Source of the DNA: Algoriphagus antarcticus
Lineage (GTDB): Bacteria > Bacteroidota > Bacteroidia > Cytophagales > Cyclobacteriaceae
Assembly: GCF_002150685.1 (NCBI RefSeq)
Contig: NZ_MSSW01000032.1
Coordinates: 1-64,000 of the forward strand
Direction: 5' to 3'
DNA: 64,000 nucleotides
Of this stretch, positions 1-64,000 are shown one piece after another. A model generated the notes under the pieces. The model did not search any database. It had not been told where the DNA came from and was given only the letters and a program-made list of their open reading frames with translations. The position numbers were made by a program, and so were the translations under genes. Numbering within the stretch: position 1 is the first letter of the stretch; every line of letters begins with the position of its first letter.

Positions 1-32
1 CCAAAGCCAGCAAGTGCAGCTGGCTTTTTTGG
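1..32. terminator. Hairpin terminator of a gene left of the window
   Basis: A 9-bp stem (positions 3-11 pairing with 19-27) with a 7-base loop is followed by a run of T to position 30. It reads as a terminator on the + strand; the gene it serves lies outside the window. Confidence 0.55.
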
Positions 33-122
33 TTTTTCATCATTTCTCTTTTGTAATACTATTTTTAATTCCATTTTTCATTTTTGGAATATTATTGCAG
101 TTTTGCATCAAAGTAAATTTGA

Positions 123-1367
123 ATGTCTGTTCTATTTAAAGGTCTCTGTATTATTCATCCTGATGGTTCTGAAGAGTCAAAGGATTACGTTTTTGAAAAT
201 GGAGAATTTACTCTTTCATCTTCTAGCAATACACCAGAATTTCACAAGGAAATCAATGCTACTGGCTGGATTTTATCTGAGGGGTGGATTGATCTCAGAT
301 GCGGCATGGGAGAGCCGGGGCATGAGTATAAGGAATCTATAGAAAGTCTCGCTGAATCATTAGTAGCAAGCGGTTTTTCTGCAGCTGTGATTTTACCAAA
401 TACTGACCCGGTTATCCAGTCCAAAGGAGACGTTGATTTCATTCTAAATCGAGCCAAACGATATACTCCAGAGTTTTTGATCCAAGGGGCAGTTACGAAA
501 GATACTGATGGTGAAAATCTGACAGAGATTCTTGATATGCATCACCAATCAGGAGTTTCGGTTTTCGGAGAAGGTGTAAAGCCTTTAGCCAACGGAGATC
601 GCTATATGAAGATTATTCAGTACCTCCAGAAGTTTAATGGAGTTCTCTTTGATCACGCTTATGATCCTTTGTTAGCCATTTTTGGTCACATGCATGAAGG
701 AAATAATTCCACTATGCTTGGCGTGAAAGGTATACCAAATATTGCTGAAGACGTAGCGATTCAAAGAAACCTTGAGATCATCCGCTACGCAGGAGGTCGA
801 GTTCATTTCCAGACTATAAATACAGCAAAAGGCGTCAATCTAATTAGGGCTGCAAAAGCTGAAGGGCTGAATGTAACTGCTGATGTATCGATCTATCAAT
901 TGTTGTTTGCTGATGGAGATTTGATGGACTTTGACCCAAATCTAAAGGTATTGCCGCCATTCAGAGGAGATGCTGACAGAGCAGCGTTGATTGAAGGAAT
1001 TGAGGATGGGACGATAGATGCGCTGGTAAGTAACCATCAGCCCGAAGATCGTGATTCTAAGTTTATGGAATTTGACTTGGCTAATTTTGGAATGGTAGGT
1101 TTGCAAACATTTCTTCCTGCACTGGTTTTACTTGAAAAGGAACTTGGCTGGTCTCTTTTAATTCAAAAAATCACAGCTGGCCCTAAACGGATACTACCTT
1201 ATGAACTAACTCAATCATGGACCATATTTGATCCAGAAGCCGAATGGACTTATAATGAAAGGTCAAATAAATCACTTTCTTCAAATTCTCCTTGGTATGG
1301 AGAGGATCTAAAGGGTCAGGTCAAATACGTGATTCAAAAAGGGCAATTAATAGAGGTGAATGTATAA
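123..1367 (+). CDS. Dihydroorotase-family protein with a degenerate metal site
   Basis: This 414-residue protein has the length and order of motifs of type I dihydroorotase, which closes carbamoyl-aspartate to dihydroorotate in pyrimidine synthesis. The active-site residues are gone. The HxH motif after the first strand reads DLRCGMGEPG at 57-66, so both metal-binding His are Arg59 and Gly61 and the substrate Arg is Gly63. The HVST region reads HFQTINT (228-234) with only the first His kept, and the catalytic Asp of TDHAPH is Asn304 (SNHQPE). It is probably non-catalytic, as with the inactive dihydroorotase-like partners of some aspartate transcarbamoylases; a structural or regulatory role is inference. 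The ATG follows a TAAATTTG box (114-121) by one base. It overlaps the next gene by 8 bases. Confidence 0.85.
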   Translation: MSVLFKGLCIIHPDGSEESKDYVFENGEFTLSSSSNTPEFHKEINATGWILSEGWIDLRCGMGEPGHEYKESIESLAESLVASGFSAAVILPNTDPVIQSKGDVDFILNRAKRYTPEFLIQGAVTKDTDGENLTEILDMHHQSGVSVFGEGVKPLANGDRYMKIIQYLQKFNGVLFDHAYDPLLAIFGHMHEGNNSTMLGVKGIPNIAEDVAIQRNLEIIRYAGGRVHFQTINTAKGVNLIRAAKAEGLNVTADVSIYQLLFADGDLMDFDPNLKVLPPFRGDADRAALIEGIEDGTIDALVSNHQPEDRDSKFMEFDLANFGMVGLQTFLPALVLLEKELGWSLLIQKITAGPKRILPYELTQSWTIFDPEAEWTYNERSNKSLSSNSPWYGEDLKGQVKYVIQKGQLIEVNV

Positions 1368-1872
1368 ATACTTTAGTACAGCTTACAAGTTTGGGGGTTT
1401 TGCAGGTGCTTTAAGTATCCTGTCGTTTATCTCACTCTCATTCTTATATCCGGATCCAACGAATCTAAATCTGGTTTTTGGTTATGTTATTACACCCATT
1501 GCTATATTTTTAGCAATTAAGTTTTTTAAAGATTATAGCAATGAAGGCTATCTGTCATTTTCAGAGGGTATGTCTGTAGGATTTGTTGCTTATATGCTGG
1601 AGGCGATAATCTCCTTGGGCGGAATATGGGTAATATTGATAATACATCCTGATTTGTTTGAACAAGTTAAAGAATCAAAGCTGGATGTTTTGGCAACTAA
1701 TAAGGGATCTATAGTTGCTCAAGTAGGTGAAAGCTCATTTGATTTGACATTAGAAAGTATCCGAAACATGGTACCTTGGGATATAGCTTTGAACGATGCG
1801 CTTTGGAAAATCATCCCAGGTCTGTTTTTTACTATTATTATATCTATTATTTTAAGGAAAAATCCTAACTAA
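1360..1872 (+). CDS. DUF4199 domain membrane protein
   Basis: A 170-residue inner-membrane protein with about four hydrophobic segments (roughly 12-30, 37-54, 73-95 and 147-165) and a charged loop around 100-145. The pattern, with the EGYLSFSEGM stretch after the second helix, is that of DUF4199, a Bacteroidota family of unknown function. The ATG lies within the last codons of the dihydroorotase-like gene (8-base overlap), and a paralogue follows 8 bases downstream, so the genes are co-transcribed. No catalytic motif is visible. Confidence 0.8.
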   Translation: MYKYFSTAYKFGGFAGALSILSFISLSFLYPDPTNLNLVFGYVITPIAIFLAIKFFKDYSNEGYLSFSEGMSVGFVAYMLEAIISLGGIWVILIIHPDLFEQVKESKLDVLATNKGSIVAQVGESSFDLTLESIRNMVPWDIALNDALWKIIPGLFFTIIISIILRKNPN

Positions 1873-1880
1873 CAAAACTT

Positions 1881-2429
1881 ATGGAAGAACAACAATCTCC
1901 TTTTCAGGCAGCTATTAAGCCTGGATTAACAATCGGCTTAGTGTCTTTGGCACTTACCTTTATAGCCTATTTTATTGATTCATCTCTGCTAGGTTCTGCT
2001 TGGTTTGGCTTAGTGGCAATCGTCGTATTCATCGTGCTGATCATGTATTTTGGTAAACAATATAGATCTGAATTGGGTGGTTTTATGACTTTTGGCACTG
2101 CATTCAACTTTAGTTTTATAGCTATTGTGATTTCAGGTTTAGTTGGCTTGATTGGCCAGATTCTTTTGTTTCATGTAATTGACCCTTCTTTGGCAGGGGT
2201 ATTGGCAGATCAAGCTTTTGAAACTAGTCTAGGTATGATGGAAAGTTTCGGTCAAGATCCTGATGCATTGGATCCTGCTGTATTAGAAGAAATGAGAGCT
2301 AGTACCGCCAAAAGTTTCACCCTAACGGGACAACTTATGAGTTTTGGTTTTGGACTTATTGTGTATGCGATTATTGCCTTAATTTTGGCTGCAATCCTGA
2401 AGAAGAGAGATACGTCTCTCGATTATTAA
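1881..2429 (+). CDS. DUF4199 domain membrane protein, second copy
   Basis: A 182-residue paralogue of the preceding gene with the same plan: helices near 15-33, 38-57, 72-95 and 152-172, the conserved GGFMTFGTAF segment after helix 2, and an acidic soluble loop between helices 3 and 4. Tandem DUF4199 genes suggest a heteromeric membrane complex, which is inference. The next gene, a glycosyltransferase, starts 3 bases after its stop, so it sits in the middle of a five-gene operon. Confidence 0.8.
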   Translation: MEEQQSPFQAAIKPGLTIGLVSLALTFIAYFIDSSLLGSAWFGLVAIVVFIVLIMYFGKQYRSELGGFMTFGTAFNFSFIAIVISGLVGLIGQILLFHVIDPSLAGVLADQAFETSLGMMESFGQDPDALDPAVLEEMRASTAKSFTLTGQLMSFGFGLIVYAIIALILAAILKKRDTSLDY

Positions 2430-2432
2430 ATT

Positions 2433-3395
2433 ATGCCTCAAATTTCAGTAGTAGTCCCTGTATTTAATGAAGAGGAGTCACTGCCTGAATTATCTCAATG
2501 GATTAGCCGTGTCATGCATGATCACGGCTTTTCTTATGAGTTGATTTATATTAATGATGGTAGTTCGGACAACTCGTGGGAAATAATAAATTCACTTTCC
2601 CTCGAATCCACCGTGGTCAAAGGGATCAATTTCACCAGGAATTATGGTAAATCAGCTGCACTGGACGCTGGATTCAAAAAAGTGTGCGGTGATGTCGTGA
2701 TCACTATGGATGCTGATCTTCAGGATAGCCCTGACGAAATACCAGGCTTGTATGCGATGATCACTGAAGGGAAGTTTGATGTGGTTTCTGGCTGGAAAAA
2801 AGAGCGCCATGATCCAATAGGAAAGACTATTCCATCTCGATTTTTTAACGGAGTGACCCGCTGGATTTCTGGAATCAAACTGCATGATTTTAATTGTGGG
2901 CTGAAAGCTTACCGACTCAAAGTAGTGAAGAATATCCAGATCTATGGAGAGATGCATAGGTACATTCCTTTGCTTGCCAAATGGAATGGATTTGGGAAAA
3001 TAGGTGAAAAAGTAGTGCAGCATCAGGCTAGAAAATACGGGTATTCTAAGTTTGGAATAGAGCGTTTTTTGAATGGCTTTCTGGATTTGATTTCTGTTTC
3101 TTTTGTACACAGGTATAAAAAGAAACCCATGCATTTTTTTGGTCTTCTCGGTAGTGTTTCATTTTTAACTGGATTCATTATTACTTGCTGGTTGATTTTC
3201 CAGAAAATTTATTCTATCAGTAAGGGTATTTCTGTGCGTGAAATCACGGAACAGCCTCTTTTCTTTTTGGCTTTGGTAGCTTTGATTATTGGGGTACAGT
3301 TATTTGTAACTGGATTCATCGCTGAGTTGATGACTTCCAATCAGTCAAAAGAAATGGAGTATAAAATTGACGAAGAGATAAATTTCGACTTTTGA
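2433..3395 (+). CDS. Family 2 glycosyltransferase, GtrB/ArnC-like
   Basis: A 320-residue GT-A enzyme of the polyprenyl-phosphate sugar transferase type. The N-terminal SVVVPVFNEEESL strand, the DAD metal-binding motif at 93-95 followed by LQDSPDEIP, and the FNCGLKAYR segment are typical of DPM1/GtrB/ArnC relatives. Two C-terminal membrane helices (about 233-258 and 276-300) end in GFIAEL, also typical. It probably moves a sugar from a nucleotide donor to undecaprenyl phosphate at the inner face of the membrane; the sugar is unknown. Its TGA overlaps the next ATG by one base. Confidence 0.88.
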   Translation: MPQISVVVPVFNEEESLPELSQWISRVMHDHGFSYELIYINDGSSDNSWEIINSLSLESTVVKGINFTRNYGKSAALDAGFKKVCGDVVITMDADLQDSPDEIPGLYAMITEGKFDVVSGWKKERHDPIGKTIPSRFFNGVTRWISGIKLHDFNCGLKAYRLKVVKNIQIYGEMHRYIPLLAKWNGFGKIGEKVVQHQARKYGYSKFGIERFLNGFLDLISVSFVHRYKKKPMHFFGLLGSVSFLTGFIITCWLIFQKIYSISKGISVREITEQPLFFLALVALIIGVQLFVTGFIAELMTSNQSKEMEYKIDEEINFDF

Positions 3396-4357
3396 TGAAG
3401 TTTTCGGTAATCATACCGGTTTATAATCGACCAGAAGAGTTACGCGAATTAGCACAAAGTCTTACCCAGCAAACTTTCTCAGATTTCGAAATCGTAGTGA
3501 TAGAAGATGGCTCCACGAATGGCTCTAGTGGTGTTATTGCACATTTCAGCGATCTATTTCAAATCCAATATTTGGTACAGCCCAATACAGGGCAAGGTTT
3601 TGCCAGAAACGAGGGAATGAAAATCGCCAAAGGTGAGTTTTTTGTCATTTTAGATTCCGATGTAATCTTGCCTTCCGATTATTTACAGAAGCTATCAAAT
3701 GCCATCGAAAGTAGGAGGCTTGATGCTTTTGGTGGGCCGGACGCCTCAGATGCTGACTTTTCTGCTTTGCAAAAAGCAATGGATTTTGCGATGACGTCCT
3801 TTTGGACTACGGGAGGTATTCGTGGCAAAATGAAAGATCCTTCCAAATATCAGGCTCGAGGTTTCAATATGGGTATATCACGAAAGGTATTTGAAGCAAC
3901 AGGTGGATTTGTAGATCCGAATCAGGGAGAGGATATAGAATGGAGTATTCGAATCAAAAAATCTGGATTCAGACTAGAATTGGTTCAAGAAGCTTTTGTG
4001 TATCATAAGCGCAAAAACACCCTACTTTCATTTGCAAAACAGTCTTTTTCATTTGGTAGAAATCGAGTGAATGTTTCAAGATTTCATCCAGAAGCTATCA
4101 TGCTGGTTCACTGGCTACCAACGGCTTTTTTGCTCTTTTGCCTTACTTTACCTCTGCTTTTTTTTGTGAACAAATCTCTATTTCTACTCAGCTTAAGTGT
4201 ATTTCTACTCTGGAGTATTGGCGTGGTTGTTTCTTCCACGATACAAAATCATTCTGTAAAAGTGGGTTTATTAAGCTGGATAGCCTCTATCGCACAGCTG
4301 TTCTCCTATGGATTAGGACTTCCCATGGAGCTTTTAAGAAAATCGGTAAAAGTTTAA
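3395..4357 (+). CDS. Family 2 glycosyltransferase with C-terminal membrane helices
   Basis: A 320-residue glycosyltransferase with an N-terminal VIIPVYNRPEEL strand, a DSD motif at 87-89, a glycine-rich RGFNMGISR segment and a GEDIEWSIR acceptor-site motif, followed by two C-terminal hydrophobic segments (about 238-260 and 265-285). I chose the ATG at 3395; a TTG one codon earlier is possible but less likely. It is translationally coupled to the preceding glycosyltransferase. The stop overlaps the stop of the convergent methyltransferase by 4 bases. The acceptor is unknown; envelope polysaccharide or glycolipid is likely. Confidence 0.87.
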   Translation: MKFSVIIPVYNRPEELRELAQSLTQQTFSDFEIVVIEDGSTNGSSGVIAHFSDLFQIQYLVQPNTGQGFARNEGMKIAKGEFFVILDSDVILPSDYLQKLSNAIESRRLDAFGGPDASDADFSALQKAMDFAMTSFWTTGGIRGKMKDPSKYQARGFNMGISRKVFEATGGFVDPNQGEDIEWSIRIKKSGFRLELVQEAFVYHKRKNTLLSFAKQSFSFGRNRVNVSRFHPEAIMLVHWLPTAFLLFCLTLPLLFFVNKSLFLLSLSVFLLWSIGVVVSSTIQNHSVKVGLLSWIASIAQLFSYGLGLPMELLRKSVKV

Positions 4358-5118
4358 TTTCCTTTTCTACAGACAAAGATCACTTCTTCAAAAGGAAGAG
4401 CATTTTGCTTAACTAATTCTGGAGAGATCTCTTTGACAAAATGATTTTCTTCGATTTTTAATCCAGACTTCCTAAGTCGTTCAGCATAGTCTTTTCCAAA
4501 CTTCCGCACATGATCACGCTGGCCAAATATGCGCTCGCGTTCTGCAGGATCGGTGACATTTTTATCTTCTAAGGTCTTTTCGATAGGGTAAACAGGTGAT
4601 TGTAGTATTCCCCATCCGCTTGGCTTCAATACGCGGTCGAACTCAGCACAGGCTCTTAAGTCATCTTCCACATGCTCTAGGACATGATTGCAAAAGACAA
4701 CGTCAAAGCTGTTTTCAGGAAAGGGTATATCATGAACATCCATTTTGACTTTAGCCAGAGGAGATTCTATATCTGCTGTGATGTAATCTAGGTTTTTCAA
4801 CCCTTCAAATCGCTCAATAAAACAATGCTCAGGAGCTACATGTAGCACTCGAAGCGGAGCGGTGAAAAAGTCCGTTTTTTCCCTAAGGAAAAGCCACATC
4901 AATCGATGACGCTCAAGTGACAGGCAATTTGGGCATAGGGCATTTGCTCGTGCGATCCGACCGTAAGGAAGAAACTTTTTATAACTATGATCGCAAACTG
5001 GACAGGTGACATCGTTGCCAGAATTCATCTGTGCAAAAACTTTCATCACTAATGGACTTACTCGCTGTAGCAGTGGCCTTGGAACGTAGCGAATAACAAA
5101 ACTGATAATGGACTTCAT
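4354..5118 (-). CDS. SAM-dependent methyltransferase with N-terminal zinc-ribbon cysteines
   Basis: A 254-residue class I methyltransferase. The SAM fold is seen in VLHVAPEH (motif I region), DVVFCNHVLEHV (motif IV) and RVLKPSGWGIL (motif V). Before it lie two CPxC pairs (Cys39/42 and Cys62/65) that look like a small zinc ribbon, as in methyltransferases found beside glycosyltransferase genes. The ATG at 5118 was preferred to an in-frame TTG four codons upstream. It converges on and overlaps the glycosyltransferase by 4 bases. The substrate cannot be read from sequence. Confidence 0.85.
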   Translation of the reverse strand: MKSIISFVIRYVPRPLLQRVSPLVMKVFAQMNSGNDVTCPVCDHSYKKFLPYGRIARANALCPNCLSLERHRLMWLFLREKTDFFTAPLRVLHVAPEHCFIERFEGLKNLDYITADIESPLAKVKMDVHDIPFPENSFDVVFCNHVLEHVEDDLRACAEFDRVLKPSGWGILQSPVYPIEKTLEDKNVTDPAERERIFGQRDHVRKFGKDYAERLRKSGLKIEENHFVKEISPELVKQNALPFEEVIFVCRKGN

Positions 5119-5227
5119 GGCTGATTTCAATCAAGCTGCAAGGTACGCAAAGGGTCAAAAAGGAGGGTGATGAATGTGAAAGTTTTACTTTTTTAGATTT
5201 TTTAGGAATTCAAATACAATAATGCTC

Positions 5228-5257
5228 TTGTTTCTGGGTAATCAATCAGTATTTTAG
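5228..5257 (+). promoter_or_regulatory. Candidate Bacteroidota promoter of the tolC-like gene
   Basis: TTG at 5228-5230, a 19-base spacer and TATTTTAG at 5250-5257 (TAnnTTTG with one mismatch) lie 44 bases before the ATG at 5301. Spacing fits the Bacteroidota -33/-7 promoter. Confidence 0.35.
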
Positions 5258-5300
5258 TTGATGTGAATAGTTTGTCTTTTCAAAATAAAAATCTGCCTTT

Positions 5301-6794
5301 ATGAAGACCAAAAGAATCCTTTTTTTCAAGTCCTTTTTAATACTATTTGCTTTGGCAGGGACTTTCAATTTTGCGAAAGCCCAAGATGTGCCAACTTTTA
5401 CCCTGAAAGAGCTGGTGCAGCAGGCCAAGGATAACTCACCTGTAGCACTTCGTGCAAAGACTAGAAGAGAGAATCGCTACTGGCGCTACAGACTATTCAA
5501 GTCTAACTATAATCCACAGTTACGGCTGACAGGTACGATTCCTCAATATTACCAAGAGTATAACAATATCACGCAGCCCGATGGCTCTATTGAGTTTATT
5601 GAGGTAAAGCAAAACCTTATGGATTTAGGGTTAGGATTGGAGCAGGTGATAGGTGCCACTGGTGGGACTATTTCAGTGAATACTTCTACAAATAGATTTG
5701 ATAATTTCCTTTCAAATCCAGGTGATCCGCAGACCAGATATTCGGGGGTCCCTATAAGTGTGGCATTGCAACAGCCGATTTTTGCATACAACAGATTCAA
5801 ATGGGACAAAAAAATTGAACCGCTGTTGTTTGAAGAAAGTAAACGTGAGTACGTAAAAGATATGGAAGAAGTCTCTATTTACGTCACTCAATTATATTTT
5901 GATTATTTGACCGCCCAGGTTAATTCGGAGATAGCCACTACCAACCTCAAGAATACAGAAAATATTTTTGCTATTGAAAAGAAGAGAAACGAACTGGGAG
6001 TAACTCCAGAAGATGAACTTTTACAGGTAGAATTACAGGTTTTGAATGCTCAGCAGGCAATGGCTGAAGCTCAGCTTTCACTGGAAAGTGCCGCATTTGC
6101 GATGAATTCTTTTATTGGGTTGAATCAATCCTCTAAGTTAAATCTTATTTCTCCTGTTAATATCCCTGATTTCGAAGTCGATGTTGACCGGGCAATTGAG
6201 CTAGCATTTCGAAACAGAGCTGAAGCAGTTGGATTTGATAGACAAAAGGCTGAAGCAGAGTCCGAAGTAGCGCAGGCAAAAGGGCAGCGATTCCAAGTTC
6301 AGCTAAATGCTAGGTATGGATACAATAATGCCGCTTTTAATTTTCCAGACATTTATCAAAACCCAAATACTCAAGCACTGGTAAGTCTGGGGCTTTCGGT
6401 TCCAATCTTGGATTGGGGTAGAAATAAGGCTAGAATGTCTATGGCTATAGCAAATCAGGAATTAGTAAATTATACAGTAGAGCAGGATCTGACCATATTT
6501 GAACAGGAGATATTTACCAAAGTAAAAAATTTCTTAATGATCAAGGAGCGATTGAATGTCACGAAAGTGTCGGATGATGTGGCCCAGCGTCGATATGATA
6601 TCGCACTGAGAAGATACCAGACAGGGAATGTTTCTATTACCAATCTAACTATTGCGCAAAATGAAAAAGACTCTAATAAAAGAGCCTTTTACTCATCACT
6701 ACGTGATTTCTGGGTGGCATATTATGAGTTGAGATCACTCACCTTGTATGATTTTGAAAAGGAAGAATTGCTCTATATACCAGAGCTTGATTAA
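5301..6794 (+). CDS. TolC family outer-membrane efflux protein
   Basis: A 497-residue outer-membrane factor with a signal peptide cut after FAKAQ (about residue 27) and two OEP repeats, each with long helical stretches rich in Ala, Gln and Glu (about 200-270 and 300-345, 400-470). Such proteins trimerise into a channel through the outer membrane for type I secretion or RND efflux. Unusually, no adaptor or inner-membrane pump lies beside it, so its partner is encoded elsewhere. A coiled-coil protein gene converges on it 15 bases downstream. Confidence 0.9.
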   Translation: MKTKRILFFKSFLILFALAGTFNFAKAQDVPTFTLKELVQQAKDNSPVALRAKTRRENRYWRYRLFKSNYNPQLRLTGTIPQYYQEYNNITQPDGSIEFIEVKQNLMDLGLGLEQVIGATGGTISVNTSTNRFDNFLSNPGDPQTRYSGVPISVALQQPIFAYNRFKWDKKIEPLLFEESKREYVKDMEEVSIYVTQLYFDYLTAQVNSEIATTNLKNTENIFAIEKKRNELGVTPEDELLQVELQVLNAQQAMAEAQLSLESAAFAMNSFIGLNQSSKLNLISPVNIPDFEVDVDRAIELAFRNRAEAVGFDRQKAEAESEVAQAKGQRFQVQLNARYGYNNAAFNFPDIYQNPNTQALVSLGLSVPILDWGRNKARMSMAIANQELVNYTVEQDLTIFEQEIFTKVKNFLMIKERLNVTKVSDDVAQRRYDIALRRYQTGNVSITNLTIAQNEKDSNKRAFYSSLRDFWVAYYELRSLTLYDFEKEELLYIPELD

Positions 6795-6809
6795 ACCGTC
6801 AAGAATGGA

Positions 6810-7154
6810 TTAGGAGTTCTTCTCGATATATTTTTTTAATTTGTCCATCTTTTTTTCCAGCTTCTCAATAGACTTAGACTGCTTTTCCATTTTTTTGGTC
6901 ATCTTTTCTACGGCATTCGGAGAAAGCTTGCCCGCTGAGTTTTTTTTCTCAAAATTAGCTCGCAAATTCCGGCTTTTTTCTACGGCTTTCACATGATGTT
7001 CTTGATAATTTTTGAGCTTTACTTTAGCTTTCTCAACTTTTGACTGAGTCTTTGCATCTACTGTATTTGTGATTACTTCTTGTGCCATTACTTCAGATGG
7101 AGATAGGTAAATCAATCCACCCAAAAGTATAAATACAAACATTAGTTTTTTCAT
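6810..7154 (-). CDS. Small secreted lysine-rich coiled-coil protein
   Basis: A 114-residue protein with a signal peptide (hydrophobic 3-18, cleavage near VMAQ at about 25) and a mature part that is almost wholly helical and Lys/Glu-rich, with heptad-like spacing from about 38 to the end. I recognise no family. It is probably periplasmic. It converges on the tolC-like gene with 15 bases between stops; a link to efflux is not supported by anything beyond position. Confidence 0.7.
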   Translation of the reverse strand: MKKLMFVFILLGGLIYLSPSEVMAQEVITNTVDAKTQSKVEKAKVKLKNYQEHHVKAVEKSRNLRANFEKKNSAGKLSPNAVEKMTKKMEKQSKSIEKLEKKMDKLKKYIEKNS

Positions 7155-7207
7155 AATTTTTAGTGCTTCATTTTATAAAGATACAACTGATTTACAATCG
7201 ATCTGGT

Positions 7208-7387
7208 TTATACTAACTCAGGATTGCTTGAATCTCCTTTAGGCAAGCGGCCTGCTTTCTTCAGCGATTCTCGGATGATCCATTCGAGTTGGCCATTGGT
7301 ACTACGGAACTCATCTGCTGACCATTTCTCGATCGCTTTCATCATGTTCTCATCCATCCGTAGTGCAAATGCTTTCTTCTTTGACAT
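7208..7387 (-). CDS. Arc-type ribbon-helix-helix DNA-binding protein
   Basis: A 59-residue protein. The N-terminal KKKAFALRMDENMMKAIEKW is a basic beta strand and first helix of a ribbon-helix-helix fold, and NGQLEWIIRESLKKAG is the second helix, matching Arc-family small regulators. Its ATG lies 3 bases after the stop of the PH-like membrane protein gene, so it is the third gene of an operon that begins with an SPFH protein. It may bind DNA as a dimer and regulate its own operon, which is inference. The tail after residue 47 is short and polar. Confidence 0.8.
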   Translation of the reverse strand: MSKKKAFALRMDENMMKAIEKWSADEFRSTNGQLEWIIRESLKKAGRLPKGDSSNPELV

Positions 7388-7390
7388 AAG

Positions 7391-7879
7391 TTATTCCTCC
7401 ATCCAATTTTCCATGAAGTCTGTCAATTCTTTAGACTTCATAGTTCCTATCAATAATTTTTTCTTTTTTCCCAAATCCATAAGGAGGCCTTCATCACCCA
7501 GAACAGAATATGCTTTGGTAGTTTTATTGCCTTTAAATCCCCAGCCGCCGTAATCTGTAATTGGGCTGTATTTGATCACTTTATAGGATTTAATGGTATC
7601 TTTTGGAAATTGTCTCCATTTTCTGATGAAAGGGAAGTACCTGAAAGAAATGCTGTTATCATCAATCCTGGTTTCTAGCTTTAAGTTGAAAATTAGAATG
7701 AAAACCAAAATCATCGTACCAAGGATTACTCCCAAGGCAATCGCCATTTCTTGCTTATCATCGGAATTGGCATATAATACAGTCAATAATATAAGTATTG
7801 GCACCTCGGCCAATATGATAAAATACATGACCCAAGAACCGATATAGGTTTGGCTTTCTTTGAAAATCCTGTTAGCCAT
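7391..7879 (-). CDS. Two-helix membrane protein with a C-terminal PH-like domain
   Basis: A 162-residue protein with two membrane helices (about 14-35 and 45-65), then a beta-rich domain with basic and aromatic residues and a final amphipathic helix (KSKELTDFMENWMEE). The plan resembles bacterial PH-domain membrane proteins; I cannot assign a DUF. The start at 7879 gives 2 bases of spacing from the SPFH gene; an upstream in-frame start at 7936 would overlap that gene and adds no conserved residues. It probably works with the SPFH protein at the membrane, on operon evidence. Confidence 0.75.
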   Translation of the reverse strand: MANRIFKESQTYIGSWVMYFIILAEVPILILLTVLYANSDDKQEMAIALGVILGTMILVFILIFNLKLETRIDDNSISFRYFPFIRKWRQFPKDTIKSYKVIKYSPITDYGGWGFKGNKTTKAYSVLGDEGLLMDLGKKKKLLIGTMKSKELTDFMENWMEE

Positions 7880-7881
7880 TG

Positions 7882-8733
7882 CTATTGATTTAGTGTACCG
7901 ACATTCAATACTGGCGTGGCGCTTTTGTCTGAGCAAAGCACCACCATCAAATTAGAGACCATCACCGCTTTTTTCTCATCATCAAATTCTATAATGCCTT
8001 TTAATTTTAGATCAGCTAAAGCCATCTCTACCATTCCGACTGCGCCTTCCACTATCTTTTGACGTGCAGCTACGATGGCTGTGGCTTGTTGCCTTTGGAG
8101 CATAGCCGATGCGATCTCGGAGGAATAAGCCAAGTGGGATATTCTAGCTTCGATGACCTTAATCCCGGCATGATGGAGTCGTTCACCGATTTCTTTTTCC
8201 AACGAATGATTTACATCCTCGACTCCAGACCTCAAGGTGACTTCAGCTTCTTCTGCCTCAAAATTATCATAAGGATAAAGTCCTGCCATTTTCCGAATAG
8301 CTGCATCAGACTGTAAGTGTACAAAATTTTCATAATCATCTACATCGAAAGTGGCTTTGAACGTGTCTTCTACTTGCCACACTACTATAGTTCCGATCAT
8401 TACAGGATTACCGATCTTGTCGTTCACTTTTACAGGTTTATTCTCGAAGTTTCTCACTCGAAGTGATATTTTCTTCTTGGTCATAAAAGGATTAACCCAA
8501 TAGAATCCGTTGGCTTTCACGCTTCCTTTGTAATCGCCAAAAAGTAGGAGAACCATTGATTTATTTGGTTCTACGATGAAGAACCCACCAAGACAGATTA
8601 AAGCTGCCACCACCGATAAAATACCGACTACGATCATGATTTGCTGAATAAAAAGTGCTACAGCAAAAATGATGAGCCCAAGAGCGAACAGGATCATGAG
8701 ATACCCTGACATAGGTTTAGTTACCTTTTCCAT
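7882..8733 (-). CDS. SPFH domain membrane scaffold protein
   Basis: A 283-residue stomatin/flotillin-type protein. It has two hydrophobic N-terminal segments (about 10-30 and 33-53), then an SPFH domain from about 55, and a helical region with EKEIGERLHHAGIKVIEARISHLAY and AMLQRQQATAIVAARQ typical of slipins. Such proteins oligomerise on the membrane and organise microdomains or proteases. It is first of three genes, followed by a PH-like membrane protein and an Arc-type regulator with spacings of 2 and 3 bases. No NfeD-type partner is nearby. Confidence 0.88.
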   Translation of the reverse strand: MEKVTKPMSGYLMILFALGLIIFAVALFIQQIMIVVGILSVVAALICLGGFFIVEPNKSMVLLLFGDYKGSVKANGFYWVNPFMTKKKISLRVRNFENKPVKVNDKIGNPVMIGTIVVWQVEDTFKATFDVDDYENFVHLQSDAAIRKMAGLYPYDNFEAEEAEVTLRSGVEDVNHSLEKEIGERLHHAGIKVIEARISHLAYSSEIASAMLQRQQATAIVAARQKIVEGAVGMVEMALADLKLKGIIEFDDEKKAVMVSNLMVVLCSDKSATPVLNVGTLNQ

Positions 8734-8801
8734 ATTAGTATGATGTTAAAATGATATCATATTAAATTACGGTAAAGTTTAGATTAGATTCAAGTTTTTG
8801 T

Positions 8802-8832
8802 AAAAAAAAATACCCCGAGTTTGGTCGGGGTA
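8802..8832 (-). terminator. Terminator of ftsY
   Basis: On the minus strand an 8-bp GC-rich stem (8825-8832 with 8811-8818, loop of 6) is followed by nine T residues, 20 bases past the ftsY stop. Confidence 0.85.
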
Positions 8833-8852
8833 TCTACTTATGCGAGTTTTGT

Positions 8853-9809
8853 TTACTTCTTCGTGAAGAGCGAATCGACAAATTCCTTTCGATTGAAAAT
8901 CTGTAAGTCGGTCATTTTCTCGCCTACACCTATGTATTTGACAGGGATTTTGAATTGATCCGAAATGCCAATTACTACACCTCCTTTTGCAGTACCATCC
9001 AGTTTGGTGATGGCCAGGGCTGTGATTTCTGTCACCTTTGTGAATTCTTTGGCTTGAATAAAAGCATTCTGTCCTGTGGAGCCATCCAATATAAGGAGGA
9101 TTTCATGAGGTGCATCAGGGATGAATTTTTGCATCACACGCTTGATTTTCCCCAGCTCATTCATCAGATTCACTTTGGTATGAAGTCGCCCCGCAGTATC
9201 GATGATTACCACATCGGCATTGGTATCTACTCCTTGTTTTACTGCATCAAATGCTACGGAAGCCGGATCTGTATTCATGCCATGAGAAACTACAGGTACC
9301 CCCACTTTTTCTCCCCAGAGAATCAATTGATCTACAGCAGCTGCTCTAAAAGTATCGGCCGCTCCCAAGATTACTGACTTTCCAGCTGATTGAAAAAGGT
9401 TAGCGAGTTTTCCGATGGTAGTGGTTTTCCCCACCCCATTTACGCCAACTACCATGATCACATAAGGTTTTTTGCCTTCAGGTAGATCAAAGTCTAGGAG
9501 ATCTTGAGAGTTACTTTCTTTGAGAAGATTTTCAATTTCTTCTTTGAGAATGACGTCAAGTTCAGCTGTATTGACATACTTATCTCTAGCAACTCGCTCT
9601 TCAATTCTTCGGATGACTTTGATCGTGGTATCTACACCCACATCAGAGGTGATTAGGATTTCTTCCAATTCATCCAACACCTCATCGTCCACTTTGGACT
9701 TGCCAACAACGGCTTTACTGAGTTTTGTAAAAATATTTTCGCTTGATTTCTGAAGGCCTTGATTGAGGCTTTCTTTCTTGTCTTTTGAAAAGAAACCAAA
9801 GATTCCCAT
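8853..9809 (-). CDS. ftsY: Signal recognition particle receptor FtsY
   Basis: A 318-residue SRP GTPase. The N domain spans about 15-95; the G domain shows the P-loop GVNGVGKTTTIGKLA, the AADTFRAAA segment, DTAGR and TKLDGTAKGG, with the C-terminal GEKMTDLQIF typical of FtsY rather than Ffh. There is no M domain. It docks ribosome-nascent chains with SRP at the SecYEG translocon. The acidic A domain found in E. coli is almost absent, as is usual in Bacteroidota. It follows the rpmB-rpmG-DUF4295 genes, separated by a terminator. Confidence 0.97.
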   Translation of the reverse strand: MGIFGFFSKDKKESLNQGLQKSSENIFTKLSKAVVGKSKVDDEVLDELEEILITSDVGVDTTIKVIRRIEERVARDKYVNTAELDVILKEEIENLLKESNSQDLLDFDLPEGKKPYVIMVVGVNGVGKTTTIGKLANLFQSAGKSVILGAADTFRAAAVDQLILWGEKVGVPVVSHGMNTDPASVAFDAVKQGVDTNADVVIIDTAGRLHTKVNLMNELGKIKRVMQKFIPDAPHEILLILDGSTGQNAFIQAKEFTKVTEITALAITKLDGTAKGGVVIGISDQFKIPVKYIGVGEKMTDLQIFNRKEFVDSLFTKK

Positions 9810-9840
9810 GCTTGTGAGTTTTAAAAGTGGAATATAACGA

Positions 9841-9874
9841 AAAAGTCCCTGCTGACCGATGGACAGAGGGACTA
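9841..9874 (-). terminator. Terminator after the L28-L33-DUF4295 genes
   Basis: A 7-bp stem (9868-9874 with 9845-9851) followed on the minus strand by T residues lies between the DUF4295 stop and the ftsY start. It may be partial, letting some transcription reach ftsY. Confidence 0.6.
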
Positions 9875-9900
9875 GAATGCCTTATGTTGCTATTGGCAAC

Positions 9901-10053
9901 TTATTTTTTCAAGGTTTCCTGTACCAGAGGGGAAGGAACCATTTCTTCTCTGAAGGTATAAGCGCCAGTCTTTGCAGATCTTACCGCTTTGATTACTTTG
10001 GCGTAAGATACGCCACCTTCTTTTTTAAGGGTTGCTACTACTTTCTTAGCCAT
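9901..10053 (-). CDS. DUF4295 domain small protein
   Basis: A 50-residue basic protein starting MAKKVVATLKK and ending LVQETLKK. This is the Bacteroidota family DUF4295, found immediately after ribosomal proteins L28 and L33. The size, charge and place suggest a ribosome-associated protein, which is inference. It begins 37 bases after the rpmG stop and reads toward ftsY. Confidence 0.9.
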   Translation of the reverse strand: MAKKVVATLKKEGGVSYAKVIKAVRSAKTGAYTFREEMVPSPLVQETLKK

Positions 10054-10090
10054 GGTTTTGTCGTTTTAACGGAATTTCTTCCGAGCTAAA

Positions 10091-10273
10091 TTATTTAATT
10101 TCTTTATGAACAGTGACTTTCTTCATGATTGGGTTGAACTTCTTCAATTCCAATCTTTCTGTAGTATTTTTTCTATTCTTGGTAGTGATATATCTTGAAG
10201 TACCTGGCAAGCCAGAAGCTTTATGCTCCGTGCATTCCATAATCACTTGTACTCTGTTGCCTTTCTTAGCCAT
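10091..10273 (-). CDS. rpmG: 50S ribosomal protein L33
   Basis: A 60-residue protein with the L33 signature: [29 protein letters not shown] and a basic C terminus [16 protein letters not shown]. It lacks the CxxC pairs of zinc-binding L33 (one Cys only), so it is the zinc-independent form. It lies between rpmB, 31 bases upstream, and DUF4295 in one operon. Confidence 0.96.
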
Positions 10274-10304
10274 CTTTGTATTGATTTTAGGGTCGTGACC
10301 TTGA

Positions 10305-10547
10305 TTATCTGATTACAATCATCCCGTTATCCTGAGCTTCTTTCAAAACCGCAGTGATACCTTTCTTATTGATAGTCTTCAATGCCTTAGTACAAACTTT
10401 CAAAGTGATCCATGCATCCTCTTCTGGAACGTAGAACGTCTTCTTGTGAAGATTTGGGTAGAACCTACGCTTAGTTTTGTTGTTTGCATGGGAGACGTTG
10501 TTACCTACTCGAGGTCTTTTTCCGGTGATGTCACAAACTTTTGCCAT
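10305..10547 (-). CDS. rpmB: 50S ribosomal protein L28
   Basis: An 80-residue L28. The true start is the ATG giving [20 protein letters not shown]; a longer reading frame to 10622 adds residues not in the family and would run through the promoter. The sequence [12 protein letters not shown] and [10 protein letters not shown] are typical. It is the first gene of the rpmB-rpmG-DUF4295 operon, with a promoter at about 10590-10619. Confidence 0.96.
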
Positions 10548-10589
10548 GGTAATGTATAGTAAATTGTATCCGTTTCTGTAATGAGTCTG

Positions 10590-10619
10590 CAAATATCGGA
10601 AGTTTTCGGGGATTTGCAA
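10590..10619 (-). promoter_or_regulatory. Candidate promoter of the rpmB operon
   Basis: On the minus strand TTG (10617-10619), a 19-base spacer and GATATTTG (10590-10597) give a -33/-7 pair with one mismatch to TAnnTTTG. Transcription would start near 10583, 35 bases before rpmB. Confidence 0.55.
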
Positions 10620-10648
10620 CAATGGGTTTCAAAAATATTTCCTTTTCC

Positions 10649-10807
10649 TCACTGCTTTGTGTAGGGACAGTGTTTGCAACCGCTCCCACAGCAATAGCCA
10701 CGTTTTAGGTGATATTTTTCTGTGAAAACCATCATTCCCTGATCATTAAAATAAAAGTCTTCCGTACTTAATGCTGGAGTTGGCAGAGGCTTATTCGGTT
10801 CATCCAT
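10649..10807 (-). CDS. DUF5522 domain small cysteine protein
   Basis: A 52-residue protein ending GYCCGSGCKHCPYTKQ. The CCGxxCxHCP motif is the hallmark of the DUF5522 family, whose cysteines probably bind metal. The ATG at 10807 fits the family; in-frame upstream codons to 10906 reach into the divergent rocD start and are not conserved. Function is unknown. Confidence 0.85.
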   Translation of the reverse strand: MDEPNKPLPTPALSTEDFYFNDQGMMVFTEKYHLKRGYCCGSGCKHCPYTKQ

Positions 10808-10879
10808 GGTTAGGGTAATGGCAATTGCTATATTTGCTCTTGGCAAGTCCTTATTATAGTAGACAAAATTACGAAAAAC

Positions 10880-12151
10880 ATGCAGACTATCACCTCCAGT
10901 AAGCAAGCGATAGAATTAGAAGATAAATACGGCGCACATAATTATCATCCATTACCAGTCGTCCTAGCAAAGGGCGAAGGAGTTTTTCTCTGGGATGTGG
11001 AAGGAAAGCGCTATTATGATTTCTTATCCGCCTACTCAGCCGTCAACCAAGGGCATTGTCATCCGCGTATTAAGGATGCTTTAATTGAGCAGGCCAGCAC
11101 CTTGACTCTCACTTCCAGGGCTTTTCATAATGATGTTCTTGGCCCCTTTGAGAAATACATTACAGAATACTTCGGTTTTGATAAAGTGCTTCCGATGAAT
11201 ACCGGAGCCGAAGGAGTGGAGACGGCTATCAAAATTGCTCGAAAATGGGGTTATGAAAAAAAGGGTGTAGATGAAAATCGAGCTAAGATAGTTGTAGTTG
11301 AAAATAATTTCCACGGAAGGACCACTACTATCATCTCTTTTTCTAGTGATGAAAATGCACGTAAAAACTTTGGACCCTATACTGCAGGATTTGTTAAGAT
11401 TCCGTATGACGATATTTATGCTTTAAAAACTGTTCTGGAAGATCCAGAGGTAGTTGCATTTTTAGTAGAGCCTATCCAAGGCGAAGCAGGCGTGTATGTG
11501 CCTGCCGATGATTACATCAAAGAAGCAAAGGCTGCATGTAATGCGAAAAATGTTCTTTTCATTGCGGATGAGATTCAAACTGGAATTGCTCGTACAGGCT
11601 CGCTTTTGGCAGTTTGTGGGAATTGTACCTGTGAAAAATCCTGTGAGCAACAGGTTACTTACACCAAGCCAGATATGCTGATCTTAGGAAAAGCGATCTC
11701 TGGAGGCTTCTATCCGGTGTCTGCTGTTTTGGCCGATAATCATGTAATGGAAGTGATCAAACCTGGACAGCATGGGTCTACTTTTGGAGGCAATCCGCTT
11801 GGAGCTAAAGTAGCAATTGCGGCGCTTGAGGTGGTTTCGGATGAAAATCTGGCACAAAATGCACGGAGGCTCGGGGAGATTTTCCGGGATCGTATGCAAG
11901 CATTGGTTGATAAGTATGAAATTGTTAAACTCGTGAGAGGGAAAGGTCTCCTCAATGCAGTGGTCATTAATGATTCAGAAGAAAGCAGCACTGCTTGGGA
12001 TATTTGCGTGGCCTTGAAAGATAATGGTCTGTTGGCGAAGCCTACTCATGGTAACATTATCCGATTCGCTCCGCCATTGGTGATGACTGAAGAGCAGATT
12101 CATGAGTGCTGTGATATTATAGAGAATACAATAAATGCATTTGAAAAGTAG
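10880..12151 (+). CDS. rocD: Ornithine--oxo-acid aminotransferase
   Basis: A 423-residue class III PLP transaminase that converts ornithine and 2-oxoglutarate to glutamate semialdehyde and glutamate. It shows PMNTGAEGVETAIK, the PLP-binding Asp230 in FIADEIQTGIARTG and the Schiff-base Lys271 in LILGKAISGG. Between Thr239 and Lys263 there is an insertion with Cys246, Cys249, Cys251 and Cys255 (CGNCTCEKSC) absent from the usual enzyme and able to hold a metal or iron-sulfur site. The gene is divergent from the DUF5522 gene and ends before a terminator. Confidence 0.93.
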   Translation: MQTITSSKQAIELEDKYGAHNYHPLPVVLAKGEGVFLWDVEGKRYYDFLSAYSAVNQGHCHPRIKDALIEQASTLTLTSRAFHNDVLGPFEKYITEYFGFDKVLPMNTGAEGVETAIKIARKWGYEKKGVDENRAKIVVVENNFHGRTTTIISFSSDENARKNFGPYTAGFVKIPYDDIYALKTVLEDPEVVAFLVEPIQGEAGVYVPADDYIKEAKAACNAKNVLFIADEIQTGIARTGSLLAVCGNCTCEKSCEQQVTYTKPDMLILGKAISGGFYPVSAVLADNHVMEVIKPGQHGSTFGGNPLGAKVAIAALEVVSDENLAQNARRLGEIFRDRMQALVDKYEIVKLVRGKGLLNAVVINDSEESSTAWDICVALKDNGLLAKPTHGNIIRFAPPLVMTEEQIHECCDIIENTINAFEK

Positions 12152-12181
12152 ATAGTGGCTTTTGTCTCGTGATTAGATATT

Positions 12182-12216
12182 CCCTCCCGTGTTTTTGGAA
12201 CTAGGGAGGGTTTTTT
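12182..12216 (+). terminator. Terminator of rocD
   Basis: A 7-bp GC-rich stem (12182-12188 with 12204-12210) followed by six T residues, 30 bases after the rocD stop. Confidence 0.75.
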
Positions 12217-12229
12217 AATGTCTTATACT

Positions 12230-12237
12230 TAATTTTG
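12230..12237 (+). promoter_or_regulatory. Candidate -7 box of the HAD phosphatase gene
   Basis: TAATTTTG matches TAnnTTTG exactly, 25 bases before the ATG at 12263. No clear TTG lies at the -33 position, which falls in the preceding terminator. Confidence 0.4.
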
Positions 12238-12262
12238 CATCTTTAAAAAACTGAACCAACGC

Positions 12263-12916
12263 ATGTTAAAAGCTGTCATTTTTGATATGGATGGAGTGAT
12301 TTGTCATACTAATCCATTTCATTCAATTGCCTTCCAGCATTTTTTTGCGAAGCGAAATCTTAATCCCACCGAAGCTGAATATCAGGAGCATATGTATGGT
12401 AAGAATAATGGTTATATCCTAAGTCATTTTTTGGGTAGAAAAATAGAAGGAGAAGAACTCATGCTCCTGGAAGATGAAAAAGAAAGCCTGTTCAGAGAGA
12501 TATACAAATCGGAAGTAGATCCTATTTTAGGTTTTATGGACTTCTTTGCGATGCTCAAATCACAGGGACTTTTCACAGCGGTGGCGACCTCAGCTCCCCG
12601 GGCAAATCTTGATTTGATCATAGGCACACTTGGGGTCGGGAATCAAATGCAATCAAAGCTCGCGTCAGAGGATGTGTCAAAGCACAAGCCTGATCCAGAA
12701 GTTTATATGAAATCTGCTGCTAAACTTGGCGTTGACCCTGCTCATTGTTTGGTCTTTGAGGATTCTTTCTCTGGAGCAAGCGCTGGCTTGAACGCAGGAA
12801 TGAAAGTTGTTGGCGTGCTTTCTAGTCATACAAAAGATGAATTACCAACTTGTCATCTATATATAGAGGATTACAAAAACTTAGATCTTGTTCAGATTCA
12901 ACAAATTTTCAAGTAA
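12263..12916 (+). CDS. HAD family phosphatase, beta-phosphoglucomutase-like
   Basis: A 217-residue HAD hydrolase. Motif I is FDMDGVI with Asp8 and Asp10, motif II is ATSAPRANL, motif III is KHKPDPEVY and motif IV is FEDSFSGASAGLNAGM. The alpha-helical cap between about 15 and 85 places it with beta-phosphoglucomutase and phosphoglycolate-type phosphatases. The substrate, a small phosphorylated sugar or acid, cannot be fixed from sequence. hemB starts 3 bases after its stop, so the two are co-transcribed. Confidence 0.9.
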   Translation: MLKAVIFDMDGVICHTNPFHSIAFQHFFAKRNLNPTEAEYQEHMYGKNNGYILSHFLGRKIEGEELMLLEDEKESLFREIYKSEVDPILGFMDFFAMLKSQGLFTAVATSAPRANLDLIIGTLGVGNQMQSKLASEDVSKHKPDPEVYMKSAAKLGVDPAHCLVFEDSFSGASAGLNAGMKVVGVLSSHTKDELPTCHLYIEDYKNLDLVQIQQIFK

Positions 12917-12919
12917 ATC

Positions 12920-13888
12920 ATGCTAAGAAGACCAAGAAGAAACCGAAAATCAGAAGCTGTACGGAATCTTGTAGAGGAGACTAGTCTCTCAGTCAAAGAT
13001 CTCATCTTTCCGATGTTCCTTGTAGATGGAGCGAATAAGAAAGTAGCTGTTAATTCAATGCCTGGAATTTACAGGTATTCTATCGATAACATGCTTGGAG
13101 AAATCGAAAGCTGTTTGAAGTTGGGGATACAAGCTTTTGATGTGTTTCCGGCATACCCCGATAGTTTAAAGGATGCTATAGCTTCAGAAAGCTATAATCC
13201 TGAGACTTTTTACTTGAAGGCGCTCCGCGAAATCAAAAAGGAATTCCCGGAAGTTTGTCTGATGTCTGATGTGGCTATGGATCCATACAGTAGTGATGGT
13301 CATGACGGTTTGGTGAAAAACGGGAAAATCTTAAATGATGAGACTTTGGAGATTTTGGCTAGAATGTCTTTGGCGCAAGCAGATGCAGGAGTTGATATCA
13401 TCGGCCCGTCAGACATGATGGATGGGCGTGTGGGTTATATCCGAGAGTTATTGGATGAAAGTGGCTTTACGGATACATCTATTATGTCATACACTGCGAA
13501 ATATGCAAGTGCATTTTATGGCCCTTTCAGAGATGCATTGGATTCTGCGCCGAAATTTGGAGATAAAAAGACTTATCAGATGAATCCTGCAAATTCTCAA
13601 GAAGCATTGATCGAAGCAGACTTGGATACTGAAGAGGGAGCAGATTTTCTAATGGTTAAGCCAGCGCTATCCTATTTGGACGTAATTATGCTTCTAAAAG
13701 AAAACTTCCCTTTGCCGATAGCTGCTTATAATGTGTCAGGTGAGTATAGCATGGTGAAGGCTTCGGCACAAAGAGGGTGGATTGACAATGACCGAGCAAT
13801 GCTTGAGATTTTATTAAGCATTAAACGAGCAGGAGCAAAGGTGATTCTTACCTATTTTGCCAAAGAATATGCAAGTTTGGTTAAATAG
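12920..13888 (+). CDS. hemB: Porphobilinogen synthase (delta-aminolevulinate dehydratase)
   Basis: A 322-residue enzyme joining two 5-aminolevulinate molecules to porphobilinogen. The Schiff-base lysines are Lys194 (SYTAKYASAFYGPFRDA) and Lys247 (FLMVKPALSYLD). The active-site metal loop reads DVAMDPYSSDGHDG (117-130), with Asp in place of the three cysteines of the zinc enzyme, so it belongs to the magnesium-type class. It follows the HAD gene by 3 bases. The other haem genes in the window, hemE and hemC, are at separate loci. Confidence 0.97.
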   Translation: MLRRPRRNRKSEAVRNLVEETSLSVKDLIFPMFLVDGANKKVAVNSMPGIYRYSIDNMLGEIESCLKLGIQAFDVFPAYPDSLKDAIASESYNPETFYLKALREIKKEFPEVCLMSDVAMDPYSSDGHDGLVKNGKILNDETLEILARMSLAQADAGVDIIGPSDMMDGRVGYIRELLDESGFTDTSIMSYTAKYASAFYGPFRDALDSAPKFGDKKTYQMNPANSQEALIEADLDTEEGADFLMVKPALSYLDVIMLLKENFPLPIAAYNVSGEYSMVKASAQRGWIDNDRAMLEILLSIKRAGAKVILTYFAKEYASLVK

Positions 13889-13912
13889 CATTCGATAAAT
13901 CAATAGTAGAGT

Positions 13913-13940
13913 AAAAAACCGGCATAGACCGGTTTTTTTT
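13913..13940 (+). terminator. Terminator of hemB
   Basis: A 10-bp stem (13913-13922 with 13929-13938) with a 6-base loop and eight T residues, 24 bases past the hemB stop. Confidence 0.88.
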
Positions 13941-14405
13941 GTTACGCGAGTTCAAAATTTATCTGTTTTTACAATATCATCGCATTTTTTTTTAGGGATG
14001 GATTAAATAAAAGCTGCTTTTAGCAAAATTTATGTTTTTCATAAAATCAAAAAATTTGTTGAAGATTCTGCTTTCTATATTTTTTGCAAATAATATTCCA
14101 TTTGAGTCGTGTTTTTTTTAGTAATGTTCTGAATTACCTATTTCGTAATCGATTTCGAAGAATTTTATAGACCTTAACCAAATAATATTTTTCTATTAAT
14201 CAGTTTATAAATTAACTTGATTTCATTAAGATTTTGCCAAAAAGGAAAAAATTGGGTTAAAAATGATAGTAAAAATCACTTTTTTACGACTTATTTATAA
14301 AAATACATTTGTTTTATTAGCATTATTATAATTACATTCGATTCAAGTAAAGTATCTCAAACCTATTGTAAATTCTGAAGTTGTTCTTTTAACTATCTCA
14401 AACCT
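13941..14405 (+). other. AT-rich upstream region of the ammonium transporter gene
   Basis: This 465-base stretch has no reading frame of note. It is very AT-rich and holds a TACATTTG box (14304-14311) and two copies of TATCTCAAACCTAT (14353-14366 and 14394-14407, the second running into the amt start codon). A related copy with one mismatch precedes the porin gene at 15772-15785. It is probably a long regulated leader. Confidence 0.5.
14304..14311 (+). promoter_or_regulatory. Candidate -7 box of amt
   Basis: TACATTTG matches TAnnTTTG exactly. The -33 position 20 bases upstream is TTT rather than TTG. It would give a leader of about 90 bases. Confidence 0.4.
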
Positions 14406-15704
14406 ATGAAGTATTTCGTAACACTGCTGGCTCAAGATGGGGCCGCCTCAATGGATTTATCTGCAGAAATTGCACAAAATCTCCTCACCACAAACAATGT
14501 TTGGATGATGCTCTCCACCGCCTTGGTGTTTATTATGCACTTGGGCTTTGCTGGAGTAGAAGCAGGATTTGGGCAAGCCAAAAACACTGTTAACATCTTG
14601 TTTAAAAACACAATCACTCCGATCATTGGGATACTATCCTATGCTTTTGTTGGGTTTTATCTCATGTATCCTGGTTTTGAAACTCCGGGATGGTTTGGTT
14701 TTGATGCTTCAGGATGGAGTATGTTTTGGTTTTCACCCGCAGATGCAGATGTTACGGTAGGGTATGCAGATGGAGGTTATACTTATTGGACAGACTTCTT
14801 GTTCCAAGCCATGTTTGCTGCTACTGCTGCTACAATAGTATCTGGAGCCATTGCAGAGCGAGTGAAATTGTGGGCATATCTGGTTTTCACCTTATTTTAT
14901 GTAGGCCTAGTTTATCCGTTAATTGGAAGCTGGAAATGGGGCGGAGGAGCTTTGGATGCAATGGGTTTCTATGACTTTGCAGGAAGTACTTTGGTACACT
15001 CAGTAGGTGGATGGGGAGCTCTAGCGGGTGTAATATTGGTTGGTCCTAGGATCGGTAAATATGTTAACGGAAAGACTGTTGACAAGCCTGGCTCAAGTGT
15101 ACCGCTGGCAGTTATTGGTGTTTTCCTGCTTTGGTTAGGATGGTTTGGCTTCAATGGAGGTTCAGTTCTTTCTGCTGACCCTGCTTTAGTTTCTTTTGTA
15201 TTAGTTACTACTTGTCTAGCTGCATGTGCCGGTGGAATCGGTGGATTTCTTGCAGGGAATATAGTCTTCAAGCGTCTGGATCTTGGGATGATTCTTAATG
15301 GTGTGCTTGCTGGGCTTGTCGGAATCACCGCCGGCGCTGATGTGATCAATCCCGCATCGGCAGTATTGGTAGGCTTTATAGCTGGAATATTAGTAGTGTA
15401 TTCTGCGGTGCTGCTGGATAAGCTTAGACTTGATGACGTAGTCGGTGCGGTTTCCGTTCACCTTACTTGTGGTATTTGGGGCACTTTGGCAGTTGGCATT
15501 TTTTCTACCAATCCTGAACATACTTTCTTAACTCAACTGACAGGAGTAGCAATTTGTGGAGTGGCAGCTTTCTCTGCTGCTTTCCTGATCTTCTTTGTCC
15601 TGAAAAAGACCATTGGAATTCGTGTCTCTGAAGAGCATGAGCGTAATGGACTTGATTCACACGAACACGGGATACGCGGTTACACCATTGTTTACGACGA
15701 ATAG
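14406..15704 (+). CDS. amt: Ammonium transporter
   Basis: A 432-residue Amt/Rh channel of about 11 membrane helices. It shows the twin pore histidines, one in TLVHSVGGWGAL and the other in VHLTCGIWGTLAVG, and the FGFNGGS and GAIAERVK segments. It conducts ammonium or ammonia across the inner membrane. The N terminus begins with a short polar stretch and helix 1 starts at about residue 30. No glnK is adjacent, unlike many bacteria; an outer-membrane porin follows 94 bases downstream and probably supplies ammonium across the outer membrane. Confidence 0.95.
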   Translation: MKYFVTLLAQDGAASMDLSAEIAQNLLTTNNVWMMLSTALVFIMHLGFAGVEAGFGQAKNTVNILFKNTITPIIGILSYAFVGFYLMYPGFETPGWFGFDASGWSMFWFSPADADVTVGYADGGYTYWTDFLFQAMFAATAATIVSGAIAERVKLWAYLVFTLFYVGLVYPLIGSWKWGGGALDAMGFYDFAGSTLVHSVGGWGALAGVILVGPRIGKYVNGKTVDKPGSSVPLAVIGVFLLWLGWFGFNGGSVLSADPALVSFVLVTTCLAACAGGIGGFLAGNIVFKRLDLGMILNGVLAGLVGITAGADVINPASAVLVGFIAGILVVYSAVLLDKLRLDDVVGAVSVHLTCGIWGTLAVGIFSTNPEHTFLTQLTGVAICGVAAFSAAFLIFFVLKKTIGIRVSEEHERNGLDSHEHGIRGYTIVYDE

Positions 15705-15719
15705 TAAAAATCATTTCTA

Positions 15720-15748
15720 CCAAAGAATTGGAGACTCTGATTCTTTGG
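15720..15748 (+). other. Hairpin between amt and the porin gene
   Basis: A perfect 9-bp stem (15720-15728 with 15740-15748) with an 11-base loop lies 15 bases after the amt stop. No T run follows directly, so it is more likely an mRNA stability element or weak attenuator than a full terminator. Confidence 0.5.
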
Positions 15749-15798
15749 CAGTCTTTCTCACTTTAAAAATCTATCTAAAACCTATACCTATTTAAACC

Positions 15799-16980
15799 AT
15801 GAAAAAATTTCAACTACTTATACTAGCATTATTGATTGTTGGTGCAACAAACTCATTTGCCCAAGAGGTCATTATAATTGAAGAAGAAGAGCCTTCTAGA
15901 TTGACATTCTCCGGATCTGTGGATGCTTACTTCCGTACGAACTTCAACGGCGCAAACAAGGGTGAGGGTTTTCAGGCTCCTGCAACATCCTTCGGAAACC
16001 TCCCTGGCTTTTCGTTAGGTATGGCTAATATTATAGCAACCTATCAAGGTGAAAAAGTTGGCGCTGTCGCTGACTTAGTTTTCGGGCCTAGAGGTGAAGA
16101 CGCAGTGTTTGGTTCTCCTTTGTATGCAGGAGGTATGGCGGGAAGTTCTCAGATTGTGAATCAGTTGTATGTTTACTGGAATGTGAATGATGTGGTGACC
16201 TTGACTATGGGTAACTTCAATACATTCTTGGGTTATGAGGTGATTTCTCCTACAGCTAACTTCAACTACTCCACTTCCTATATGTTCTCTTATGGTCCGT
16301 TTTCCCATACAGGTTTGAAGGCTGATTTTGCACTTTCTGATAAGTGGTCATTGATGGCTGCGGTAATGAATCCTACAGATATGACTGAGTTTAATCTGAT
16401 AGGGACATATACTTTAGGGGCTCAGTTGGGTTATACTTACGATGCAGGAGTAGCTTATTTGAACTTCGTCTATGGGGATCAGGATGGCAAGCTTGATATA
16501 GATGGACCTTTGGTAGCAGGTCAATCATCCTTGGGTAGTCTTTTTCAAGTTGATTTGACGGCAGGCATTGATTTATCAGAATCGATCTACTTAGGTCTGA
16601 ACACTACTTATAATACAACTTCCGCAGGTGAGCAATACAATGGGTCAAGCATTGGCGACTTGGATGGCGATGGTGCTGGATTCTATGGTTTTGCTGGATA
16701 TGTGCAAGCTACTACTTCAGAGATGTTTTCTATAGGTCTTCGTGGAGAATACTTCAGCGTATTTAATGGAGGACTTGGCGGAGTAGTAGGTCTTAATTCT
16801 GATGGAGACGGTAGCGTATTTGCAGCGACACTTTCTGGCAATTTAAGAGTTCACAAGAACTTGACACTTATCCCTGAATTGAGAATGGATGCGATGAGTG
16901 ATGATTTCTTTAAGGATAATGATTTAAATGATTCAAAAAACCTTTCTTCGTTTATGCTTGCTGCGGTTTTTGCTTTCTAA
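15799..16980 (+). CDS. Outer-membrane beta-barrel porin (Bbp2/OmpL-like)
   Basis: A 393-residue protein with a signal peptide cleaved near SFAQ (residue 22), an acidic IIIEEEE start to the mature part, and regularly alternating strands ending in a Phe (FMLAAVFAF), the mark of an outer-membrane barrel. The plan fits the putative beta-barrel porin-2 family that often follows amt in Bacteroidota. By context it probably carries ammonium or amines. Aspartate-rich turns such as GDLDGDGAG could bind calcium. Confidence 0.85.
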   Translation: MKKFQLLILALLIVGATNSFAQEVIIIEEEEPSRLTFSGSVDAYFRTNFNGANKGEGFQAPATSFGNLPGFSLGMANIIATYQGEKVGAVADLVFGPRGEDAVFGSPLYAGGMAGSSQIVNQLYVYWNVNDVVTLTMGNFNTFLGYEVISPTANFNYSTSYMFSYGPFSHTGLKADFALSDKWSLMAAVMNPTDMTEFNLIGTYTLGAQLGYTYDAGVAYLNFVYGDQDGKLDIDGPLVAGQSSLGSLFQVDLTAGIDLSESIYLGLNTTYNTTSAGEQYNGSSIGDLDGDGAGFYGFAGYVQATTSEMFSIGLRGEYFSVFNGGLGGVVGLNSDGDGSVFAATLSGNLRVHKNLTLIPELRMDAMSDDFFKDNDLNDSKNLSSFMLAAVFAF

Positions 16981-17008
16981 AAACATAAACAGGGTCTAGT
17001 GTTAATCT

Positions 17009-17045
17009 AAAAGCCGGGATGAATTTCATCCCGGCTTTTATTTTT
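17009..17045 (+). terminator. Terminator of the amt-porin region
   Basis: A 14-bp stem (17009-17022 with 17026-17039) and T run, 28 bases after the porin stop. It is a very strong hairpin. Confidence 0.9.
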
Positions 17046-17274
17046 GACATATTCTAGAGGAAAACCTGGTTACTTTCAGACCTTATTTAGCTGATAATTA
17101 TGTTGAATATTAGATAATAAGTTTATTTTAAAACGATATAAAAAATGTTTATTGAATATTTTAAAAATATAATTTTATCATTTGTCAAAAAGCAGTTATT
17201 AAATATTGATTTTGTGTAACCTTTTTGCTCCACATTAGTATAGTTTAGTAAGAGCAATCTAAATTATACAAGCT

Positions 17275-17562
17275 ATGAAAAGATCGGTATTAGTAATCAC
17301 ACTTATGATGATATCGGCAGCGGGATTTTCACAATCCACCTTGAAAGGGCCGAAAGCCAAAAATGCATCTGCAGCAGAACTTGCAGCAAATGCTTCACCA
17401 TTAAAATTTTACTCAGTTCCTCTAGATGTTAAGGGGCCAGAGGCAAAAAACCTCAGTGTCTGGGAAAGACCTGAAACTAGAACAAAAATAGTTTTCGTTA
17501 GAAGAGATTTGGATTTGCTTAAAGGTCCTAAAGCGAAAAACAAAAAAGTTTGGGAGGATTAA
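17275..17562 (+). CDS. Small secreted protein with three KGPxAKN repeats
   Basis: A 95-residue protein with a signal peptide cut after GFSQ (about residue 20). The mature 75 residues carry KGPKAKN at 24-30, KGPEAKN at 53-59 and KGPKAKN at 83-89, spaced 29 and 30 residues apart; the second and third are followed by LSVWE and KKVWE. I recognise no family. The mature protein is basic and has no cysteine or membrane segment. It stands alone, with a terminator upstream and one downstream. It could be a peptide precursor or a small repeat-binding envelope protein; both are guesses. Confidence 0.8.
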   Translation: MKRSVLVITLMMISAAGFSQSTLKGPKAKNASAAELAANASPLKFYSVPLDVKGPEAKNLSVWERPETRTKIVFVRRDLDLLKGPKAKNKKVWED

Positions 17563-17589
17563 AATTGATTCCTGATAGATATAAATGCA

Positions 17590-17615
17590 AAAAGCCCGGA
17601 ATATTCCGGGCTTTT
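17590..17615. terminator. Bidirectional terminator between convergent genes
   Basis: A perfect 26-base palindrome with a GC-rich centre flanked by A and T runs, between the KGPxAKN gene and the GroES-like gene. It can serve both strands. Confidence 0.9.
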
Positions 17616-17619
17616 GCGT

Positions 17620-17994
17620 TTATAGATCTTGCTCTCTTTCTAACATTAATATTGCGGCTTGAGAAACGATAAAGTATTTTTCACCCTCATAAACAACTTC
17701 ATGTGCTCCTGAAAGTAGGAAGATAGCTAAGTCGCCTTCTTTAGCTTGTAGGGGAACATATTTCACTTTTTCTTCATTATCCATCCATGGTTCGGGATCA
17801 TCCGTAGCTACAGGTATTGGATATCCTGGGCCAGCTTTGATGATGTAGCCTTGCTGTACCTTTTCTTTTTCCTGAACTCCCGGTGGTAAGTATAATCCTG
17901 AACCTGTCTTTCCATTTGGTTTTTTCAAGCGGATTAAAACTCGGTCACCCACCACTATGAGTTTCTTTAGTTTATTGTCAGATGTTAATTGCAT
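17620..17994 (-). CDS. GroES-like (Cpn10 family) protein
   Basis: A 124-residue protein with the Cpn10 fold signature: VVGDRVLIRLKKPNGKTGSG, LYLPPGVQEKEKVQQG and a C-terminal VSQAAILML. It is longer than GroES (about 95) because of an insertion near residues 60-80 (PVATDDPEPWMDNEEKV). No groEL is next to it. It is the divergent GroES-like protein common in Bacteroidota; whether it caps GroEL is not known from the sequence. It lies downstream of dnaK on the same strand, separated by a terminator. Confidence 0.87.
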   Translation of the reverse strand: MQLTSDNKLKKLIVVGDRVLIRLKKPNGKTGSGLYLPPGVQEKEKVQQGYIIKAGPGYPIPVATDDPEPWMDNEEKVKYVPLQAKEGDLAIFLLSGAHEVVYEGEKYFIVSQAAILMLEREQDL

Positions 17995-18070
17995 GGCTAT
18001 AGATTTCTAAACTTAAGATGTAAAAGCCAAGAGGCTTGATTTTAAAATCGTAATACTTGGCTTTGTAACT

Positions 18071-18105
18071 AAAAAGGCACCTGCTTTTACACAGATGCCA
18101 TTTTT
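18071..18105 (-). terminator. Terminator of dnaK
   Basis: On the minus strand an interrupted stem (TGGCA-CTG with CAG-TGCC) is followed by five T residues, about 25 bases past the dnaK stop. Confidence 0.65.
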
Positions 18106-18128
18106 ATTTGGTTTAGCTTAGGTAGCTA

Positions 18129-20054
18129 TTATTTTTTCTCTTCTTCGCTTACTTCTTCATAATCGACGTCAGATACTCCATCGCCTGCATCAGATGAACT
18201 AGCACCAGCATTTGGATCAGCTCCAGATGCTCCTGCGCCTTCAGCTCCTGCAGCATTGTACATTTCTGTAGAAGCAGCTTCCCAAGCTTTGTTCAATCCT
18301 TCCATTGCAGAATCAATTCCCTCGATATTTTGAGCTTGATGTGCTGCTTTAAGAGTTTCCAGTGCTCCGGAGATTGTAGTTTTATTTCCTTCGGAAAGCT
18401 TGTCTCCGTATTCTTTCAACTGCTTTTCAGTTTGAAATACTAAGCTATCAGCTTGGTTCAACTTGTCAATTTTCTCTTTCTCAGCTTTATCAGTAACTGC
18501 ATTTGCTTCAGCTTCAGACTTCATTCTGTCAATTTCTTCCTGAGAAAGTCCTGAAGATGCTTCGATCTTGATCTTCTGCTCTTTACCAGTTCCTTTATCT
18601 TTTGCTGATACATTTAATATACCGTTAGCATCGATATCGAAAGTCACTTCGATCTGAGGAACACCTCTTTGTGCTGGTGGAATATCAGAAAGTTGGAATC
18701 TACCAATACTTCTGTTATCCTTAGCCATTGGTCTTTCACCTTGCAATACGTGAATATCCACAGCTGGCTGATTATCCGCAGCAGTCGAGAATGTCTCAGA
18801 CTTCTTGGTAGGGATAGTAGTGTTAGACTCGATCAATTTGGTCAATACTCCACCCATAGTTTCAATACCTAGAGAAAGTGGAGTCACATCCAAAAGAAGA
18901 ACGTCTTTCACTTCACCTGTCAATACTCCACCTTGAATCGCTGCTCCGATAGCAACTACCTCATCTGGGTTTACACCTTTAGAAGGCTTTTTGCCAAAGA
19001 ACTTTTCAACTTCTTCTTGGATTTTAGGGATTCTAGTAGAACCGCCTACCAAGATTACTTCGTCAATATCAGATGGACTCAGACCTGCATCAGCCAAAGC
19101 TTTCTTACAAGGCTCCATAGATCTTCTTACTAGATCTTCGGAAAGTTGTTCGAATTTCGCACGGCTCAAAGTTCTCACCAAGTGCTTAGGACCTGTTTGA
19201 GTTGCAGTGATATATGGCAAGTTGATTTCAGTAGAGGCAGAGCTGGAAAGCTCTATTTTAGCTTTTTCAGATGCTTCTTTCAATCTCTGAAGTGCCATTG
19301 GATCTTGTCTAAGATCTATTTGCTCCTCAGATTTGAACTCTTCAGCTAGCCAGTTCATGATCACCTGATCAAAGTCATCACCACCTAAGTGCACATCACC
19401 ATTGGTTGATTTTACTTCGAATACTCCATCGCCTAGCTCCAATATTGATATATCGAATGTACCACCGCCAAGGTCATATACAGCGATCTTCATGTCCTGA
19501 TGCTTCTTGTCCATTCCGTATGCCAAAGCCGCAGCCGTTGGCTCGTTAATGATACGCTTAACGTCTAGACCAGCGATCTGTCCAGCTTCTTTAGTTGCTT
19601 GACGCTCGGAATCATTGAAGTATGCAGGAACTGTTATAACTGCTTCAGTCACTGTTTGTCCCAAAAAATCCTCAGCAGTGCTCTTCATTTTCTGAAGGAT
19701 CATCGCAGAAAGCTCCTGTGGTGTATAAGAACGGTCACCGATTTTTACAACGACAGTATCGTTAGCCCCTTTTTCAACTTTATATGTAGCATGCTTTTTC
19801 TCCTCAGAAATTTCAGAGAATCTTTTGCCCATAAATCTTTTAACTGAAGAAATGGTGTTGGTTGGGTTAGTAATAGCCTGACGCTTGGCAGGATCACCTA
19901 CTTTGCGCTCACCGTTTCCATTGTCAAGGAAAGCCACAATAGAAGGTGTGGTTCTTCTTCCCTCACTGTTTTGAATGACTACAGGCTCGTTACCTTCCAT
20001 CACTGCTACGCAGGAGTTGGTTGTTCCTAAGTCAATGCCTATGATTTTTCCCAT
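18129..20054 (-). CDS. dnaK: Molecular chaperone DnaK (Hsp70)
   Basis: A 641-residue Hsp70. It has [13 protein letters not shown] at the N terminus, the ATPase motifs [14 protein letters not shown] and [13 protein letters not shown], the linker [15 protein letters not shown], the substrate domain and a helical lid, ending in an acidic EEVSEEEKK tail after a Gly/Ala-rich stretch. It refolds proteins with DnaJ and GrpE, neither of which is beside it. A TGnCA-N3-TGnCA element about 85 bases upstream may be a heat-shock operator. Confidence 0.98.
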
Positions 20055-20495
20055 GAGTATATGTTTTTAAGTTATTTTCAAATTGATTCTACTCCCTTTC
20101 TTCAATGGATGTGCCATGTGAGAATTCGCATCATTTTGTGTCACATTGGCAGAAAGGTTGACATAGATTTGACGAAAAAGCCACTGATTTGTCATTTATC
20201 TGTTTAAGTGAAATCTCCAAACTGACAGTTTTATTGGAAAAATCACTTGGTGATTGCAACCAATTGACCCGCACTTGCATCTACTCGGTAGAATGAAACT
20301 ATTTTTTAGGGAAAATATGAACGAACGATGCCGATGGTGCCTAGTGATTTTGCTGGGAGTAGCAATACTTACTGTCAATAGAGAATTGGAAATTGTGCCT
20401 TCGACGTGGGCTTACCTGAAAGGACTTATTTCTGTTGTTAGAAATTTTTTCGGCTGAAGCAGTGATTTCTAAGTGCGGAGACTTATTTTTAAGTC
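20055..20495. other. Divergent spacer between dnaK and the MOSC gene
   Basis: This 441-base region holds the dnaK leader and the TGnCA pair at 20139-20151. A reading frame at 20254-20457 with one hydrophobic segment (from an internal ATG, MKLFFRENMNERCRW) is present on the + strand but has no family match I know and is probably chance. Confidence 0.45.
20139..20151 (-). promoter_or_regulatory. Candidate regulatory site upstream of dnaK
   Basis: TGTCACATTGGCA is two TGnCA units separated by three bases, 85 bases before the dnaK ATG. It could be a regulator site for heat-shock control. The assignment is inference from position and repeat structure. Confidence 0.35.
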
Positions 20496-21302
20496 ATGCC
20501 AGATTCCCTAATTATCCAAGACTTATACATCTATCCTATTAAATCTCTTGCGGGAATTCGCATGTCTGAAGCTAAGGTGGAAGAAAGAGGATTTGAACTG
20601 GATCGACGTTGGATGCTGATTGATGATTCTGGTCAGTTTATCTCGCAGCGGAAGTTTCCGCAAATGGCGATGCTGCAGGTGGAAATCGGCGCTGATTCAC
20701 TTTCGGTTTACCATATTTCCAAACCTGGTGAATTGATTCGTATTCCATTTACGGCGGTAGGAGAAGAAATCTCTTCCGTAACAGTTTGGGATGACGAGAT
20801 GCCTGCACGTTTAGTCAATGCAGAAATTGATGCTTGGTTTAGTGACGTACTGAAGATGAAGGTGCGTCTGGTGAAAATGCCTGATACAACTGAACGCAAA
20901 GTAGATCCAAAGTACGCTGTAAATGAGGAGTCAGTAAGTTTTGCAGATGGAATGCCGTACTTACTCATAGGTCAGAAGTCCCTGATAGATCTTAATTCTC
21001 GTTTGGAATCTCCTTTACCGATGAATCGCTTTCGCCCAAATATTGTCTTTTCAGGTGGCGATCCTTTTGCTGAGGATTCGTGGAAAAGAATACAAATAGG
21101 TGAAGTAGGTTTTCAGGTAATAAAACCATGCGCACGCTGTGTGATGACAACTGTGGATCAGGATTCTGGCACCAAAGGAACTGAACCTCTGATAACATTG
21201 GCCACCTATAGAAAGGTGGGAAACAAAATACTGTTTGGCCAAAATATGGTAGCGTTGTCCAGCGGAGTCATTAAAGTCGGAGACGAGCTAAAGTTAATAT
21301 AG
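20496..21302 (+). CDS. MOSC domain protein
   Basis: A 268-residue protein with an N-terminal MOSC beta-barrel domain (IYPIKSLAGIRMSEAKVEERGFELDRRWM, about 9-38 in two parts) and a C-terminal MOSC domain with the conserved cysteine in KPCARCVMTTVD and FGQNMVAL near the end. This is the YcbX/mARC-type arrangement: molybdenum-cofactor enzymes that reduce N-hydroxylated compounds. No ferredoxin domain is fused, so an electron donor must be separate. It stands alone. Confidence 0.88.
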   Translation: MPDSLIIQDLYIYPIKSLAGIRMSEAKVEERGFELDRRWMLIDDSGQFISQRKFPQMAMLQVEIGADSLSVYHISKPGELIRIPFTAVGEEISSVTVWDDEMPARLVNAEIDAWFSDVLKMKVRLVKMPDTTERKVDPKYAVNEESVSFADGMPYLLIGQKSLIDLNSRLESPLPMNRFRPNIVFSGGDPFAEDSWKRIQIGEVGFQVIKPCARCVMTTVDQDSGTKGTEPLITLATYRKVGNKILFGQNMVALSSGVIKVGDELKLI

Positions 21303-21359
21303 CTTCATAAAAGCATTCATTAATGAAGATATCTCATAAGTGGTGAAATAATAAGCGAA

Positions 21360-21383
21360 GTCATGCTTCTGGAGAAGCAGGAC
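21360..21383 (-). repeat. Palindromic intergenic repeat, family B
   Basis: A 24-base near-perfect palindrome shares the core of copies at 49004-49027 (perfect 11-bp arms) and 49221-49246 (degenerate). Here it sits between the convergent MOSC and hemE genes. Confidence 0.7.
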
Positions 21384-21434
21384 AACTTCGCTGCCTCCGC
21401 GTGATCCTCTTCGTTTTCTCTGAGGCTAAAACAC

Positions 21435-22457
21435 CTACTTAAAATCTTTTACAGTCTGGATAAATACTTTCACCATTTCTGGATTAATGTCTGGATATAC
21501 GCCATGCCCAAGGTTGGCTATATGCCTAGTTCCTCGGAATTGCTCCATCATTTCGATGGTTGCTTCACGCACTTGATCGGCGGTGCCGTAAAGCGCCGCT
21601 GGATCTAGATTCCCTTGCAATGTTTTATTGTCCCCAATCAGCTTTCTTGACTCGGCGATTCCCATGTTCCAGTCCAAGCCTATCGTTTCACAATTCAATT
21701 TGCCCATTTCTTCTCTGGCAAAGAATGCTCCTTTGGCAAAAACAGTTTTTGGCACAGTAGTAATCGCATCACAGATCTGAGCGATATATGGCAGGGAAAA
21801 TTCAGCATATTGCTTTGGCCCCAAAATCCCCGCCCAACTGTCAAATAGCTGCACTACTTGTGCGCCCGCTTCGATCTGAGCTTTTAGATAATTGACAGTG
21901 CTGTCAGTGATCATCTGGAGAAGCTTATGAGAAAATGAGGGTTGGGTGTAAAGCATCTCTCTGGCCGCTGAGAATGTTTTGCTTCCATGACCTTCTACCA
22001 TATAAGAGAAAATAGTCCATGGCGCACCTGCAAAACCAATCAAAGGCACTCGTCCATTAAGCGCCTTCTTAGTGATTTGAATAGCATCCGTCACATAGCG
22101 AAGTTCTGAGCCATCAGAGATATGTAGCTTTTTCAAAGCAGCTTCTGATCTGACAGTGTTGGGAAATAGGGGGCCTCTTTTTTCTACCATTTCATAGGGC
22201 AGTCCCATCGCTTCGGGGATCACCAAAATGTCTGAAAAAATAATTGCTGCATCCACGCCCAGCAAATCAACAGGCTGAATAGTCACTTCTGCAGCAAGTT
22301 CTGGAGTTTGAGCAAGTTCAATGAACCCACTAACGCTATCCCGCACTTTTCGATATTCAGGCAGAATTCTGCCCGCTTGGCGCATCAGCCAAACTGGAGT
22401 TCGTTCTGTAGGTTCGCCTTTCGCGGCTCGAAGTAAGAGGTCGTTTTTAAAATGCAT
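21435..22457 (-). CDS. hemE: Uroporphyrinogen decarboxylase
   Basis: A 340-residue enzyme that decarboxylates uroporphyrinogen III to coproporphyrinogen III. It shows the signature [18 protein letters not shown] at about 20-37, GFAGAPWTI and LGHGVYPDI near the C terminus. A perfect TATCTTTG box ends 4 bases before the ATG, implying a leaderless transcript. It stands alone on the minus strand. Confidence 0.97.
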
Positions 22458-22461
22458 GGGG

Positions 22462-22469
22462 CAAAGATA
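22462..22469 (-). promoter_or_regulatory. -7 box abutting the hemE start
   Basis: TATCTTTG on the minus strand matches TAnnTTTG exactly, with four bases before the ATG, so transcription would begin at or next to the start codon. No clear -33 TTG is seen. Confidence 0.5.
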
Positions 22470-22506
22470 AGCGCCAAATTAATTTTGGCAGGTATAATAA
22501 CCACAT

Positions 22507-22540
22507 AAAAAAACTGGACCTATGTAATACATCGATCCAG
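22507..22540 (-). terminator. Terminator after the collagen-like lipoprotein gene
   Basis: On the minus strand a stem with outer CTGGA/TCCAG and inner ATGTA/TACAT arms is followed by seven T residues. Confidence 0.65.
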
Positions 22541-22572
22541 CTTGTGGTAATCAGTTGGCTTAGTCTTATGTT

Positions 22573-23103
22573 TTATTTATTAGATTCTATTCTTACGAAG
22601 TCATCTTCAGATATGTTTAGAAGTTTCATAGTTGCTTCATAATCTGTGTAATCTACTCGGGCTCCAATTAGATCCGAAGGAACTACCACTGCTCTAAATA
22701 CCAGATCAGTAGTATAATAGGGGTCTAACTGTGAGAAGTCTATCGGGGAATTATCTAAAAAGATGCTGAAGTCATTTATTGTATAATCAAAGTTATAAAC
22801 TAGGATTCCTTCTTCTAAATAGAAAGTCTGTGGTACTAGTCTCCATGCAAATGTTCCTTGAGAGACTGGAGACTCTTCTAGCATGTAGACCAGAAATGCA
22901 TCTCCATCCACCAACGGCTCTGTAAAGTCAAAAACCTCAGAGTAGTCATTGGCACTTGTGAAGTTGACGTCGACCTCGAATGTGGTACCTACGATATTTA
23001 TCCCAGGTTCACCGGGAATTCCCTGAAGCCCTTCAGGTCCTTCACATGCTTGAAATATTACCAGACCAAAAAGAGCCAAAATTAATTTATTGATATTTTT
23101 CAT
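22573..23103 (-). CDS. Lipoprotein with a short collagen-like segment
   Basis: A 176-residue lipoprotein. The signal ends in the lipobox IFQAC (Cys20), followed at once by a Gly-x-y stretch EGPEGLQGIPGEPG and then a beta-rich, acidic domain of about 130 residues. Many Bacteroidota lipoproteins have this short collagen-like spacer after the lipid anchor. The function is unknown; surface exposure is likely. The gene stands alone behind its own terminator. Confidence 0.75.
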   Translation of the reverse strand: MKNINKLILALFGLVIFQACEGPEGLQGIPGEPGINIVGTTFEVDVNFTSANDYSEVFDFTEPLVDGDAFLVYMLEESPVSQGTFAWRLVPQTFYLEEGILVYNFDYTINDFSIFLDNSPIDFSQLDPYYTTDLVFRAVVVPSDLIGARVDYTDYEATMKLLNISEDDFVRIESNK

Positions 23104-23183
23104 AGGAGTAGTTTGTTAAGTTAAGTAAGATTCTTCCACGAATTGTGCCATTAAATGGTTGGTTAAAAATCCTTAACAACTTT

Positions 23184-23699
23184 TTACTTGATAGGAGCGA
23201 TCACCTGAACTTCGTTTTCAGAGATGATTTTGTCGATGTAAACGCCACTAAGCTCCAGGTTATTTTCCTGGGCATATTCTGCCAGCTTTTCCTGCACGGT
23301 ATCCGGACCAGGCATTACCCATTTGTTACTTTTGATTTTGGCAAGCAAGTAGCTGTCATATTCAAAAGAGCGAAACTCTAGATCAGCAATTGGAAGGGTT
23401 TGATTGATTCCTACAAAAACGATCATGGTGTCAAGTTTTCCAGCTGGCTCCACCTCATAGATTGTATGCAGTTGGCTTCCAGGATGTAGCCCTTTTTGAG
23501 TCTCCATCTTTATGAAAATTTGGCCTAATTCTTCATTTCCAGGCGTTCCTCTGTAGGTTATTCCCGCAAGATTATCTGGTTTTTTTTGCACAAGTTGAAT
23601 AGCTATGGGTGCATTTCCGCCTAATTTCTTGAAGCCCCAATAGCTCCCAATAGCCAGGATTAATAGCATTGCGAGGGCTAAAATGAATCTCTTTTTCAT
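23184..23699 (-). CDS. Membrane-anchored protein, possibly GyrI-like effector-binding fold
   Basis: A 171-residue protein with one N-terminal membrane helix (about 5-22) and a soluble domain of alternating strands and a helix ending YIDKIISENEVQVIAPIK. The final strand-helix-strand resembles the AraC effector-binding/GyrI fold, which is a tentative reading. It lies 2 bases after the stop of an outer-membrane barrel gene, so the two are probably one operon. The role is unknown. Confidence 0.65.
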   Translation of the reverse strand: MKKRFILALAMLLILAIGSYWGFKKLGGNAPIAIQLVQKKPDNLAGITYRGTPGNEELGQIFIKMETQKGLHPGSQLHTIYEVEPAGKLDTMIVFVGINQTLPIADLEFRSFEYDSYLLAKIKSNKWVMPGPDTVQEKLAEYAQENNLELSGVYIDKIISENEVQVIAPIK

Positions 23700-23701
23700 C
23701 C

Positions 23702-24283
23702 TTAGAAAATGTATCGGACACCAATACCGCCTTGGCCTTTGATATGACCGATGCGATCTATTAATTCTAAGAAAAAGCCAGCTTCAGCGAAAACTGAGAT
23801 AGGTACATCATCAAAATAGTATTCAGCTCCGATAAATACCTCGGGCCCAAAATCTACGTTGGTTCGATTGTCATTTCTTAGAAGTGCGGAATTTTGTTCA
23901 TCTCTGTAAGCGTAGGTGACTTTGGTCGTTCTCAGTTGAATACCTACACCGCCATAGGCAAGTAGATATCCGTCTGTGATCCCAAATACGTCTGTGATAT
24001 CCTCATGATAGGCAGAGCGCACATTGAAGGAAATGCCTTTTTGGGCAAGGTGAGAAATATAGAATGCATTGGATTCTGGCAGGTTGCTTTCGAAATCTTT
24101 CTGGTAATAGCTCCCACCGTTTATTCCTGCTACGCCGATCATCCCTTCGATGGAAATGTACTCGCTCAGGAAGTCCTTATAAGTAATAGAAAGGGGTTCT
24201 CCAAGCCGGATTCCAACTCCTCTTTCTTGTGCAAAACTAATAAATGGTAATAATACCAACAGGATAATCAATCTGTATTTCAC
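23702..24283 (-). CDS. Outer-membrane beta-barrel protein
   Basis: A 193-residue protein. I chose the GTG at 24283, which gives a clean signal peptide KYRLIILLVLLPFISFAQE; an upstream TTG at 24313 is less likely. The mature part alternates short strands and turns and ends GGIGVRYIF with a terminal Phe, as in eight-strand outer-membrane barrels. It lies between an ABC exporter and a membrane-anchored protein, all on the minus strand. No specific role can be given. Confidence 0.7.
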   Translation of the reverse strand: MKYRLIILLVLLPFISFAQERGVGIRLGEPLSITYKDFLSEYISIEGMIGVAGINGGSYYQKDFESNLPESNAFYISHLAQKGISFNVRSAYHEDITDVFGITDGYLLAYGGVGIQLRTTKVTYAYRDEQNSALLRNDNRTNVDFGPEVFIGAEYYFDDVPISVFAEAGFFLELIDRIGHIKGQGGIGVRYIF

Positions 24284-24321
24284 TTGAGATATGGTTTTTG
24301 TAATTAAAATCAAAAATCAGG

Positions 24322-26094
24322 CTAGATCGCCATGGTCTTGAGTTGCATCTGATGCAATTGGGTATATAAACCGCCTAATTCCAACAAAGAATCATGCGTT
24401 CCAGTCTCTACGATTTCGCCTTTGTGTAGGACAATGATTTTGTCTGCTCTCTGGATGGTGGATAGTCTATGGGCAATCACAATGGAAGTTCTTCCAGTCA
24501 TCATCGTTTCTATAGATTCTTGGATCAATTCCTCCGTTTCGGTATCCACAGAGGAAGTTGCTTCATCCAAAATGATTATTTCAGGATTGTAAACCATCGC
24601 TCGGACAAAAGAAATCAGCTGTCTTTGGCCTACAGAAAGTGTAGCCCCACGCTCCATCACGTTGTAGTCAAGCCCACCCGGGAGACGTTCAATAAAGGTT
24701 TTTGCACCAGCTAGCTCTGCTGCATACATCACTTGCTCACGGGTAATGTCTGGATTACCTAACGTGATATTGTAGAAAATTGTATTGGAAAAAAGGAAAA
24801 CATCCTGAAGAACTACGCCAATATGCTGGCGCAACGTATCAAGTTCAAATTCTCGGATATCATGACCGTCGATTGTAATGTGTCCCTTGCTGATTTCGTA
24901 GAATCGTGTAATCAAATTAATAATGGAAGATTTGCCCGCGCCGGTTGCACCTACTAGCGCCACTGTCTGGCCAGATTCTACTTCAAAACTGATGTCTTTG
25001 AGCACATAATCTTCGTCCACATAGGCAAACCAGACGTTTTCTACTTTGATATTTCCTTTGACTTTGGTGGGTTTATAATCACCTTCATTCGCGATATGCT
25101 CTTTGCTCTCAAGAAGTTTGAAAATACGGGAAGAGCTTACCACGCCCATTTGTAGTGTATTGAATCTATCTGCAATCTGTCGTATTGGTCTAAAGAAGAG
25201 TTGCAAATACATAATGAAAGAAATCAGCACACCAATCTCAATCTCCATTCCTAATACACCCACCGCACCATACCAAACCACCAAACCAATTCCAATTGCT
25301 TGGATGATTTCAGCTACCGGGAAATAAATAGAATAGTACAATACTGAGCGTATGTGAGCTCTTCTGTGCTCTTTATTTATTGCTTTGAATTTTTCAAATT
25401 CCCGCTCTTCACGATTAAAGATCTGTACGATGTTCATACCTGTGATATGCTCCTGAAGAAAGGAATTCAAATTGGAAACGGCATTTCGTACATCATTGAA
25501 TGTCACTTTTATTTTTTCCTTAAATACATAAGTAGAAATAATCATCAGCGGCAAGGTGCATAAACTCACCAGCGTAAGCTTCCAATCGATGTAAAACATC
25601 ACGCCAAGGATAGTCACCAATTGTAAAAGATCGCCGATAATTGCTGCCAAACCTTCGGAGAACACATCCGCGAGCGTTTCTATATCAGAAATATTTCGGG
25701 TGACCAACCTTCCGATCGGCGTATTGTCAAAGAATTTTAAACGGAGCTTGAGAAGATGCTTATAAAGCTTAACTCGAATGTCTCGGATAATTACCTGACC
25801 AATCCAGCCTGAATAAAAGGTATGTGCCCACTGTACAAAAGCCTGAACAATCATCAGCCCAACTAGCAGGTAAATGATTTTCAAAAGCCCGGCACTATCA
25901 CCCACAGCTATATAATCATCTATCGCTATCTGAATGAAATATGGCCGGGTCGGAGCCAAAATAGCAAGAGCGATAGTAAGAAAGATCAGAAAATAGAACT
26001 GAGGCTTGTAAGGTTTTACAAAGCCATAGAGTTGCTTGAGTACTTTCGAATCGACGATTTCGCCGGAGGAGGATTTTTCTTGTTCTAAGCTCAA
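24322..26094 (-). CDS. ABC exporter, fused permease and ATPase (MsbA-like)
   Basis: A 590-residue half-transporter with six membrane helices (about 30-310) and an ATPase domain with Walker A GATGAGKSS, signature LSVGQRQ (a variant of LSGGQ), Walker B IIILDEATS and the switch His in IVIAHRLST. It forms a homodimer that exports lipid or drug-like substrates. No ATG is available in frame after the truA stop, so it probably starts at TTG 26094, 6 bases past truA. The signature motif with Val in place of Gly is a small oddity. Confidence 0.93.
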   Translation of the reverse strand: MSLEQEKSSSGEIVDSKVLKQLYGFVKPYKPQFYFLIFLTIALAILAPTRPYFIQIAIDDYIAVGDSAGLLKIIYLLVGLMIVQAFVQWAHTFYSGWIGQVIIRDIRVKLYKHLLKLRLKFFDNTPIGRLVTRNISDIETLADVFSEGLAAIIGDLLQLVTILGVMFYIDWKLTLVSLCTLPLMIISTYVFKEKIKVTFNDVRNAVSNLNSFLQEHITGMNIVQIFNREEREFEKFKAINKEHRRAHIRSVLYYSIYFPVAEIIQAIGIGLVVWYGAVGVLGMEIEIGVLISFIMYLQLFFRPIRQIADRFNTLQMGVVSSSRIFKLLESKEHIANEGDYKPTKVKGNIKVENVWFAYVDEDYVLKDISFEVESGQTVALVGATGAGKSSIINLITRFYEISKGHITIDGHDIREFELDTLRQHIGVVLQDVFLFSNTIFYNITLGNPDITREQVMYAAELAGAKTFIERLPGGLDYNVMERGATLSVGQRQLISFVRAMVYNPEIIILDEATSSVDTETEELIQESIETMMTGRTSIVIAHRLSTIQRADKIIVLHKGEIVETGTHDSLLELGGLYTQLHQMQLKTMAI

Positions 26095-26100
26095 GGTAAA

Positions 26101-26859
26101 CTAGTCTAAATAAATGTCTTCTGAATATTCAATTCTGCTGAAAAACAGGCCGCTTGCAGGAGCTGATTTCCCCGCTTTCTTCCGATTGCGTGATTCTATG
26201 ATTTGATGCATTTCCTCGGGTTCTATTTTCCCCAAGCCAATAGCAACAAGCGTTCCTACGATTGCCCTTACCATTCCACGCAAAAATCGGTTCGCAGTTA
26301 TATGAAATTGCAATTCACCGTCTTTTTGTTCCCAATGAGCCGATTTTATTTCACAACGAAAATGTTTTACCGCTGTGTGCACTTTGCTGAAGCACTCAAA
26401 GTCATTGTGTTCCAATAAGATTTTCGCCGCCTTATTCATTCTACCTATTTCTGGATTGAAGTAATGTCTCCAGACAAAGTCTTCGATAAAAGGGCTTTTT
26501 TGCAAAATCAACCGATAAGTGTAAGATCTGTTTTTGGCACTAAATCTAGCATGCGCATCGGCTTTGACTTCACGAATAGAGTTGATGGCTATGTCTTTTG
26601 GCAAAATACCATTGATCGCCCTAAGAAATTTGTCTCTATCTATTTCCTGTTCAGTCTCAAAATGGCAAACCTGCATACTTGCATGCACTCCTGTGTCAGT
26701 GCGTCCACTGCCCATCACAGAGATTGGATTTCTGAAGTAAGTAGAAAGTCCAGTTTCAAGGGCTTCCTGAACGGTATATGCATTTTCCTGGATTTGCCAG
26801 CCATGATAGCGCGTGCCTTTATAGCTTATATCCAAGAAATATCGTTTGCTCTCACTCAT
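26101..26859 (-). CDS. truA: tRNA pseudouridine(38-40) synthase
   Basis: A 252-residue TruA. The catalytic Asp lies in GSGRTDTGVHASMQV, preceded by YHGWQIQENAYTVQEALE, and the C-terminal FLRGMVRAIVGTLVAIG segment is diagnostic. It modifies uridines 38-40 of the anticodon arm. A TATCTTTG box lies 7 bases before the ATG, so the mRNA is probably leaderless. The ABC exporter follows by 6 bases. Confidence 0.96.
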   Translation of the reverse strand: MSESKRYFLDISYKGTRYHGWQIQENAYTVQEALETGLSTYFRNPISVMGSGRTDTGVHASMQVCHFETEQEIDRDKFLRAINGILPKDIAINSIREVKADAHARFSAKNRSYTYRLILQKSPFIEDFVWRHYFNPEIGRMNKAAKILLEHNDFECFSKVHTAVKHFRCEIKSAHWEQKDGELQFHITANRFLRGMVRAIVGTLVAIGLGKIEPEEMHQIIESRNRKKAGKSAPASGLFFSRIEYSEDIYLD

Positions 26860-26866
26860 ACGGCTG

Positions 26867-26874
26867 CAAAGATA
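26867..26874 (-). promoter_or_regulatory. -7 box abutting the truA start
   Basis: TATCTTTG on the minus strand matches TAnnTTTG exactly, 7 bases before the ATG. Confidence 0.5.
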
Positions 26875-26962
26875 CTATTCCCAATCAATTCACGGTGAGT
26901 AAACATGCATTCCTTGGTAATGAAGTCATAAGACCTTTTCTTTGCCAAAAAATTAGAAAGAA

Positions 26963-27439
26963 ATGATCCAGCGCTTACAATCAGTTTTCCTTTTCCTAGT
27001 GGCTGTTGCCATGGGATTGACTTTGGGCTTAGACCTTTGGGTACAAGTAGTAGCAGATTCTGGCGAAATCTGGAAGCTCAATGCTTTATTCATGAACCAG
27101 GTTGACGCTTCAGGCGAAATACTTCAGTCTTCTTCTAATTGGTATATCGCAGCTTTGGCTTCATTTGCAGGCCTTTTGGCTATTATTTCGATCTTTCAAT
27201 ATAGAAATCTTGGCAGACAGATGATGATCAATATGGTCAATTCCCTGTTGATGGTAGCATTGGTAGCTATTGTATTTTTAACCACAAAAGGAGTAAATAC
27301 GGAAATGGCTGCTGCCGACAATGGTGAGTATCAAATTGGCTTTTGGGCGATTTTGGCAGCGATGGTGTGTAATATGCTTGCCAATAGATTTATCAGAAAA
27401 GATGTGGCTTTGCTTAAATCTGTGGATAGAATTAGATAA
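26963..27439 (+). CDS. DUF4293 domain membrane protein
   Basis: A 158-residue inner-membrane protein of four helices (about 5-25, 53-70, 80-98 and 120-137). The MIQRLQSVFLFL start is typical of DUF4293, a Bacteroidota-specific family of unknown function usually found near truA, as here. It is divergent from truA and is followed by a strong terminator. Confidence 0.88.
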   Translation: MIQRLQSVFLFLVAVAMGLTLGLDLWVQVVADSGEIWKLNALFMNQVDASGEILQSSSNWYIAALASFAGLLAIISIFQYRNLGRQMMINMVNSLLMVALVAIVFLTTKGVNTEMAAADNGEYQIGFWAILAAMVCNMLANRFIRKDVALLKSVDRIR

Positions 27440-27477
27440 GTTGAGCTAGAAGCAGGGAGACGGGAGACCGAAGTTTA

Positions 27478-27524
27478 CGTCATTGCGAGGAACGGCCTGC
27501 CCCGATGAGTCGGGGAAGCAATCT
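27478..27524 (+). repeat. Intergenic repeat, family D, copy 1
   Basis: A 47-base element beginning CGTCATTGCGAGGAA and ending GGGGAAGCAATCT. A diverged copy follows the terminator at 27612-27658. Elements of this kind are scattered between genes in many Bacteroidota. Confidence 0.75.
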
Positions 27525-27532
27525 AAATGGAT

Positions 27533-27577
27533 TACAAACAAATAAAGCCAGCTAATCGCTGGCTTTATTTGTTTGTA
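27533..27577. terminator. Long-stem terminator after the DUF4293 gene
   Basis: A perfect 20-bp stem (27533-27552 with 27558-27577) with a 5-base loop, set between the two family D repeats. It can end transcription from either side. Confidence 0.85.
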
Positions 27578-27611
27578 AAAGGAGTTTTTTTTAAGCGGCT
27601 CCTCCAGACCG

Positions 27612-27658
27612 CGTCATTGGTAGGAACAGCCTGTCTCGATAAGTAGGGGAAGCAATCT
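27612..27658 (+). repeat. Intergenic repeat, family D, copy 2
   Basis: The second, diverged copy of the element at 27478-27524, in the same orientation, ending just before the outer-membrane protein gene of the sigma-factor operon. Confidence 0.7.
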
Positions 27659-27673
27659 CATTCACGATTATTT

Positions 27674-28432
27674 TTACCAGAACCTTATCCCCACAGTTGG
27701 GTAAAAGGTTCTGAAATTCTCCGTGCTGATCACACCAACTTGGATGGAGATATTCTTGTTTACTGCACGCTTATAGAATGCTTGCATGGTCGTTCCGGAG
27801 AAAAGTAGGCTTTTGCTATCATTTACTAATAGTCCCACCCCAACCATGTTGGCACTGTTGGATTTCGGATCGCTTCGATCCCATCTATATTCAAGGTTTG
27901 CAAACCAATTGCTATTGACTTTGATATTTCCTTCGATCCTTTCAGGAAAGAAAACTTTGTTGGTGAAAGATGCTCCGATATCAAATTTCCGGAAATTGAA
28001 CATTATTCTTGCTCCGACTTCCGGTGTAAATTCACCTCCGGTATAGTCCATTCCAATCACCGCACTCAGTTCCAGTTGATCTACGTAAGGAAGATAGTCT
28101 CTTTCCAGATCTAGAATGACCGCATCTATTTTCGTTTGAGGATATTCCTCACTGAGGCGATAGACCAAGGTTTTGAATTCCGGGAATTTGGTGGTTTTCT
28201 TCAATACAGGACCAAATTTTTCTTTCAAATCACTTAGCTCATAGGCTGTTTTGTTAAAAAGTAGGAGTAGCTTGCCCTCATTTGGGAAGTCAAAAACCAG
28301 GGTATCGGTGACAGGAAAGTCCTCGTCGAGTTTTTCTAAGTAGCTGCCAAAGGGCTTATTTTCGATTTCCTGAGCCATTGCCAGCTGGCAAAAGAGCATG
28401 GCAATGCCAGTGAGAAGCGTAAATCTTTTCAT
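27674..28432 (-). CDS. Putative outer-membrane protein of the sigma-factor operon
   Basis: A 252-residue protein with a signal peptide (cut near AMAQE, residue 21), a helical and acidic N-terminal part to about 125, and a C-terminal half of alternating strands ending YPTVGIRFW with a terminal aromatic, as in outer-membrane barrels. It is the last gene of the operon sigma factor, anti-sigma, barrel (24-base gap from the anti-sigma gene). It may be the sensor or target of this envelope-stress circuit; that is inference. Confidence 0.7.
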   Translation of the reverse strand: MKRFTLLTGIAMLFCQLAMAQEIENKPFGSYLEKLDEDFPVTDTLVFDFPNEGKLLLLFNKTAYELSDLKEKFGPVLKKTTKFPEFKTLVYRLSEEYPQTKIDAVILDLERDYLPYVDQLELSAVIGMDYTGGEFTPEVGARIMFNFRKFDIGASFTNKVFFPERIEGNIKVNSNWFANLEYRWDRSDPKSNSANMVGVGLLVNDSKSLLFSGTTMQAFYKRAVNKNISIQVGVISTENFRTFYPTVGIRFW

Positions 28433-28456
28433 TTTTGGTGAGTTTTCGTATAAAGA

Positions 28457-29146
28457 TTAATTGTTTATTTCTATAGTGACTTGGCCGATATGATCGACTG
28501 AAGCTTGAGATGTTTGTCCCAATTCTAATTCTTGTTGCCCAAATTGAGTTTTTACCTGTATTCTAGGTTTGATTTTGCTCCAGGAAATACTGACTTGATG
28601 CAAGGTTTTTGCCACTTCCTTTTCAGGTGCAGGCGGGATATTCAGTTTCGAAATGAGTGTGTTTTCAACACTCAACTCTGCTAAAGTCAGCTTTGGGAAC
28701 TCAATAGGAGCACTCGTTTCCCTATTGATTGTTTGCTTTTGAGTCATCTTGGGTTCAGCCGTTTCTAAGGCAATTTGCTCGGGCTCTACAAAAGCTGGTT
28801 CCGTTTTGATGGCCTGATCTTCACCTATTGTGTTGAGTGCTGGAGCTTGTGTGATTACTTCAGTGATCAATGAAGTATCCACCTCTTTTTCCCCAAACTG
28901 CAAATAAGCAATCCCTGAAAGTGCCAGGATCAACATAATCGATGCTGCGGCCATTGCATATTTCCAAAAAGGAATCACTGGAGCCTTTTGATCAAGTTTA
29001 CTTTCGATATCGCTCCACAGATCAGCTTTCGGCATCTGCACGGGAAGATTGGCTGCATGAGCATTTACCTGCGAATCGAAATTCTTCCGCTGTTGAATCT
29101 TACTCCACAGATCTGGTTTTGGGCTATGTTCTGGAAGCTTTGTCAT
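28457..29146 (-). CDS. Membrane anti-sigma factor-like protein
   Basis: A 229-residue protein with a cytoplasmic N-terminal region of about 60 residues, one membrane helix (about 64-83) and a periplasmic tail. The N-terminal region contains a tandem motif, PKPDLWSKIQ and PKADLWSDIE, about 32 residues apart. No zinc-binding HxxxCxxC is present, so it is not a ZAS anti-sigma factor. The ATG overlaps the sigma gene stop by 4 bases, which supports the anti-sigma role. Confidence 0.75.
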   Translation of the reverse strand: MTKLPEHSPKPDLWSKIQQRKNFDSQVNAHAANLPVQMPKADLWSDIESKLDQKAPVIPFWKYAMAAASIMLILALSGIAYLQFGEKEVDTSLITEVITQAPALNTIGEDQAIKTEPAFVEPEQIALETAEPKMTQKQTINRETSAPIEFPKLTLAELSVENTLISKLNIPPAPEKEVAKTLHQVSISWSKIKPRIQVKTQFGQQELELGQTSQASVDHIGQVTIEINN

Positions 29147-29673
29147 GCCTGGAGTAGTTTAGTGATTCTTTTTTTTAGTAGAGATTTTGCGTAATGCAGC
29201 TGTGATTTGGAAGTGCTTTCGGCAATCCCCAGTAATTCCGCCGTCTCCTTGTGCGAGTAACCTTCTACCTCAATCAATAGAAATACCGCCCGGGCACCAT
29301 TCGGAAGACTTTGGATGGCCTGATCCAGCATCTCCGCATCAAACCAAGAATCAAAGTCCTCACTCGATTCTATTTCCACATCTTCGATCGGTTCGAAATG
29401 GATTTTCTTCCGGCTATGCAAAATCGCCTTTCGAATTGTGATTGTTTTCATCCAACCAATTAGTGCTTCTGAATGCTTCAGTGTGTGTATTTTTTGGAAA
29501 ATCTCCACATAAGAATCCTGCAATACGTCATTGGCTTCGTCCTCATCATTCATCACTCGATAACAAATCGAGAAAAGTATTCCTTTCGTCAATTCAAAAA
29601 GCTGAAACTGAGCAGACCTGTCGCCTTTGAGGACTTTTGATATCAGGTTTGTGTCTAGCTTTTGAGGACTCAT
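29143..29673 (-). CDS. ECF RNA polymerase sigma factor
   Basis: A 176-residue sigma-70 family protein with region 2 (DEANDVLQDSYVEIFQKIHTL, about 45-65 in two pieces) and region 4 (LPNGARAVFLLIEVEGYSHKE, the ETAELLGIAESTSKSQLHYA helix-turn-helix, about 120-165). There is no region 1 or 3. It overlaps the anti-sigma gene by 4 bases and probably directs transcription of its own operon when released. Confidence 0.93.
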   Translation of the reverse strand: MSPQKLDTNLISKVLKGDRSAQFQLFELTKGILFSICYRVMNDEDEANDVLQDSYVEIFQKIHTLKHSEALIGWMKTITIRKAILHSRKKIHFEPIEDVEIESSEDFDSWFDAEMLDQAIQSLPNGARAVFLLIEVEGYSHKETAELLGIAESTSKSQLHYAKSLLKKRITKLLQA

Positions 29674-29834
29674 AGAATTGGTTTGTATATAAAAGAGTTC
29701 AATTCATTGGAAAAGGTTGGAATGAGCACAAAAGTTTTTGACACACAGCTAGTCATTTTACAAATTCTTTTCGGGCTCCACCGAAATATTGGTAATTTCA
29801 AGCTCTACCTTTTGCAAGTATTAACAATCAACCT

Positions 29835-30935
29835 ATGAAACTCGAAACACTCGCCATACACGGAGGAAACATTGTCACTGATTCAGAAAAGCCAGTGGTT
29901 CAGCCGATCACGCTCAGTACGACTTTTGTTCATCAGCCTGAGTCTATGATCTATTCGAGGGCAAATAATCCGAATCGCCATGCGCTGGAGCAGCTGTTGG
30001 CTGGTTTGGAAAAAGGCGCTGATGCAGCAGCCTTCTCTTCTGGTAATGCGGCGGGGGTTGCGGTATTTCTGGCGTTAGAGCCAGGGTCACATATTATTGC
30101 TCCGGATGATATGTATCACGGGTTGAAAAATGCGATTCTTTCCATTTTCAAAGGAGTACTGGAAGCCACTTTTGTGGATATGACGGATTTGGAAAAGGTA
30201 GAAAATTCCTTCAAATCCAATACTAGGTTGGTGTGGGCAGAAACGCCCTCTAATCCTCTTTTGAAGATTACAGATATCAGTGCTGTCGCAAAATTGGCTA
30301 AGGAAAAAGGAGTACTGCTAGCCTGTGACAATACATTTGCGACACCTGTTTTCCAGAATCCAATTGAATTGGGGGCGGATATCGTCATGCATTCCAGTAC
30401 CAAGTATTTTGGGGGACACTCGGATATTTTGGGAGGAGCTTTGATTACCAAAGAAGCAGATGAATTCTGGGAGAGAGTAAAAAATGTGCAAATTGGTGGA
30501 GGTGCAGTGCCATCACCAATGGATTGTTATTATCTGTGTAGAAGTATCAAAACTTTGCCTTATCGCATGAAAGGTCATGCTGAGCACGCGGTCGTTTTGG
30601 CTAATTTTTTATCAACTCATGATGCTGTAGAAAAGGTTTATTATCCAGGCTTGAAAACTCATCCTGGACATATGATTGCAGCCAATCAGATGACAGGCTT
30701 TGGAGGAGTATTGTCATTTCAGGTAAAAGGGGATGCAAAAGATGCGGATCGTGTGATTTCCAAACTTAAGTATTTCACCAATGCAACTAGCCTAGGAGGG
30801 GTGGAAAGTTTGATCGAGCGCAGAGCAGCATCAGAAGGCCCAGATACTTTGACTCCACAAAATTTAATCCGAGTGTCGGTAGGATTGGAGCATTTGTATG
30901 ATTTGCTGGAAGACATGGAGCAGGCGCTGCGCTAA
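29835..30935 (+). CDS. Cystathionine gamma-synthase/lyase family PLP enzyme
   Basis: A 366-residue trans-sulfuration enzyme, with MKLETLAIHGG at the start, the YSRANNPNRHALE segment, LACDNTFATPVFQNP with the PLP Asp, and the Schiff-base lysine in HSSTKYFGGHSDILGG. The family includes gamma-synthases, lyases and methionine gamma-lyases, which cannot be told apart reliably from sequence; SLGGVESLIERRA is common to lyase and synthase forms. It stands alone, with the sigma operon divergent upstream. Confidence 0.9.
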   Translation: MKLETLAIHGGNIVTDSEKPVVQPITLSTTFVHQPESMIYSRANNPNRHALEQLLAGLEKGADAAAFSSGNAAGVAVFLALEPGSHIIAPDDMYHGLKNAILSIFKGVLEATFVDMTDLEKVENSFKSNTRLVWAETPSNPLLKITDISAVAKLAKEKGVLLACDNTFATPVFQNPIELGADIVMHSSTKYFGGHSDILGGALITKEADEFWERVKNVQIGGGAVPSPMDCYYLCRSIKTLPYRMKGHAEHAVVLANFLSTHDAVEKVYYPGLKTHPGHMIAANQMTGFGGVLSFQVKGDAKDADRVISKLKYFTNATSLGGVESLIERRAASEGPDTLTPQNLIRVSVGLEHLYDLLEDMEQALR

Positions 30936-30981
30936 GCGAAATAATCTCATCCTAAAATATAATTTTAAGAGCAGGCCTATA

Positions 30982-31641
30982 TTATTGGAGCGTATTGGTT
31001 ATGAATGAATTTGCCCAAGCTATTCTATTCTTACCTACACCTTCACTAGTCTCTATTCGCAATGACTTTAATTTGGCGGCGCATGATTCAGGATCAAAGC
31101 CCAAAAAGCGGAGCAAAGCAAAGGAGATCATACCGGTGCGGTGAATTCCAGCGGAGCAATGAAGGTAGATTTTTCCTTCATTTTCTAGTATTTCCTTTAT
31201 TTCTTCAAAAACCATTTTGAGCTCTGCGTAGCGATCCAAGTCTGGGTTTCTGGCAGATTCCATAGGGAACCATAGCCAATTCAATCCGGCATTTTTGGTG
31301 AGTTTTCCGATGGCTCGACAGTTTTCCTTCTCAGAAAGAAGTGTGAAAATATGTGTCGCCGCTTGCATTTTGAGATCAGAAACTAATTTAATACTTGGTC
31401 GATGACCGATCGATAAACTACCACCTCCAAGTTGTATCCATTCAACAAGCTCCATCTGGGCGATCATTTTTTGAAAGCTTTTTATTTTGCCAATGTAAGG
31501 ACCAAGGGTCTTGCTTAAATCAGGAGTGGTTTGAATTGCTTGTTGCACATCCATAAGTAAGTTATCCATGGAGTTTATGTTCTCGTGAGGACCTTGAAAA
31601 AAGTGTTCAACTCGTGAGATCAGATTTTCGGGCTCAGCCAT
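30982..31641 (-). CDS. Tyrosine/dual-specificity phosphatase-like protein
   Basis: A 219-residue protein with the CX5R phosphatase loop HCSAGIHRTGM (Cys162, Arg168) and a following helix ISFALLRFLG. A general-acid Asp is likely near 134-136 (NPDLDRY). The N-terminal 90 residues have no match I recognise. It is cytoplasmic, with no signal peptide. It resembles the atypical phosphatases that act on proteins or phosphoinositide-like substrates; the real target is unknown. The neighbours give no hint. Confidence 0.85.
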   Translation of the reverse strand: MAEPENLISRVEHFFQGPHENINSMDNLLMDVQQAIQTTPDLSKTLGPYIGKIKSFQKMIAQMELVEWIQLGGGSLSIGHRPSIKLVSDLKMQAATHIFTLLSEKENCRAIGKLTKNAGLNWLWFPMESARNPDLDRYAELKMVFEEIKEILENEGKIYLHCSAGIHRTGMISFALLRFLGFDPESCAAKLKSLRIETSEGVGKNRIAWANSFITNTLQ

Positions 31642-31789
31642 ATGCTTATTAATTATGATTTAAGAACCACATTTTGACCATAACGCTATATTCTTTTCGA
31701 GCTTTAGCACAATTCACTAATTAGTTAAAGTTCAAAAAAAGCAAATTGGCCGGTATAGAAAAATGGCAAAATTCTTTTGTAGGTAACTC

Positions 31790-32524
31790 TTATTGATACC
31801 AATTTCTAAGTCTAACCTCCACTTTTGGAGCAGCTTCGTTTACCAGCGTTTTAAATTTTTCGACATCACTTAATCCGTTCGTTCCTCTGTAATGATAGGG
31901 ATATACGATCGCTGGTTTAAACTCCGCAACAGCACTTGCTGCTTGATCCACTTCCATAGTGTAAGGCAGGTTCATGCAAACAAAAGCCACATCAATTTTC
32001 TTCAAAGAGCGCATTTCTGGGATGTCTTCAGTATCACCAGAAATATAAACTTGCTTTCCACCTAAGGAGATAATGTAGCCATTTCCACGTCCTTTGGTAT
32101 GAGGGGAATCCGCACTTTCAGGTAGATTATACATCGGGATCGCTTCGATCTTCATTCCATTGAAAGTTTTGGATTCGCCATTTCCAATGATTTCAACCGC
32201 TTTTCCTATACCTGCAGTAAGTTTGTCAGCTACAGCTTGTGGTACGATGATAATGGCTGCAGATAGGTCAAGACCATCCAAGGTTTCCTGATTGTGATGA
32301 TCACCATGGATATCAGTGATGAGAATCATAGTCGGTTTTTTCTGTCCTTTGAAAGAATCAGCACCTCCATAAGGATCCACGTAAATAACTTGGTCATTAT
32401 GTTCTAAAACCAGCGTTCCGTGTGTAATTGGATTGATGGTGATATCGCCATTTTTGGCAGGAATTTTATCCTGTGAAAATGCGCTGAATGAGATGAATAG
32501 AATGAGTAAAGTGAAATATTTCAT
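31790..32524 (-). CDS. Secreted metallo-beta-lactamase fold hydrolase
   Basis: A 244-residue MBL-fold protein with a signal peptide (cut near AFSQ, about residue 17), the metal motif TDIHGDHH at about 90-97, YISGDTED with a metal Asp, and a late His in VYPYHYRG. It is of the UlaG/UPF0173-like branch, usually hydrolases of phosphoesters or lactones. It is exported to the periplasm, which sets it apart from the cytoplasmic members. The substrate is unknown. Confidence 0.87.
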   Translation of the reverse strand: MKYFTLLILFISFSAFSQDKIPAKNGDITINPITHGTLVLEHNDQVIYVDPYGGADSFKGQKKPTMILITDIHGDHHNQETLDGLDLSAAIIIVPQAVADKLTAGIGKAVEIIGNGESKTFNGMKIEAIPMYNLPESADSPHTKGRGNGYIISLGGKQVYISGDTEDIPEMRSLKKIDVAFVCMNLPYTMEVDQAASAVAEFKPAIVYPYHYRGTNGLSDVEKFKTLVNEAAPKVEVRLRNWYQ

Positions 32525-32595
32525 AGTCGCAAAGTGATCGTTTATTTTATTGAATAGTATATTGAAAAGGAGAGGCGATGTGAAATTGAATCGAA

Positions 32596-33042
32596 TTACC
32601 CAAAATACCCAATTCCTTTTGCCATCAAGCCAGCAAGAAGAGGAATGATAACTAATATGACGAGTTCTAACCTTAGAAGCATAAAGATTGTTTTTGGGAT
32701 TTGAATAATGTCCAAAGGATTACCTTTCGCATTTCTGATAAAAAATACCGTCGGGTAAATGGATAAAATCCCAATTGTAGCAAAAAGTGTGATTTTGATA
32801 TGGAAGATGAAATTCTGTGAATAAAACTCTGCAGGCTTTCCATAGCTTCCAAGCCATAGCGTGAGACCAACCCCTAACAGCGTCAAGGCTCCCATTCCGT
32901 AAAGCCCGTCTATTGCGGCAATTCGCTTTATTTCTATTCGTGTCAGCTCCTTTTTCAGCAAAAGATGCTCAGCAACCAATGAACCCACAATTGCAAAAAT
33001 GCTGATAAAATGAAGGTAGCGAAGTAGGATTTCGGTGGTCAT
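32596..33042 (-). CDS. DUF2214-like membrane protein
   Basis: A 148-residue inner-membrane protein with four helices (about 6-25, 45-65, 76-97 and 120-140). The start MTTEILLRYLHFISIF fits the family; in-frame codons upstream to 33108 lie inside an intergenic repeat and are not coding. It has the length and helix pattern of the DUF2214 family, whose function is unknown. A single-copy gene on its own. Confidence 0.7.
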   Translation of the reverse strand: MTTEILLRYLHFISIFAIVGSLVAEHLLLKKELTRIEIKRIAAIDGLYGMGALTLLGVGLTLWLGSYGKPAEFYSQNFIFHIKITLFATIGILSIYPTVFFIRNAKGNPLDIIQIPKTIFMLLRLELVILVIIPLLAGLMAKGIGYFG

Positions 33043-33052
33043 AAATGAGGGA

Positions 33053-33146
33053 TTAGCGCCGTAGCTAAAGGCACGGCATGGTTCACGATCGCTTAAAGTT
33101 CTACCCATAGTAGGTCCCTTAGTAGGTCCCTAACGGGACGATTCGC
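33053..33146 (-). repeat. Intergenic repeat, family A, copy 1
   Basis: Read on the minus strand this copy runs from a TTAGGGAC block through CTATGGGTAGAA to GCCGTGCCTTTAGCTACGGC. It matches copies at 33270-33350 and 47683-47767. Here it is inverted relative to copy 2, with about 120 bases between. Confidence 0.8.
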
Positions 33147-33269
33147 AGGGGTCATTATTTGCTCTGTGAAATTATGTTGTCTAAAATGTCTGCCAATAAA
33201 TATTTACGTTTTCGAGCAAACCGGAAAAATCTTTAGAAATATTTCGATTTTACTTTTTGTTACTGGCAA

Positions 33270-33350
33270 TTCGCCCCTTTAGGGACATGCTATGGGTAGA
33301 ATATATTTGAATAAATGTTTCCGCTGTGCCTTTAGGTACAGCCCTATTCA
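33270..33350 (+). repeat. Intergenic repeat, family A, copy 2
   Basis: The + strand copy contains CCTTTAGGGACATGCTATGG near 33276-33295 and GTGCCTTTAGGTACAG further on. Each copy has two short inverted hairpins (CCTTTAGG type) around a variable middle. The pair with copy 1 forms an inverted arrangement between the DUF2214 and comM genes. Confidence 0.8.
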
Positions 33351-33405
33351 ATTTTAAATTTTCAATTCCTTCATTTTAAATTTTCAATTCCTTCATTTTA
33401 AATTT
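33351..33405 (+). repeat. 22-base tandem repeat
   Basis: The unit ATTTTAAATTTTCAATTCCT plus TC repeats 2.5 times (33351-33372, 33373-33394, 33395-33405), ending exactly at the stop codon of the ComM-like gene. The two full units are identical, so slippage may change the copy number. Confidence 0.85.
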
Positions 33406-34944
33406 CTACCCCGCCCAGCCTTCTCTATCCAAACTTCTATACTGAATAGCCTCAGCCAAATGCTCGACTTTGATGTCCTCACTTCCTGAGATGTCAGCGA
33501 TGGTTCGGGCTACTTTCAGAATTCTATCATAAGCTCTTGCTGATAGGCCCAACCGTTCCATGGCAGTTTTTAAAAGTATTTTCCCCGCGTCGGTGATTTG
33601 GCAGATTTGCTTTGTTAAATGCGATGGCATCATGGCGTTGCAAAAAACTTCAGGATTGTCTTTGAATCGCTCCTTTTGACGTTCGCGGCCTTTGATCACA
33701 CGCTCTCGGATTTCTTTGCTCGATTCTGTCTTTCTTGTGGAGGTCATTTCGTCAAACTTCACCGGCGTCACTTCTACGTGCAGATCGATGCGATCCAGAA
33801 GTGGCCCGGAAACTTTGTTCAAATACCGCTGCACGATTCCTGGCCCACAAACACATTCTTTCTCTGGGTGATTATAGTAACCGCAAGGGCATGGGTTCAT
33901 GCTGGCAATCAGCATAAAGTTGGCAGGGAAATCCACCGAAACTTTCGCTCTGGAAATTGTTACCCGTCGCTCTTCCAGCGGCTGGCGCATGACTTCCAAG
34001 ACGCTTCGCTTGAACTCCGGTAATTCGTCTAAAAACAAAACCCCATTATGCGCTAAAGAGATTTCTCCTGGCTGAGGATTTCCGCCACCACCAACTAGCG
34101 CCACATCGCTTATCGTATGATGCGGTGAGCGAAAAGGACGATTTGCAAGCAATGATCCGTTTTTACCAAGTTTGCCAGCGACGGAGTGAATCTTAGTTGT
34201 TTCCAATGCTTCTACCAAACTTAATGGAGGAAGAATGGACGGAAGTCGTTTGGCAAGCATGGTTTTGCCTGCACCTGGTGGACCGATCATAATCACGTTA
34301 TGCCCTCCGGCTGCTGCGATTTCCATTGCTCGTTTGATGTTTTCCTGACCTTGCACATCGGCGAAGTCAAACTCAATATCATCCAGCGAATGGTAAAAAA
34401 TCTCTCGAGTATCCGTTACTAAAGGCACAATTTCCAATTCGCCCAGCAAAAAATCTGTGGCTTGCTGCATTGTTTCTACTGCGATAATATCCAAATTATT
34501 GACAATCGAAGCTTCCTTGGCATTTTCTACAGGAAGGATAAATCCCTTAAATCCTTTCTTTCTTGCTTCTATTGCGATGGGTAGAACGCCTTTGATAGGT
34601 CTGAGATTCCCATCCAGAGAAAGCTCCCCCATGATGACATAGTCGCCTAATGCTGGAAAATCTACCTGCTCGGAAGCCTGCAAAATCCCCATCGCAATAG
34701 GAAGATCATAGGCAGAACCTTCTTTACGAATGTCCGCTGGAGCCAGATTAATCACGACTTTTTGTCGAGGCATTCTATAACCAAAGTATTTCAGGGCACT
34801 CTCTACCCTTTGCTGGGATTCTTTCACGGCAGAATCGGGAAGACCCACCATGAAAAAACTGGTCCCTTGCCCTACATTCACCTCTATCGTGATGATGTTT
34901 GCATCTACTCCAGATACTGCGCTTCCAAAAGTTTTAGCTACCAT
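33406..34944 (-). CDS. comM: YifB family Mg chelatase-like AAA ATPase (ComM-like)
   Basis: A 512-residue protein: an N-terminal Lon-type domain (about 1-160, GLPDSAVKESQQRVESAL), an AAA ATPase domain with Walker A IGPPGAGKTMLAKRLPSILP and Walker B LFLDELPEF, the Cys-rich insertion PCPCGYYNHPEKECVCG and a C-terminal Mg-chelatase-like domain with GLSARAYDRILKVARTIADI. In competent bacteria ComM is a helicase for branch migration during DNA integration. It ends at a tandem repeat. Confidence 0.95.
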   Translation of the reverse strand: MVAKTFGSAVSGVDANIITIEVNVGQGTSFFMVGLPDSAVKESQQRVESALKYFGYRMPRQKVVINLAPADIRKEGSAYDLPIAMGILQASEQVDFPALGDYVIMGELSLDGNLRPIKGVLPIAIEARKKGFKGFILPVENAKEASIVNNLDIIAVETMQQATDFLLGELEIVPLVTDTREIFYHSLDDIEFDFADVQGQENIKRAMEIAAAGGHNVIMIGPPGAGKTMLAKRLPSILPPLSLVEALETTKIHSVAGKLGKNGSLLANRPFRSPHHTISDVALVGGGGNPQPGEISLAHNGVLFLDELPEFKRSVLEVMRQPLEERRVTISRAKVSVDFPANFMLIASMNPCPCGYYNHPEKECVCGPGIVQRYLNKVSGPLLDRIDLHVEVTPVKFDEMTSTRKTESSKEIRERVIKGRERQKERFKDNPEVFCNAMMPSHLTKQICQITDAGKILLKTAMERLGLSARAYDRILKVARTIADISGSEDIKVEHLAEAIQYRSLDREGWAG

Positions 34945-34950
34945 AATATT

Positions 34951-34976
34951 AAAAAAGGAGACCTGATTGGTCTCCT
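34951..34976 (-). terminator. Terminator of the ABC exporter and small membrane protein operon
   Basis: An 8-bp stem (34956-34963 with 34969-34976) with a 5-base loop and six T residues on the minus strand, between this operon and comM. Confidence 0.85.
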
Positions 34977-35005
34977 CAATATACTAGTTTGACAAACTTA
35001 AAATC

Positions 35006-35374
35006 TTACTTATCAGTAAAATTTTGTCTCGGTGCAATGTTGCTTGGATCTTTGTCAGATGGTAATGTTGGTTTCGTAGAAGTATTAGAGGGAACTCTTG
35101 GATGCTCAAAGTCATAAATCTTTGCCTTAAGGGCATGTGTCTCACTTTCCATCTTCTTGATTTGAGAGGTTAGACTGCTGTATGCTGCATAGCTGCTTCC
35201 CCAAGCGGCAAGAAAAAGAATCAAGCCAATTAAAGTGATTTTTACCATGGAATCTGATGTGATTTCTTCCATTCCAAAGATTCCACCAAGGGTATCGAAG
35301 GCAACGAAGAAAATAAGAAAAGCACCAAAATATACCAAAAGGGCTATTTGAAGGATTTGGTGAAGTTTTTTCAT
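35006..35374 (-). CDS. Small membrane protein with coiled coil
   Basis: A 122-residue protein with two membrane helices (about 8-30 and 45-65), a short coiled coil (YSSLTSQIKKMESETHALKA, about 66-85) and a polar proline-rich tail. I recognise no family. It follows the ABC exporter gene by 29 bases on the same strand, so it may be an accessory subunit, an inference from position only. Confidence 0.7.
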   Translation of the reverse strand: MKKLHQILQIALLVYFGAFLIFFVAFDTLGGIFGMEEITSDSMVKITLIGLILFLAAWGSSYAAYSSLTSQIKKMESETHALKAKIYDFEHPRVPSNTSTKPTLPSDKDPSNIAPRQNFTDK

Positions 35375-35403
35375 GGGTTTTGAAATTAGTTTTAACGAAT
35401 ATA

Positions 35404-37236
35404 CTAAACCGACTGTATACTAGAAAGTTTCTGATACAAGCCGTCAATTTGACTCAAATCAGAGTGAGTTCCTCTCTGTACGATTTCTCCGCGCTCAATG
35501 ACCAAAATCTCATCTGCATGCTGAATGGTACTCAGTCTGTGTGCGATGACAAGTGTGGTTCTATTGCTCATTAATTTAGTCAAAGCTTCCTGAACTAAAA
35601 ATTCTGATTCTGAATCCAAGGCGGAGGTTGCCTCATCAAGGATTAAGATTGGGGGATTTTTCAACACTGCCCGCGCAATACTCAAGCGCTGACGTTGTCC
35701 GCCAGATAGCTTCGAGCCTCGCTCGCCTATGCTTGTTTGGTAGCCATCTTCCATAGTTTCGATAAATTCATGCGCGTTGGCGATTTTCGCAGCTTCTACT
35801 ACTTGCTTCTCTGAAGCACCTTCTACTCCGAAGGCGATGTTGTTGAATACTGTGTCATTGAATAAGATGGATTCTTGCGTCACTATTCCCATCAAGCTAC
35901 GCAAATCTTTGAGGTTAAAGTCTTTTAGATTTTTTCCATCGAGCAAAATATCACCTTCAGTGGGATCATAAAAGCGTGGTACAAGATCTGCCAGTGTCGA
36001 TTTGCCACCCCCAGATGGCCCCACAAGCGCAATAGTTTTTCCTCTATTTAACGTGAAATTGATGTTTTTCAGTACGATCGCATCCTGATACGCAAAGCTT
36101 ACATTCTTGACTTCGACTGATTTTTCAAAAGAACTCAATACAGCTGGATTGACTGGTGAACTGATTTGCGATGGTGTATCTACCACAGTGAAAATCCGCT
36201 CTGCTGATGCAATTCCCCGTTGAATGCTGCTCACTGCTCGCGATATTTCTTTGGCAGGGTTCAAAACTTGGGTGAAAATAATGATGTAGGTAATGAAGTC
36301 CGAAGCACCCAGATCAGAATTGCCGCTGAGTACAAGCCCACCGCCATAGACTAAAATCCCAGCTACAACAAATACACCGAGAAATTGGGAAATCGGAGAA
36401 GCAAGCTCATTCTTTCGAGCCATATTCACGTTCACTCCAGCATAGTAATCTGTTTCCTGATCAAATTTCCCCCTCATAAACAGCTCCGCATTGAAGGCCT
36501 TGATTACTCGCATTCCGCCTAGCGTCTCGTCCAGAATATTCACTATCCTGCCCAGGGATTCCTGACTTTGCACCGCTTTTTTCTTAAGTCTTTTGGTAAT
36601 GCCACCGATAATCGCTCCAGTGATCGGAATGATCAAAATGGTGAAAATCGTCAGCTTAGGAGACATAAAAAAGAGTACTGAAAAATATAGAATAATGGTC
36701 ATTGGCTCACGAAATACGACTCGGAGCGATTGCACAATCGTATTTTCTACCTCCTGTACATCATTAGTCATTTTTGACATCAGATCGCCTTTCCGCTCAT
36801 TGGAAAAATAACCAATGTGAAGCTTGCTGACCTGCCCGAAAATATCCATCCGCATGCGTTTGATCACGGTAGCTCTCACTTTTGCTAAAACAACTCCTGC
36901 TAAATAGGTGAACAAATTGGCGAGGAAAACGGAAACAACAATGATAGCACAGACATAATAAAGCGTCCCCATTTTGCCATGCTCTTCAGCGACCTGTAGG
37001 AAATTGTAATTGAAAAGATGTGAAAAATACTCCAGAGAAAAACTGAATTCAGGCTTTTCGATGTATTTGGCCAGCGACTCAGGATCTACTTGCTCGAAGA
37101 TCACATCGAAGAGCGGCTTCAGAAGAGTAAAATTCAGCAGTCCAAAGACAATGGAAAGAAATGCGTAAATGATATAAGTAGGCACGAATTTCCCGTATGG
37201 CTTGGCATAGGAAAGAATTCGCAGGTAAGTCTTCAT
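35404..37236 (-). CDS. ABC exporter, fused permease and ATPase (MsbA/lipid A flippase-like)
   Basis: A 610-residue half-transporter: six membrane helices (about 20-320) and an ATPase domain with Walker A GPSGGGKSTL, signature KLSGGQRQRLSIARA, Walker B LILDEATSALD and switch IAHRLST. It has an insertion near 30-75 before the second helix. It probably flips lipid A or a lipid-linked substrate. It is a close functional analogue of the exporter at 24322 but only distantly related. A small membrane protein gene follows. Confidence 0.92.
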   Translation of the reverse strand: MKTYLRILSYAKPYGKFVPTYIIYAFLSIVFGLLNFTLLKPLFDVIFEQVDPESLAKYIEKPEFSFSLEYFSHLFNYNFLQVAEEHGKMGTLYYVCAIIVVSVFLANLFTYLAGVVLAKVRATVIKRMRMDIFGQVSKLHIGYFSNERKGDLMSKMTNDVQEVENTIVQSLRVVFREPMTIILYFSVLFFMSPKLTIFTILIIPITGAIIGGITKRLKKKAVQSQESLGRIVNILDETLGGMRVIKAFNAELFMRGKFDQETDYYAGVNVNMARKNELASPISQFLGVFVVAGILVYGGGLVLSGNSDLGASDFITYIIIFTQVLNPAKEISRAVSSIQRGIASAERIFTVVDTPSQISSPVNPAVLSSFEKSVEVKNVSFAYQDAIVLKNINFTLNRGKTIALVGPSGGGKSTLADLVPRFYDPTEGDILLDGKNLKDFNLKDLRSLMGIVTQESILFNDTVFNNIAFGVEGASEKQVVEAAKIANAHEFIETMEDGYQTSIGERGSKLSGGQRQRLSIARAVLKNPPILILDEATSALDSESEFLVQEALTKLMSNRTTLVIAHRLSTIQHADEILVIERGEIVQRGTHSDLSQIDGLYQKLSSIQSV

Positions 37237-37296
37237 AAACTAATATTCGTGGAATAATCTCGCAAGTTACGCAAAAATGGCAGCAGAGGTTCCTGG

Positions 37297-38985
37297 TTAA
37301 TAGTTGTAATCAGGTCGAATGAAATTCCAGCGGAAGGCTAATTGCAGGTATTGTGTGGTCGCAGGGCTGTCCAGATCCTGTGCAGTTCTTCTTCGGAAAG
37401 TGTGGGAAGCGTCAATGAAGAAGTTGTGACGAAGCATATAGCTTGCATTCAGATTGGTCTGAATTACCTTGTTCTCAATTCCTTGTCCGATTTCATTTCC
37501 AAATAAGCCTGTTGGACTGCCCTCTAGTCTATTTTTCAAAACATCTCCACCCCAGTTGGTGGCCTCATCTGGATCTGCACCATAGAGTTGGTACATGGTG
37601 AGGAAAGTAAGATTCAGCTTTGGGATAGGTTGATATCGAATGATGCCCAGCATTTCACGGAAATTAGCTCCTCTTGGATGAGTGAGTGGAGTCCGCCAGT
37701 TGCTATACGATTGATAATCGATTTTCTCCTGAAATGTATAGGGCCTTGCAGAATTGTACTCCAATTGCAAATCAAGATTTGACAGGCTGAAAAGATCTAT
37801 GTATTTAAATCCAGCTTGGATACCGTATTTGTTTCGCTTTGAACCTTTCCCGTCTTGACCGAAAAACTCGGAGAACACAAATTCATCCAGTGCAAACTGA
37901 CCATAAAGCTGCATGGAAGGATAGAGGTTCCACTTATAATCTATTCCCAGCATGACTTTGTCCGGCGTTCCCAGCGACTGCTCCACCCATCGGTAAAATA
38001 CGATTGGATTGAAATAGTTGAAGTCAACTTTATCCGTCATCACTGACTCGAATAATCCCAGGTTTAGATTTTTGCCCACATTAAAGCCTAGACGGTGAAA
38101 GGAGAACCATTTCTGAGGATATCGGCCGTCGGTAGGCCTTCCACGATTATAATCTACATCGGCAGTCATTTGTGTCCAGATATTGGTCAGTTGGAATTTC
38201 CATACCTGCGTATTGAACTTCACAAACATGTAAGGATTGGAAAAGTCAGACAGCAAGAATGATCTGTAGCCTTCGCCTATTAAGTTTCGGTCGTGACCAA
38301 CTTCTACTTGAATGTGCTTGGTGATATTGAAGCTCACATGTCCCAAAGCTGAGAAATAACTGTAGCCATCTGCATTATATTCTTTCCAAAAACCTTCGCC
38401 GGGCACAGCGCCATTTTGCTCAGCATAGCCTTTTACCCAAGAAGGGAAAAATGCTTCTGAAGTAGTGAAGTAAGTGTAAAAGCCTACTTTCTTATCAATC
38501 GAACCCCGTAAAACTACACCACGAGAAAGACGGTTAGGGTTTTGAACATTGTCTGGTTCCATTCCGCCATTCAAATACAAGACTGGGCTCACATGTATGT
38601 CAAATTCCTCACTATAATAATGTGCAAAATCCCCAGGTCTTCTGTACAGTCCTTTCAGGAAAGGTTTTTTGGACTCAGGGGTTTCGCGGCTCACAAATTC
38701 CCAATTGTCCTGACTTAAATAAGCCAGATTGAAGCGATCTACACTTGTGCTGATAACCGCGTCACTGGCAATACTGTCAAGGAACTGGGACACATGATCC
38801 CTTCGATAGGGTTTTGTTCCCGTATGAAACACCGGATTGTTTTTTCCCTGAAGAATTTCATACCGCTCGATTTTGTGGTAGTAATCCCTATCGAATGGGA
38901 TGTAGCTTCCCTGTGCAAAGGCAAAAAGTGGAAGTAAAAATATGCCTATAACTATAAGCAGGCGAAAGTAAGGTGGTCTTAGCAT
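37297..38985 (-). CDS. Outer-membrane beta-barrel protein, Wzi/RemB-like
   Basis: A 562-residue protein with a signal peptide (cut near AFAQ, residue 25) and a long run of alternating strands with aromatic girdles, ending RWNFIRPDYNY. The GHDRNLIGEGYRSFLLSDF and YNRGRPTDGRYPQKWF segments resemble the capsule-assembly Wzi family and RemB of gliding flavobacteria, which bind polysaccharide at the cell surface. The assignment is by pattern, and gliding is not implied. It stands alone. Confidence 0.7.
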   Translation of the reverse strand: MLRPPYFRLLIVIGIFLLPLFAFAQGSYIPFDRDYYHKIERYEILQGKNNPVFHTGTKPYRRDHVSQFLDSIASDAVISTSVDRFNLAYLSQDNWEFVSRETPESKKPFLKGLYRRPGDFAHYYSEEFDIHVSPVLYLNGGMEPDNVQNPNRLSRGVVLRGSIDKKVGFYTYFTTSEAFFPSWVKGYAEQNGAVPGEGFWKEYNADGYSYFSALGHVSFNITKHIQVEVGHDRNLIGEGYRSFLLSDFSNPYMFVKFNTQVWKFQLTNIWTQMTADVDYNRGRPTDGRYPQKWFSFHRLGFNVGKNLNLGLFESVMTDKVDFNYFNPIVFYRWVEQSLGTPDKVMLGIDYKWNLYPSMQLYGQFALDEFVFSEFFGQDGKGSKRNKYGIQAGFKYIDLFSLSNLDLQLEYNSARPYTFQEKIDYQSYSNWRTPLTHPRGANFREMLGIIRYQPIPKLNLTFLTMYQLYGADPDEATNWGGDVLKNRLEGSPTGLFGNEIGQGIENKVIQTNLNASYMLRHNFFIDASHTFRRRTAQDLDSPATTQYLQLAFRWNFIRPDYNY

Positions 38986-39198
38986 TGGCTAAATCTAGAA
39001 AACATTCCTGAAAATGGAATACTAATAAAGAGGTTTGAAACTAGGACAATTCACTGCTTCAATAAGCTGAATTAGCATTTTTGAATCCCAAAGGCTTTGA
39101 TTCCTATATTATTTTTGTTTAAAAAGCCCTTCTTTTGTGTTCTGAAATCCGCTTTTGGGATCCTTTTGATCAATTGACTTAGAAATACTTGGCAAACA

Positions 39199-39230
39199 TT
39201 TGGTGGGTTTTCTGAAAAAGGGTAACTTTG
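39199..39230 (+). promoter_or_regulatory. Promoter of rpmE
   Basis: TTTG (39199-39202), a 20-base spacer and a perfect TAACTTTG (39223-39230) form an ideal Bacteroidota -33/-7 promoter, with a leader of about 33 bases before rpmE. Confidence 0.75.
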
Positions 39231-39269
39231 TGCCTCATTTGAAAGAGGTACTATATAACTAGCAATAAT

Positions 39270-39518
39270 ATGAAAGCTGATATCCATCCAAACTACAGAG
39301 ACGTCGTTTTCTACGACACTTCTAGCGAGTTTAAATTTCTTACTAAGTCAACTATCGAAACAAGCGAAACAATCACTTGGGAAGATGGCAACGAATACCC
39401 ATTGTTCAAAGTGGAAGTGAGCTCTCAGTCTCACCCGTTCTACACTGGTAAGAAAATGATGCTTGATACTGCGGGTCGTGTTGAGAAATTCAACAGAAGA
39501 TACGCTCAGAAGAAGTAA
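39270..39518 (+). CDS. rpmE: 50S ribosomal protein L31, type B
   Basis: An 82-residue L31 of the zinc-free type [35 protein letters not shown] and a C-terminal [13 protein letters not shown]. It has no Cys at the zinc-binding positions. It sits behind an ideal promoter and in front of a strong terminator, in its own transcription unit. Confidence 0.97.
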
Positions 39519-39537
39519 TTCTTCCTTATCTCAGGCT

Positions 39538-39576
39538 AAAAAGTCTTCCGGAGCATGGATTCCGGGAGACTTTTTT
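39538..39576 (+). terminator. Terminator of rpmE
   Basis: A stem of about 15 bp (arms from 39538 and ending at 39575) with an 8-base loop and a T run. It overlaps the -7 box of the next gene. Confidence 0.85.
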
Positions 39577-39583
39577 ATTTTTG
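39576..39583 (+). promoter_or_regulatory. -7 box abutting the GlmU-like gene start
   Basis: TATTTTTG matches TAnnTTTG exactly, 4 bases before the ATG at 39588. It overlaps the T run of the rpmE terminator, so it could be chance. Confidence 0.4.
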
Positions 39584-39587
39584 CCAC

Positions 39588-40784
39588 ATGGACTCGATTT
39601 TGTTGTTTGATGATCCCGCCATTCGTGGGTCATTGCTCCCTTTTACTTTTACCAGACCTGTGGCGGATATCCGCGTCGGAATTCTGAAGATTTCTGAGAA
39701 ATGGCAAAAGATAACCGGGTCTTCGGTTTCCTTTCTCACTCAAGATTATCTCCAAAAGAAATTTCCTCGCAAGTCAGGCAATACGCTAGCAATAAATGGC
39801 GCTTGGCTACCCGATAGTGCAAGTCTTAGCGTATTAAAATCTCTTTCTTCAGATCAAGCACTTTATTTCGGCAAAACACTGATCGCTACTTACATGGGCG
39901 AAACGGAAAGGAATCTCGGCGCTGTAAAGGGCAAAGAAATCGTTCAGATGGATTCTGAGCCAACACTTCTGCTAAAAACATGGAATATTTTCCAGTTCAA
40001 TGGTGCTGAAATAAGAAAGGATTTTGATCTACTCACCCAAGGAAGAAAGTCGGCGAATGTCACGGATCCTCACTCCAAATTATATTCACCCGAAAATATC
40101 TTCATCGAAGAGGGTGCGGTGATTCGCGCAGCAGTTTTGAATGCAGACGGTGGGCCTATTTACATAGGGAAAGATACTGAGATCCAGGAAGGGGCATTAA
40201 TAAGGGGGCCATTTGCACTGTGCGATAACTCTACGGTAAACATGGGTGCCAAAATAAAAGGAGATACCACAGTCGGCCCTCATTCTAAAGTAGGAGGGGA
40301 ACTGTCCAACTCGGTGATCTTCGGCTATAGCAACAAAGGTCATGAGGGTTTTTTGGGCAATTCCGTGATCGGAGAATGGTGCAATTTGGGAGCTGATACG
40401 AATACCAGTAACCTGAAAAATAATTATTCGCAAGTGAAACTTTGGGATTATACAGTCGGGAATTACTCCAACACGGGTTTACAATTCTGTGGACTTATGA
40501 TGGGTGATCACGCTAAATGTGGTATCAATACTATGTTTAATACCGGGACGGTGGTCGGAATAGGCTCCAATGTTTTTGGCCCAGGATTTCCACGTAAATT
40601 TATTCCTTCCTTTGCTTGGGGTGGAGAAGAAGGATTCTCTACCTTTTTGTTTCCAAAATTTCTAGAGACAGCAAAAGCCGTAGTGGCACGAAGAGGACTG
40701 GAATTGAATACGGAAGAACAGGAAATCTTGCGTACGATTTTCGAAATGTCCAAAAACTATAGAATTTGGGAAACCACATCCTGA
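39588..40784 (+). CDS. GlmU-family sugar nucleotidyltransferase-like protein
   Basis: A 398-residue protein. The start at 39588 (MDSILLFDDPAIRGSLLPF) fits the family; an ATG at 39555 lies in the terminator. The N-terminal part is a nucleotidyltransferase-like domain (LLPFTFTRPVADIRVGI), and the C-terminal half is a left-handed beta helix of hexapeptide repeats (for example IRGPFALCDNSTVNMGAKIK, about 215-350) with GAYFG-type turns. This is the Bacteroidota protein annotated as GlmU family; its real substrate is uncertain and it lacks the usual N-terminal GxGTRM loop. Confidence 0.85.
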   Translation: MDSILLFDDPAIRGSLLPFTFTRPVADIRVGILKISEKWQKITGSSVSFLTQDYLQKKFPRKSGNTLAINGAWLPDSASLSVLKSLSSDQALYFGKTLIATYMGETERNLGAVKGKEIVQMDSEPTLLLKTWNIFQFNGAEIRKDFDLLTQGRKSANVTDPHSKLYSPENIFIEEGAVIRAAVLNADGGPIYIGKDTEIQEGALIRGPFALCDNSTVNMGAKIKGDTTVGPHSKVGGELSNSVIFGYSNKGHEGFLGNSVIGEWCNLGADTNTSNLKNNYSQVKLWDYTVGNYSNTGLQFCGLMMGDHAKCGINTMFNTGTVVGIGSNVFGPGFPRKFIPSFAWGGEEGFSTFLFPKFLETAKAVVARRGLELNTEEQEILRTIFEMSKNYRIWETTS

Positions 40785-40795
40785 TCAATTAATTC

Positions 40796-41932
40796 ATGCA
40801 ATTCGCAGAGATACCGGGGCTTCCCGAAACTAAAGAAAACCTTGTCAATGCCGTCAAAAATAATCATTTGGCGCATGCATTACTATTTCACGGGCCTGAA
40901 GGTTCCGCTAATTTGACAATGGCGCTGGCGTTGTGCACCTATTTGTACTGCGAAAATCCAGGTGCTACAGACTCTTGTGGAATTTGCTCCACATGTCAGA
41001 GAATGAGTCGGTTGGTTTTGCCTGATTTGAACTTTGCTTTTCCGACTATTGCCAAGGCAAAAGAAGATGATAAGGAAGAAGATGAAAAGGTAGATGTGTT
41101 GACGAGCTGGAGGAAATTTGTAACTGAGCAACCATACGGAAATGTTCATGATTTTATCTATTTCAACAGCTTCGAAAAGAAGCAACTGAATATCTCCAAG
41201 GGAGCCGCACGCAAAATCATTCAAGCACTTTCTTTGATGTCTTTCGAAGGTGGCTACAAAATCATGATGATCTGGGCACCAGAATTTCTTCACCCTTCTG
41301 CGGCAAATGCGCTGCTGAAAATTCTAGAAGAGCCTCAGCCTAAGACTCTTTTCATCCTGGTCACTGGTCATGCTGATCAGTTACTCACTACTATTCTTTC
41401 CAGAACTCAGAAAGTAACGATTCGAGGTTTTTCAGATGAGGAAGTGAAAAATCATCTTATCGCAAAGGGACTTTGTGACGAAGCGTCCGCTGATCAGATA
41501 GCCATGCTGGCAGATGGGAATCTTCGTGAAGCATACAGATTAGTGGATCGGGTAGAAGATCTTCAGGTCAAAAAAATCAGAGAGTGGTTTTTGTCCTGTT
41601 ATAAAGCAGATTTCAAAAGTATTTTTGGACTAGCGGATGATTTTCACAAATCAGATAAAGAGGCGCAAAAATCACTTGTATTGACTGGATTGAATGTACT
41701 GAGGGAGATTCTTCTGAAGAATGCCGGTTTGGATGAGCTTCTCCGTACCCATGACGAGGATCGTGATTTTGTAAATAAAATCAGTGGGAAGGTCCTGAAG
41801 GAAGAGCATGTCGGTAAGCTCTATGGTGATTTCAACATGGCGCATTATCATTTGGAAAGAAATGGCAATGCTAAATTTATCTTTACAGATCTGTCTATGA
41901 ATGTGACCAGATTGATGGCTAAAATCAGCTGA
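40796..41932 (+). CDS. holB: DNA polymerase III delta prime subunit
   Basis: A 378-residue clamp-loader ATPase-like protein. The N-terminal region shows FHGPEGSANLTMALAL, a degenerate P-loop, and the zinc module CENPGATDSCGICSTC, with the sensor LKILEEPQPKTLFILV (about 176-191) and the SRC-like ILSRTQKVTI. An acidic Lys/Asp/Glu-rich insertion (KAKEDDKEEDEKVD) after the zinc module is usual in Bacteroidota. It loads the beta clamp on DNA. The retropepsin-like gene follows after 1 base. Confidence 0.9.
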   Translation: MQFAEIPGLPETKENLVNAVKNNHLAHALLFHGPEGSANLTMALALCTYLYCENPGATDSCGICSTCQRMSRLVLPDLNFAFPTIAKAKEDDKEEDEKVDVLTSWRKFVTEQPYGNVHDFIYFNSFEKKQLNISKGAARKIIQALSLMSFEGGYKIMMIWAPEFLHPSAANALLKILEEPQPKTLFILVTGHADQLLTTILSRTQKVTIRGFSDEEVKNHLIAKGLCDEASADQIAMLADGNLREAYRLVDRVEDLQVKKIREWFLSCYKADFKSIFGLADDFHKSDKEAQKSLVLTGLNVLREILLKNAGLDELLRTHDEDRDFVNKISGKVLKEEHVGKLYGDFNMAHYHLERNGNAKFIFTDLSMNVTRLMAKIS

Positions 41933-41933
41933 T

Positions 41934-42371
41934 ATGGATCAAAAAATTATTGGTAGAAAAGAAAAGGTGTCTCTTCCGGATCTGGGGCTGAAGTTGGTCT
42001 GGGCGAAAGTGGATACAGGTGCCTACACAAGCAGCATTCATGCTGAGAATTTGGATGTAGTCGAAATCAACGGAAAACGCATGTTGCAATTCCAAGCTCT
42101 ACTTCCGGGACACAAATCATATACAGGCGAAGTGGTTACCTTTGAGCACTTCAGAGAGAAGAAAGTGAAAAATTCCTTCGGTCAGACAGAGGTTCGCTAT
42201 TTGATCGAGACTACCTTTGAACTTGCTGATGAAATATATTCGGCGGAGTTTACGCTATCGGATCGGTCGAGTATGAGAAATGCTATTCTCCTCGGGCGAA
42301 AAATCCTAAGAAATCGTTTTCTTGTAAATGTTTGTAAAGTCAATTTGGCTAGACAATACAGAAATAAGTAA
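41934..42371 (+). CDS. Retropepsin-like protein of the ATP-dependent zinc protease family
   Basis: A 145-residue protein. The N-terminal IGRKEKVSLPDLGLKLVWAK and VDTGAYTSSIHA contain a DTGA aspartic-protease-type motif, and ILLGRKILRNRFLVNV is typical of the family's C terminus. Members are known under the name ATP-dependent zinc protease, though the DTG motif indicates a retropepsin-like fold. Genes of this family often sit next to rimK, as here (147 bases). It probably cuts or processes peptide tails such as those made by RimK; this is inference. Confidence 0.82.
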   Translation: MDQKIIGRKEKVSLPDLGLKLVWAKVDTGAYTSSIHAENLDVVEINGKRMLQFQALLPGHKSYTGEVVTFEHFREKKVKNSFGQTEVRYLIETTFELADEIYSAEFTLSDRSSMRNAILLGRKILRNRFLVNVCKVNLARQYRNK

Positions 42372-42518
42372 GACCGAAGTAAACCAGAATTCAATGTGTC
42401 TTTGGACCTTCGATCCTATAAATTTTCTACTGGCAAGATTCCGTATAATCACATAAATAAATAACCTCCGAGACCATAGAGGTCATAAAAGAGACCTAAA
42501 CCATCTAATAATTTTCTC

Positions 42519-43424
42519 ATGAAAATTGCAATACTTTCCAGGAATCCATATTTATATTCTACCAGGAGGCTTTTTGAAGCGATTCAGAAAGCCGGGCATG
42601 AAGCGATAATAGTAAATCACAGTATTTGTGATCTGATAATCGAGCAAGAAGGGCCTTCGATTATTTATAAAGGCGAAAAACTTACAGATGTAGATGCGAT
42701 TATTCCTAGAATCGGAGCGTCAGTTACATTTTACGGTACAGCTGTAGTTCGTCAGTTTGAGTTGATGGGTGCTTTTTCAGCGGTTCATTCTCAGGCTATC
42801 GTGCGGAGCAGAGACAAACTGAGAAGCTTGCAAATCTTATCCAGTGCTGGATTGGGAATGCCCAAAACCGCTTTTACCAACTTTTCCAAAGGCGGAGAAA
42901 AGCAAATTATTGAGCATGTAGGCGGAGCGCCTTTGATAATAAAATTACTTGAAGGAACTCAGGGCCTTGGAGTCGTTTTGGCTGAAACTCGAAAAGCCAG
43001 TCAATCTGTGATTGAAGCTTTTCACGGGCTGAAGGCGAGAATTATTATTCAGGAATTTATCAAGGAAGCCAAAGGCGCTGATATACGCGCTTTCATAGTG
43101 AATGGAAAAGTGGTAGGAGCCATGAAGCGCCAAGGTGCAGAGGGCGAATTCCGATCCAATCTTCACCGTGGAGGAAAAGCTACAATTATCAAATTGAGTC
43201 GGGCTGAAAAGCAAGCTGCTCTAGGTGCGGCAAAAGCACTTGGACTGGATGTAGCTGGTGTAGATATGCTTCAGTCCGCGAGAGGGCCATTGATTTTGGA
43301 AGTGAATAGCTCGCCAGGACTGGAAGGCATAGAGAAAGCTACCGGGATAGATGTCGCTGGCGCGATCATAAAGTTTATAGAAGATGGGATGAACAAACGC
43401 CCATTAAATATTTCAAGTCAATGA
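42519..43424 (+). CDS. rimK: Ribosomal protein S6 glutamate ligase RimK
   Basis: A 301-residue ATP-grasp ligase with the RimK signature segments [34 protein letters not shown], the ATP loop [11 protein letters not shown] and the metal-binding [16 protein letters not shown]. It adds glutamates to the C terminus of ribosomal protein S6 or to related acceptors. Length matches the E. coli enzyme (about 300). hemC starts within its stop codon (4-base overlap). Confidence 0.95.
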
Positions 43425-44350
43425 GTCAGTTAGTGAAAATAGGTACTCGCGGAAGCAAATTAGCGCTTTGGCAGGCTTATCATGTGGAGGGACTTTTGCA
43501 AAAAGCAGGGCTGAGTACAGAGATTGTGATCATAGATACCAAAGGAGATCAAATCCTTGACGTCTCCATAGCCAAGATTGGAAGCAAAGGTGTTTTTACG
43601 CAGGAGTTGGAAGATCAATTGCTGGATGGACGAATTGATATTGCTGTCCACAGTGCAAAGGACTTGCAGTCCAATTTGCCAGAAGGCTTTGAAATTATTG
43701 CCTTTACCGAGCGAGAAAAGGAAAATGATGTGCTTGTTTCTCATGATACATCTATTTCTCTGAAGAACAACATTGTTTTAGGCACTTCATCTACGCGTCG
43801 GGTTTCTACATTGAAGCATTTTTATCCACATGTGAAAACAGTGGACGTTCGTGGAAATCTGCAAACTCGAATTCGAAAGATGGAAGAAGGTCTTTGTGAT
43901 GGGTTATTGCTTGCATACGCAGGTGCGCATCGCATGGAGTATGATCATATGATCGTGGAGGAATTGGATTTGAATGAATTCACGCCGGCAGTTGGGCAGG
44001 GTTCTGTGGCCGTCGAAGCGGCAAAAAAATTGGATTTGGAATTAAAGATTAAAATCACATCAGCTTGTAATAACCTGGAGACTTCGTTGAGACTACGTGC
44101 TGAGCGAGCTTATTTGAGAGTATTGGAAGGTGGGTGTAGCATTCCTGTTTTTGCGCTAGCAAATCTCACAGGGGACCAGCTTAGTCTAAAAGGCGGAATT
44201 GTGAGCTTGGATGGCAAAGAACGGATTTCCATTCTGGTAGAAGGAAATGCTGATCAGCCCGAAAAACTGGGACAGGAGCTTGCTGCCAAAGTTTTTGCCG
44301 CAGGCGGAAAAGTGATATTAGATCAAATCAAATTAACGCTGAATAAATGA
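43421..44350 (+). CDS. hemC: Hydroxymethylbilane synthase
   Basis: A 309-residue porphobilinogen deaminase. It shows [18 protein letters not shown], the [17 protein letters not shown] segment, [16 protein letters not shown] with the catalytic region, and the dipyrromethane-attachment loop LEGGCSIPV with its Cys. It polymerises four porphobilinogen units. It overlaps rimK and the next gene by 4 bases each, so it sits in a tight operon unrelated to other haem genes. Confidence 0.97.
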
Positions 44351-45192
44351 GATTTCTAAGAACCTTACTTTTGGTCTTCCTGTGCGCCAGCTCATTTGCC
44401 TGTGCTGGGGAGAAAGATTATGTGATTACAATAGAGACCAGTCACGGGAATATTGTGGCTGTGCTCTTTGACGATACGCCAGAGCACAAATCCAATTTCA
44501 TCAAATTGGCAGAAGCAGGGAGATTTGATTCCACCGAATTCCAGCGTGTGATGAAAGATTTCATGATTCAGGGTGGGGACGTTTTCACTAAAGAGGATCT
44601 TCCACCGCAAGAGTGGCCAACTTTACCTGCGGAAATTAGACCGAACCACTTTCACAGAAAAGGCATGATAGCAGCTGCCCGCCAAGGGGATGGCATCAAT
44701 CCTGAGCGGAGATCCAACGGATCGCAATTTTATATTGTGATAGGGAAGGTCTACGATGAGCTTGAATTGACTACGGATATGAAGGCACTTCAAACGGCCT
44801 TTATGAAATATATGGAGTTGGGAAGTCAGGCAGAAGTGAAGAATACCTATATCCGCCTATACAATGAGCAAAAGTATGATAGCTTGACTACGCTGCTTCT
44901 TTCAAAGCGGGAAGAACTGGAGTCTTCGCTAAATACTAATTTGACCAAGGACTTCACCAAAGAACAACTAGAAGCTTACACGACCGTAGGCGGGGTGCCT
45001 CATTTGGACAAGGAGTATACGGTTTTTGGAGAAGTGATCCAAGGTTTGGAAGTGGCGGATGAGATATCCAATGTTCCTACTGGCAATAGAGACACGCCTA
45101 ATGAGCCTGTATTTATGAATGTGAAAGTGGAGAAAATGTCCCGAAAGAAAATCGAAAAAGAATATGGCTACAGCTACTCAGATGAAAAGTAA
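44347..45192 (+). CDS. Cyclophilin-type peptidyl-prolyl isomerase lipoprotein
   Basis: A 281-residue lipoprotein (lipobox near SFAC, Cys19) with a cyclophilin domain: the FIKLAEAGRFDSTEFQRVMK segment, MIQGGD, RSNGSQFYIVIG and EYTVFGEVIQGLEVAD. Between about residues 140 and 210 there is a helical insertion, as in the Bacteroidota secreted PPIases. It folds proteins in the periplasm. It overlaps hemC by 4 bases and the next gene by 11. Confidence 0.92.
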   Translation: MRFLRTLLLVFLCASSFACAGEKDYVITIETSHGNIVAVLFDDTPEHKSNFIKLAEAGRFDSTEFQRVMKDFMIQGGDVFTKEDLPPQEWPTLPAEIRPNHFHRKGMIAAARQGDGINPERRSNGSQFYIVIGKVYDELELTTDMKALQTAFMKYMELGSQAEVKNTYIRLYNEQKYDSLTTLLLSKREELESSLNTNLTKDFTKEQLEAYTTVGGVPHLDKEYTVFGEVIQGLEVADEISNVPTGNRDTPNEPVFMNVKVEKMSRKKIEKEYGYSYSDEK

Positions 45193-46099
45193 GAAAAAAA
45201 TATTTATCACTGGTGCCAATGGTTTGCTGGGGCAAAAACTTGTTGCCCAATTGGTCGAAAAAGGAGATTTTCAGATAGTTGCCAGCGGAAAAGGAGAATG
45301 CAGATTGCCGGGTGACGGATTCGAATATGTGCCTCTGGATATCACCAATGCGGCAGAAGTAGAAAAATCTTTGGCTAGTATCCATCCGGATATCATCATC
45401 CATGGTGGAGCTATGACTAATGTCGATCAATGTGAGCTGAATCAGGAGGATTGCTACGATTCAAATGTCAACGCCACAGCTTATTTGATCAAAGCAGCTG
45501 AGGCATGCGAATCACATTTCATTTTTTTGTCCACCGACTTTATTTTCTCAGGAGAAGAAGGCCCTCTGGATGAAAATGCAGAAGCTGCCCCTGTCAATTA
45601 TTACGGTGAAACCAAGCTCGAAGCTGAGCAGTTGGTAATGGGTTCTAAGACTAAATGGGCAATTGCACGAACAGTATTGGTTTTTGGGATAGCCCATGAT
45701 ATGAGCCGAACGAATATCGTTCTATGGGTGAAATCATCTCTGGAAGCCGGGAAAGAAATTCAAGTAGTAGATGATCAGTTCCGTACGCCTACGCTCGCTG
45801 AGGATTTGGCAGCAGGTTGTATATTGATAGCCGAGAAAGGAGCAGAGGGGATTTTTAATATTTCTGGGCCAGACTATTTGAGTGCTTATGAAATGGCAAA
45901 CATCACCGCCGATTTTTTTGGGCTAAACAAAGAATTAATCAAGCGTGCTGACTCCAGCACTTTCTCTCAGCCAGCAAAAAGACCCTTAATAACTGGTTTT
46001 GTGATCAACAAGGCTCGAGAACAGCTTGGTTTTGAGCCGAAAACTTTCCGAGCGGCAATTGGTATTTTAGCAAAACAAATTATCTTAGCCCGCTCTTAA
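45182..46099 (+). CDS. NAD(P)-dependent epimerase/reductase, dTDP-4-dehydrorhamnose reductase-like
   Basis: A 305-residue extended SDR. The Rossmann loop is ITGANGLLGQKLV, the TMxD-like site STDFIFSGEEGPLDENA is present, and the YxxxK pair is Y-GETK in NYYGETKLEAEQ. It resembles RfbD, which reduces dTDP-4-dehydrorhamnose, but sits away from other rhamnose genes, so another sugar is possible. I chose the ATG at 45182; one at 45164 adds 6 residues. It overlaps the PPIase gene by 11 bases. Confidence 0.88.
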   Translation: MKSKKKIFITGANGLLGQKLVAQLVEKGDFQIVASGKGECRLPGDGFEYVPLDITNAAEVEKSLASIHPDIIIHGGAMTNVDQCELNQEDCYDSNVNATAYLIKAAEACESHFIFLSTDFIFSGEEGPLDENAEAAPVNYYGETKLEAEQLVMGSKTKWAIARTVLVFGIAHDMSRTNIVLWVKSSLEAGKEIQVVDDQFRTPTLAEDLAAGCILIAEKGAEGIFNISGPDYLSAYEMANITADFFGLNKELIKRADSSTFSQPAKRPLITGFVINKAREQLGFEPKTFRAAIGILAKQIILARS

Positions 46100-46140
46100 A
46101 AAGTAGTTTATAAACCCTTAGCTTAACTTTAGAATAATTT

Positions 46141-47526
46141 ATGGCAGTTAGCAACGATACCGAAGAAAGAGGCGAATTTGGTTCTAGTCTGGGATTCATC
46201 ATGGCCGCAGCTGGATCTGCCGTAGGTCTTGGGAATATATGGAGATTCCCATATTTAGTTGGTCAGAATGGAGGCGGTGCGTTCGTATTTGTCTATATAG
46301 TTTGTGTAGTACTTATCGCATTACCATTATTATTAAATGAAATTGCCCTAGGTAGAAAATCAGGTAAAAACCCGATTGGAGCGATCCGAGATACAGGGGG
46401 GAATAAGTTCTGGCAGCTTGCTGGTGTACTTTGTGTGCTAGTTTGTTTCTTCGTTTTTAGCTACTATTCAGTGATTGCAGGGTGGACAGTAGGATATATT
46501 ATTACTGAAATAATCAACGTCCCGGTAGATTTTGCAGAGTTTGTGCAGACACCATTGTATGTTATTCCTCTGACGTTCTTATTTATTTTGATGACCATAC
46601 TGATTGTCTTGGGTGGAGTATCTGGAGGTATCGAGAAGGCATCAAAATTTCTGATGCCTGTATTGTTTATCATCATTATTTTCATTGCCGGTAGAGCTGT
46701 AACGCTAGAAGGGGCAGGCGCTGGAATAGAATATTATTTGAAGCCAGATTTCTCCAAAATCAATGGAGCAGTAGTGCTTCAGGCACTTGGTCAAGCCTTC
46801 TTTTCTATGTCTGTAGGTTGGGGTTTGATGATCACTTTTGGGTCTTATTTGCCTAAAAAATCAAACATTGGACAATCTGCGGGATGGATTGCTGGGATGG
46901 ATACTTCAGTCGCTTTACTAGGTGGATTGATGGTGTTTCCTGCCCTATTTGCTTTGCTTCCGGGCAAGGATCCTGCAGCTGGGCCAGCCTTGGTTTTTGA
47001 TGTATTACCAAAAGTTTTTGCGGCGATGCCAGGTGGTCATATAGTAGGAGCTCTTTTCTTTATACTTCTGATGGTTGCGGCGTTGACCTCCACTATTTCC
47101 ATGCTTGAAGTACCGGTAGCTTATATGATCGATGATAGAAAGTGGGGGAGAAAACGCGCTACATGGACAATTGGTCTGGCTGCAATGGTACTTTCTGTTC
47201 CCTCCGCTTTATCTCAGATTCCCGGTACCTTCTTTGCCAATTTACATATCAATTTCTTTGGAAATAAGCTCGAAGGGTTCTTCGGGATAATGGACTTTGT
47301 ATTTGGTACGTTTGCCGTGATTGTCATTTGTTTGATGCTTGCACTTTATACGGGTTGGGCTTCCAAGATCTCAGATTATGCAGATGAACTCAAACTAGGA
47401 GCACCAGGTTTTAAGGGGCCTGTCAGGGTAGGTTGGATTTTCTTTGTAAAATGGATTTGTCCAATCGTGATTATTTTGCTAATTCTTAATTTGGTGGGTG
47501 TGTTTGGTACTGCCCAAGCTGCTTAA
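46141..47526 (+). CDS. Sodium-dependent transporter, NSS family
   Basis: A 461-residue symporter of about 12 helices with the NSS signature near the start: GSSLGFIMAAAGSAVGLGNI and WRFPYLVGQNGGGAFVFVYI. The GFIFF-like C-terminal half holds PALFALLPG and further helices. Substrates are usually amino acids or organic osmolytes. It carries no signal peptide. It is 41 bases after the SDR gene, so co-transcription is possible. Confidence 0.93.
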   Translation: MAVSNDTEERGEFGSSLGFIMAAAGSAVGLGNIWRFPYLVGQNGGGAFVFVYIVCVVLIALPLLLNEIALGRKSGKNPIGAIRDTGGNKFWQLAGVLCVLVCFFVFSYYSVIAGWTVGYIITEIINVPVDFAEFVQTPLYVIPLTFLFILMTILIVLGGVSGGIEKASKFLMPVLFIIIIFIAGRAVTLEGAGAGIEYYLKPDFSKINGAVVLQALGQAFFSMSVGWGLMITFGSYLPKKSNIGQSAGWIAGMDTSVALLGGLMVFPALFALLPGKDPAAGPALVFDVLPKVFAAMPGGHIVGALFFILLMVAALTSTISMLEVPVAYMIDDRKWGRKRATWTIGLAAMVLSVPSALSQIPGTFFANLHINFFGNKLEGFFGIMDFVFGTFAVIVICLMLALYTGWASKISDYADELKLGAPGFKGPVRVGWIFFVKWICPIVIILLILNLVGVFGTAQAA

Positions 47527-47568
47527 GAGTTACTTGGTTGTGAATGAATAGAAAAGGAAGTCTGTTTT

Positions 47569-47617
47569 AACCGCGGAGTTCACGCAGAGTACGCAGCTAT
47601 TTCAGTTTAGCAAATCG
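47569..47617 (+). repeat. Intergenic repeat, family C, copy 1
   Basis: A 49-base element starting AACCGCGGAGTTCACGCAG and continuing AGTACGCAGC. The second copy is 225 bases downstream with about 33 identical bases at the front. Confidence 0.85.
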
Positions 47618-47682
47618 ATTCTATAAAGATTTTCTTCCCAGCGGGGTGAGTATTCTCTCATACAAAGACCACGGCCAAGTTT

Positions 47683-47767
47683 ATGCGTTCCTTTAGGGAC
47701 AAACTATGGGTAGAAAGATAGAATGATCAGATAGTTTCGAGCCGTGCCTTTAGGTACGGCGCTATGA
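47683..47767 (+). repeat. Intergenic repeat, family A, copy 3
   Basis: It holds TCCTTTAGGGACAAACTATG and GCCGTGCCTTTAGGTACGGC, matching copies 1 and 2 near 33 kb. It lies between the two family C copies. Confidence 0.85.
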
Positions 47768-47793
47768 ATTTCCTCGGTATAATGTTTTTTGTA

Positions 47794-47843
47794 AACCGCG
47801 GAGTTCACGCAGAGTACGCAGCTATTCCAGGTTAGCAAAATCG
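47794..47843 (+). repeat. Intergenic repeat, family C, copy 2
   Basis: Second copy of the family C element in the same orientation as copy 1, with small differences after the first 33 bases. Confidence 0.85.
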
Positions 47844-48299
47844 CTTTAATATAGATTTGACCTCGTCGGACATGCTTCCCCTAGAAACGCTTCATCTATA
47901 GCCTGAGGTTTGAACCCTTTAAATAAGGTTTTCATTGTTTTTTATTTTGGCAGGATCAATGTCAAGCAAAGATATAACGCTTCGTCAAAAAGGTGTGATG
48001 CTATTTTTTGACTGATGGCTTATCAAGTGGAAGAGGGATTACAAATCCTATGATAGGGGTTTGAGATTGCAAATCTCGAACAGCTGGACAGCTGGGCACA
48101 GCTCAATTCCAACTTTTATAAATGGGATCTACCGTATGGATTAGGCCATCGTACTGTGGATTGGTTCCTTAGACTGATCACTTCTGACTTTTTACTTTCA
48201 CATTAAGCCTTCTATGTAGTTCCTAATTTTCCCTATTGGCAAAGGAATTGCTAATTTTTCTTAAAATCTGTCGTTACAAAGTTTACTAAACCAATAACC

Positions 48300-48890
48300 A
48301 TGAAAAAACTCATTTTATCTTTTGCTCTGTTGGCATTTGCGTTGACAAGTTACTCACAAGGTTTTTCTTTAGGTCCAAAAGTAGGGCTAAGCCAAACCGA
48401 ACTGGATCTCAAAAGTGATCAATTCAAAAACGGAGAATCCAAATACGGTTATCATGTGGGTATTTTTGCCCGCATAGACTTGGGCGGATTGTATCTTCAA
48501 CCTGAAGTTCTGTACACTCAGACCCAAGGGCAATTTACTTTTGATGGAGATGATCAGCCTATCAAGGAATATGATGCGGATTTCAATCGAGTGGACATCC
48601 CGGTGATGCTGGGTTTTAAGATGTTCAATTTTCTTAGGATTCAGGCTGGACCAATAGCGAGTATTAATGTGAACTCGGAGATCAGAGATGCTGCCGAAAC
48701 TGTGCAGGACGTTGACTTTAAGAGCGCAACTTTAGGCTATCAAGCTGGGCTGGGATTGGATATAGGCAATCTGATTATTGATGCTAAATACGAGAGCTCT
48801 TTGGATAAATTCTCTGGAAATGTCGGGAACTTCAAAACAGATCAGCGGATGAATCAGTGGATTCTTTCGGTAGGTTTTAGATTGTTCTAA
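48300..48890 (+). CDS. PorT-like outer-membrane beta-barrel protein
   Basis: A 196-residue protein with a signal peptide (cut near SYSQ, about residue 20) and eight or so strands: GFSLGPKVGLSQTEL, GYHVGIFARIDLGGLYLQPE and a final WILSVGFRLF with a terminal Phe. It fits the porin/PorT-family small barrel common in Bacteroidota. The PorT family takes part in gliding-type secretion in some relatives, but nothing else of that system is nearby. A strong terminator follows. Confidence 0.82.
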   Translation: MKKLILSFALLAFALTSYSQGFSLGPKVGLSQTELDLKSDQFKNGESKYGYHVGIFARIDLGGLYLQPEVLYTQTQGQFTFDGDDQPIKEYDADFNRVDIPVMLGFKMFNFLRIQAGPIASINVNSEIRDAAETVQDVDFKSATLGYQAGLGLDIGNLIIDAKYESSLDKFSGNVGNFKTDQRMNQWILSVGFRLF

Positions 48891-48907
48891 GCGATTTTAG
48901 GTAGTTT

Positions 48908-48944
48908 AAAAAAGCCCGATTGATGATTTCAGTCGGGCTTTTTT
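48908..48944 (+). terminator. Terminator of the PorT-like gene
   Basis: A stem of about 16 bp with one G-T wobble (arms 48908-48923 and 48929-48944) and flanking A and T runs. Confidence 0.88.
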
Positions 48945-49003
48945 ATGGGGTTTTTACCACGAAGGACACGGAGTTTTTCGCAGAGGGCGCAGGTCTTTTA
49001 CTT

Positions 49004-49027
49004 GTCCTGCTTCTCCAGAAGCAGGAC
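49004..49027. repeat. Palindromic intergenic repeat, family B, copy 2
   Basis: A perfect palindrome with 11-bp arms around CC; it matches the element at 21360-21383 with few differences. Confidence 0.75.
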
Positions 49028-49220
49028 TTAAAAGTGAGTTATTAGAATGTTTAGGTAGAAAAAATTGAATCACATAACAGTTTTATCCTACATATGAATT
49101 CTCATTGAACGCAGACCGGATTCTTTGTTTCCTTTATGACTTTATGCTGAAATTCCAATAGCTACGATTTTTCACCACAAAGTAACAAAGAGGACAAAGC
49201 TTAGTATTGGAAGTTTTAGT

Positions 49221-49246
49221 TATCCTGCTCTTCCAGAAACTGGACT
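49221..49246. repeat. Palindromic intergenic repeat, family B, degenerate copy 3
   Basis: A decayed version of the same palindrome, with several mismatches in the arms. Confidence 0.45.
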
Positions 49247-49301
49247 TGATCCATACTACTCTCACTTTGCGTAACGAATGTTTTTAGTAATGATATTACA
49301 T

Positions 49302-50477
49302 TTATTTAGCGACCAGTCTTGTTTTATAAATCACCGAGTAGTCTTTTTCAGCTTCAGAGAAATTAAGCGAAAACCAGATTTCGTCTTTGGAAATGTACTT
49401 GTTTAAATTCCCCAGAATTTCGGGTTTGGTAATCAGTTGACTTATTTCTTTTCCATCGAATAGCACAGTACCGCCCTCATTCAATTTTTCTGTTTCACCC
49501 CAAAGCTTGCTCATTTCTTCTCCTGCATTAGCATTGGCTTGGTTATATTGCTCGTCCGTCAAGCCAGAAAGGTAATCCACTAGAAAATGATGGTCTTACA
49601 TGGGAATTACTCGATTTATAGTTCCTACGAAGATATCTTTGATGTCAAATGAATCTGGTGTCTTGTCATCCTTGGGCTCATCCTCTCGAAATGTTGGGAA
49701 AGGAATGGTTTTCGTTGACGCCAATTTTTCAAGATCTGAAATGTGGTAAGCAAAGATTTTAGGCTCATTGCGAAAACTAAGGTAAAGTGTGTCTGCCCTT
49801 AGGCTAATATTGGTGTAAAAAGATAGTCCGGGATAAGCTTTTTCTTTGCTGTTAAATTTGGAAGTTGTAGGAAACGGAATTGCAGGAGAATATTTCTCAT
49901 TTTCAAGATTGAGGATTTCAATTTGCTGAGATTTTTCTTGGAATTCGATACCCAGTGAACCATATTCATCGGTGCCACGACCTGGAGTAGTGGTGTAAAT
50001 CTGATTTCCATTAACCATTAAATTATCTGCACCACCAATCAATAACTGTGGAGCACACTTGAAATCAAGATCATATTTTTTTTCAAGTTTACCGTCAATG
50101 TCATAACTGTAAATACCTCCTGTGGTGGGAATCAGAAACTCTCGGTCGTTGAGGAATTTGGCTTTTCCCAACGGGTTTTCATTATACTCATTTGGCCCCG
50201 CGCCTCTTAATTTGTATTGATTGAGAAGTTCTCCGGACTCGTTACTTAGCAGAAATGTATTGGTATTGCCATCTTGAAGTAAAAAAGTATTTCCATCAGG
50301 ACTGATGTCCATCAAGGCTAAATTCCCGAGGTAGTCCACCACGAGCGAATCATAGATTTCGAATTCAAAGCTCTGCTCAGCAATAGGAGTGGCGGCTTTG
50401 GTTTCTTCTTTCTCACCTGAGCAGGCTAGGATGCTGAGCGTAAAGGTGAAAAAGAATAGGCGAGTTATATATCTCAT
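49302..50477 (-). pseudogene. Beta-propeller-like lipoprotein, interrupted by one in-frame stop
   Basis: This is the fourth member of the tandem lipoprotein array. The frame from the ATG at 50477 has a lipobox (SILAC) and runs to a TAA at 49596-49598, then continues in the same frame (DHHFLVDYLSGLTDEQYNQA) to a normal end, YKTRLVAK, at 49302. The full length, 391 codons plus the stop, equals the paralogues (379-395 residues). The stop aligns with Gly or Glu of the paralogues and could arise from GAA by one change. It is either a recent pseudogene or a sequencing error; readthrough is less likely. Confidence 0.8.
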
Positions 50478-51613
50478 TTTTGAACAAGTTTCAGTTTATA
50501 ATAGGTCACTAGGTCCGGTTCTTCATCGAGAATGTAAGTGTTCTGCATTGCCCAGAGATTTCCCTCTGAGTCAACTCGGGATGGCCTAAACTTATCATAG
50601 GTAGCTCGGGGAGCTGAACTATGACCAGCATCATCCAACACTAGCCATTTCTCAGGATTGAGCTTTCCAAACACCTTAACAAGAGAATCTATTTCCAACG
50701 TCATATCGGGCATGTTTTCGAGTTTGATACCTGAGTAGTAGATGACGAGATTTAGATCGCCAACTTTGAAATAGGATTGGATCATACCTTCTCTGCCGCT
50801 AGGTGTCTCGTAATCTATTTTCCCCTTCATGGGATAGCCTTCCTTCATAATGAAATCATCAAAAGGGATTCTGGTAGCAGTAAATGAATCAGGTTGGTCT
50901 AGATTATAGGTGTAAAGTAAGCTGTCTCGCTTATGTACAAATGAGACTTCATTTCCATTGACTTGATAGATAGGAGCGATGAAGTCAAAAGCCTTTCCAG
51001 ATAGAAAGCGACTTTTGGGATGAAATGGTAAGACCGGCGTGAATGTGCCGCTATCCAAATCTATGAGATCAAAGGTGTTGTACTCGCTGTAATATTCGGG
51101 TTGATTGGAAGAAGCTTCTGTCTGTGCTCCACCTGTGAAGGCAACTAGCTTAGCCTTTCCATTTTGAATGGCAGGCTGCAAATGGTCAAAACTTAAATAA
51201 AACATTCCAGAACTCGGGTAGCCTAACTTGAATCCGTGTTGGAAATTGAAATCAAGATCATAAATAGCAAACCGCGTCCTTCCCATGATCACGATCTGGT
51301 CTCCGACAAATGTTCCTGAGCCTGTTTTGCTTCCAAACGCTGTAGGTGAATCTCCAGGCTCTTCAAATGTGCTAATTATTTCTCCAGATTGATTGGTGAG
51401 AAATAGCCTGTTGTCATCTCCTGATGAAAATAAAAAAAGCTCTTTTTCTTCGTGTATATCCAATAAAGCGAGTGAGCCTAAGTGATCCACTTGTAAAGAA
51501 TCCACAATTACAAACTCGTAATCAGGAAGGTGGACTGCGTCTGAATTTTTTTCAGACGAACAGGAGAAGAATACAATACAAATTGCGCCTGGAAGTGCTG
51601 AAATAGCTTTCAT
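50474..51613 (-). CDS. Beta-propeller-like lipoprotein, array member 3
   Basis: A 379-residue lipoprotein (lipobox VFFSC at about 14-18). The mature part begins with a conserved DSLQVDHLGSLALLDIHEE, followed by repeated strand pairs with internal WDxGS-like turns, and ends YKLKLVQK like its paralogues. The repeating beta pattern suggests a six-bladed propeller; I cannot name the family with certainty (DUF4221 or BF3164-like relatives are possible). It overlaps members 2 and 4 by 4 bases. Surface binding of an unknown ligand is the likely role. Confidence 0.75.
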   Translation of the reverse strand: MKAISALPGAICIVFFSCSSEKNSDAVHLPDYEFVIVDSLQVDHLGSLALLDIHEEKELFLFSSGDDNRLFLTNQSGEIISTFEEPGDSPTAFGSKTGSGTFVGDQIVIMGRTRFAIYDLDFNFQHGFKLGYPSSGMFYLSFDHLQPAIQNGKAKLVAFTGGAQTEASSNQPEYYSEYNTFDLIDLDSGTFTPVLPFHPKSRFLSGKAFDFIAPIYQVNGNEVSFVHKRDSLLYTYNLDQPDSFTATRIPFDDFIMKEGYPMKGKIDYETPSGREGMIQSYFKVGDLNLVIYYSGIKLENMPDMTLEIDSLVKVFGKLNPEKWLVLDDAGHSSAPRATYDKFRPSRVDSEGNLWAMQNTYILDEEPDLVTYYKLKLVQK

Positions 51614-52749
51614 TTATGTACCAATTGAAGTTTATAAAAAGTAAGATAATCCTGTTCTTCGCCTATGTATTCATCATTTCTGAGTGCGTAAAAGGGTTTT
51701 GAGATTGATTCTATATTCAGGATATGACTAATGCGGTTAGGGATGACGATCTCGTTTGACCAGACAGAATCAGTGTTCATTATTTTGATAATTCTCCGCT
51801 GATGCTCAGGATATAATGGGAAGTTTTCGGGTTTTTTTAATTCGTATTGAGCAAAAATATCTTCTTCAATGCCTTCCGTATAGATTACAGCAAAGCCATC
51901 TTCGCAAGGGTAAAAGCTATCTATACGACCATCTATCATTTTAACCCCAGAAACGGATTCATTTTCTTTAGAATGCTCACCGTTATCCAAAAACTTACTA
52001 GGATTGAATTCAAGCGTTTTCACATATGCCCCATTTTTAGATAGATCATAACTGTAGATTTTTGGTTCCTTGGTTAAGGTTAAATAGAGGTTGTCACCAA
52101 CTATACCAAAAATGACTCTAGCGCGCTCATAATACTTGTCTGATGCATAGCGGGAGGTGGGGGCAATACGTATAATTGGCTCTGCCTCTCCTGTTTTGAG
52201 GTTGACCTTTTCCAATAAATAGTTGTCTCTGAAAAAGAAAGGGTCATAAGGATTTACTCCATCTCTGCCTGGATACCACAGAATCAAGTCGTCTTTATAC
52301 AGTTCTAATGTGCGGGCAAAACTTGAACCATCATGTGACTCTGTTGGAAAGGGTAGCGTTATCTCACGTTTTAAAGTTAGGTCTGAGTTGAATTCGTACA
52401 GCCAACTCATAAAACTCATCCCGAATAGCTTGCCAGAATCTGAGTACCGTTGGCTTGTAGGATAAAGTACTGCCCCGGGACCTTCCTTAGGATAAGTATG
52501 CTGATTTAAGATTTTTCCAGTTTTATCGAATTCAATTAGTCCATTTGTCTTGAAATCAAAAATTACACCTTTACCATTCCTGAATTCACCTCCATTTACA
52601 CTTCCCAAATAATCCACCTGAATAGAGTCAACGATTTGAAGTTCCCATTCATTGGAGCCTGCTGATACTTCTTCTTTGGTGTTTTCCGAAGATGAGCAGG
52701 CAAAAAAGCTCGCAATTGCCCCCACGGCTAAAAATTGGATGTATTTCAT
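51610..52749 (-). CDS. Beta-propeller-like lipoprotein, array member 2
   Basis: A 379-residue paralogue of the neighbouring lipoproteins, with lipobox SFFAC and a mature start VDSIQVDYLGSVNGGEF. The final segment is YKLQLVHK. It shares the strand pattern and the conserved opening of the other members but only about a quarter of the other residues by eye. It overlaps members 1 and 3 by 4 bases each, so all are one transcript with coupled translation. Confidence 0.75.
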   Translation of the reverse strand: MKYIQFLAVGAIASFFACSSSENTKEEVSAGSNEWELQIVDSIQVDYLGSVNGGEFRNGKGVIFDFKTNGLIEFDKTGKILNQHTYPKEGPGAVLYPTSQRYSDSGKLFGMSFMSWLYEFNSDLTLKREITLPFPTESHDGSSFARTLELYKDDLILWYPGRDGVNPYDPFFFRDNYLLEKVNLKTGEAEPIIRIAPTSRYASDKYYERARVIFGIVGDNLYLTLTKEPKIYSYDLSKNGAYVKTLEFNPSKFLDNGEHSKENESVSGVKMIDGRIDSFYPCEDGFAVIYTEGIEEDIFAQYELKKPENFPLYPEHQRRIIKIMNTDSVWSNEIVIPNRISHILNIESISKPFYALRNDEYIGEEQDYLTFYKLQLVHK

Positions 52750-53933
52750 TTCTCAATCAATTTCACTTTATAAATCCTCAAAAAATCCTCCTCCTCTTCC
52801 ACACTTCTGTTTTTCTGCATCCATAAATATCCTCCTCCGGAAGCAAAAGACTCCAGATCAGCATTTTCGGGAAGTGACAGATTTCCCAAGAAGGTCAAGC
52901 TATCCAGATCAAAAACCAACATCCCTCTTGATACTTGGCTATCCAATTTGACATATAATTCCTCCGCTTCTTCCATTTTGTTCTCATCGTAAAGCTTCGA
53001 GAGCGCCTCATTGTCTTCTGTGGAGATTCCTCCATAATAATTGAGAATCAGTTTGTCTCCTAAAACATGAATGTTTTGGATGGAAGAAGTGCTGCCATTG
53101 AGCATAACGGTGCCTTCTGCAAACTCAGCTCTGGATGTGCCTTCAATCCCTGCAAAACCAGGAATAGTAAGGTTGATAAGGGTATCTAAGGTTGCTCCTT
53201 CAGGACTCAAACTGTACCGATACAGGGTAGGCTCGCCTGCCAGCGCGAGGTAAAGTTTGTCGTCATTTGCTTCCAAGGCTGGCCAAAAATCACTTTCATA
53301 ATAACCCATTCCATCCAAAAAGCGACTATTTTGCTCAAAAGGAATGATTTCGATGGAACTTTCCTGTTCTATATCCACAAGCTCCAAATGCTTAAAAGTA
53401 TCATAGTATTTCTGTTCACCGGGATAGGTGTCTCTTGAGCGCAGGGATCGCGTCACCAAGTAGGTTTGGCCATTCAGAGCAATTGTTTCCACAGATTTGC
53501 CTGGGAAAGCCATAAAACCACCTCCACCAAGAGACTCAGGGTGGTTGATTTTTTTGATCATATTTCCAGCCTTATCGTAAAGGAAGATTCCAGCCATACC
53601 TACAATCGCTAATTGATCTTCACCCACAAATCCAGGTGCTTCCACCATAAATTCGTAGGAATCTGGCGTATCCTCGCTTTTGTTGAATTGACTCTGAACT
53701 TTTCCATCCTTATCAGTGAGTATAATATCTCCCGAAGCGAAATCATAGAATAAAAATGAATCTCCCGACTCACTCACGGACGTGATCAAAGGATCTCCAA
53801 GCATCTGCAAGTCCAGAGAGTCTAAGATTTCCAGATGGAGTGCCGGTATTTTTGAATCAGTGGATTTTTCAGGCGCTGAACAACCAAAACCCGCAAAAAT
53901 CAAAGCGAAACAGAGTGGAAGGTATTTTTTCAT
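52746..53933 (-). CDS. Beta-propeller-like lipoprotein, array member 1
   Basis: A 395-residue lipoprotein (lipobox GFGC, Cys18) starting the array. The opening LEILDSLDLQMLGDPLITSV, the internal repeated strands and the end YKVKLIEK match the other three members. It begins just downstream of the terminator of the GMC operon. Promoter elements were looked for and no clear pair was found. Confidence 0.75.
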   Translation of the reverse strand: MKKYLPLCFALIFAGFGCSAPEKSTDSKIPALHLEILDSLDLQMLGDPLITSVSESGDSFLFYDFASGDIILTDKDGKVQSQFNKSEDTPDSYEFMVEAPGFVGEDQLAIVGMAGIFLYDKAGNMIKKINHPESLGGGGFMAFPGKSVETIALNGQTYLVTRSLRSRDTYPGEQKYYDTFKHLELVDIEQESSIEIIPFEQNSRFLDGMGYYESDFWPALEANDDKLYLALAGEPTLYRYSLSPEGATLDTLINLTIPGFAGIEGTSRAEFAEGTVMLNGSTSSIQNIHVLGDKLILNYYGGISTEDNEALSKLYDENKMEEAEELYVKLDSQVSRGMLVFDLDSLTFLGNLSLPENADLESFASGGGYLWMQKNRSVEEEEDFLRIYKVKLIEK

Positions 53934-54011
53934 GGATGCGATTTTCTATCAAGATAAAAAAAACCTATCAAGAATGCGGCTGCGCCACTCTTTAAAAACT
54001 AAAATTTTGTT

Positions 54012-54050
54012 AAAAAAAAGCACCTCCAAAAATAATTATTGAAGGTGCTT
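54012..54050 (-). terminator. Terminator of the GMC oxidoreductase operon
   Basis: An 8-bp stem with flanking bases (54019-54026 with 54043-54050) and eight T residues on the minus strand. Confidence 0.8.
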
Positions 54051-54071
54051 ATGGTCTGGAGATTGGTAGAG

Positions 54072-54776
54072 TTAAGTCAGATTTCCGTCTGCATCCCATT
54101 CGGCTACCCGGCCCCGATCTTCAGGCTTGAGATATACCGGCAGATATTTTTTTTCCAGCTGGAATCCATGCTTATCCATCACTTCCTGAGGAACTCCATC
54201 CCAAGCATTTGGGGTGTTGCCTACATAGCCCATGTATTTCCAGCCGGCTTCCGTAGAGAAATAACCTGAGCAGGTTAGATTTCTGAGCGCGTTGAACCAG
54301 CGAACGCCACCTTCATAATCAGGTTTTGCAGTGTCTGGCCAAGCTACCTCATCCACAATCCCCATCACTTCTGATTCACTTAGTTCATTGAATGCTTTGC
54401 CAAATTTCTCGTCTGCCTCGTAATCCAGCCACATCAGTCCACCACGCATACGGGTTTGATTTCCCGGCTGATCTTTCATCATAAACTCCATGAAATCCAC
54501 CACGCCGATTTCAGACGCAGCAGGTGATTCATCGTCTTTTGGCATAATGATATCCACCAATGTGCTTAGCTTTTTTCGCTCTGTATCAGTGAAAAAGGTT
54601 TCAGAAAACAATTCTTTGTCACGTTGGATTTCTTCGTCAGTTCTACCGCCAATTGTGCCGCCGGATAACAGTGCATTTTCTGGTGAAGCCTGCTCTTCAG
54701 GTGAACACCCGGTAAGTATTAATCCCGTACTGAATGTGCCGGTAAAGAGTAATTTGAGGTTTTCTCTTCTGTTCAT
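54072..54776 (-). CDS. Gluconate 2-dehydrogenase subunit 3-like protein, Tat lipoprotein
   Basis: A 234-residue protein. The N terminus MNRRENLKLLFTGTFSTG has a twin-arginine pair followed by a lipobox (LTGC), so it is probably exported folded by Tat and lipid-anchored. The body matches the small subunit of GMC dehydrogenases: ERKKLSTLVDIIMPKDDES and LTCSGYFSTEAGWKYMGY. It follows the GMC gene by 3 bases. It probably carries the large subunit through Tat and supports electron transfer; both are from family knowledge. Confidence 0.88.
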   Translation of the reverse strand: MNRRENLKLLFTGTFSTGLILTGCSPEEQASPENALLSGGTIGGRTDEEIQRDKELFSETFFTDTERKKLSTLVDIIMPKDDESPAASEIGVVDFMEFMMKDQPGNQTRMRGGLMWLDYEADEKFGKAFNELSESEVMGIVDEVAWPDTAKPDYEGGVRWFNALRNLTCSGYFSTEAGWKYMGYVGNTPNAWDGVPQEVMDKHGFQLEKKYLPVYLKPEDRGRVAEWDADGNLT

Positions 54777-54779
54777 GGC

Positions 54780-56522
54780 TTAAATGTTTTTCTTTTTGAG
54801 TTCTGAGACGATGAAATCTGAAGTTCTCCAACTCAAGGCTAAGATTGTCCAGGTCGGGTTTTTATCCGCTTGGGACACAAATGATCCTGCATCCACCACA
54901 AATAGGTTTTTGCAGTCATGCGCTTGGGAATTGGAATTGAGCACCGAGGTTTTTGGGTCGTTGCCCATTCTGGCCGTCCCAACTTCGTGAATGATTCTTC
55001 CGGGAGCGGCAAGTCCATAGAGCGAATCGGCTCCAGGTTTGGTTCCTAATAATTGTGCTCCGGATCCGGTCAGGATTTCTTCAAAAGTGTCCTGCATGTG
55101 CTTGGCTTGGTTGATTTCCTGATCCGTCCATTTGTAATTGAATCGAAGAACAGGAATACCAAATTTGTCTACGACAGCAGGATCAATTTCGCAATAGTTG
55201 TCAAATCTTGGTACGCTTTCTCCCCGACCAGACATACCCACAGTGGAGCCATAGATTTGGCGAATGTCCTTTTTCAATCCTTGACCATAGCCACCATTCG
55301 GACTTGGTTTGCCAAATTCATCCGTGATGTATTTTCTCATGGACTCCATATTACCGCCAGCGCCATAGCCAGGCTGGCCCATGCCCCCACCATATTCTAT
55401 GTGATAGCCTCTCGCAAAATCAAGTTTCTTATTATCCAGCCACCAAGGCGTGTACATGTGCATTCCACCTGTGCCGTCTTCATTGTAGCGCTCGCGTCCC
55501 ATCATGTCTGGGATGATTCCTGATCTGCTTGCTCCTGTAGAATCATGCAGGAAATGCCCCAATACACCTGAGCTATTGCCGATTCCGTTTGGATGTGTCT
55601 TTGACTTGGAGTTCAGCATGATCCGTGAAGTCTCACAGGCTGATGCACCAAGTACGACTACGCTGGACTGCAGTTTGTATTCCTTCATGTCTTTTACATT
55701 GACAAAAGAAACACCTGTTGCTTTGCCAGAATCATCCGTGGTGACTTTTCTAACCATACTGTGGGTGAAAAGATCTACTTTTCCCTGCTTCATGGCTGGA
55801 TGGACAAGACATGTTCCAGCCGAGAAATCCGCGTAAACCTGACATGCTCTGTTGCATTGACGGCAGAAAAAACAAACCCCACGATCTTTATTGATTGGCC
55901 TCGTGAGTATGGAAAGCCTAGACGGAATCATTGGGATGCTGGCGCTGGTAGCTCCTTTTTTCAGGTATAGTTCGTGAAGTCTAGGTTTGGGAGGAGGGAG
56001 GAAAAAACCATCAGGTTCATTGTAAATTCCTTCTTTGGAGCCGTAAACACCGATCAATTTATCTACTTTATCATAGTATGGCTTGACATCGTCATAGCCA
56101 ATTGGCCAGTCGTCTCCCAAACCGTCTATGCTTGCTCTCTTAAAATCATTGGGGCCAAAGCGAAGAGAAATTCTTCCCCAGTGATTGGTTCTGCCGCCGA
56201 CCATTCTGGATCGGAACCAGTCGAACTCGGAGCCGTCCTTTCGTGTATACGGTTCTCCTTCGATTTCCCAGCCACCAATTGCTGCGTCAAAATCTCCAAA
56301 AGGACGGATTTGAGTTCCAGCTCCTCTTCGTGGAGATTCCCAAGGTGGCCTGAGTTGGGTGCGATCGGCTTCTTTGGCAGGGTCAAAATCCCCGCCAGCT
56401 TCTACTATTGCAACTGAGAGTCCGGCCTCTGAAAGGATTTTGGAGGCCATTCCGCCGCCTGCTCCAGATCCTACAATTATAACATCGTAAGAATCTCCGG
56501 AAGATTTAATTTGAAAGCTCAT
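54780..56522 (-). CDS. GMC family oxidoreductase, large subunit
   Basis: A 580-residue FAD enzyme. The FAD-binding site is VIIVGSGAGGGMASKILSEA at about 15-34, GRTNHWGRI follows, and a Cys cluster CFFCRQCNRACQ lies at about 215-226. The C-terminal active-site region has GTARMGNDPKTSV and FVVDAGSFVSQADKNPTWTI. It has no signal peptide, so it probably rides through Tat with the small subunit. It oxidises a sugar or alcohol in the periplasm. The substrate is unknown and no cytochrome subunit is beside it. Confidence 0.92.
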   Translation of the reverse strand: MSFQIKSSGDSYDVIIVGSGAGGGMASKILSEAGLSVAIVEAGGDFDPAKEADRTQLRPPWESPRRGAGTQIRPFGDFDAAIGGWEIEGEPYTRKDGSEFDWFRSRMVGGRTNHWGRISLRFGPNDFKRASIDGLGDDWPIGYDDVKPYYDKVDKLIGVYGSKEGIYNEPDGFFLPPPKPRLHELYLKKGATSASIPMIPSRLSILTRPINKDRGVCFFCRQCNRACQVYADFSAGTCLVHPAMKQGKVDLFTHSMVRKVTTDDSGKATGVSFVNVKDMKEYKLQSSVVVLGASACETSRIMLNSKSKTHPNGIGNSSGVLGHFLHDSTGASRSGIIPDMMGRERYNEDGTGGMHMYTPWWLDNKKLDFARGYHIEYGGGMGQPGYGAGGNMESMRKYITDEFGKPSPNGGYGQGLKKDIRQIYGSTVGMSGRGESVPRFDNYCEIDPAVVDKFGIPVLRFNYKWTDQEINQAKHMQDTFEEILTGSGAQLLGTKPGADSLYGLAAPGRIIHEVGTARMGNDPKTSVLNSNSQAHDCKNLFVVDAGSFVSQADKNPTWTILALSWRTSDFIVSELKKKNI

Positions 56523-56640
56523 TTATAAAAAGATTTAAGAACTCTTTAAGATAGCTTAAAAAAATTATCAAGGAAATAAATAGGATATTGAGGCAAGTAG
56601 AAATGAATGTTAAGCTGTAAAAATGATATAGAAAGTTCGA

Positions 56641-57020
56641 TTACTCAAGATCCATTAGTAGCGTATTCGCTAATTTGAGTTTATTAAAACCTTTATCTGA
56701 TGATACCAGCGGTATATTTAAAAAAAACTGAAGTAGCTGCAACAAAGGAGTCAGGTAATTTCAACTTAGTGCTTCTTCTGATTTCAATAGCTGGTTTTTT
56801 GATTTCATGATTAAATTAAATGATACGGTAATTATCAATCAATTCTTTAATTAGAGTTTCCTCTGGAAGATTATTGGTAGGAAAAACTAAAAGCTCAAGT
56901 TCAGTAATGAAGGAGATGAATAACTCTTTGTCTCTTAAAATTCTACTTCAGTAGATTCACCCTCAATGGTAGCAGTATTGAGATGGAACCAGTATAAAAT
57001 TTGGCAAAACTAGATTTTTC
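56641..57020 (-). pseudogene. Decayed PIN-domain (VapC-like) toxin
   Basis: Read on the minus strand in three frames, this region gives ILYWFHLNTATIEGESTEVE, then LRDKELFISFITELELL, EETLIKELIDNYRII, and after an in-frame TAA near 56818 KPAIEIRRSTKLKLPDSFVA, and finally NIPLVSSDKGFNKLKLANTL. These are the PIN motifs FITELELL, RRxxKLKLPDA and PLVSSDKGF in order. Lesions: a lost start and DTN motif, a frameshift near 56938, the stop at 56818 and a frameshift at an A8 run (56720-56727). Upstream there is only a trace of an antitoxin end (YKGGFEIL). Confidence 0.8.
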
Positions 57021-57119
57021 TATAAAATTTCAAAACCCCCCTTATAGATAGTTCCGAAGAAGCCAAACCATTTATAACCCTTTGCGCAATGCAGGGAAGA
57101 GAACAAATCGCGGCCGTAT

Positions 57120-57163
57120 AGCCCTGAAAGGGTGAAATTGTGAAGTTTCGCCCTTTCAGGGCT
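57120..57163. repeat. Hairpin repeat of intergenic type
   Basis: An 18-base arm beginning AGCCCTGAAAGGG (57120-57137) pairs with 57146-57163 with one wobble, flanked by T residues. Elements of this style occur between genes in many Bacteroidota. A single copy is in the window. Confidence 0.6.
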
Positions 57164-57326
57164 TCTTTTTTGTTTTATTTGCTTTACCCCCGGATCTGCC
57201 GAGGGTTATGAATTGTTTCAATCCTTCGGATCTATTTTGGACTGAAATAAAAGCATGCGGCTAGATATACTTAGAAAATTAGGCAACTGGTGTAATTGCG
57301 GCCATACATAATGTAGAAAATTCCAA

Positions 57327-58016
57327 TTACATCTTATTCTCGATATAAGGCCATATCGTCTCAAATACAATCTGATGCCCTTCTTCGGTAGGGTGAATGC
57401 CGTCAGGGAGATTTAGCTCAGGAATTCCGCCTACATTTTCCAGGAGAAAAGGAATCAGAGTCACGTCTTTCTCTTCTGCGACAGCAGGATACATGGCAGT
57501 AAATTCACTTGCATATTCCTGTCCCATATTAGGAGGAATCTGCATTCCTGCCAAAATAATTTTGGTGTCCGGGTATTTTGATCTGACCTTTTCTATGATT
57601 TTGATCAAGTTGCTTTTAGTCTCAGTAAGGTTGATTCCACGCAAGCCGTCATTTCCTCCAAGTTCCAGCACAAATACGTCTGGCTTATCTTCCAGAAACC
57701 AATCCAATCGGCTTAGTCCACCTGCAGTAGTTTCGCCTGATAGCCCGCCATTGATCACTTTGTAATTCATTCCAAGGCTGTCAATTCGTTGTTGAGTCAA
57801 GCCTGCAAAACCATCTTCTGGATCGATTCCGTATGCTGCCGTCAAACTATTTCCATAAAAAAGAATGATTTTCTCATCAGATTTCGATTCAGGAGTTTTT
57901 GCTGAAATGGCTTCAGCCTGGGTAGTTTCGACTTTTTTCTCTGAGCATGAAACCAATGCCAACCCAAAAAAGAGTACGAATACTGAAGAGAAAAAACGGT
58001 TTGGGTTGAAGTGCAT
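57327..58016 (-). CDS. TesA-like arylesterase lipoprotein (SGNH hydrolase)
   Basis: A 229-residue lipoprotein (lipobox ALVSC, about Cys19) of the SGNH fold: nucleophile in FYGNSLTAAYG (Asn in place of Asp in GDSL), GGLSGETTAGGLSR, GGNDGLRG and the Asp-His pair DGIHPTEEGH. I chose the ATG at 58016 because an in-frame run to 58145 adds no family residues and would place the lipobox too far in. It hydrolyses esters or thioesters of lipids. Its place opposite ybbAP-like genes echoes the E. coli tesA-ybbAP order. Confidence 0.87.
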   Translation of the reverse strand: MHFNPNRFFSSVFVLFFGLALVSCSEKKVETTQAEAISAKTPESKSDEKIILFYGNSLTAAYGIDPEDGFAGLTQQRIDSLGMNYKVINGGLSGETTAGGLSRLDWFLEDKPDVFVLELGGNDGLRGINLTETKSNLIKIIEKVRSKYPDTKIILAGMQIPPNMGQEYASEFTAMYPAVAEEKDVTLIPFLLENVGGIPELNLPDGIHPTEEGHQIVFETIWPYIENKM

Positions 58017-58093
58017 AGTGATCGCAAGGGTGAAAGGTAAAACTATATACCCAAAAGGATTTTCTGGGTAAAAGGTTCGGTAATAATACAGTT

Positions 58094-58360
58094 TTACAAA
58101 GGATAGCTTAAAATCACCAAAGCAATGACAGAAAGCATAACACATAATCCTTGAAAATATGCATTTCTAAATTTCACCGATCCAATAAGAAAAATCGCGG
58201 TCCCGGCACAGGTTGCCAAGGTGAAAGAAGCCGTGGATTGCTGTGATCCTACCATGAGCAACTTGTCTAATTCATAAATCAGAAATAACCCAAAGAATGA
58301 AAGGAAGCAGAGATTCAAGGGTAATAGATAATGTTCCGTAAGCTGTTTATGCTTTTTCAT
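58094..58360 (-). CDS. Small membrane protein of the iron-uptake operon
   Basis: An 88-residue protein with three hydrophobic segments (about 12-30, 44-60 and 68-85) and no motif I recognise. The ATG at 58360 overlaps the PepSY gene by 14 bases, so it is translationally coupled. A longer frame to 58426 lies inside the PepSY gene. Its place at the end of the operon suggests a role in siderophore handling, without direct evidence. Confidence 0.7.
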   Translation of the reverse strand: MKKHKQLTEHYLLPLNLCFLSFFGLFLIYELDKLLMVGSQQSTASFTLATCAGTAIFLIGSVKFRNAYFQGLCVMLSVIALVILSYPL

Positions 58361-59672
58361 GAATCGTTTCCTTTGTGGATTTTTCCTTTTTCCAAAAGCG
58401 AAATAACTGATAGCTGATAAATGCAAGTAAGAAAATATAAACTGCCGGAGTCACCAACATGGTGGCATAAGCATATCCTATAAATACCGAGATCAGGGCC
58501 AAACCAATAATAAGAGCAATTGTAGAGATGGAATAAATGAAGATTGTCTTTTTAACTTGATCTTTTTCTTCTGCCGTTTTTTTCTTCCGGATCAAATAGA
58601 TGAAAAATCCAGTGATCGAAAGTACACCAGACGTAATGGCGAGTAAAGCATAGGCGATTTTCAGGAATATCCCGCCAAATCTACCAAAGTGCAATCCCTC
58701 CTGCATATAATAGAACTTATCAGAAAATTCTTGTTGGCGTATGTCATAGACGTCCAGAACTTCTAAGGAGGTTTTATCCAATACTACTTTGGAAATATGC
58801 GGCTCGAAAGGTAAATGACTTACATCACCTTTTATCTCAATGGTATTTGTGCCATTTTTTGAGGGAATGACTTGAGTAGGAGTGAACTGAGGGATTTGCG
58901 ATTTGGCCACTTCTATGGCCATCCAGTAATCATATTCTTGATTAATGTCGGTTTCAGGACTTGAGATTTTCGCTGCTCTCAGGAAAGTATTGGGAGCTTT
59001 AATATCAAAAGCTTTGATCAAAATTGGTTGAAGGCCAAGCCAAGCCCCAGTTCCTGCGATCATTAGATTGAAAAGCAGGGCCGCCATTCCCACCATTTTG
59101 TGCCAATCGGCCATCAGGATTCTGAGATTCTTTTGTCTGATTGCGCCGAAGAGCTGGTTTTTCATGAATTGCCCATAGATAAGCAATCCCGTAATGCACA
59201 GAATAAATAGCCCAACACCTGCCAACCCCACGATCTGTCTGCCCCACCAGCCATCCATCAGGCGAACATGAATTTGGCGGAGATAATTGGAGAGGCTGTT
59301 TGTGTGAGATTTCTGTCCGAGGATTGCTCCTGTGTATGGATTGATGAACACTTGAATTCGCTCGGAGTCTTTTGCATCAGCTTCGAAGAAAATGTCCAAT
59401 ATAAGGGGATCACTGGCTTTTGCTGGCGGCATAGCGCCAAGAATTCTAAAATCCGGATTATCCAATTGAACTTGGGAGATCACCTTATTCATCGGCGTGT
59501 AGGTGTCTCCGATTTCTGTCACTTCATACTTGCGCTCTAGAAAGGCATCGATCTCAGGGATGAAAACGGCCACAGCGCCAGTTAAACTGAGCGCTGCAAT
59601 GACGATTCCCACGTAAAGACCGATCCATTGGTGGATCTTCCAAAGTAAGTTTTTAGATTTTTTCGCCGCCAC
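58347..59672 (-). CDS. PepSY-associated membrane protein, iron-reductase-like
   Basis: A 441-residue inner-membrane protein with about four helices, beginning KIHQWIGLYVGIVIAALSLT (about 12-31) and HxxH-type pairs typical of PepSY-TM proteins (LHFGRFGG at about 330). Members reduce ferric siderophores or assist their release at the inner membrane. It probably starts at GTG 59672, 9 bases after the TonB receptor gene stop; no ATG is available nearer. It forms one operon with the receptor and the small membrane protein. Confidence 0.87.
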   Translation of the reverse strand: MAAKKSKNLLWKIHQWIGLYVGIVIAALSLTGAVAVFIPEIDAFLERKYEVTEIGDTYTPMNKVISQVQLDNPDFRILGAMPPAKASDPLILDIFFEADAKDSERIQVFINPYTGAILGQKSHTNSLSNYLRQIHVRLMDGWWGRQIVGLAGVGLFILCITGLLIYGQFMKNQLFGAIRQKNLRILMADWHKMVGMAALLFNLMIAGTGAWLGLQPILIKAFDIKAPNTFLRAAKISSPETDINQEYDYWMAIEVAKSQIPQFTPTQVIPSKNGTNTIEIKGDVSHLPFEPHISKVVLDKTSLEVLDVYDIRQQEFSDKFYYMQEGLHFGRFGGIFLKIAYALLAITSGVLSITGFFIYLIRKKKTAEEKDQVKKTIFIYSISTIALIIGLALISVFIGYAYATMLVTPAVYIFLLAFISYQLFRFWKKEKSTKETIHEKA

Positions 59673-59681
59673 TTTTCTGGA

Positions 59682-62126
59682 TTAGAATGAGAAAGTGATT
59701 GTTCCCAAAATATTTCTAGGTGCACCTGGGAAAAGTCTCAAGTAGTCGTATCCACCTACCCAGTAGGTTTTGTCAGCTAGATTATTGACGTTGAGCTGAA
59801 GGCGAACGTTTCCTGTGGTGTAAAAAAGCGCTGCGTTCATGACATTGTATCCAGGAATGGTTTGAGCTTCACTGAGAGAAAGATTTCTTTCCGTTACGAA
59901 ATTTGCTCCAAACCCAACTCCCAAACCTGTCAGGGCTCCTTGATCAAACTCATATTTGGTCCAAAGATTACCTTGGTGTTTTGGTGCATTTGGCTTTTGT
60001 CTGCCTAGGTCTTCCTCATTAGGACTTTCTGTGATTTCGGCCACATTATAGGCATAGGAAGCCATTATACTCCAATTCATCAGGATTCTCCCAGTTACAT
60101 CAAATTCCACCCCTTTAGCAGTTTCTTTTCCAATTTGCTCTAGCAAGTCATTTTCTCCCGGGACCTGATATAAGGTGTTCTTTTGATCAATTTTATAAAT
60201 CCCGGTAGTCAATTCCAGACGTTTGTTGAACCAGTCAGACTTCATTCCAAATTCTACCATAGAGCTGATCAGTGGGTCAAACGGGCCACCTGCATTTGGA
60301 TTCGATATAGTGGAAGCAGTTTGAGGATTGTATCCTTCCACGTAAGTGCCGTAGAAATTCATGTTCTCATTAGCTTTGAACACCAAACCTAACCTTGGAA
60401 GCAATACGTTCTGCTTCACTTTTTCCTCATTCTCCTTTTTATAATTTTCAAAGTCTGTATATACTTCATACCTAATACCAATCATTGCTTCGAGTTTTCC
60501 TAATGTGATCTGATCCTGAGCATAAAACCCATTCAAGTGATAAAGTGTGGGGTCGAAACTTCTCTGGGCATAGAAATATTTAGACATATCCTGCATGGTC
60601 TGAGAATTGATCGGATTCTCAAGGTCAAAATGAGAAACATTTGGTACCGGATTTCCATTTTTGTCTAGAAGGTAGGCACCCTTATTTGCTGGATTGAATC
60701 TGGAAATGGAACCTGTGTTTGGTGCATTTTTATAGCCATTGGCAGTCAATTGTGAGCCACCGGCTGGTAACGTTTCTTGGGCATAATCATAGCCAAGAAC
60801 CAGTTTATGGGTTAGTTTTCCTGTAGTTTTCTGAATATTAAAATAAGCAGAAAGGTTGTCCACAAATCGGGTTCTTTTTCTGATGAATACTTGTCGCCCT
60901 ACCATGGTGCCAATTGTATTTCCATCGCCATCTAAAGCATAGCTATTTGAAGATCTATGCTCAGTGAGATCTTCATTATATCCTGTCTTCATGTAGGAGG
61001 CGTTGAAGCTTATATCCTTGTTGATCTGATGATTCAGCGAAGTGGTGATCGTGTAAGTCTGCTCTTTCAAATAGTCATTCGCGGTATTCAGTGATCTGGA
61101 GGTAGGTGTGGAATAGAGATCATTCTCAAAAGTAGATTGGCCTCTGTCCAGTCGGCTGCTTGAATTATTAAATACCAAATCTAAATTCACGCGAGTCTTT
61201 TCGGATGCGATGAATGATAATGATGGAGCTACCACGATGTTTTTGTCAAATTGAAGATCTCTGAAATTCTGCGCGTCCTCGTATCCAAGATTTAATCTAT
61301 AAAGCAAGGTTTTTGACTTGTTTGCAGGGCCTGTGAAATCGGCCAATCCTCTGAAATTATTAAAACTTCCAACAGAGAAACTCATACTGTTTCTATTGAT
61401 GTCAAGTGGCTTTTTAGTTACTCTATTCACTACGCCACCAGGACTGGCATTGCCAAAAAGTGCGGAAGATGGGCCTTTCAGTACTTCTACTCGCTCCAAA
61501 TAATTGATCAAAGGCTGTTTCCAGAAGCCTGAAGTAGAGCGCATTCCGTTTACCAATTGCGTATTGCTACCTCCGTTGATGCGGAAGCCACGGATGGTGA
61601 TGTCATCATAGAAGGTAAATTGACTTACCCCGGAGAAGTTCTTCACCGTTTCGCCTACGCGCATTAGTCCCTGATCCAAAATCAATTCTTTGGTCACATA
61701 CGAAACTGACTGGGGCAGATCTTTGATGTTCGTTTGTGTTTTGCTGCCGATGAAAGTTGAGGTGTTTTTATAGCCTTCTTCTTTTCTACCTACAATCTCC
61801 ACTTCCTGCAAGCTCGAAGTCTCCTCTTCCAATTGGAAATTTCTTGTGAATACAGGCTTATTGATGTTTATTTTTTCATTGACAGGAATGAATCCAATGA
61901 ATGATAATTTCAACTGATGCTCTCCCGGCTTGTCAAAAACCAATGAATAGCTGCCTTCGATATCTGTGACAGCGCCAAATGAAGTTCCAGCAACTTGGAT
62001 GCTTGCTCCGATCAAAGGTTCTCCTCCACTAGTAGAAATTGAGCCACGAAGTTCATAATTGGATTGGCTATAAGCACTCAAAATACTGATGAAGTATAGT
62101 GCAAAACAGGTAAAAACTCCCTTCAT
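59682..62126 (-). CDS. TonB-dependent siderophore receptor
   Basis: An 814-residue outer-membrane receptor. The start at 62126 gives a clean signal peptide (cut near AYSQ); the frame to 62183 is excluded. After an N-terminal carboxypeptidase regulatory-like domain (about 25-110) comes the plug (SFIGSKTQTNIKDLPQSVSY and RGFRINGGSNTQLVNGMRST) and a 22-strand barrel ending FPGAPRNILGTITFSF. It imports ferric siderophores with TonB. A Fur-like palindrome lies 64 bases before the start. The PepSY gene follows. Confidence 0.94.
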   Translation of the reverse strand: MKGVFTCFALYFISILSAYSQSNYELRGSISTSGGEPLIGASIQVAGTSFGAVTDIEGSYSLVFDKPGEHQLKLSFIGFIPVNEKININKPVFTRNFQLEEETSSLQEVEIVGRKEEGYKNTSTFIGSKTQTNIKDLPQSVSYVTKELILDQGLMRVGETVKNFSGVSQFTFYDDITIRGFRINGGSNTQLVNGMRSTSGFWKQPLINYLERVEVLKGPSSALFGNASPGGVVNRVTKKPLDINRNSMSFSVGSFNNFRGLADFTGPANKSKTLLYRLNLGYEDAQNFRDLQFDKNIVVAPSLSFIASEKTRVNLDLVFNNSSSRLDRGQSTFENDLYSTPTSRSLNTANDYLKEQTYTITTSLNHQINKDISFNASYMKTGYNEDLTEHRSSNSYALDGDGNTIGTMVGRQVFIRKRTRFVDNLSAYFNIQKTTGKLTHKLVLGYDYAQETLPAGGSQLTANGYKNAPNTGSISRFNPANKGAYLLDKNGNPVPNVSHFDLENPINSQTMQDMSKYFYAQRSFDPTLYHLNGFYAQDQITLGKLEAMIGIRYEVYTDFENYKKENEEKVKQNVLLPRLGLVFKANENMNFYGTYVEGYNPQTASTISNPNAGGPFDPLISSMVEFGMKSDWFNKRLELTTGIYKIDQKNTLYQVPGENDLLEQIGKETAKGVEFDVTGRILMNWSIMASYAYNVAEITESPNEEDLGRQKPNAPKHQGNLWTKYEFDQGALTGLGVGFGANFVTERNLSLSEAQTIPGYNVMNAALFYTTGNVRLQLNVNNLADKTYWVGGYDYLRLFPGAPRNILGTITFSF

Positions 62127-62189
62127 AATTTTATTAAGATTGATTATTGATAAGGCAAAAATAGGGAGCGGATCTGAAATCACCTCATT

Positions 62190-62212
62190 TTATTTAGATT
62201 AATTTTAAATAA
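62190..62212 (-). promoter_or_regulatory. Fur-like operator upstream of the TonB receptor
   Basis: A 23-base imperfect palindrome with perfect 7-base arms (TTATTTA/TAAATAA) around GATTAATTT, 64 bases before the receptor start. The AT-rich palindrome type fits Fur-family regulation by iron. Confidence 0.55.
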
Positions 62213-62403
62213 AATTAACGTCCATCTGTTTTGTGAAAATTTTGAATGGAGAAAAAAGAGGTTGAACATCTTGAAGAAGGATGTTTTTACAACCGACACA
62301 AAGTGATTTGCTGGTTTGTAGCGGGATTGCTATCTTCCATCAACAATAATAAGGGTTTGCCGTTAAGCATTTATCAAATCCATCTCCCACCCAAGTACAA
62401 TAC

Positions 62404-63081
62404 ATGAATATTTTATCAGTTTCAAACCTAAGCAAGGTTTATACTAGTGGCAGCAGAAAACTGACTGTCTTAGACGAAGTTACATTTGATATTAAATCAG
62501 GCGAAACCATCTCCATAGTTGGCCCATCAGGCAGTGGTAAGACGACTCTTCTCGGACTTTGTGCCGGATTAGATTCCGGCTCTACAGGTAGCGTTGTGTT
62601 GGACGGTAAGTCGCTGGAGAAGCTTTCGGAAGATCAGCGAGCTGCGGTTAGAAATCAGAGCGTAGGCTTTATTTTTCAGAATTTTCAACTTCTGCCTACA
62701 CTGACCGCTTTAGAAAATGTAATGGTTCCGCTGGAGCTGAAAAAGAGAAAAGATGCACGTCAAAAAGCGCAGGAACTTCTCAATAAAGTAGGACTTGGAG
62801 ACAGAGGCACTCATTATCCTACACAACTTTCCGGTGGAGAGCAGCAGCGGGTTTCGATAGCCAGAGCTTTTGCCAATGAGCCAAAAATTCTTTTCGCTGA
62901 CGAACCAACGGGAAATCTGGATACAGAAACTGGGGAAATGATAGAGAAATTGATTTTTGACCTCAATAAAGAAGAGGGAACTACACTGGTTTTGGTTACG
63001 CATGATTTGGAACTGGCAGCCAAAACTCAACGCATCATTCATATTAAGGGTGGAAAAATACAGGAGGATGCAAATGCCTGA
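62404..63081 (+). CDS. ABC transporter ATPase, YbbA/LolD-like
   Basis: A 225-residue ATPase with Walker A GPSGSGKTT, the Q loop FIFQNFQLLPTLTALENVMV, signature LSGGEQQRVSIARAF, Walker B ILFADEPTGNLD and switch VTHD. This is the MacB/LolD/YbbA group, whose ATPases pair with FtsX-like permeases. It overlaps the permease gene by 8 bases. By analogy with YbbA-YbbP it may extrude or reposition lipids. Confidence 0.92.
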   Translation: MNILSVSNLSKVYTSGSRKLTVLDEVTFDIKSGETISIVGPSGSGKTTLLGLCAGLDSGSTGSVVLDGKSLEKLSEDQRAAVRNQSVGFIFQNFQLLPTLTALENVMVPLELKKRKDARQKAQELLNKVGLGDRGTHYPTQLSGGEQQRVSIARAFANEPKILFADEPTGNLDTETGEMIEKLIFDLNKEEGTTLVLVTHDLELAAKTQRIIHIKGGKIQEDANA

Positions 63082-64000
63082 TTACGGATGGATTTTTAAG
63101 ATGGCTTTTCGGGATTTCCGAAAAAACATCTCTCGACTGTTGCTTTTCGTTTCTTCCATAGTGGTCGGAATTGCAGCTTTGGTAGCAATTAGTTCATTTG
63201 GAGAAAATCTCACAGCAGACATTGACAATCAGGCCAAAGAGCTTTTAGGAGCTGATTTGGTACTTGAAAACAACAAGCCAGTAGGCGATCAGACGATAGA
63301 TAGCGCGGCTACGCAAATGGCTTCCGAAGTGAATTTTGCGAGTATGGTTGCTTATCCTAAGACTGGAGCCAGTCGGCTTACTCAGGTTCGAGCGCTCGAA
63401 GGAGCATTTCCATTCTATGGTTTTTTTGAAACAATTCCTGCTTCGGGAGATGCGGATTTTCGCTCAGGAGGAAAAAAGGCCTTGGTAGAAAAGACGCTGA
63501 TGGCTCAGTTCAATGCGGAAGTTGGAGACCAGATCAAAGTGGGTGAGGTGCTTTTCGAAGTAGTGGGAGAATTGCAAAAAGTGCCTGGGCAAACAGGGAT
63601 TACAGCATCCGTAGCTCCTGCAGTTTATATACCAAAGGCTTATTTGGAGGAAACTGGTTTGATACAGTATGGTAGTCGTGTGGAGTATAGCCGATATTTT
63701 CAGTTTGAGCCGGGAACTGATGTAGAGGCGTTAATTAAGCCATACGAGGATCAATGGGAAGAAGAGCGTGTGGACGCGGATACTGTGGAGGACAGAAAGC
63801 GATCCACTGGTCGCTCATTTGCCAATCTTTCTAACTTCCTGAGCTTGGTTGCTTTTATCGCATTGCTTCTTGGCTGTGTGGGAGTGGCGAGTGCAGTGAA
63901 TGTTTTTGTGAAGGAAAAGTTGTCTTCAGTAGCTGTCTTACGTTGTCTGGGTGTTTCTTCCAGAGATGTCTTGCTGATTTATCTTACGGAGATCATCATT
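63074..64000 (+). CDS. ABC transporter permease, YbbP/FtsX-like, partial
   Basis: The first 309 codons are present; the gene runs off the window. Helix 1 is LLLFVSSIVVGIAALVAISS (about 19-38), a large periplasmic domain of about 210 residues (beginning FGENLTADIDNQAKELLGAD) follows, and FLSLVAFIALLLGCVGVASA opens the second membrane block. This plan is FtsX-like (MacB/YbbP). The complete YbbP-type protein is about 800 residues. It overlaps the ATPase gene by 8 bases. Confidence 0.88.
   Translation, partial: MPDYGWIFKMAFRDFRKNISRLLLFVSSIVVGIAALVAISSFGENLTADIDNQAKELLGADLVLENNKPVGDQTIDSAATQMASEVNFASMVAYPKTGASRLTQVRALEGAFPFYGFFETIPASGDADFRSGGKKALVEKTLMAQFNAEVGDQIKVGEVLFEVVGELQKVPGQTGITASVAPAVYIPKAYLEETGLIQYGSRVEYSRYFQFEPGTDVEALIKPYEDQWEEERVDADTVEDRKRSTGRSFANLSNFLSLVAFIALLLGCVGVASAVNVFVKEKLSSVAVLRCLGVSSRDVLLIYLTEIII

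Follow-up and report, generated by a model that had tools for sequence, protein, structure and literature searches.

A family of small exported three-repeat proteins in Bacteroidota and its apparent control by a dedicated two-component system

The window (the whole 64,000-nucleotide stretch of Algoriphagus antarcticus DNA that was analysed here) contains a gene whose product, as judged from its sequence and those of its homologues, belongs to an as yet unnamed family of Bacteroidota. Its members are small, basic exported proteins without cysteine that carry three repeats of the LKGPxAKNxKPW type; we call this family, its genes and its proteins KGP. In many lineages, gene order and upstream sequence suggest that a dedicated two-component system acts mainly on the KGP gene. 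Both the adjacent dCache-like kinase with its NarL-type regulator and the palindrome described below are features of a subset of the family and are absent from the window genome, so the regulatory part of our findings does not apply to the window gene itself. To the full account, in which the family, its dedicated two-component control, an ammonium/ion response and multivalent docking in the envelope are all taken jointly, we give about an even chance of being right. An unannotated exported family that is this widespread, and that is tied to a particular sensor, regulator and 16-bp DNA site, has a function that is directly testable, and if its links to glutamine synthetase, amtB and the exchangers hold, it would give an entry into the control of ammonium assimilation in the Bacteroidota.

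The first-pass annotation of this DNA described a secreted protein of 75 residues with three KGPxAKN motifs, spaced 29 and 30 residues apart and twice followed by VWE. These motifs are present as described in the open reading frame of 288 bases (starts at residues 24, 53 and 83, with VWE two residues after motifs 2 and 3; Table 1). The signal peptide stands as well; the length is probably off by one. Residue Q20 is at least 90% conserved across 74 KGP sequences (the 97 homologues described below, less L083, L085 and any protein at least 75% identical to a retained one), and according to PMC5837995 the signal peptidase I of Bacteroidota mostly exposes an N-terminal Gln (the "Q-rule"), so the mature window protein more likely runs from Q20 and has 76 rather than 75 residues. 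The three motifs are not due to chance: of 200,000 shuffles of the mature part, nine contained a single KGPxAKN and none contained two or more. No direct DNA repeat was found within the gene and the codons differ among the three motif copies, which argues that the motifs are old and have been kept by selection; a recent DNA duplication as their origin was considered and rejected on these grounds and on the low dN of the motif codons at high dS (below). The predicted structure has only short local helices, which lie at the motifs, and no confident global fold (pLDDT 74, pTM 0.36). Such a low-confidence model fits motifs strung along a flexible chain but does not prove such a structure. A PDB sequence search with KGP profiles gave nothing meaningful.

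Table 1. Features of the KGP gene and its upstream and downstream surroundings in the window
Feature	Position	Strand	Remarks
KGP gene (three-repeat exported protein; "KGP" is the label used here)	17275..17562	+	95 aa + stop, ATG start; homologues found
Signal peptide, residues 1-19, predicted cleavage before Q20	17275..17331	+	sequence reading; Q20 conserved
Motif 1, KGPKAKN, residues 24-30	17344..17364	+	
Motif 2, KGPEAKN, residues 53-59, then LSVWE	17431..17451	+	
Motif 3, KGPKAKN, residues 83-89, then KKVWED at the C-terminus	17521..17541	+	
amtB, ammonium transporter	14406..15704	+	Pfam PF00909; upstream neighbour conserved in this clade
BBP2 porin	15799..16980	+	Pfam PF07642; immediate upstream neighbour conserved in this clade
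Terminator-like stem after porin gene	17008..17040	+	
13-bp inverted repeat after KGP gene, likely terminator	17590..17615	+	
Conserved upstream stretch, probable promoter: GTAAC-x-TTTT (17216 onward), AGTATAG (17237-17243)	17216..17244	+	alignment, 10 close relatives

The earlier statement that the protein belongs to no recognised family held up in a profile search with Pfam-A (2025) and NCBIfam 20.0, in which the window protein matched 0 families at E values up to 1. The window protein has the two properties that define the KGP family, namely a signal peptide and three motifs about 28–33 residues apart. A profile search gave 70 named KGP loci, mostly from Algoriphagus; the others include loci from Echinicola, Fulvivirga, Reichenbachiella, Marinoscillum, Wenyingzhuangia, Ochrovirga, Flavicella, Spongiivirga, Lewinella, Saprospiraceae and Carboxylicivirga, and together the loci span several Bacteroidota orders. 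We searched 58 related genomes, of which 36 belong to the window's genus and 22 to other genera of the order. KGP is found at E <1e-9 in 21, all of them in the window's genus and the window's own among them; in the 22 genomes from the other genera the best match reaches only E 0.22. When the 196 genomes of the window's taxonomic family were searched, 54 matched KGP at E 0.01 and 48 at 2e-7 or better.

The consensus of the motif is L-K-G-P-x-A-K-N-x-K-P-W. The first-pass annotation had made conservation of motif and spacing among homologues the test of whether the repeat is functional, and both are conserved. We gathered 97 distinct homologues, each with two or more strict motifs in an open frame of fewer than 320 codons (a collection that, by the first of these requirements, misses one-motif relatives). 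Three motifs are scorable in 87 of these proteins and two in 10, and none has more than three; in the ten two-motif proteins a decayed third motif is visible by eye. The motifs are mostly 28–31 residues apart, with a spacing of 29 in 91 pairs, 30 in 42, 31 in 24 and 28 in 10, and other values rarer. The isoelectric point is above 9 in 96 of the 97 proteins, and the mature part contains Cys in 0 of the 97. Among 10 close relatives the amino acid identity is 0.93 in the motifs and 0.54 and 0.47 in the linkers; over their 45 pairs the mean dN is 0.04 in the motif codons versus 0.41 in the first linker, and the mean dS is 1.41 and 1.29, respectively (usable in 24 and 23 of the 45 pairs). In addition, 15 of 21 aligned members of the genus (L008–L010 and L012–L023) have a C-terminal tail, SKAxYxxPKSMxxxKxWxH, and it is absent from the other six (the window protein, L004–L007 and L011). 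This tail, which in most Algoriphagus KGP proteins has the form SKAxYxxPKSMRxRKxWxH, could be a degenerate fourth repeat.

A histidine kinase, a response regulator and KGP lie on one strand in 14 of the 70 named loci. This number includes L096, in which an exchanger gene lies between regulator and KGP, as well as L091 and L092, which stem from one assembly; it does not include L101, where the regulator alone is found beside KGP at a contig end. The NarL-type regulator that was scanned (that of L079) has REC and GerE domains. All four kinases scanned have an HATPase_c domain, and HisKA_3 is above the cut-off in three of them and below it in L073. A model of the periplasmic sensor region of the kinase (pTM 0.80) has as its best PDB matches McpB models and the dCache ligand-binding domains of chemoreceptors such as PctA, PctB, CtaA and Mlp24 (E values of 2e-6 to 1e-4 for the latter group), with 9–16% identity in the matches listed and low to moderate TM-scores, and on the strength of this model we assign the sensor a predicted dCache-like fold. 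A PDB sequence search with the sensor profile gave nothing.

The kinase sensor is present at E <1e-30 in 39 of the 196 genomes of the window's taxonomic family. KGP and kinase occur together in 30 genomes, KGP alone in 18, the kinase alone in 9 and neither in 139 (Fisher p 3e-15, a value that is not corrected for the relatedness of the genomes); six genomes with weak KGP E values (54 reduced to 48) and, for the kinase, two genomes with E >1e-30 (41 reduced to 39) were dropped from this count. In 26 of the 39 kinase genomes KGP lies 1.65–3.04 kb downstream of the sensor match on the same strand, and in two further genomes, G103 and G235, contig ends truncate the trio: in L232 KGP follows the regulator and a partial kinase, and in L218 it follows a regulator fragment. 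Across the phylum, where the search is a lower bound with at most 12 candidates scored per genome, there are matches in at least 8 of 395 genomes, one of which (G522) has no motif protein; all three convincing matches outside the taxonomic family in the phylum sample have the trio. Within the window's genus the sensor is not matched at E 1e-5 in any of the 36 genomes searched, G000 among them. A partner kinase in the window genome was likewise considered and rejected, the sensor having no match there and the best regulator match being only 41% identical.

The DNA between regulator and KGP contains a 16-bp palindrome, TCCGTA-WWWW-TACGGA. It is present in exact form (TCCGTAWWWWTACGGA) in 17 of 60 genomes tested, and these are 17 of the 33 with the kinase and 0 of the 27 without it (presence of the kinase was taken from sensor matches, as several loci held too little upstream DNA); the reversed pattern, used as a control, has one site in the 60 genomes. 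In all 17 of these genomes a site starts 95–183 bp before the KGP start codon, and the only two exact palindromes elsewhere in them are both before Na+/H+ exchangers. With up to one mismatch allowed, in a scan that took 25 of the 33 kinase genomes, there is a site before KGP in 23 of the 25; 62 sites were found in all, 23 of them before KGP, and 25 of the other 39 were opened. The kinase genome G198 has no palindrome at this level, and in the kinase genome G221, where KGP was undetected, a one-mismatch site lies before an exchanger (L214). Six kinase regions with divergent kinases (33–41% identity, L271–L276) have no palindrome. A scan at two mismatches was uninformative, with matches in 30 of 30 genomes that, among the matches listed, were mostly no more frequent than those of the reversed control.

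That the palindrome is a mere terminator of the regulator gene was rejected as its main reading, on the placement of three sites. In L096 and L258 the palindrome stays before KGP though an exchanger gene intervenes after the regulator, and in Reichenbachiella faecimaris KGP lies away from the kinase (L067/L198) with a one-mismatch site, and the exchanger behind the regulator (L217) has a site of its own. The palindrome in these cases follows the KGP gene and not the regulator gene. Regulation of KGP by the kinase–regulator pair is, as far as such comparisons of sequence and gene order go, well supported. The dCache-like sensor would detect a small molecule, and the NarL-type regulator would most likely bind TCCGTA-WWWW-TACGGA and activate KGP.

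Since the gene of the exported product neighbours a kinase whose sensor is periplasmic and is that kinase's main apparent target, KGP might act back on the kinase, as a feedback protein or a ligand in the periplasm that turns the dCache-like sensor down or up. We regard this as unlikely, because KGP, with strongly conserved motifs, is kept in a large clade that has no such kinase, is undetected in 9 of the 39 kinase genomes, and has its place behind the regulator taken by an exchanger gene in G221 (L214) and G210 (L217). Since KGP has a use in the kinase-less clade, where this sensor is lacking, the role of an effector is favoured over that of a ligand for feedback alone. CpxP and Spy, which have a helical fold with LTxxQ motifs and are induced by a two-component system, resemble KGP in general arrangement: all are small and exported, and all are targets (KGP an apparent one) of a two-component system whose sensor lies in the periplasm; CpxP works with CpxA as a feedback protein. 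Unlike them, KGP has three LKGPxAKNxKPW repeats, no confident fold and no Pfam match, its gene is kept also where the kinase is absent, and the window protein contains no LTxxQ.

In Algoriphagus the KGP gene, which lies behind amtB and the porin gene, would be under some other control. The first-pass annotation took the gene to be a stand-alone unit bracketed by terminators. This is true of the window (the inverted repeat after the gene is not among the entries of a terminator scan of the window) and not of the family, elsewhere in which a kinase and a regulator lie upstream and the gene has an operator-like palindrome of its own. The best match to TCCGTA-WWWW-TACGGA in the 350 bp upstream of the window gene has 6 mismatches. 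A Sigma-54 promoter before the window gene was judged by eye and rejected because its second element is not conserved, and inspection by eye found no convincing promoter element common to amtB and KGP in Algoriphagus.

The neighbours of KGP recur in other arrangements. Relatives of amtB are present in 40 and relatives of the BBP2 porin gene in 41 of the 70 named KGP loci, and the order amtB–BBP2–KGP is found in 11 of the 13 non-Algoriphagus genomes that have KGP without the kinase. Glutamine synthetase adjoins KGP in L090 and in L062, in the latter with AmtB and BBP2 further on, and in Reichenbachiella faecimaris (L199:5345-9240) glutamine synthetase, an ankyrin-repeat glutaminase, Amt and KGP lie in a row on one strand. 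In three of four Reichenbachiella genomes amtB is divergent from the kinase (L253, L255, L260); the palindrome was not found at amtB in the three regions scanned, the best matches having 5, 3 and 6 mismatches. Many KGP genes lie beside unrelated genes, for example those for a phosphonate-binding protein (L067), an aldolase (L068) and a beta-lactamase-fold protein (L192); L080 and L084 are further such cases.

The four Reichenbachiella genomes contain 17 one-mismatch sites versus 2 for the reversed pattern. Four of these sites are at KGP, six at exchangers, three at glutamine synthetase and two at bestrophin genes, and two are at no assigned gene. The glutamine synthetase site lies about 110 bp before the gene, beside a BBP2 porin (three Reichenbachiella genomes), and the bestrophin-family genes with the site upstream are L287:2077-2934 and L289:2189-3046 (two Reichenbachiella genomes). 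There is no such excess in the other 21 kinase genomes, with 26 non-KGP one-mismatch sites versus 38 in the control. Two related genomes (G189 and G235) have a one-mismatch palindrome 100 and 61 bp, respectively, upstream of the genes for exported proteins of 194 and 193 amino acids (L285:2101-2685 and L286:783-1364), which look alike by eye and have no Pfam match. In L297, L298 and L299 (each at 2001) a near-match falls within one and the same conserved coding gene or at its 3' end, so recurrence alone is no proof, and these near-matches are probably the result of coding conservation. By eye, the start of this coding gene resembles phosphosugar mutases.

We consider the link of KGP to nitrogen to be moderately supported. 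With the Reichenbachiella sites and the amtB, BBP2 and glutamine synthetase neighbours in view, it is most likely that KGP would take part in a cell-envelope response concerned with ammonium assimilation and ion balance. As to its molecular action, we infer that KGP would be a flexible protein for multivalent docking, each of its three motifs probably binding the same envelope partner; a multivalent binder, one of the two roles suggested by the first-pass annotation, remains our best guess.

The high isoelectric points and the absence of Cys from the mature part would also suit a general envelope protein that attaches by its basic, Trp-containing motifs to an anionic polymer (lipopolysaccharide, capsule or peptidoglycan); the two-component system would then answer envelope or ionic stress and have nothing to do with nitrogen. 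The exchangers and bestrophin among the predicted targets point the same way. However, the association with amtB, glutamine synthetase and glutaminase recurs in several arrangements, and we think it rather improbable that this explanation is the right one. The other role suggested earlier, a precursor cut into three near-equal signal peptides, has three near-equal exported segments in its favour but is very improbable indeed, as the linkers are poorly conserved next to the motifs, contain by eye no conserved cleavage signal, and come with no recurring protease or export gene seen by eye among the annotated neighbours. Within the reading of KGP as a multivalent docking protein there is a bolder version, to which we give only a slim chance: the trio would be a control system for nitrogen/ion status that has gone unrecognised in Bacteroidota, with KGP as a three-armed periplasmic adaptor that docks onto three-fold envelope proteins (such as the AmtB trimer or the BBP2 porin, both of which we take to have three-fold symmetry) and so tunes ammonium entry.

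In their predicted targets the Reichenbachiella systems resemble NtrBC and other nitrogen-control systems as these are generally described, in that glutamine synthetase is among the targets and amtB adjoins the kinase in three genomes. They differ from NtrBC in having a membrane kinase, a periplasmic dCache-like sensor and a NarL-type regulator, in the lack of the palindrome at amtB in the regions scanned, and in that nitrogen genes are predicted targets here only in Reichenbachiella. The sensor model matches the folds of the dCache amino-acid sensors PctA, PctB, CtaA and Mlp24; unlike those, the dCache-like sensor here belongs to a histidine kinase, and the identity in the matches listed is 9–16%. 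Literature listings and the beginnings of abstracts, mostly from outside the subscription literature, contained no description of the KGP family, of the palindrome or of such a system. Neither of the two family libraries searched has a model for the protein family, and two-component systems with small exported targets are already known as a kind.

Two minor observations concern the loci themselves. Records titled "Rickettsiales bacterium isolate NP5" (L087, L091 and L092) carry KGP genes, and in L091 and L092 two contigs carry the complete kinase–regulator–KGP trio with similar-looking gene arrangements; this isolate is probably mislabelled or misbinned. In the window, a diverged GroES-like protein of 124 amino acids (17620-17994, minus strand; best NCBIfam score 44.8 bits versus a cut-off of 136) is encoded next to dnaK (18129-20054, minus strand), and its relatives are present in 36 of the 70 named KGP loci and lie beside dnaK in the loci shown.
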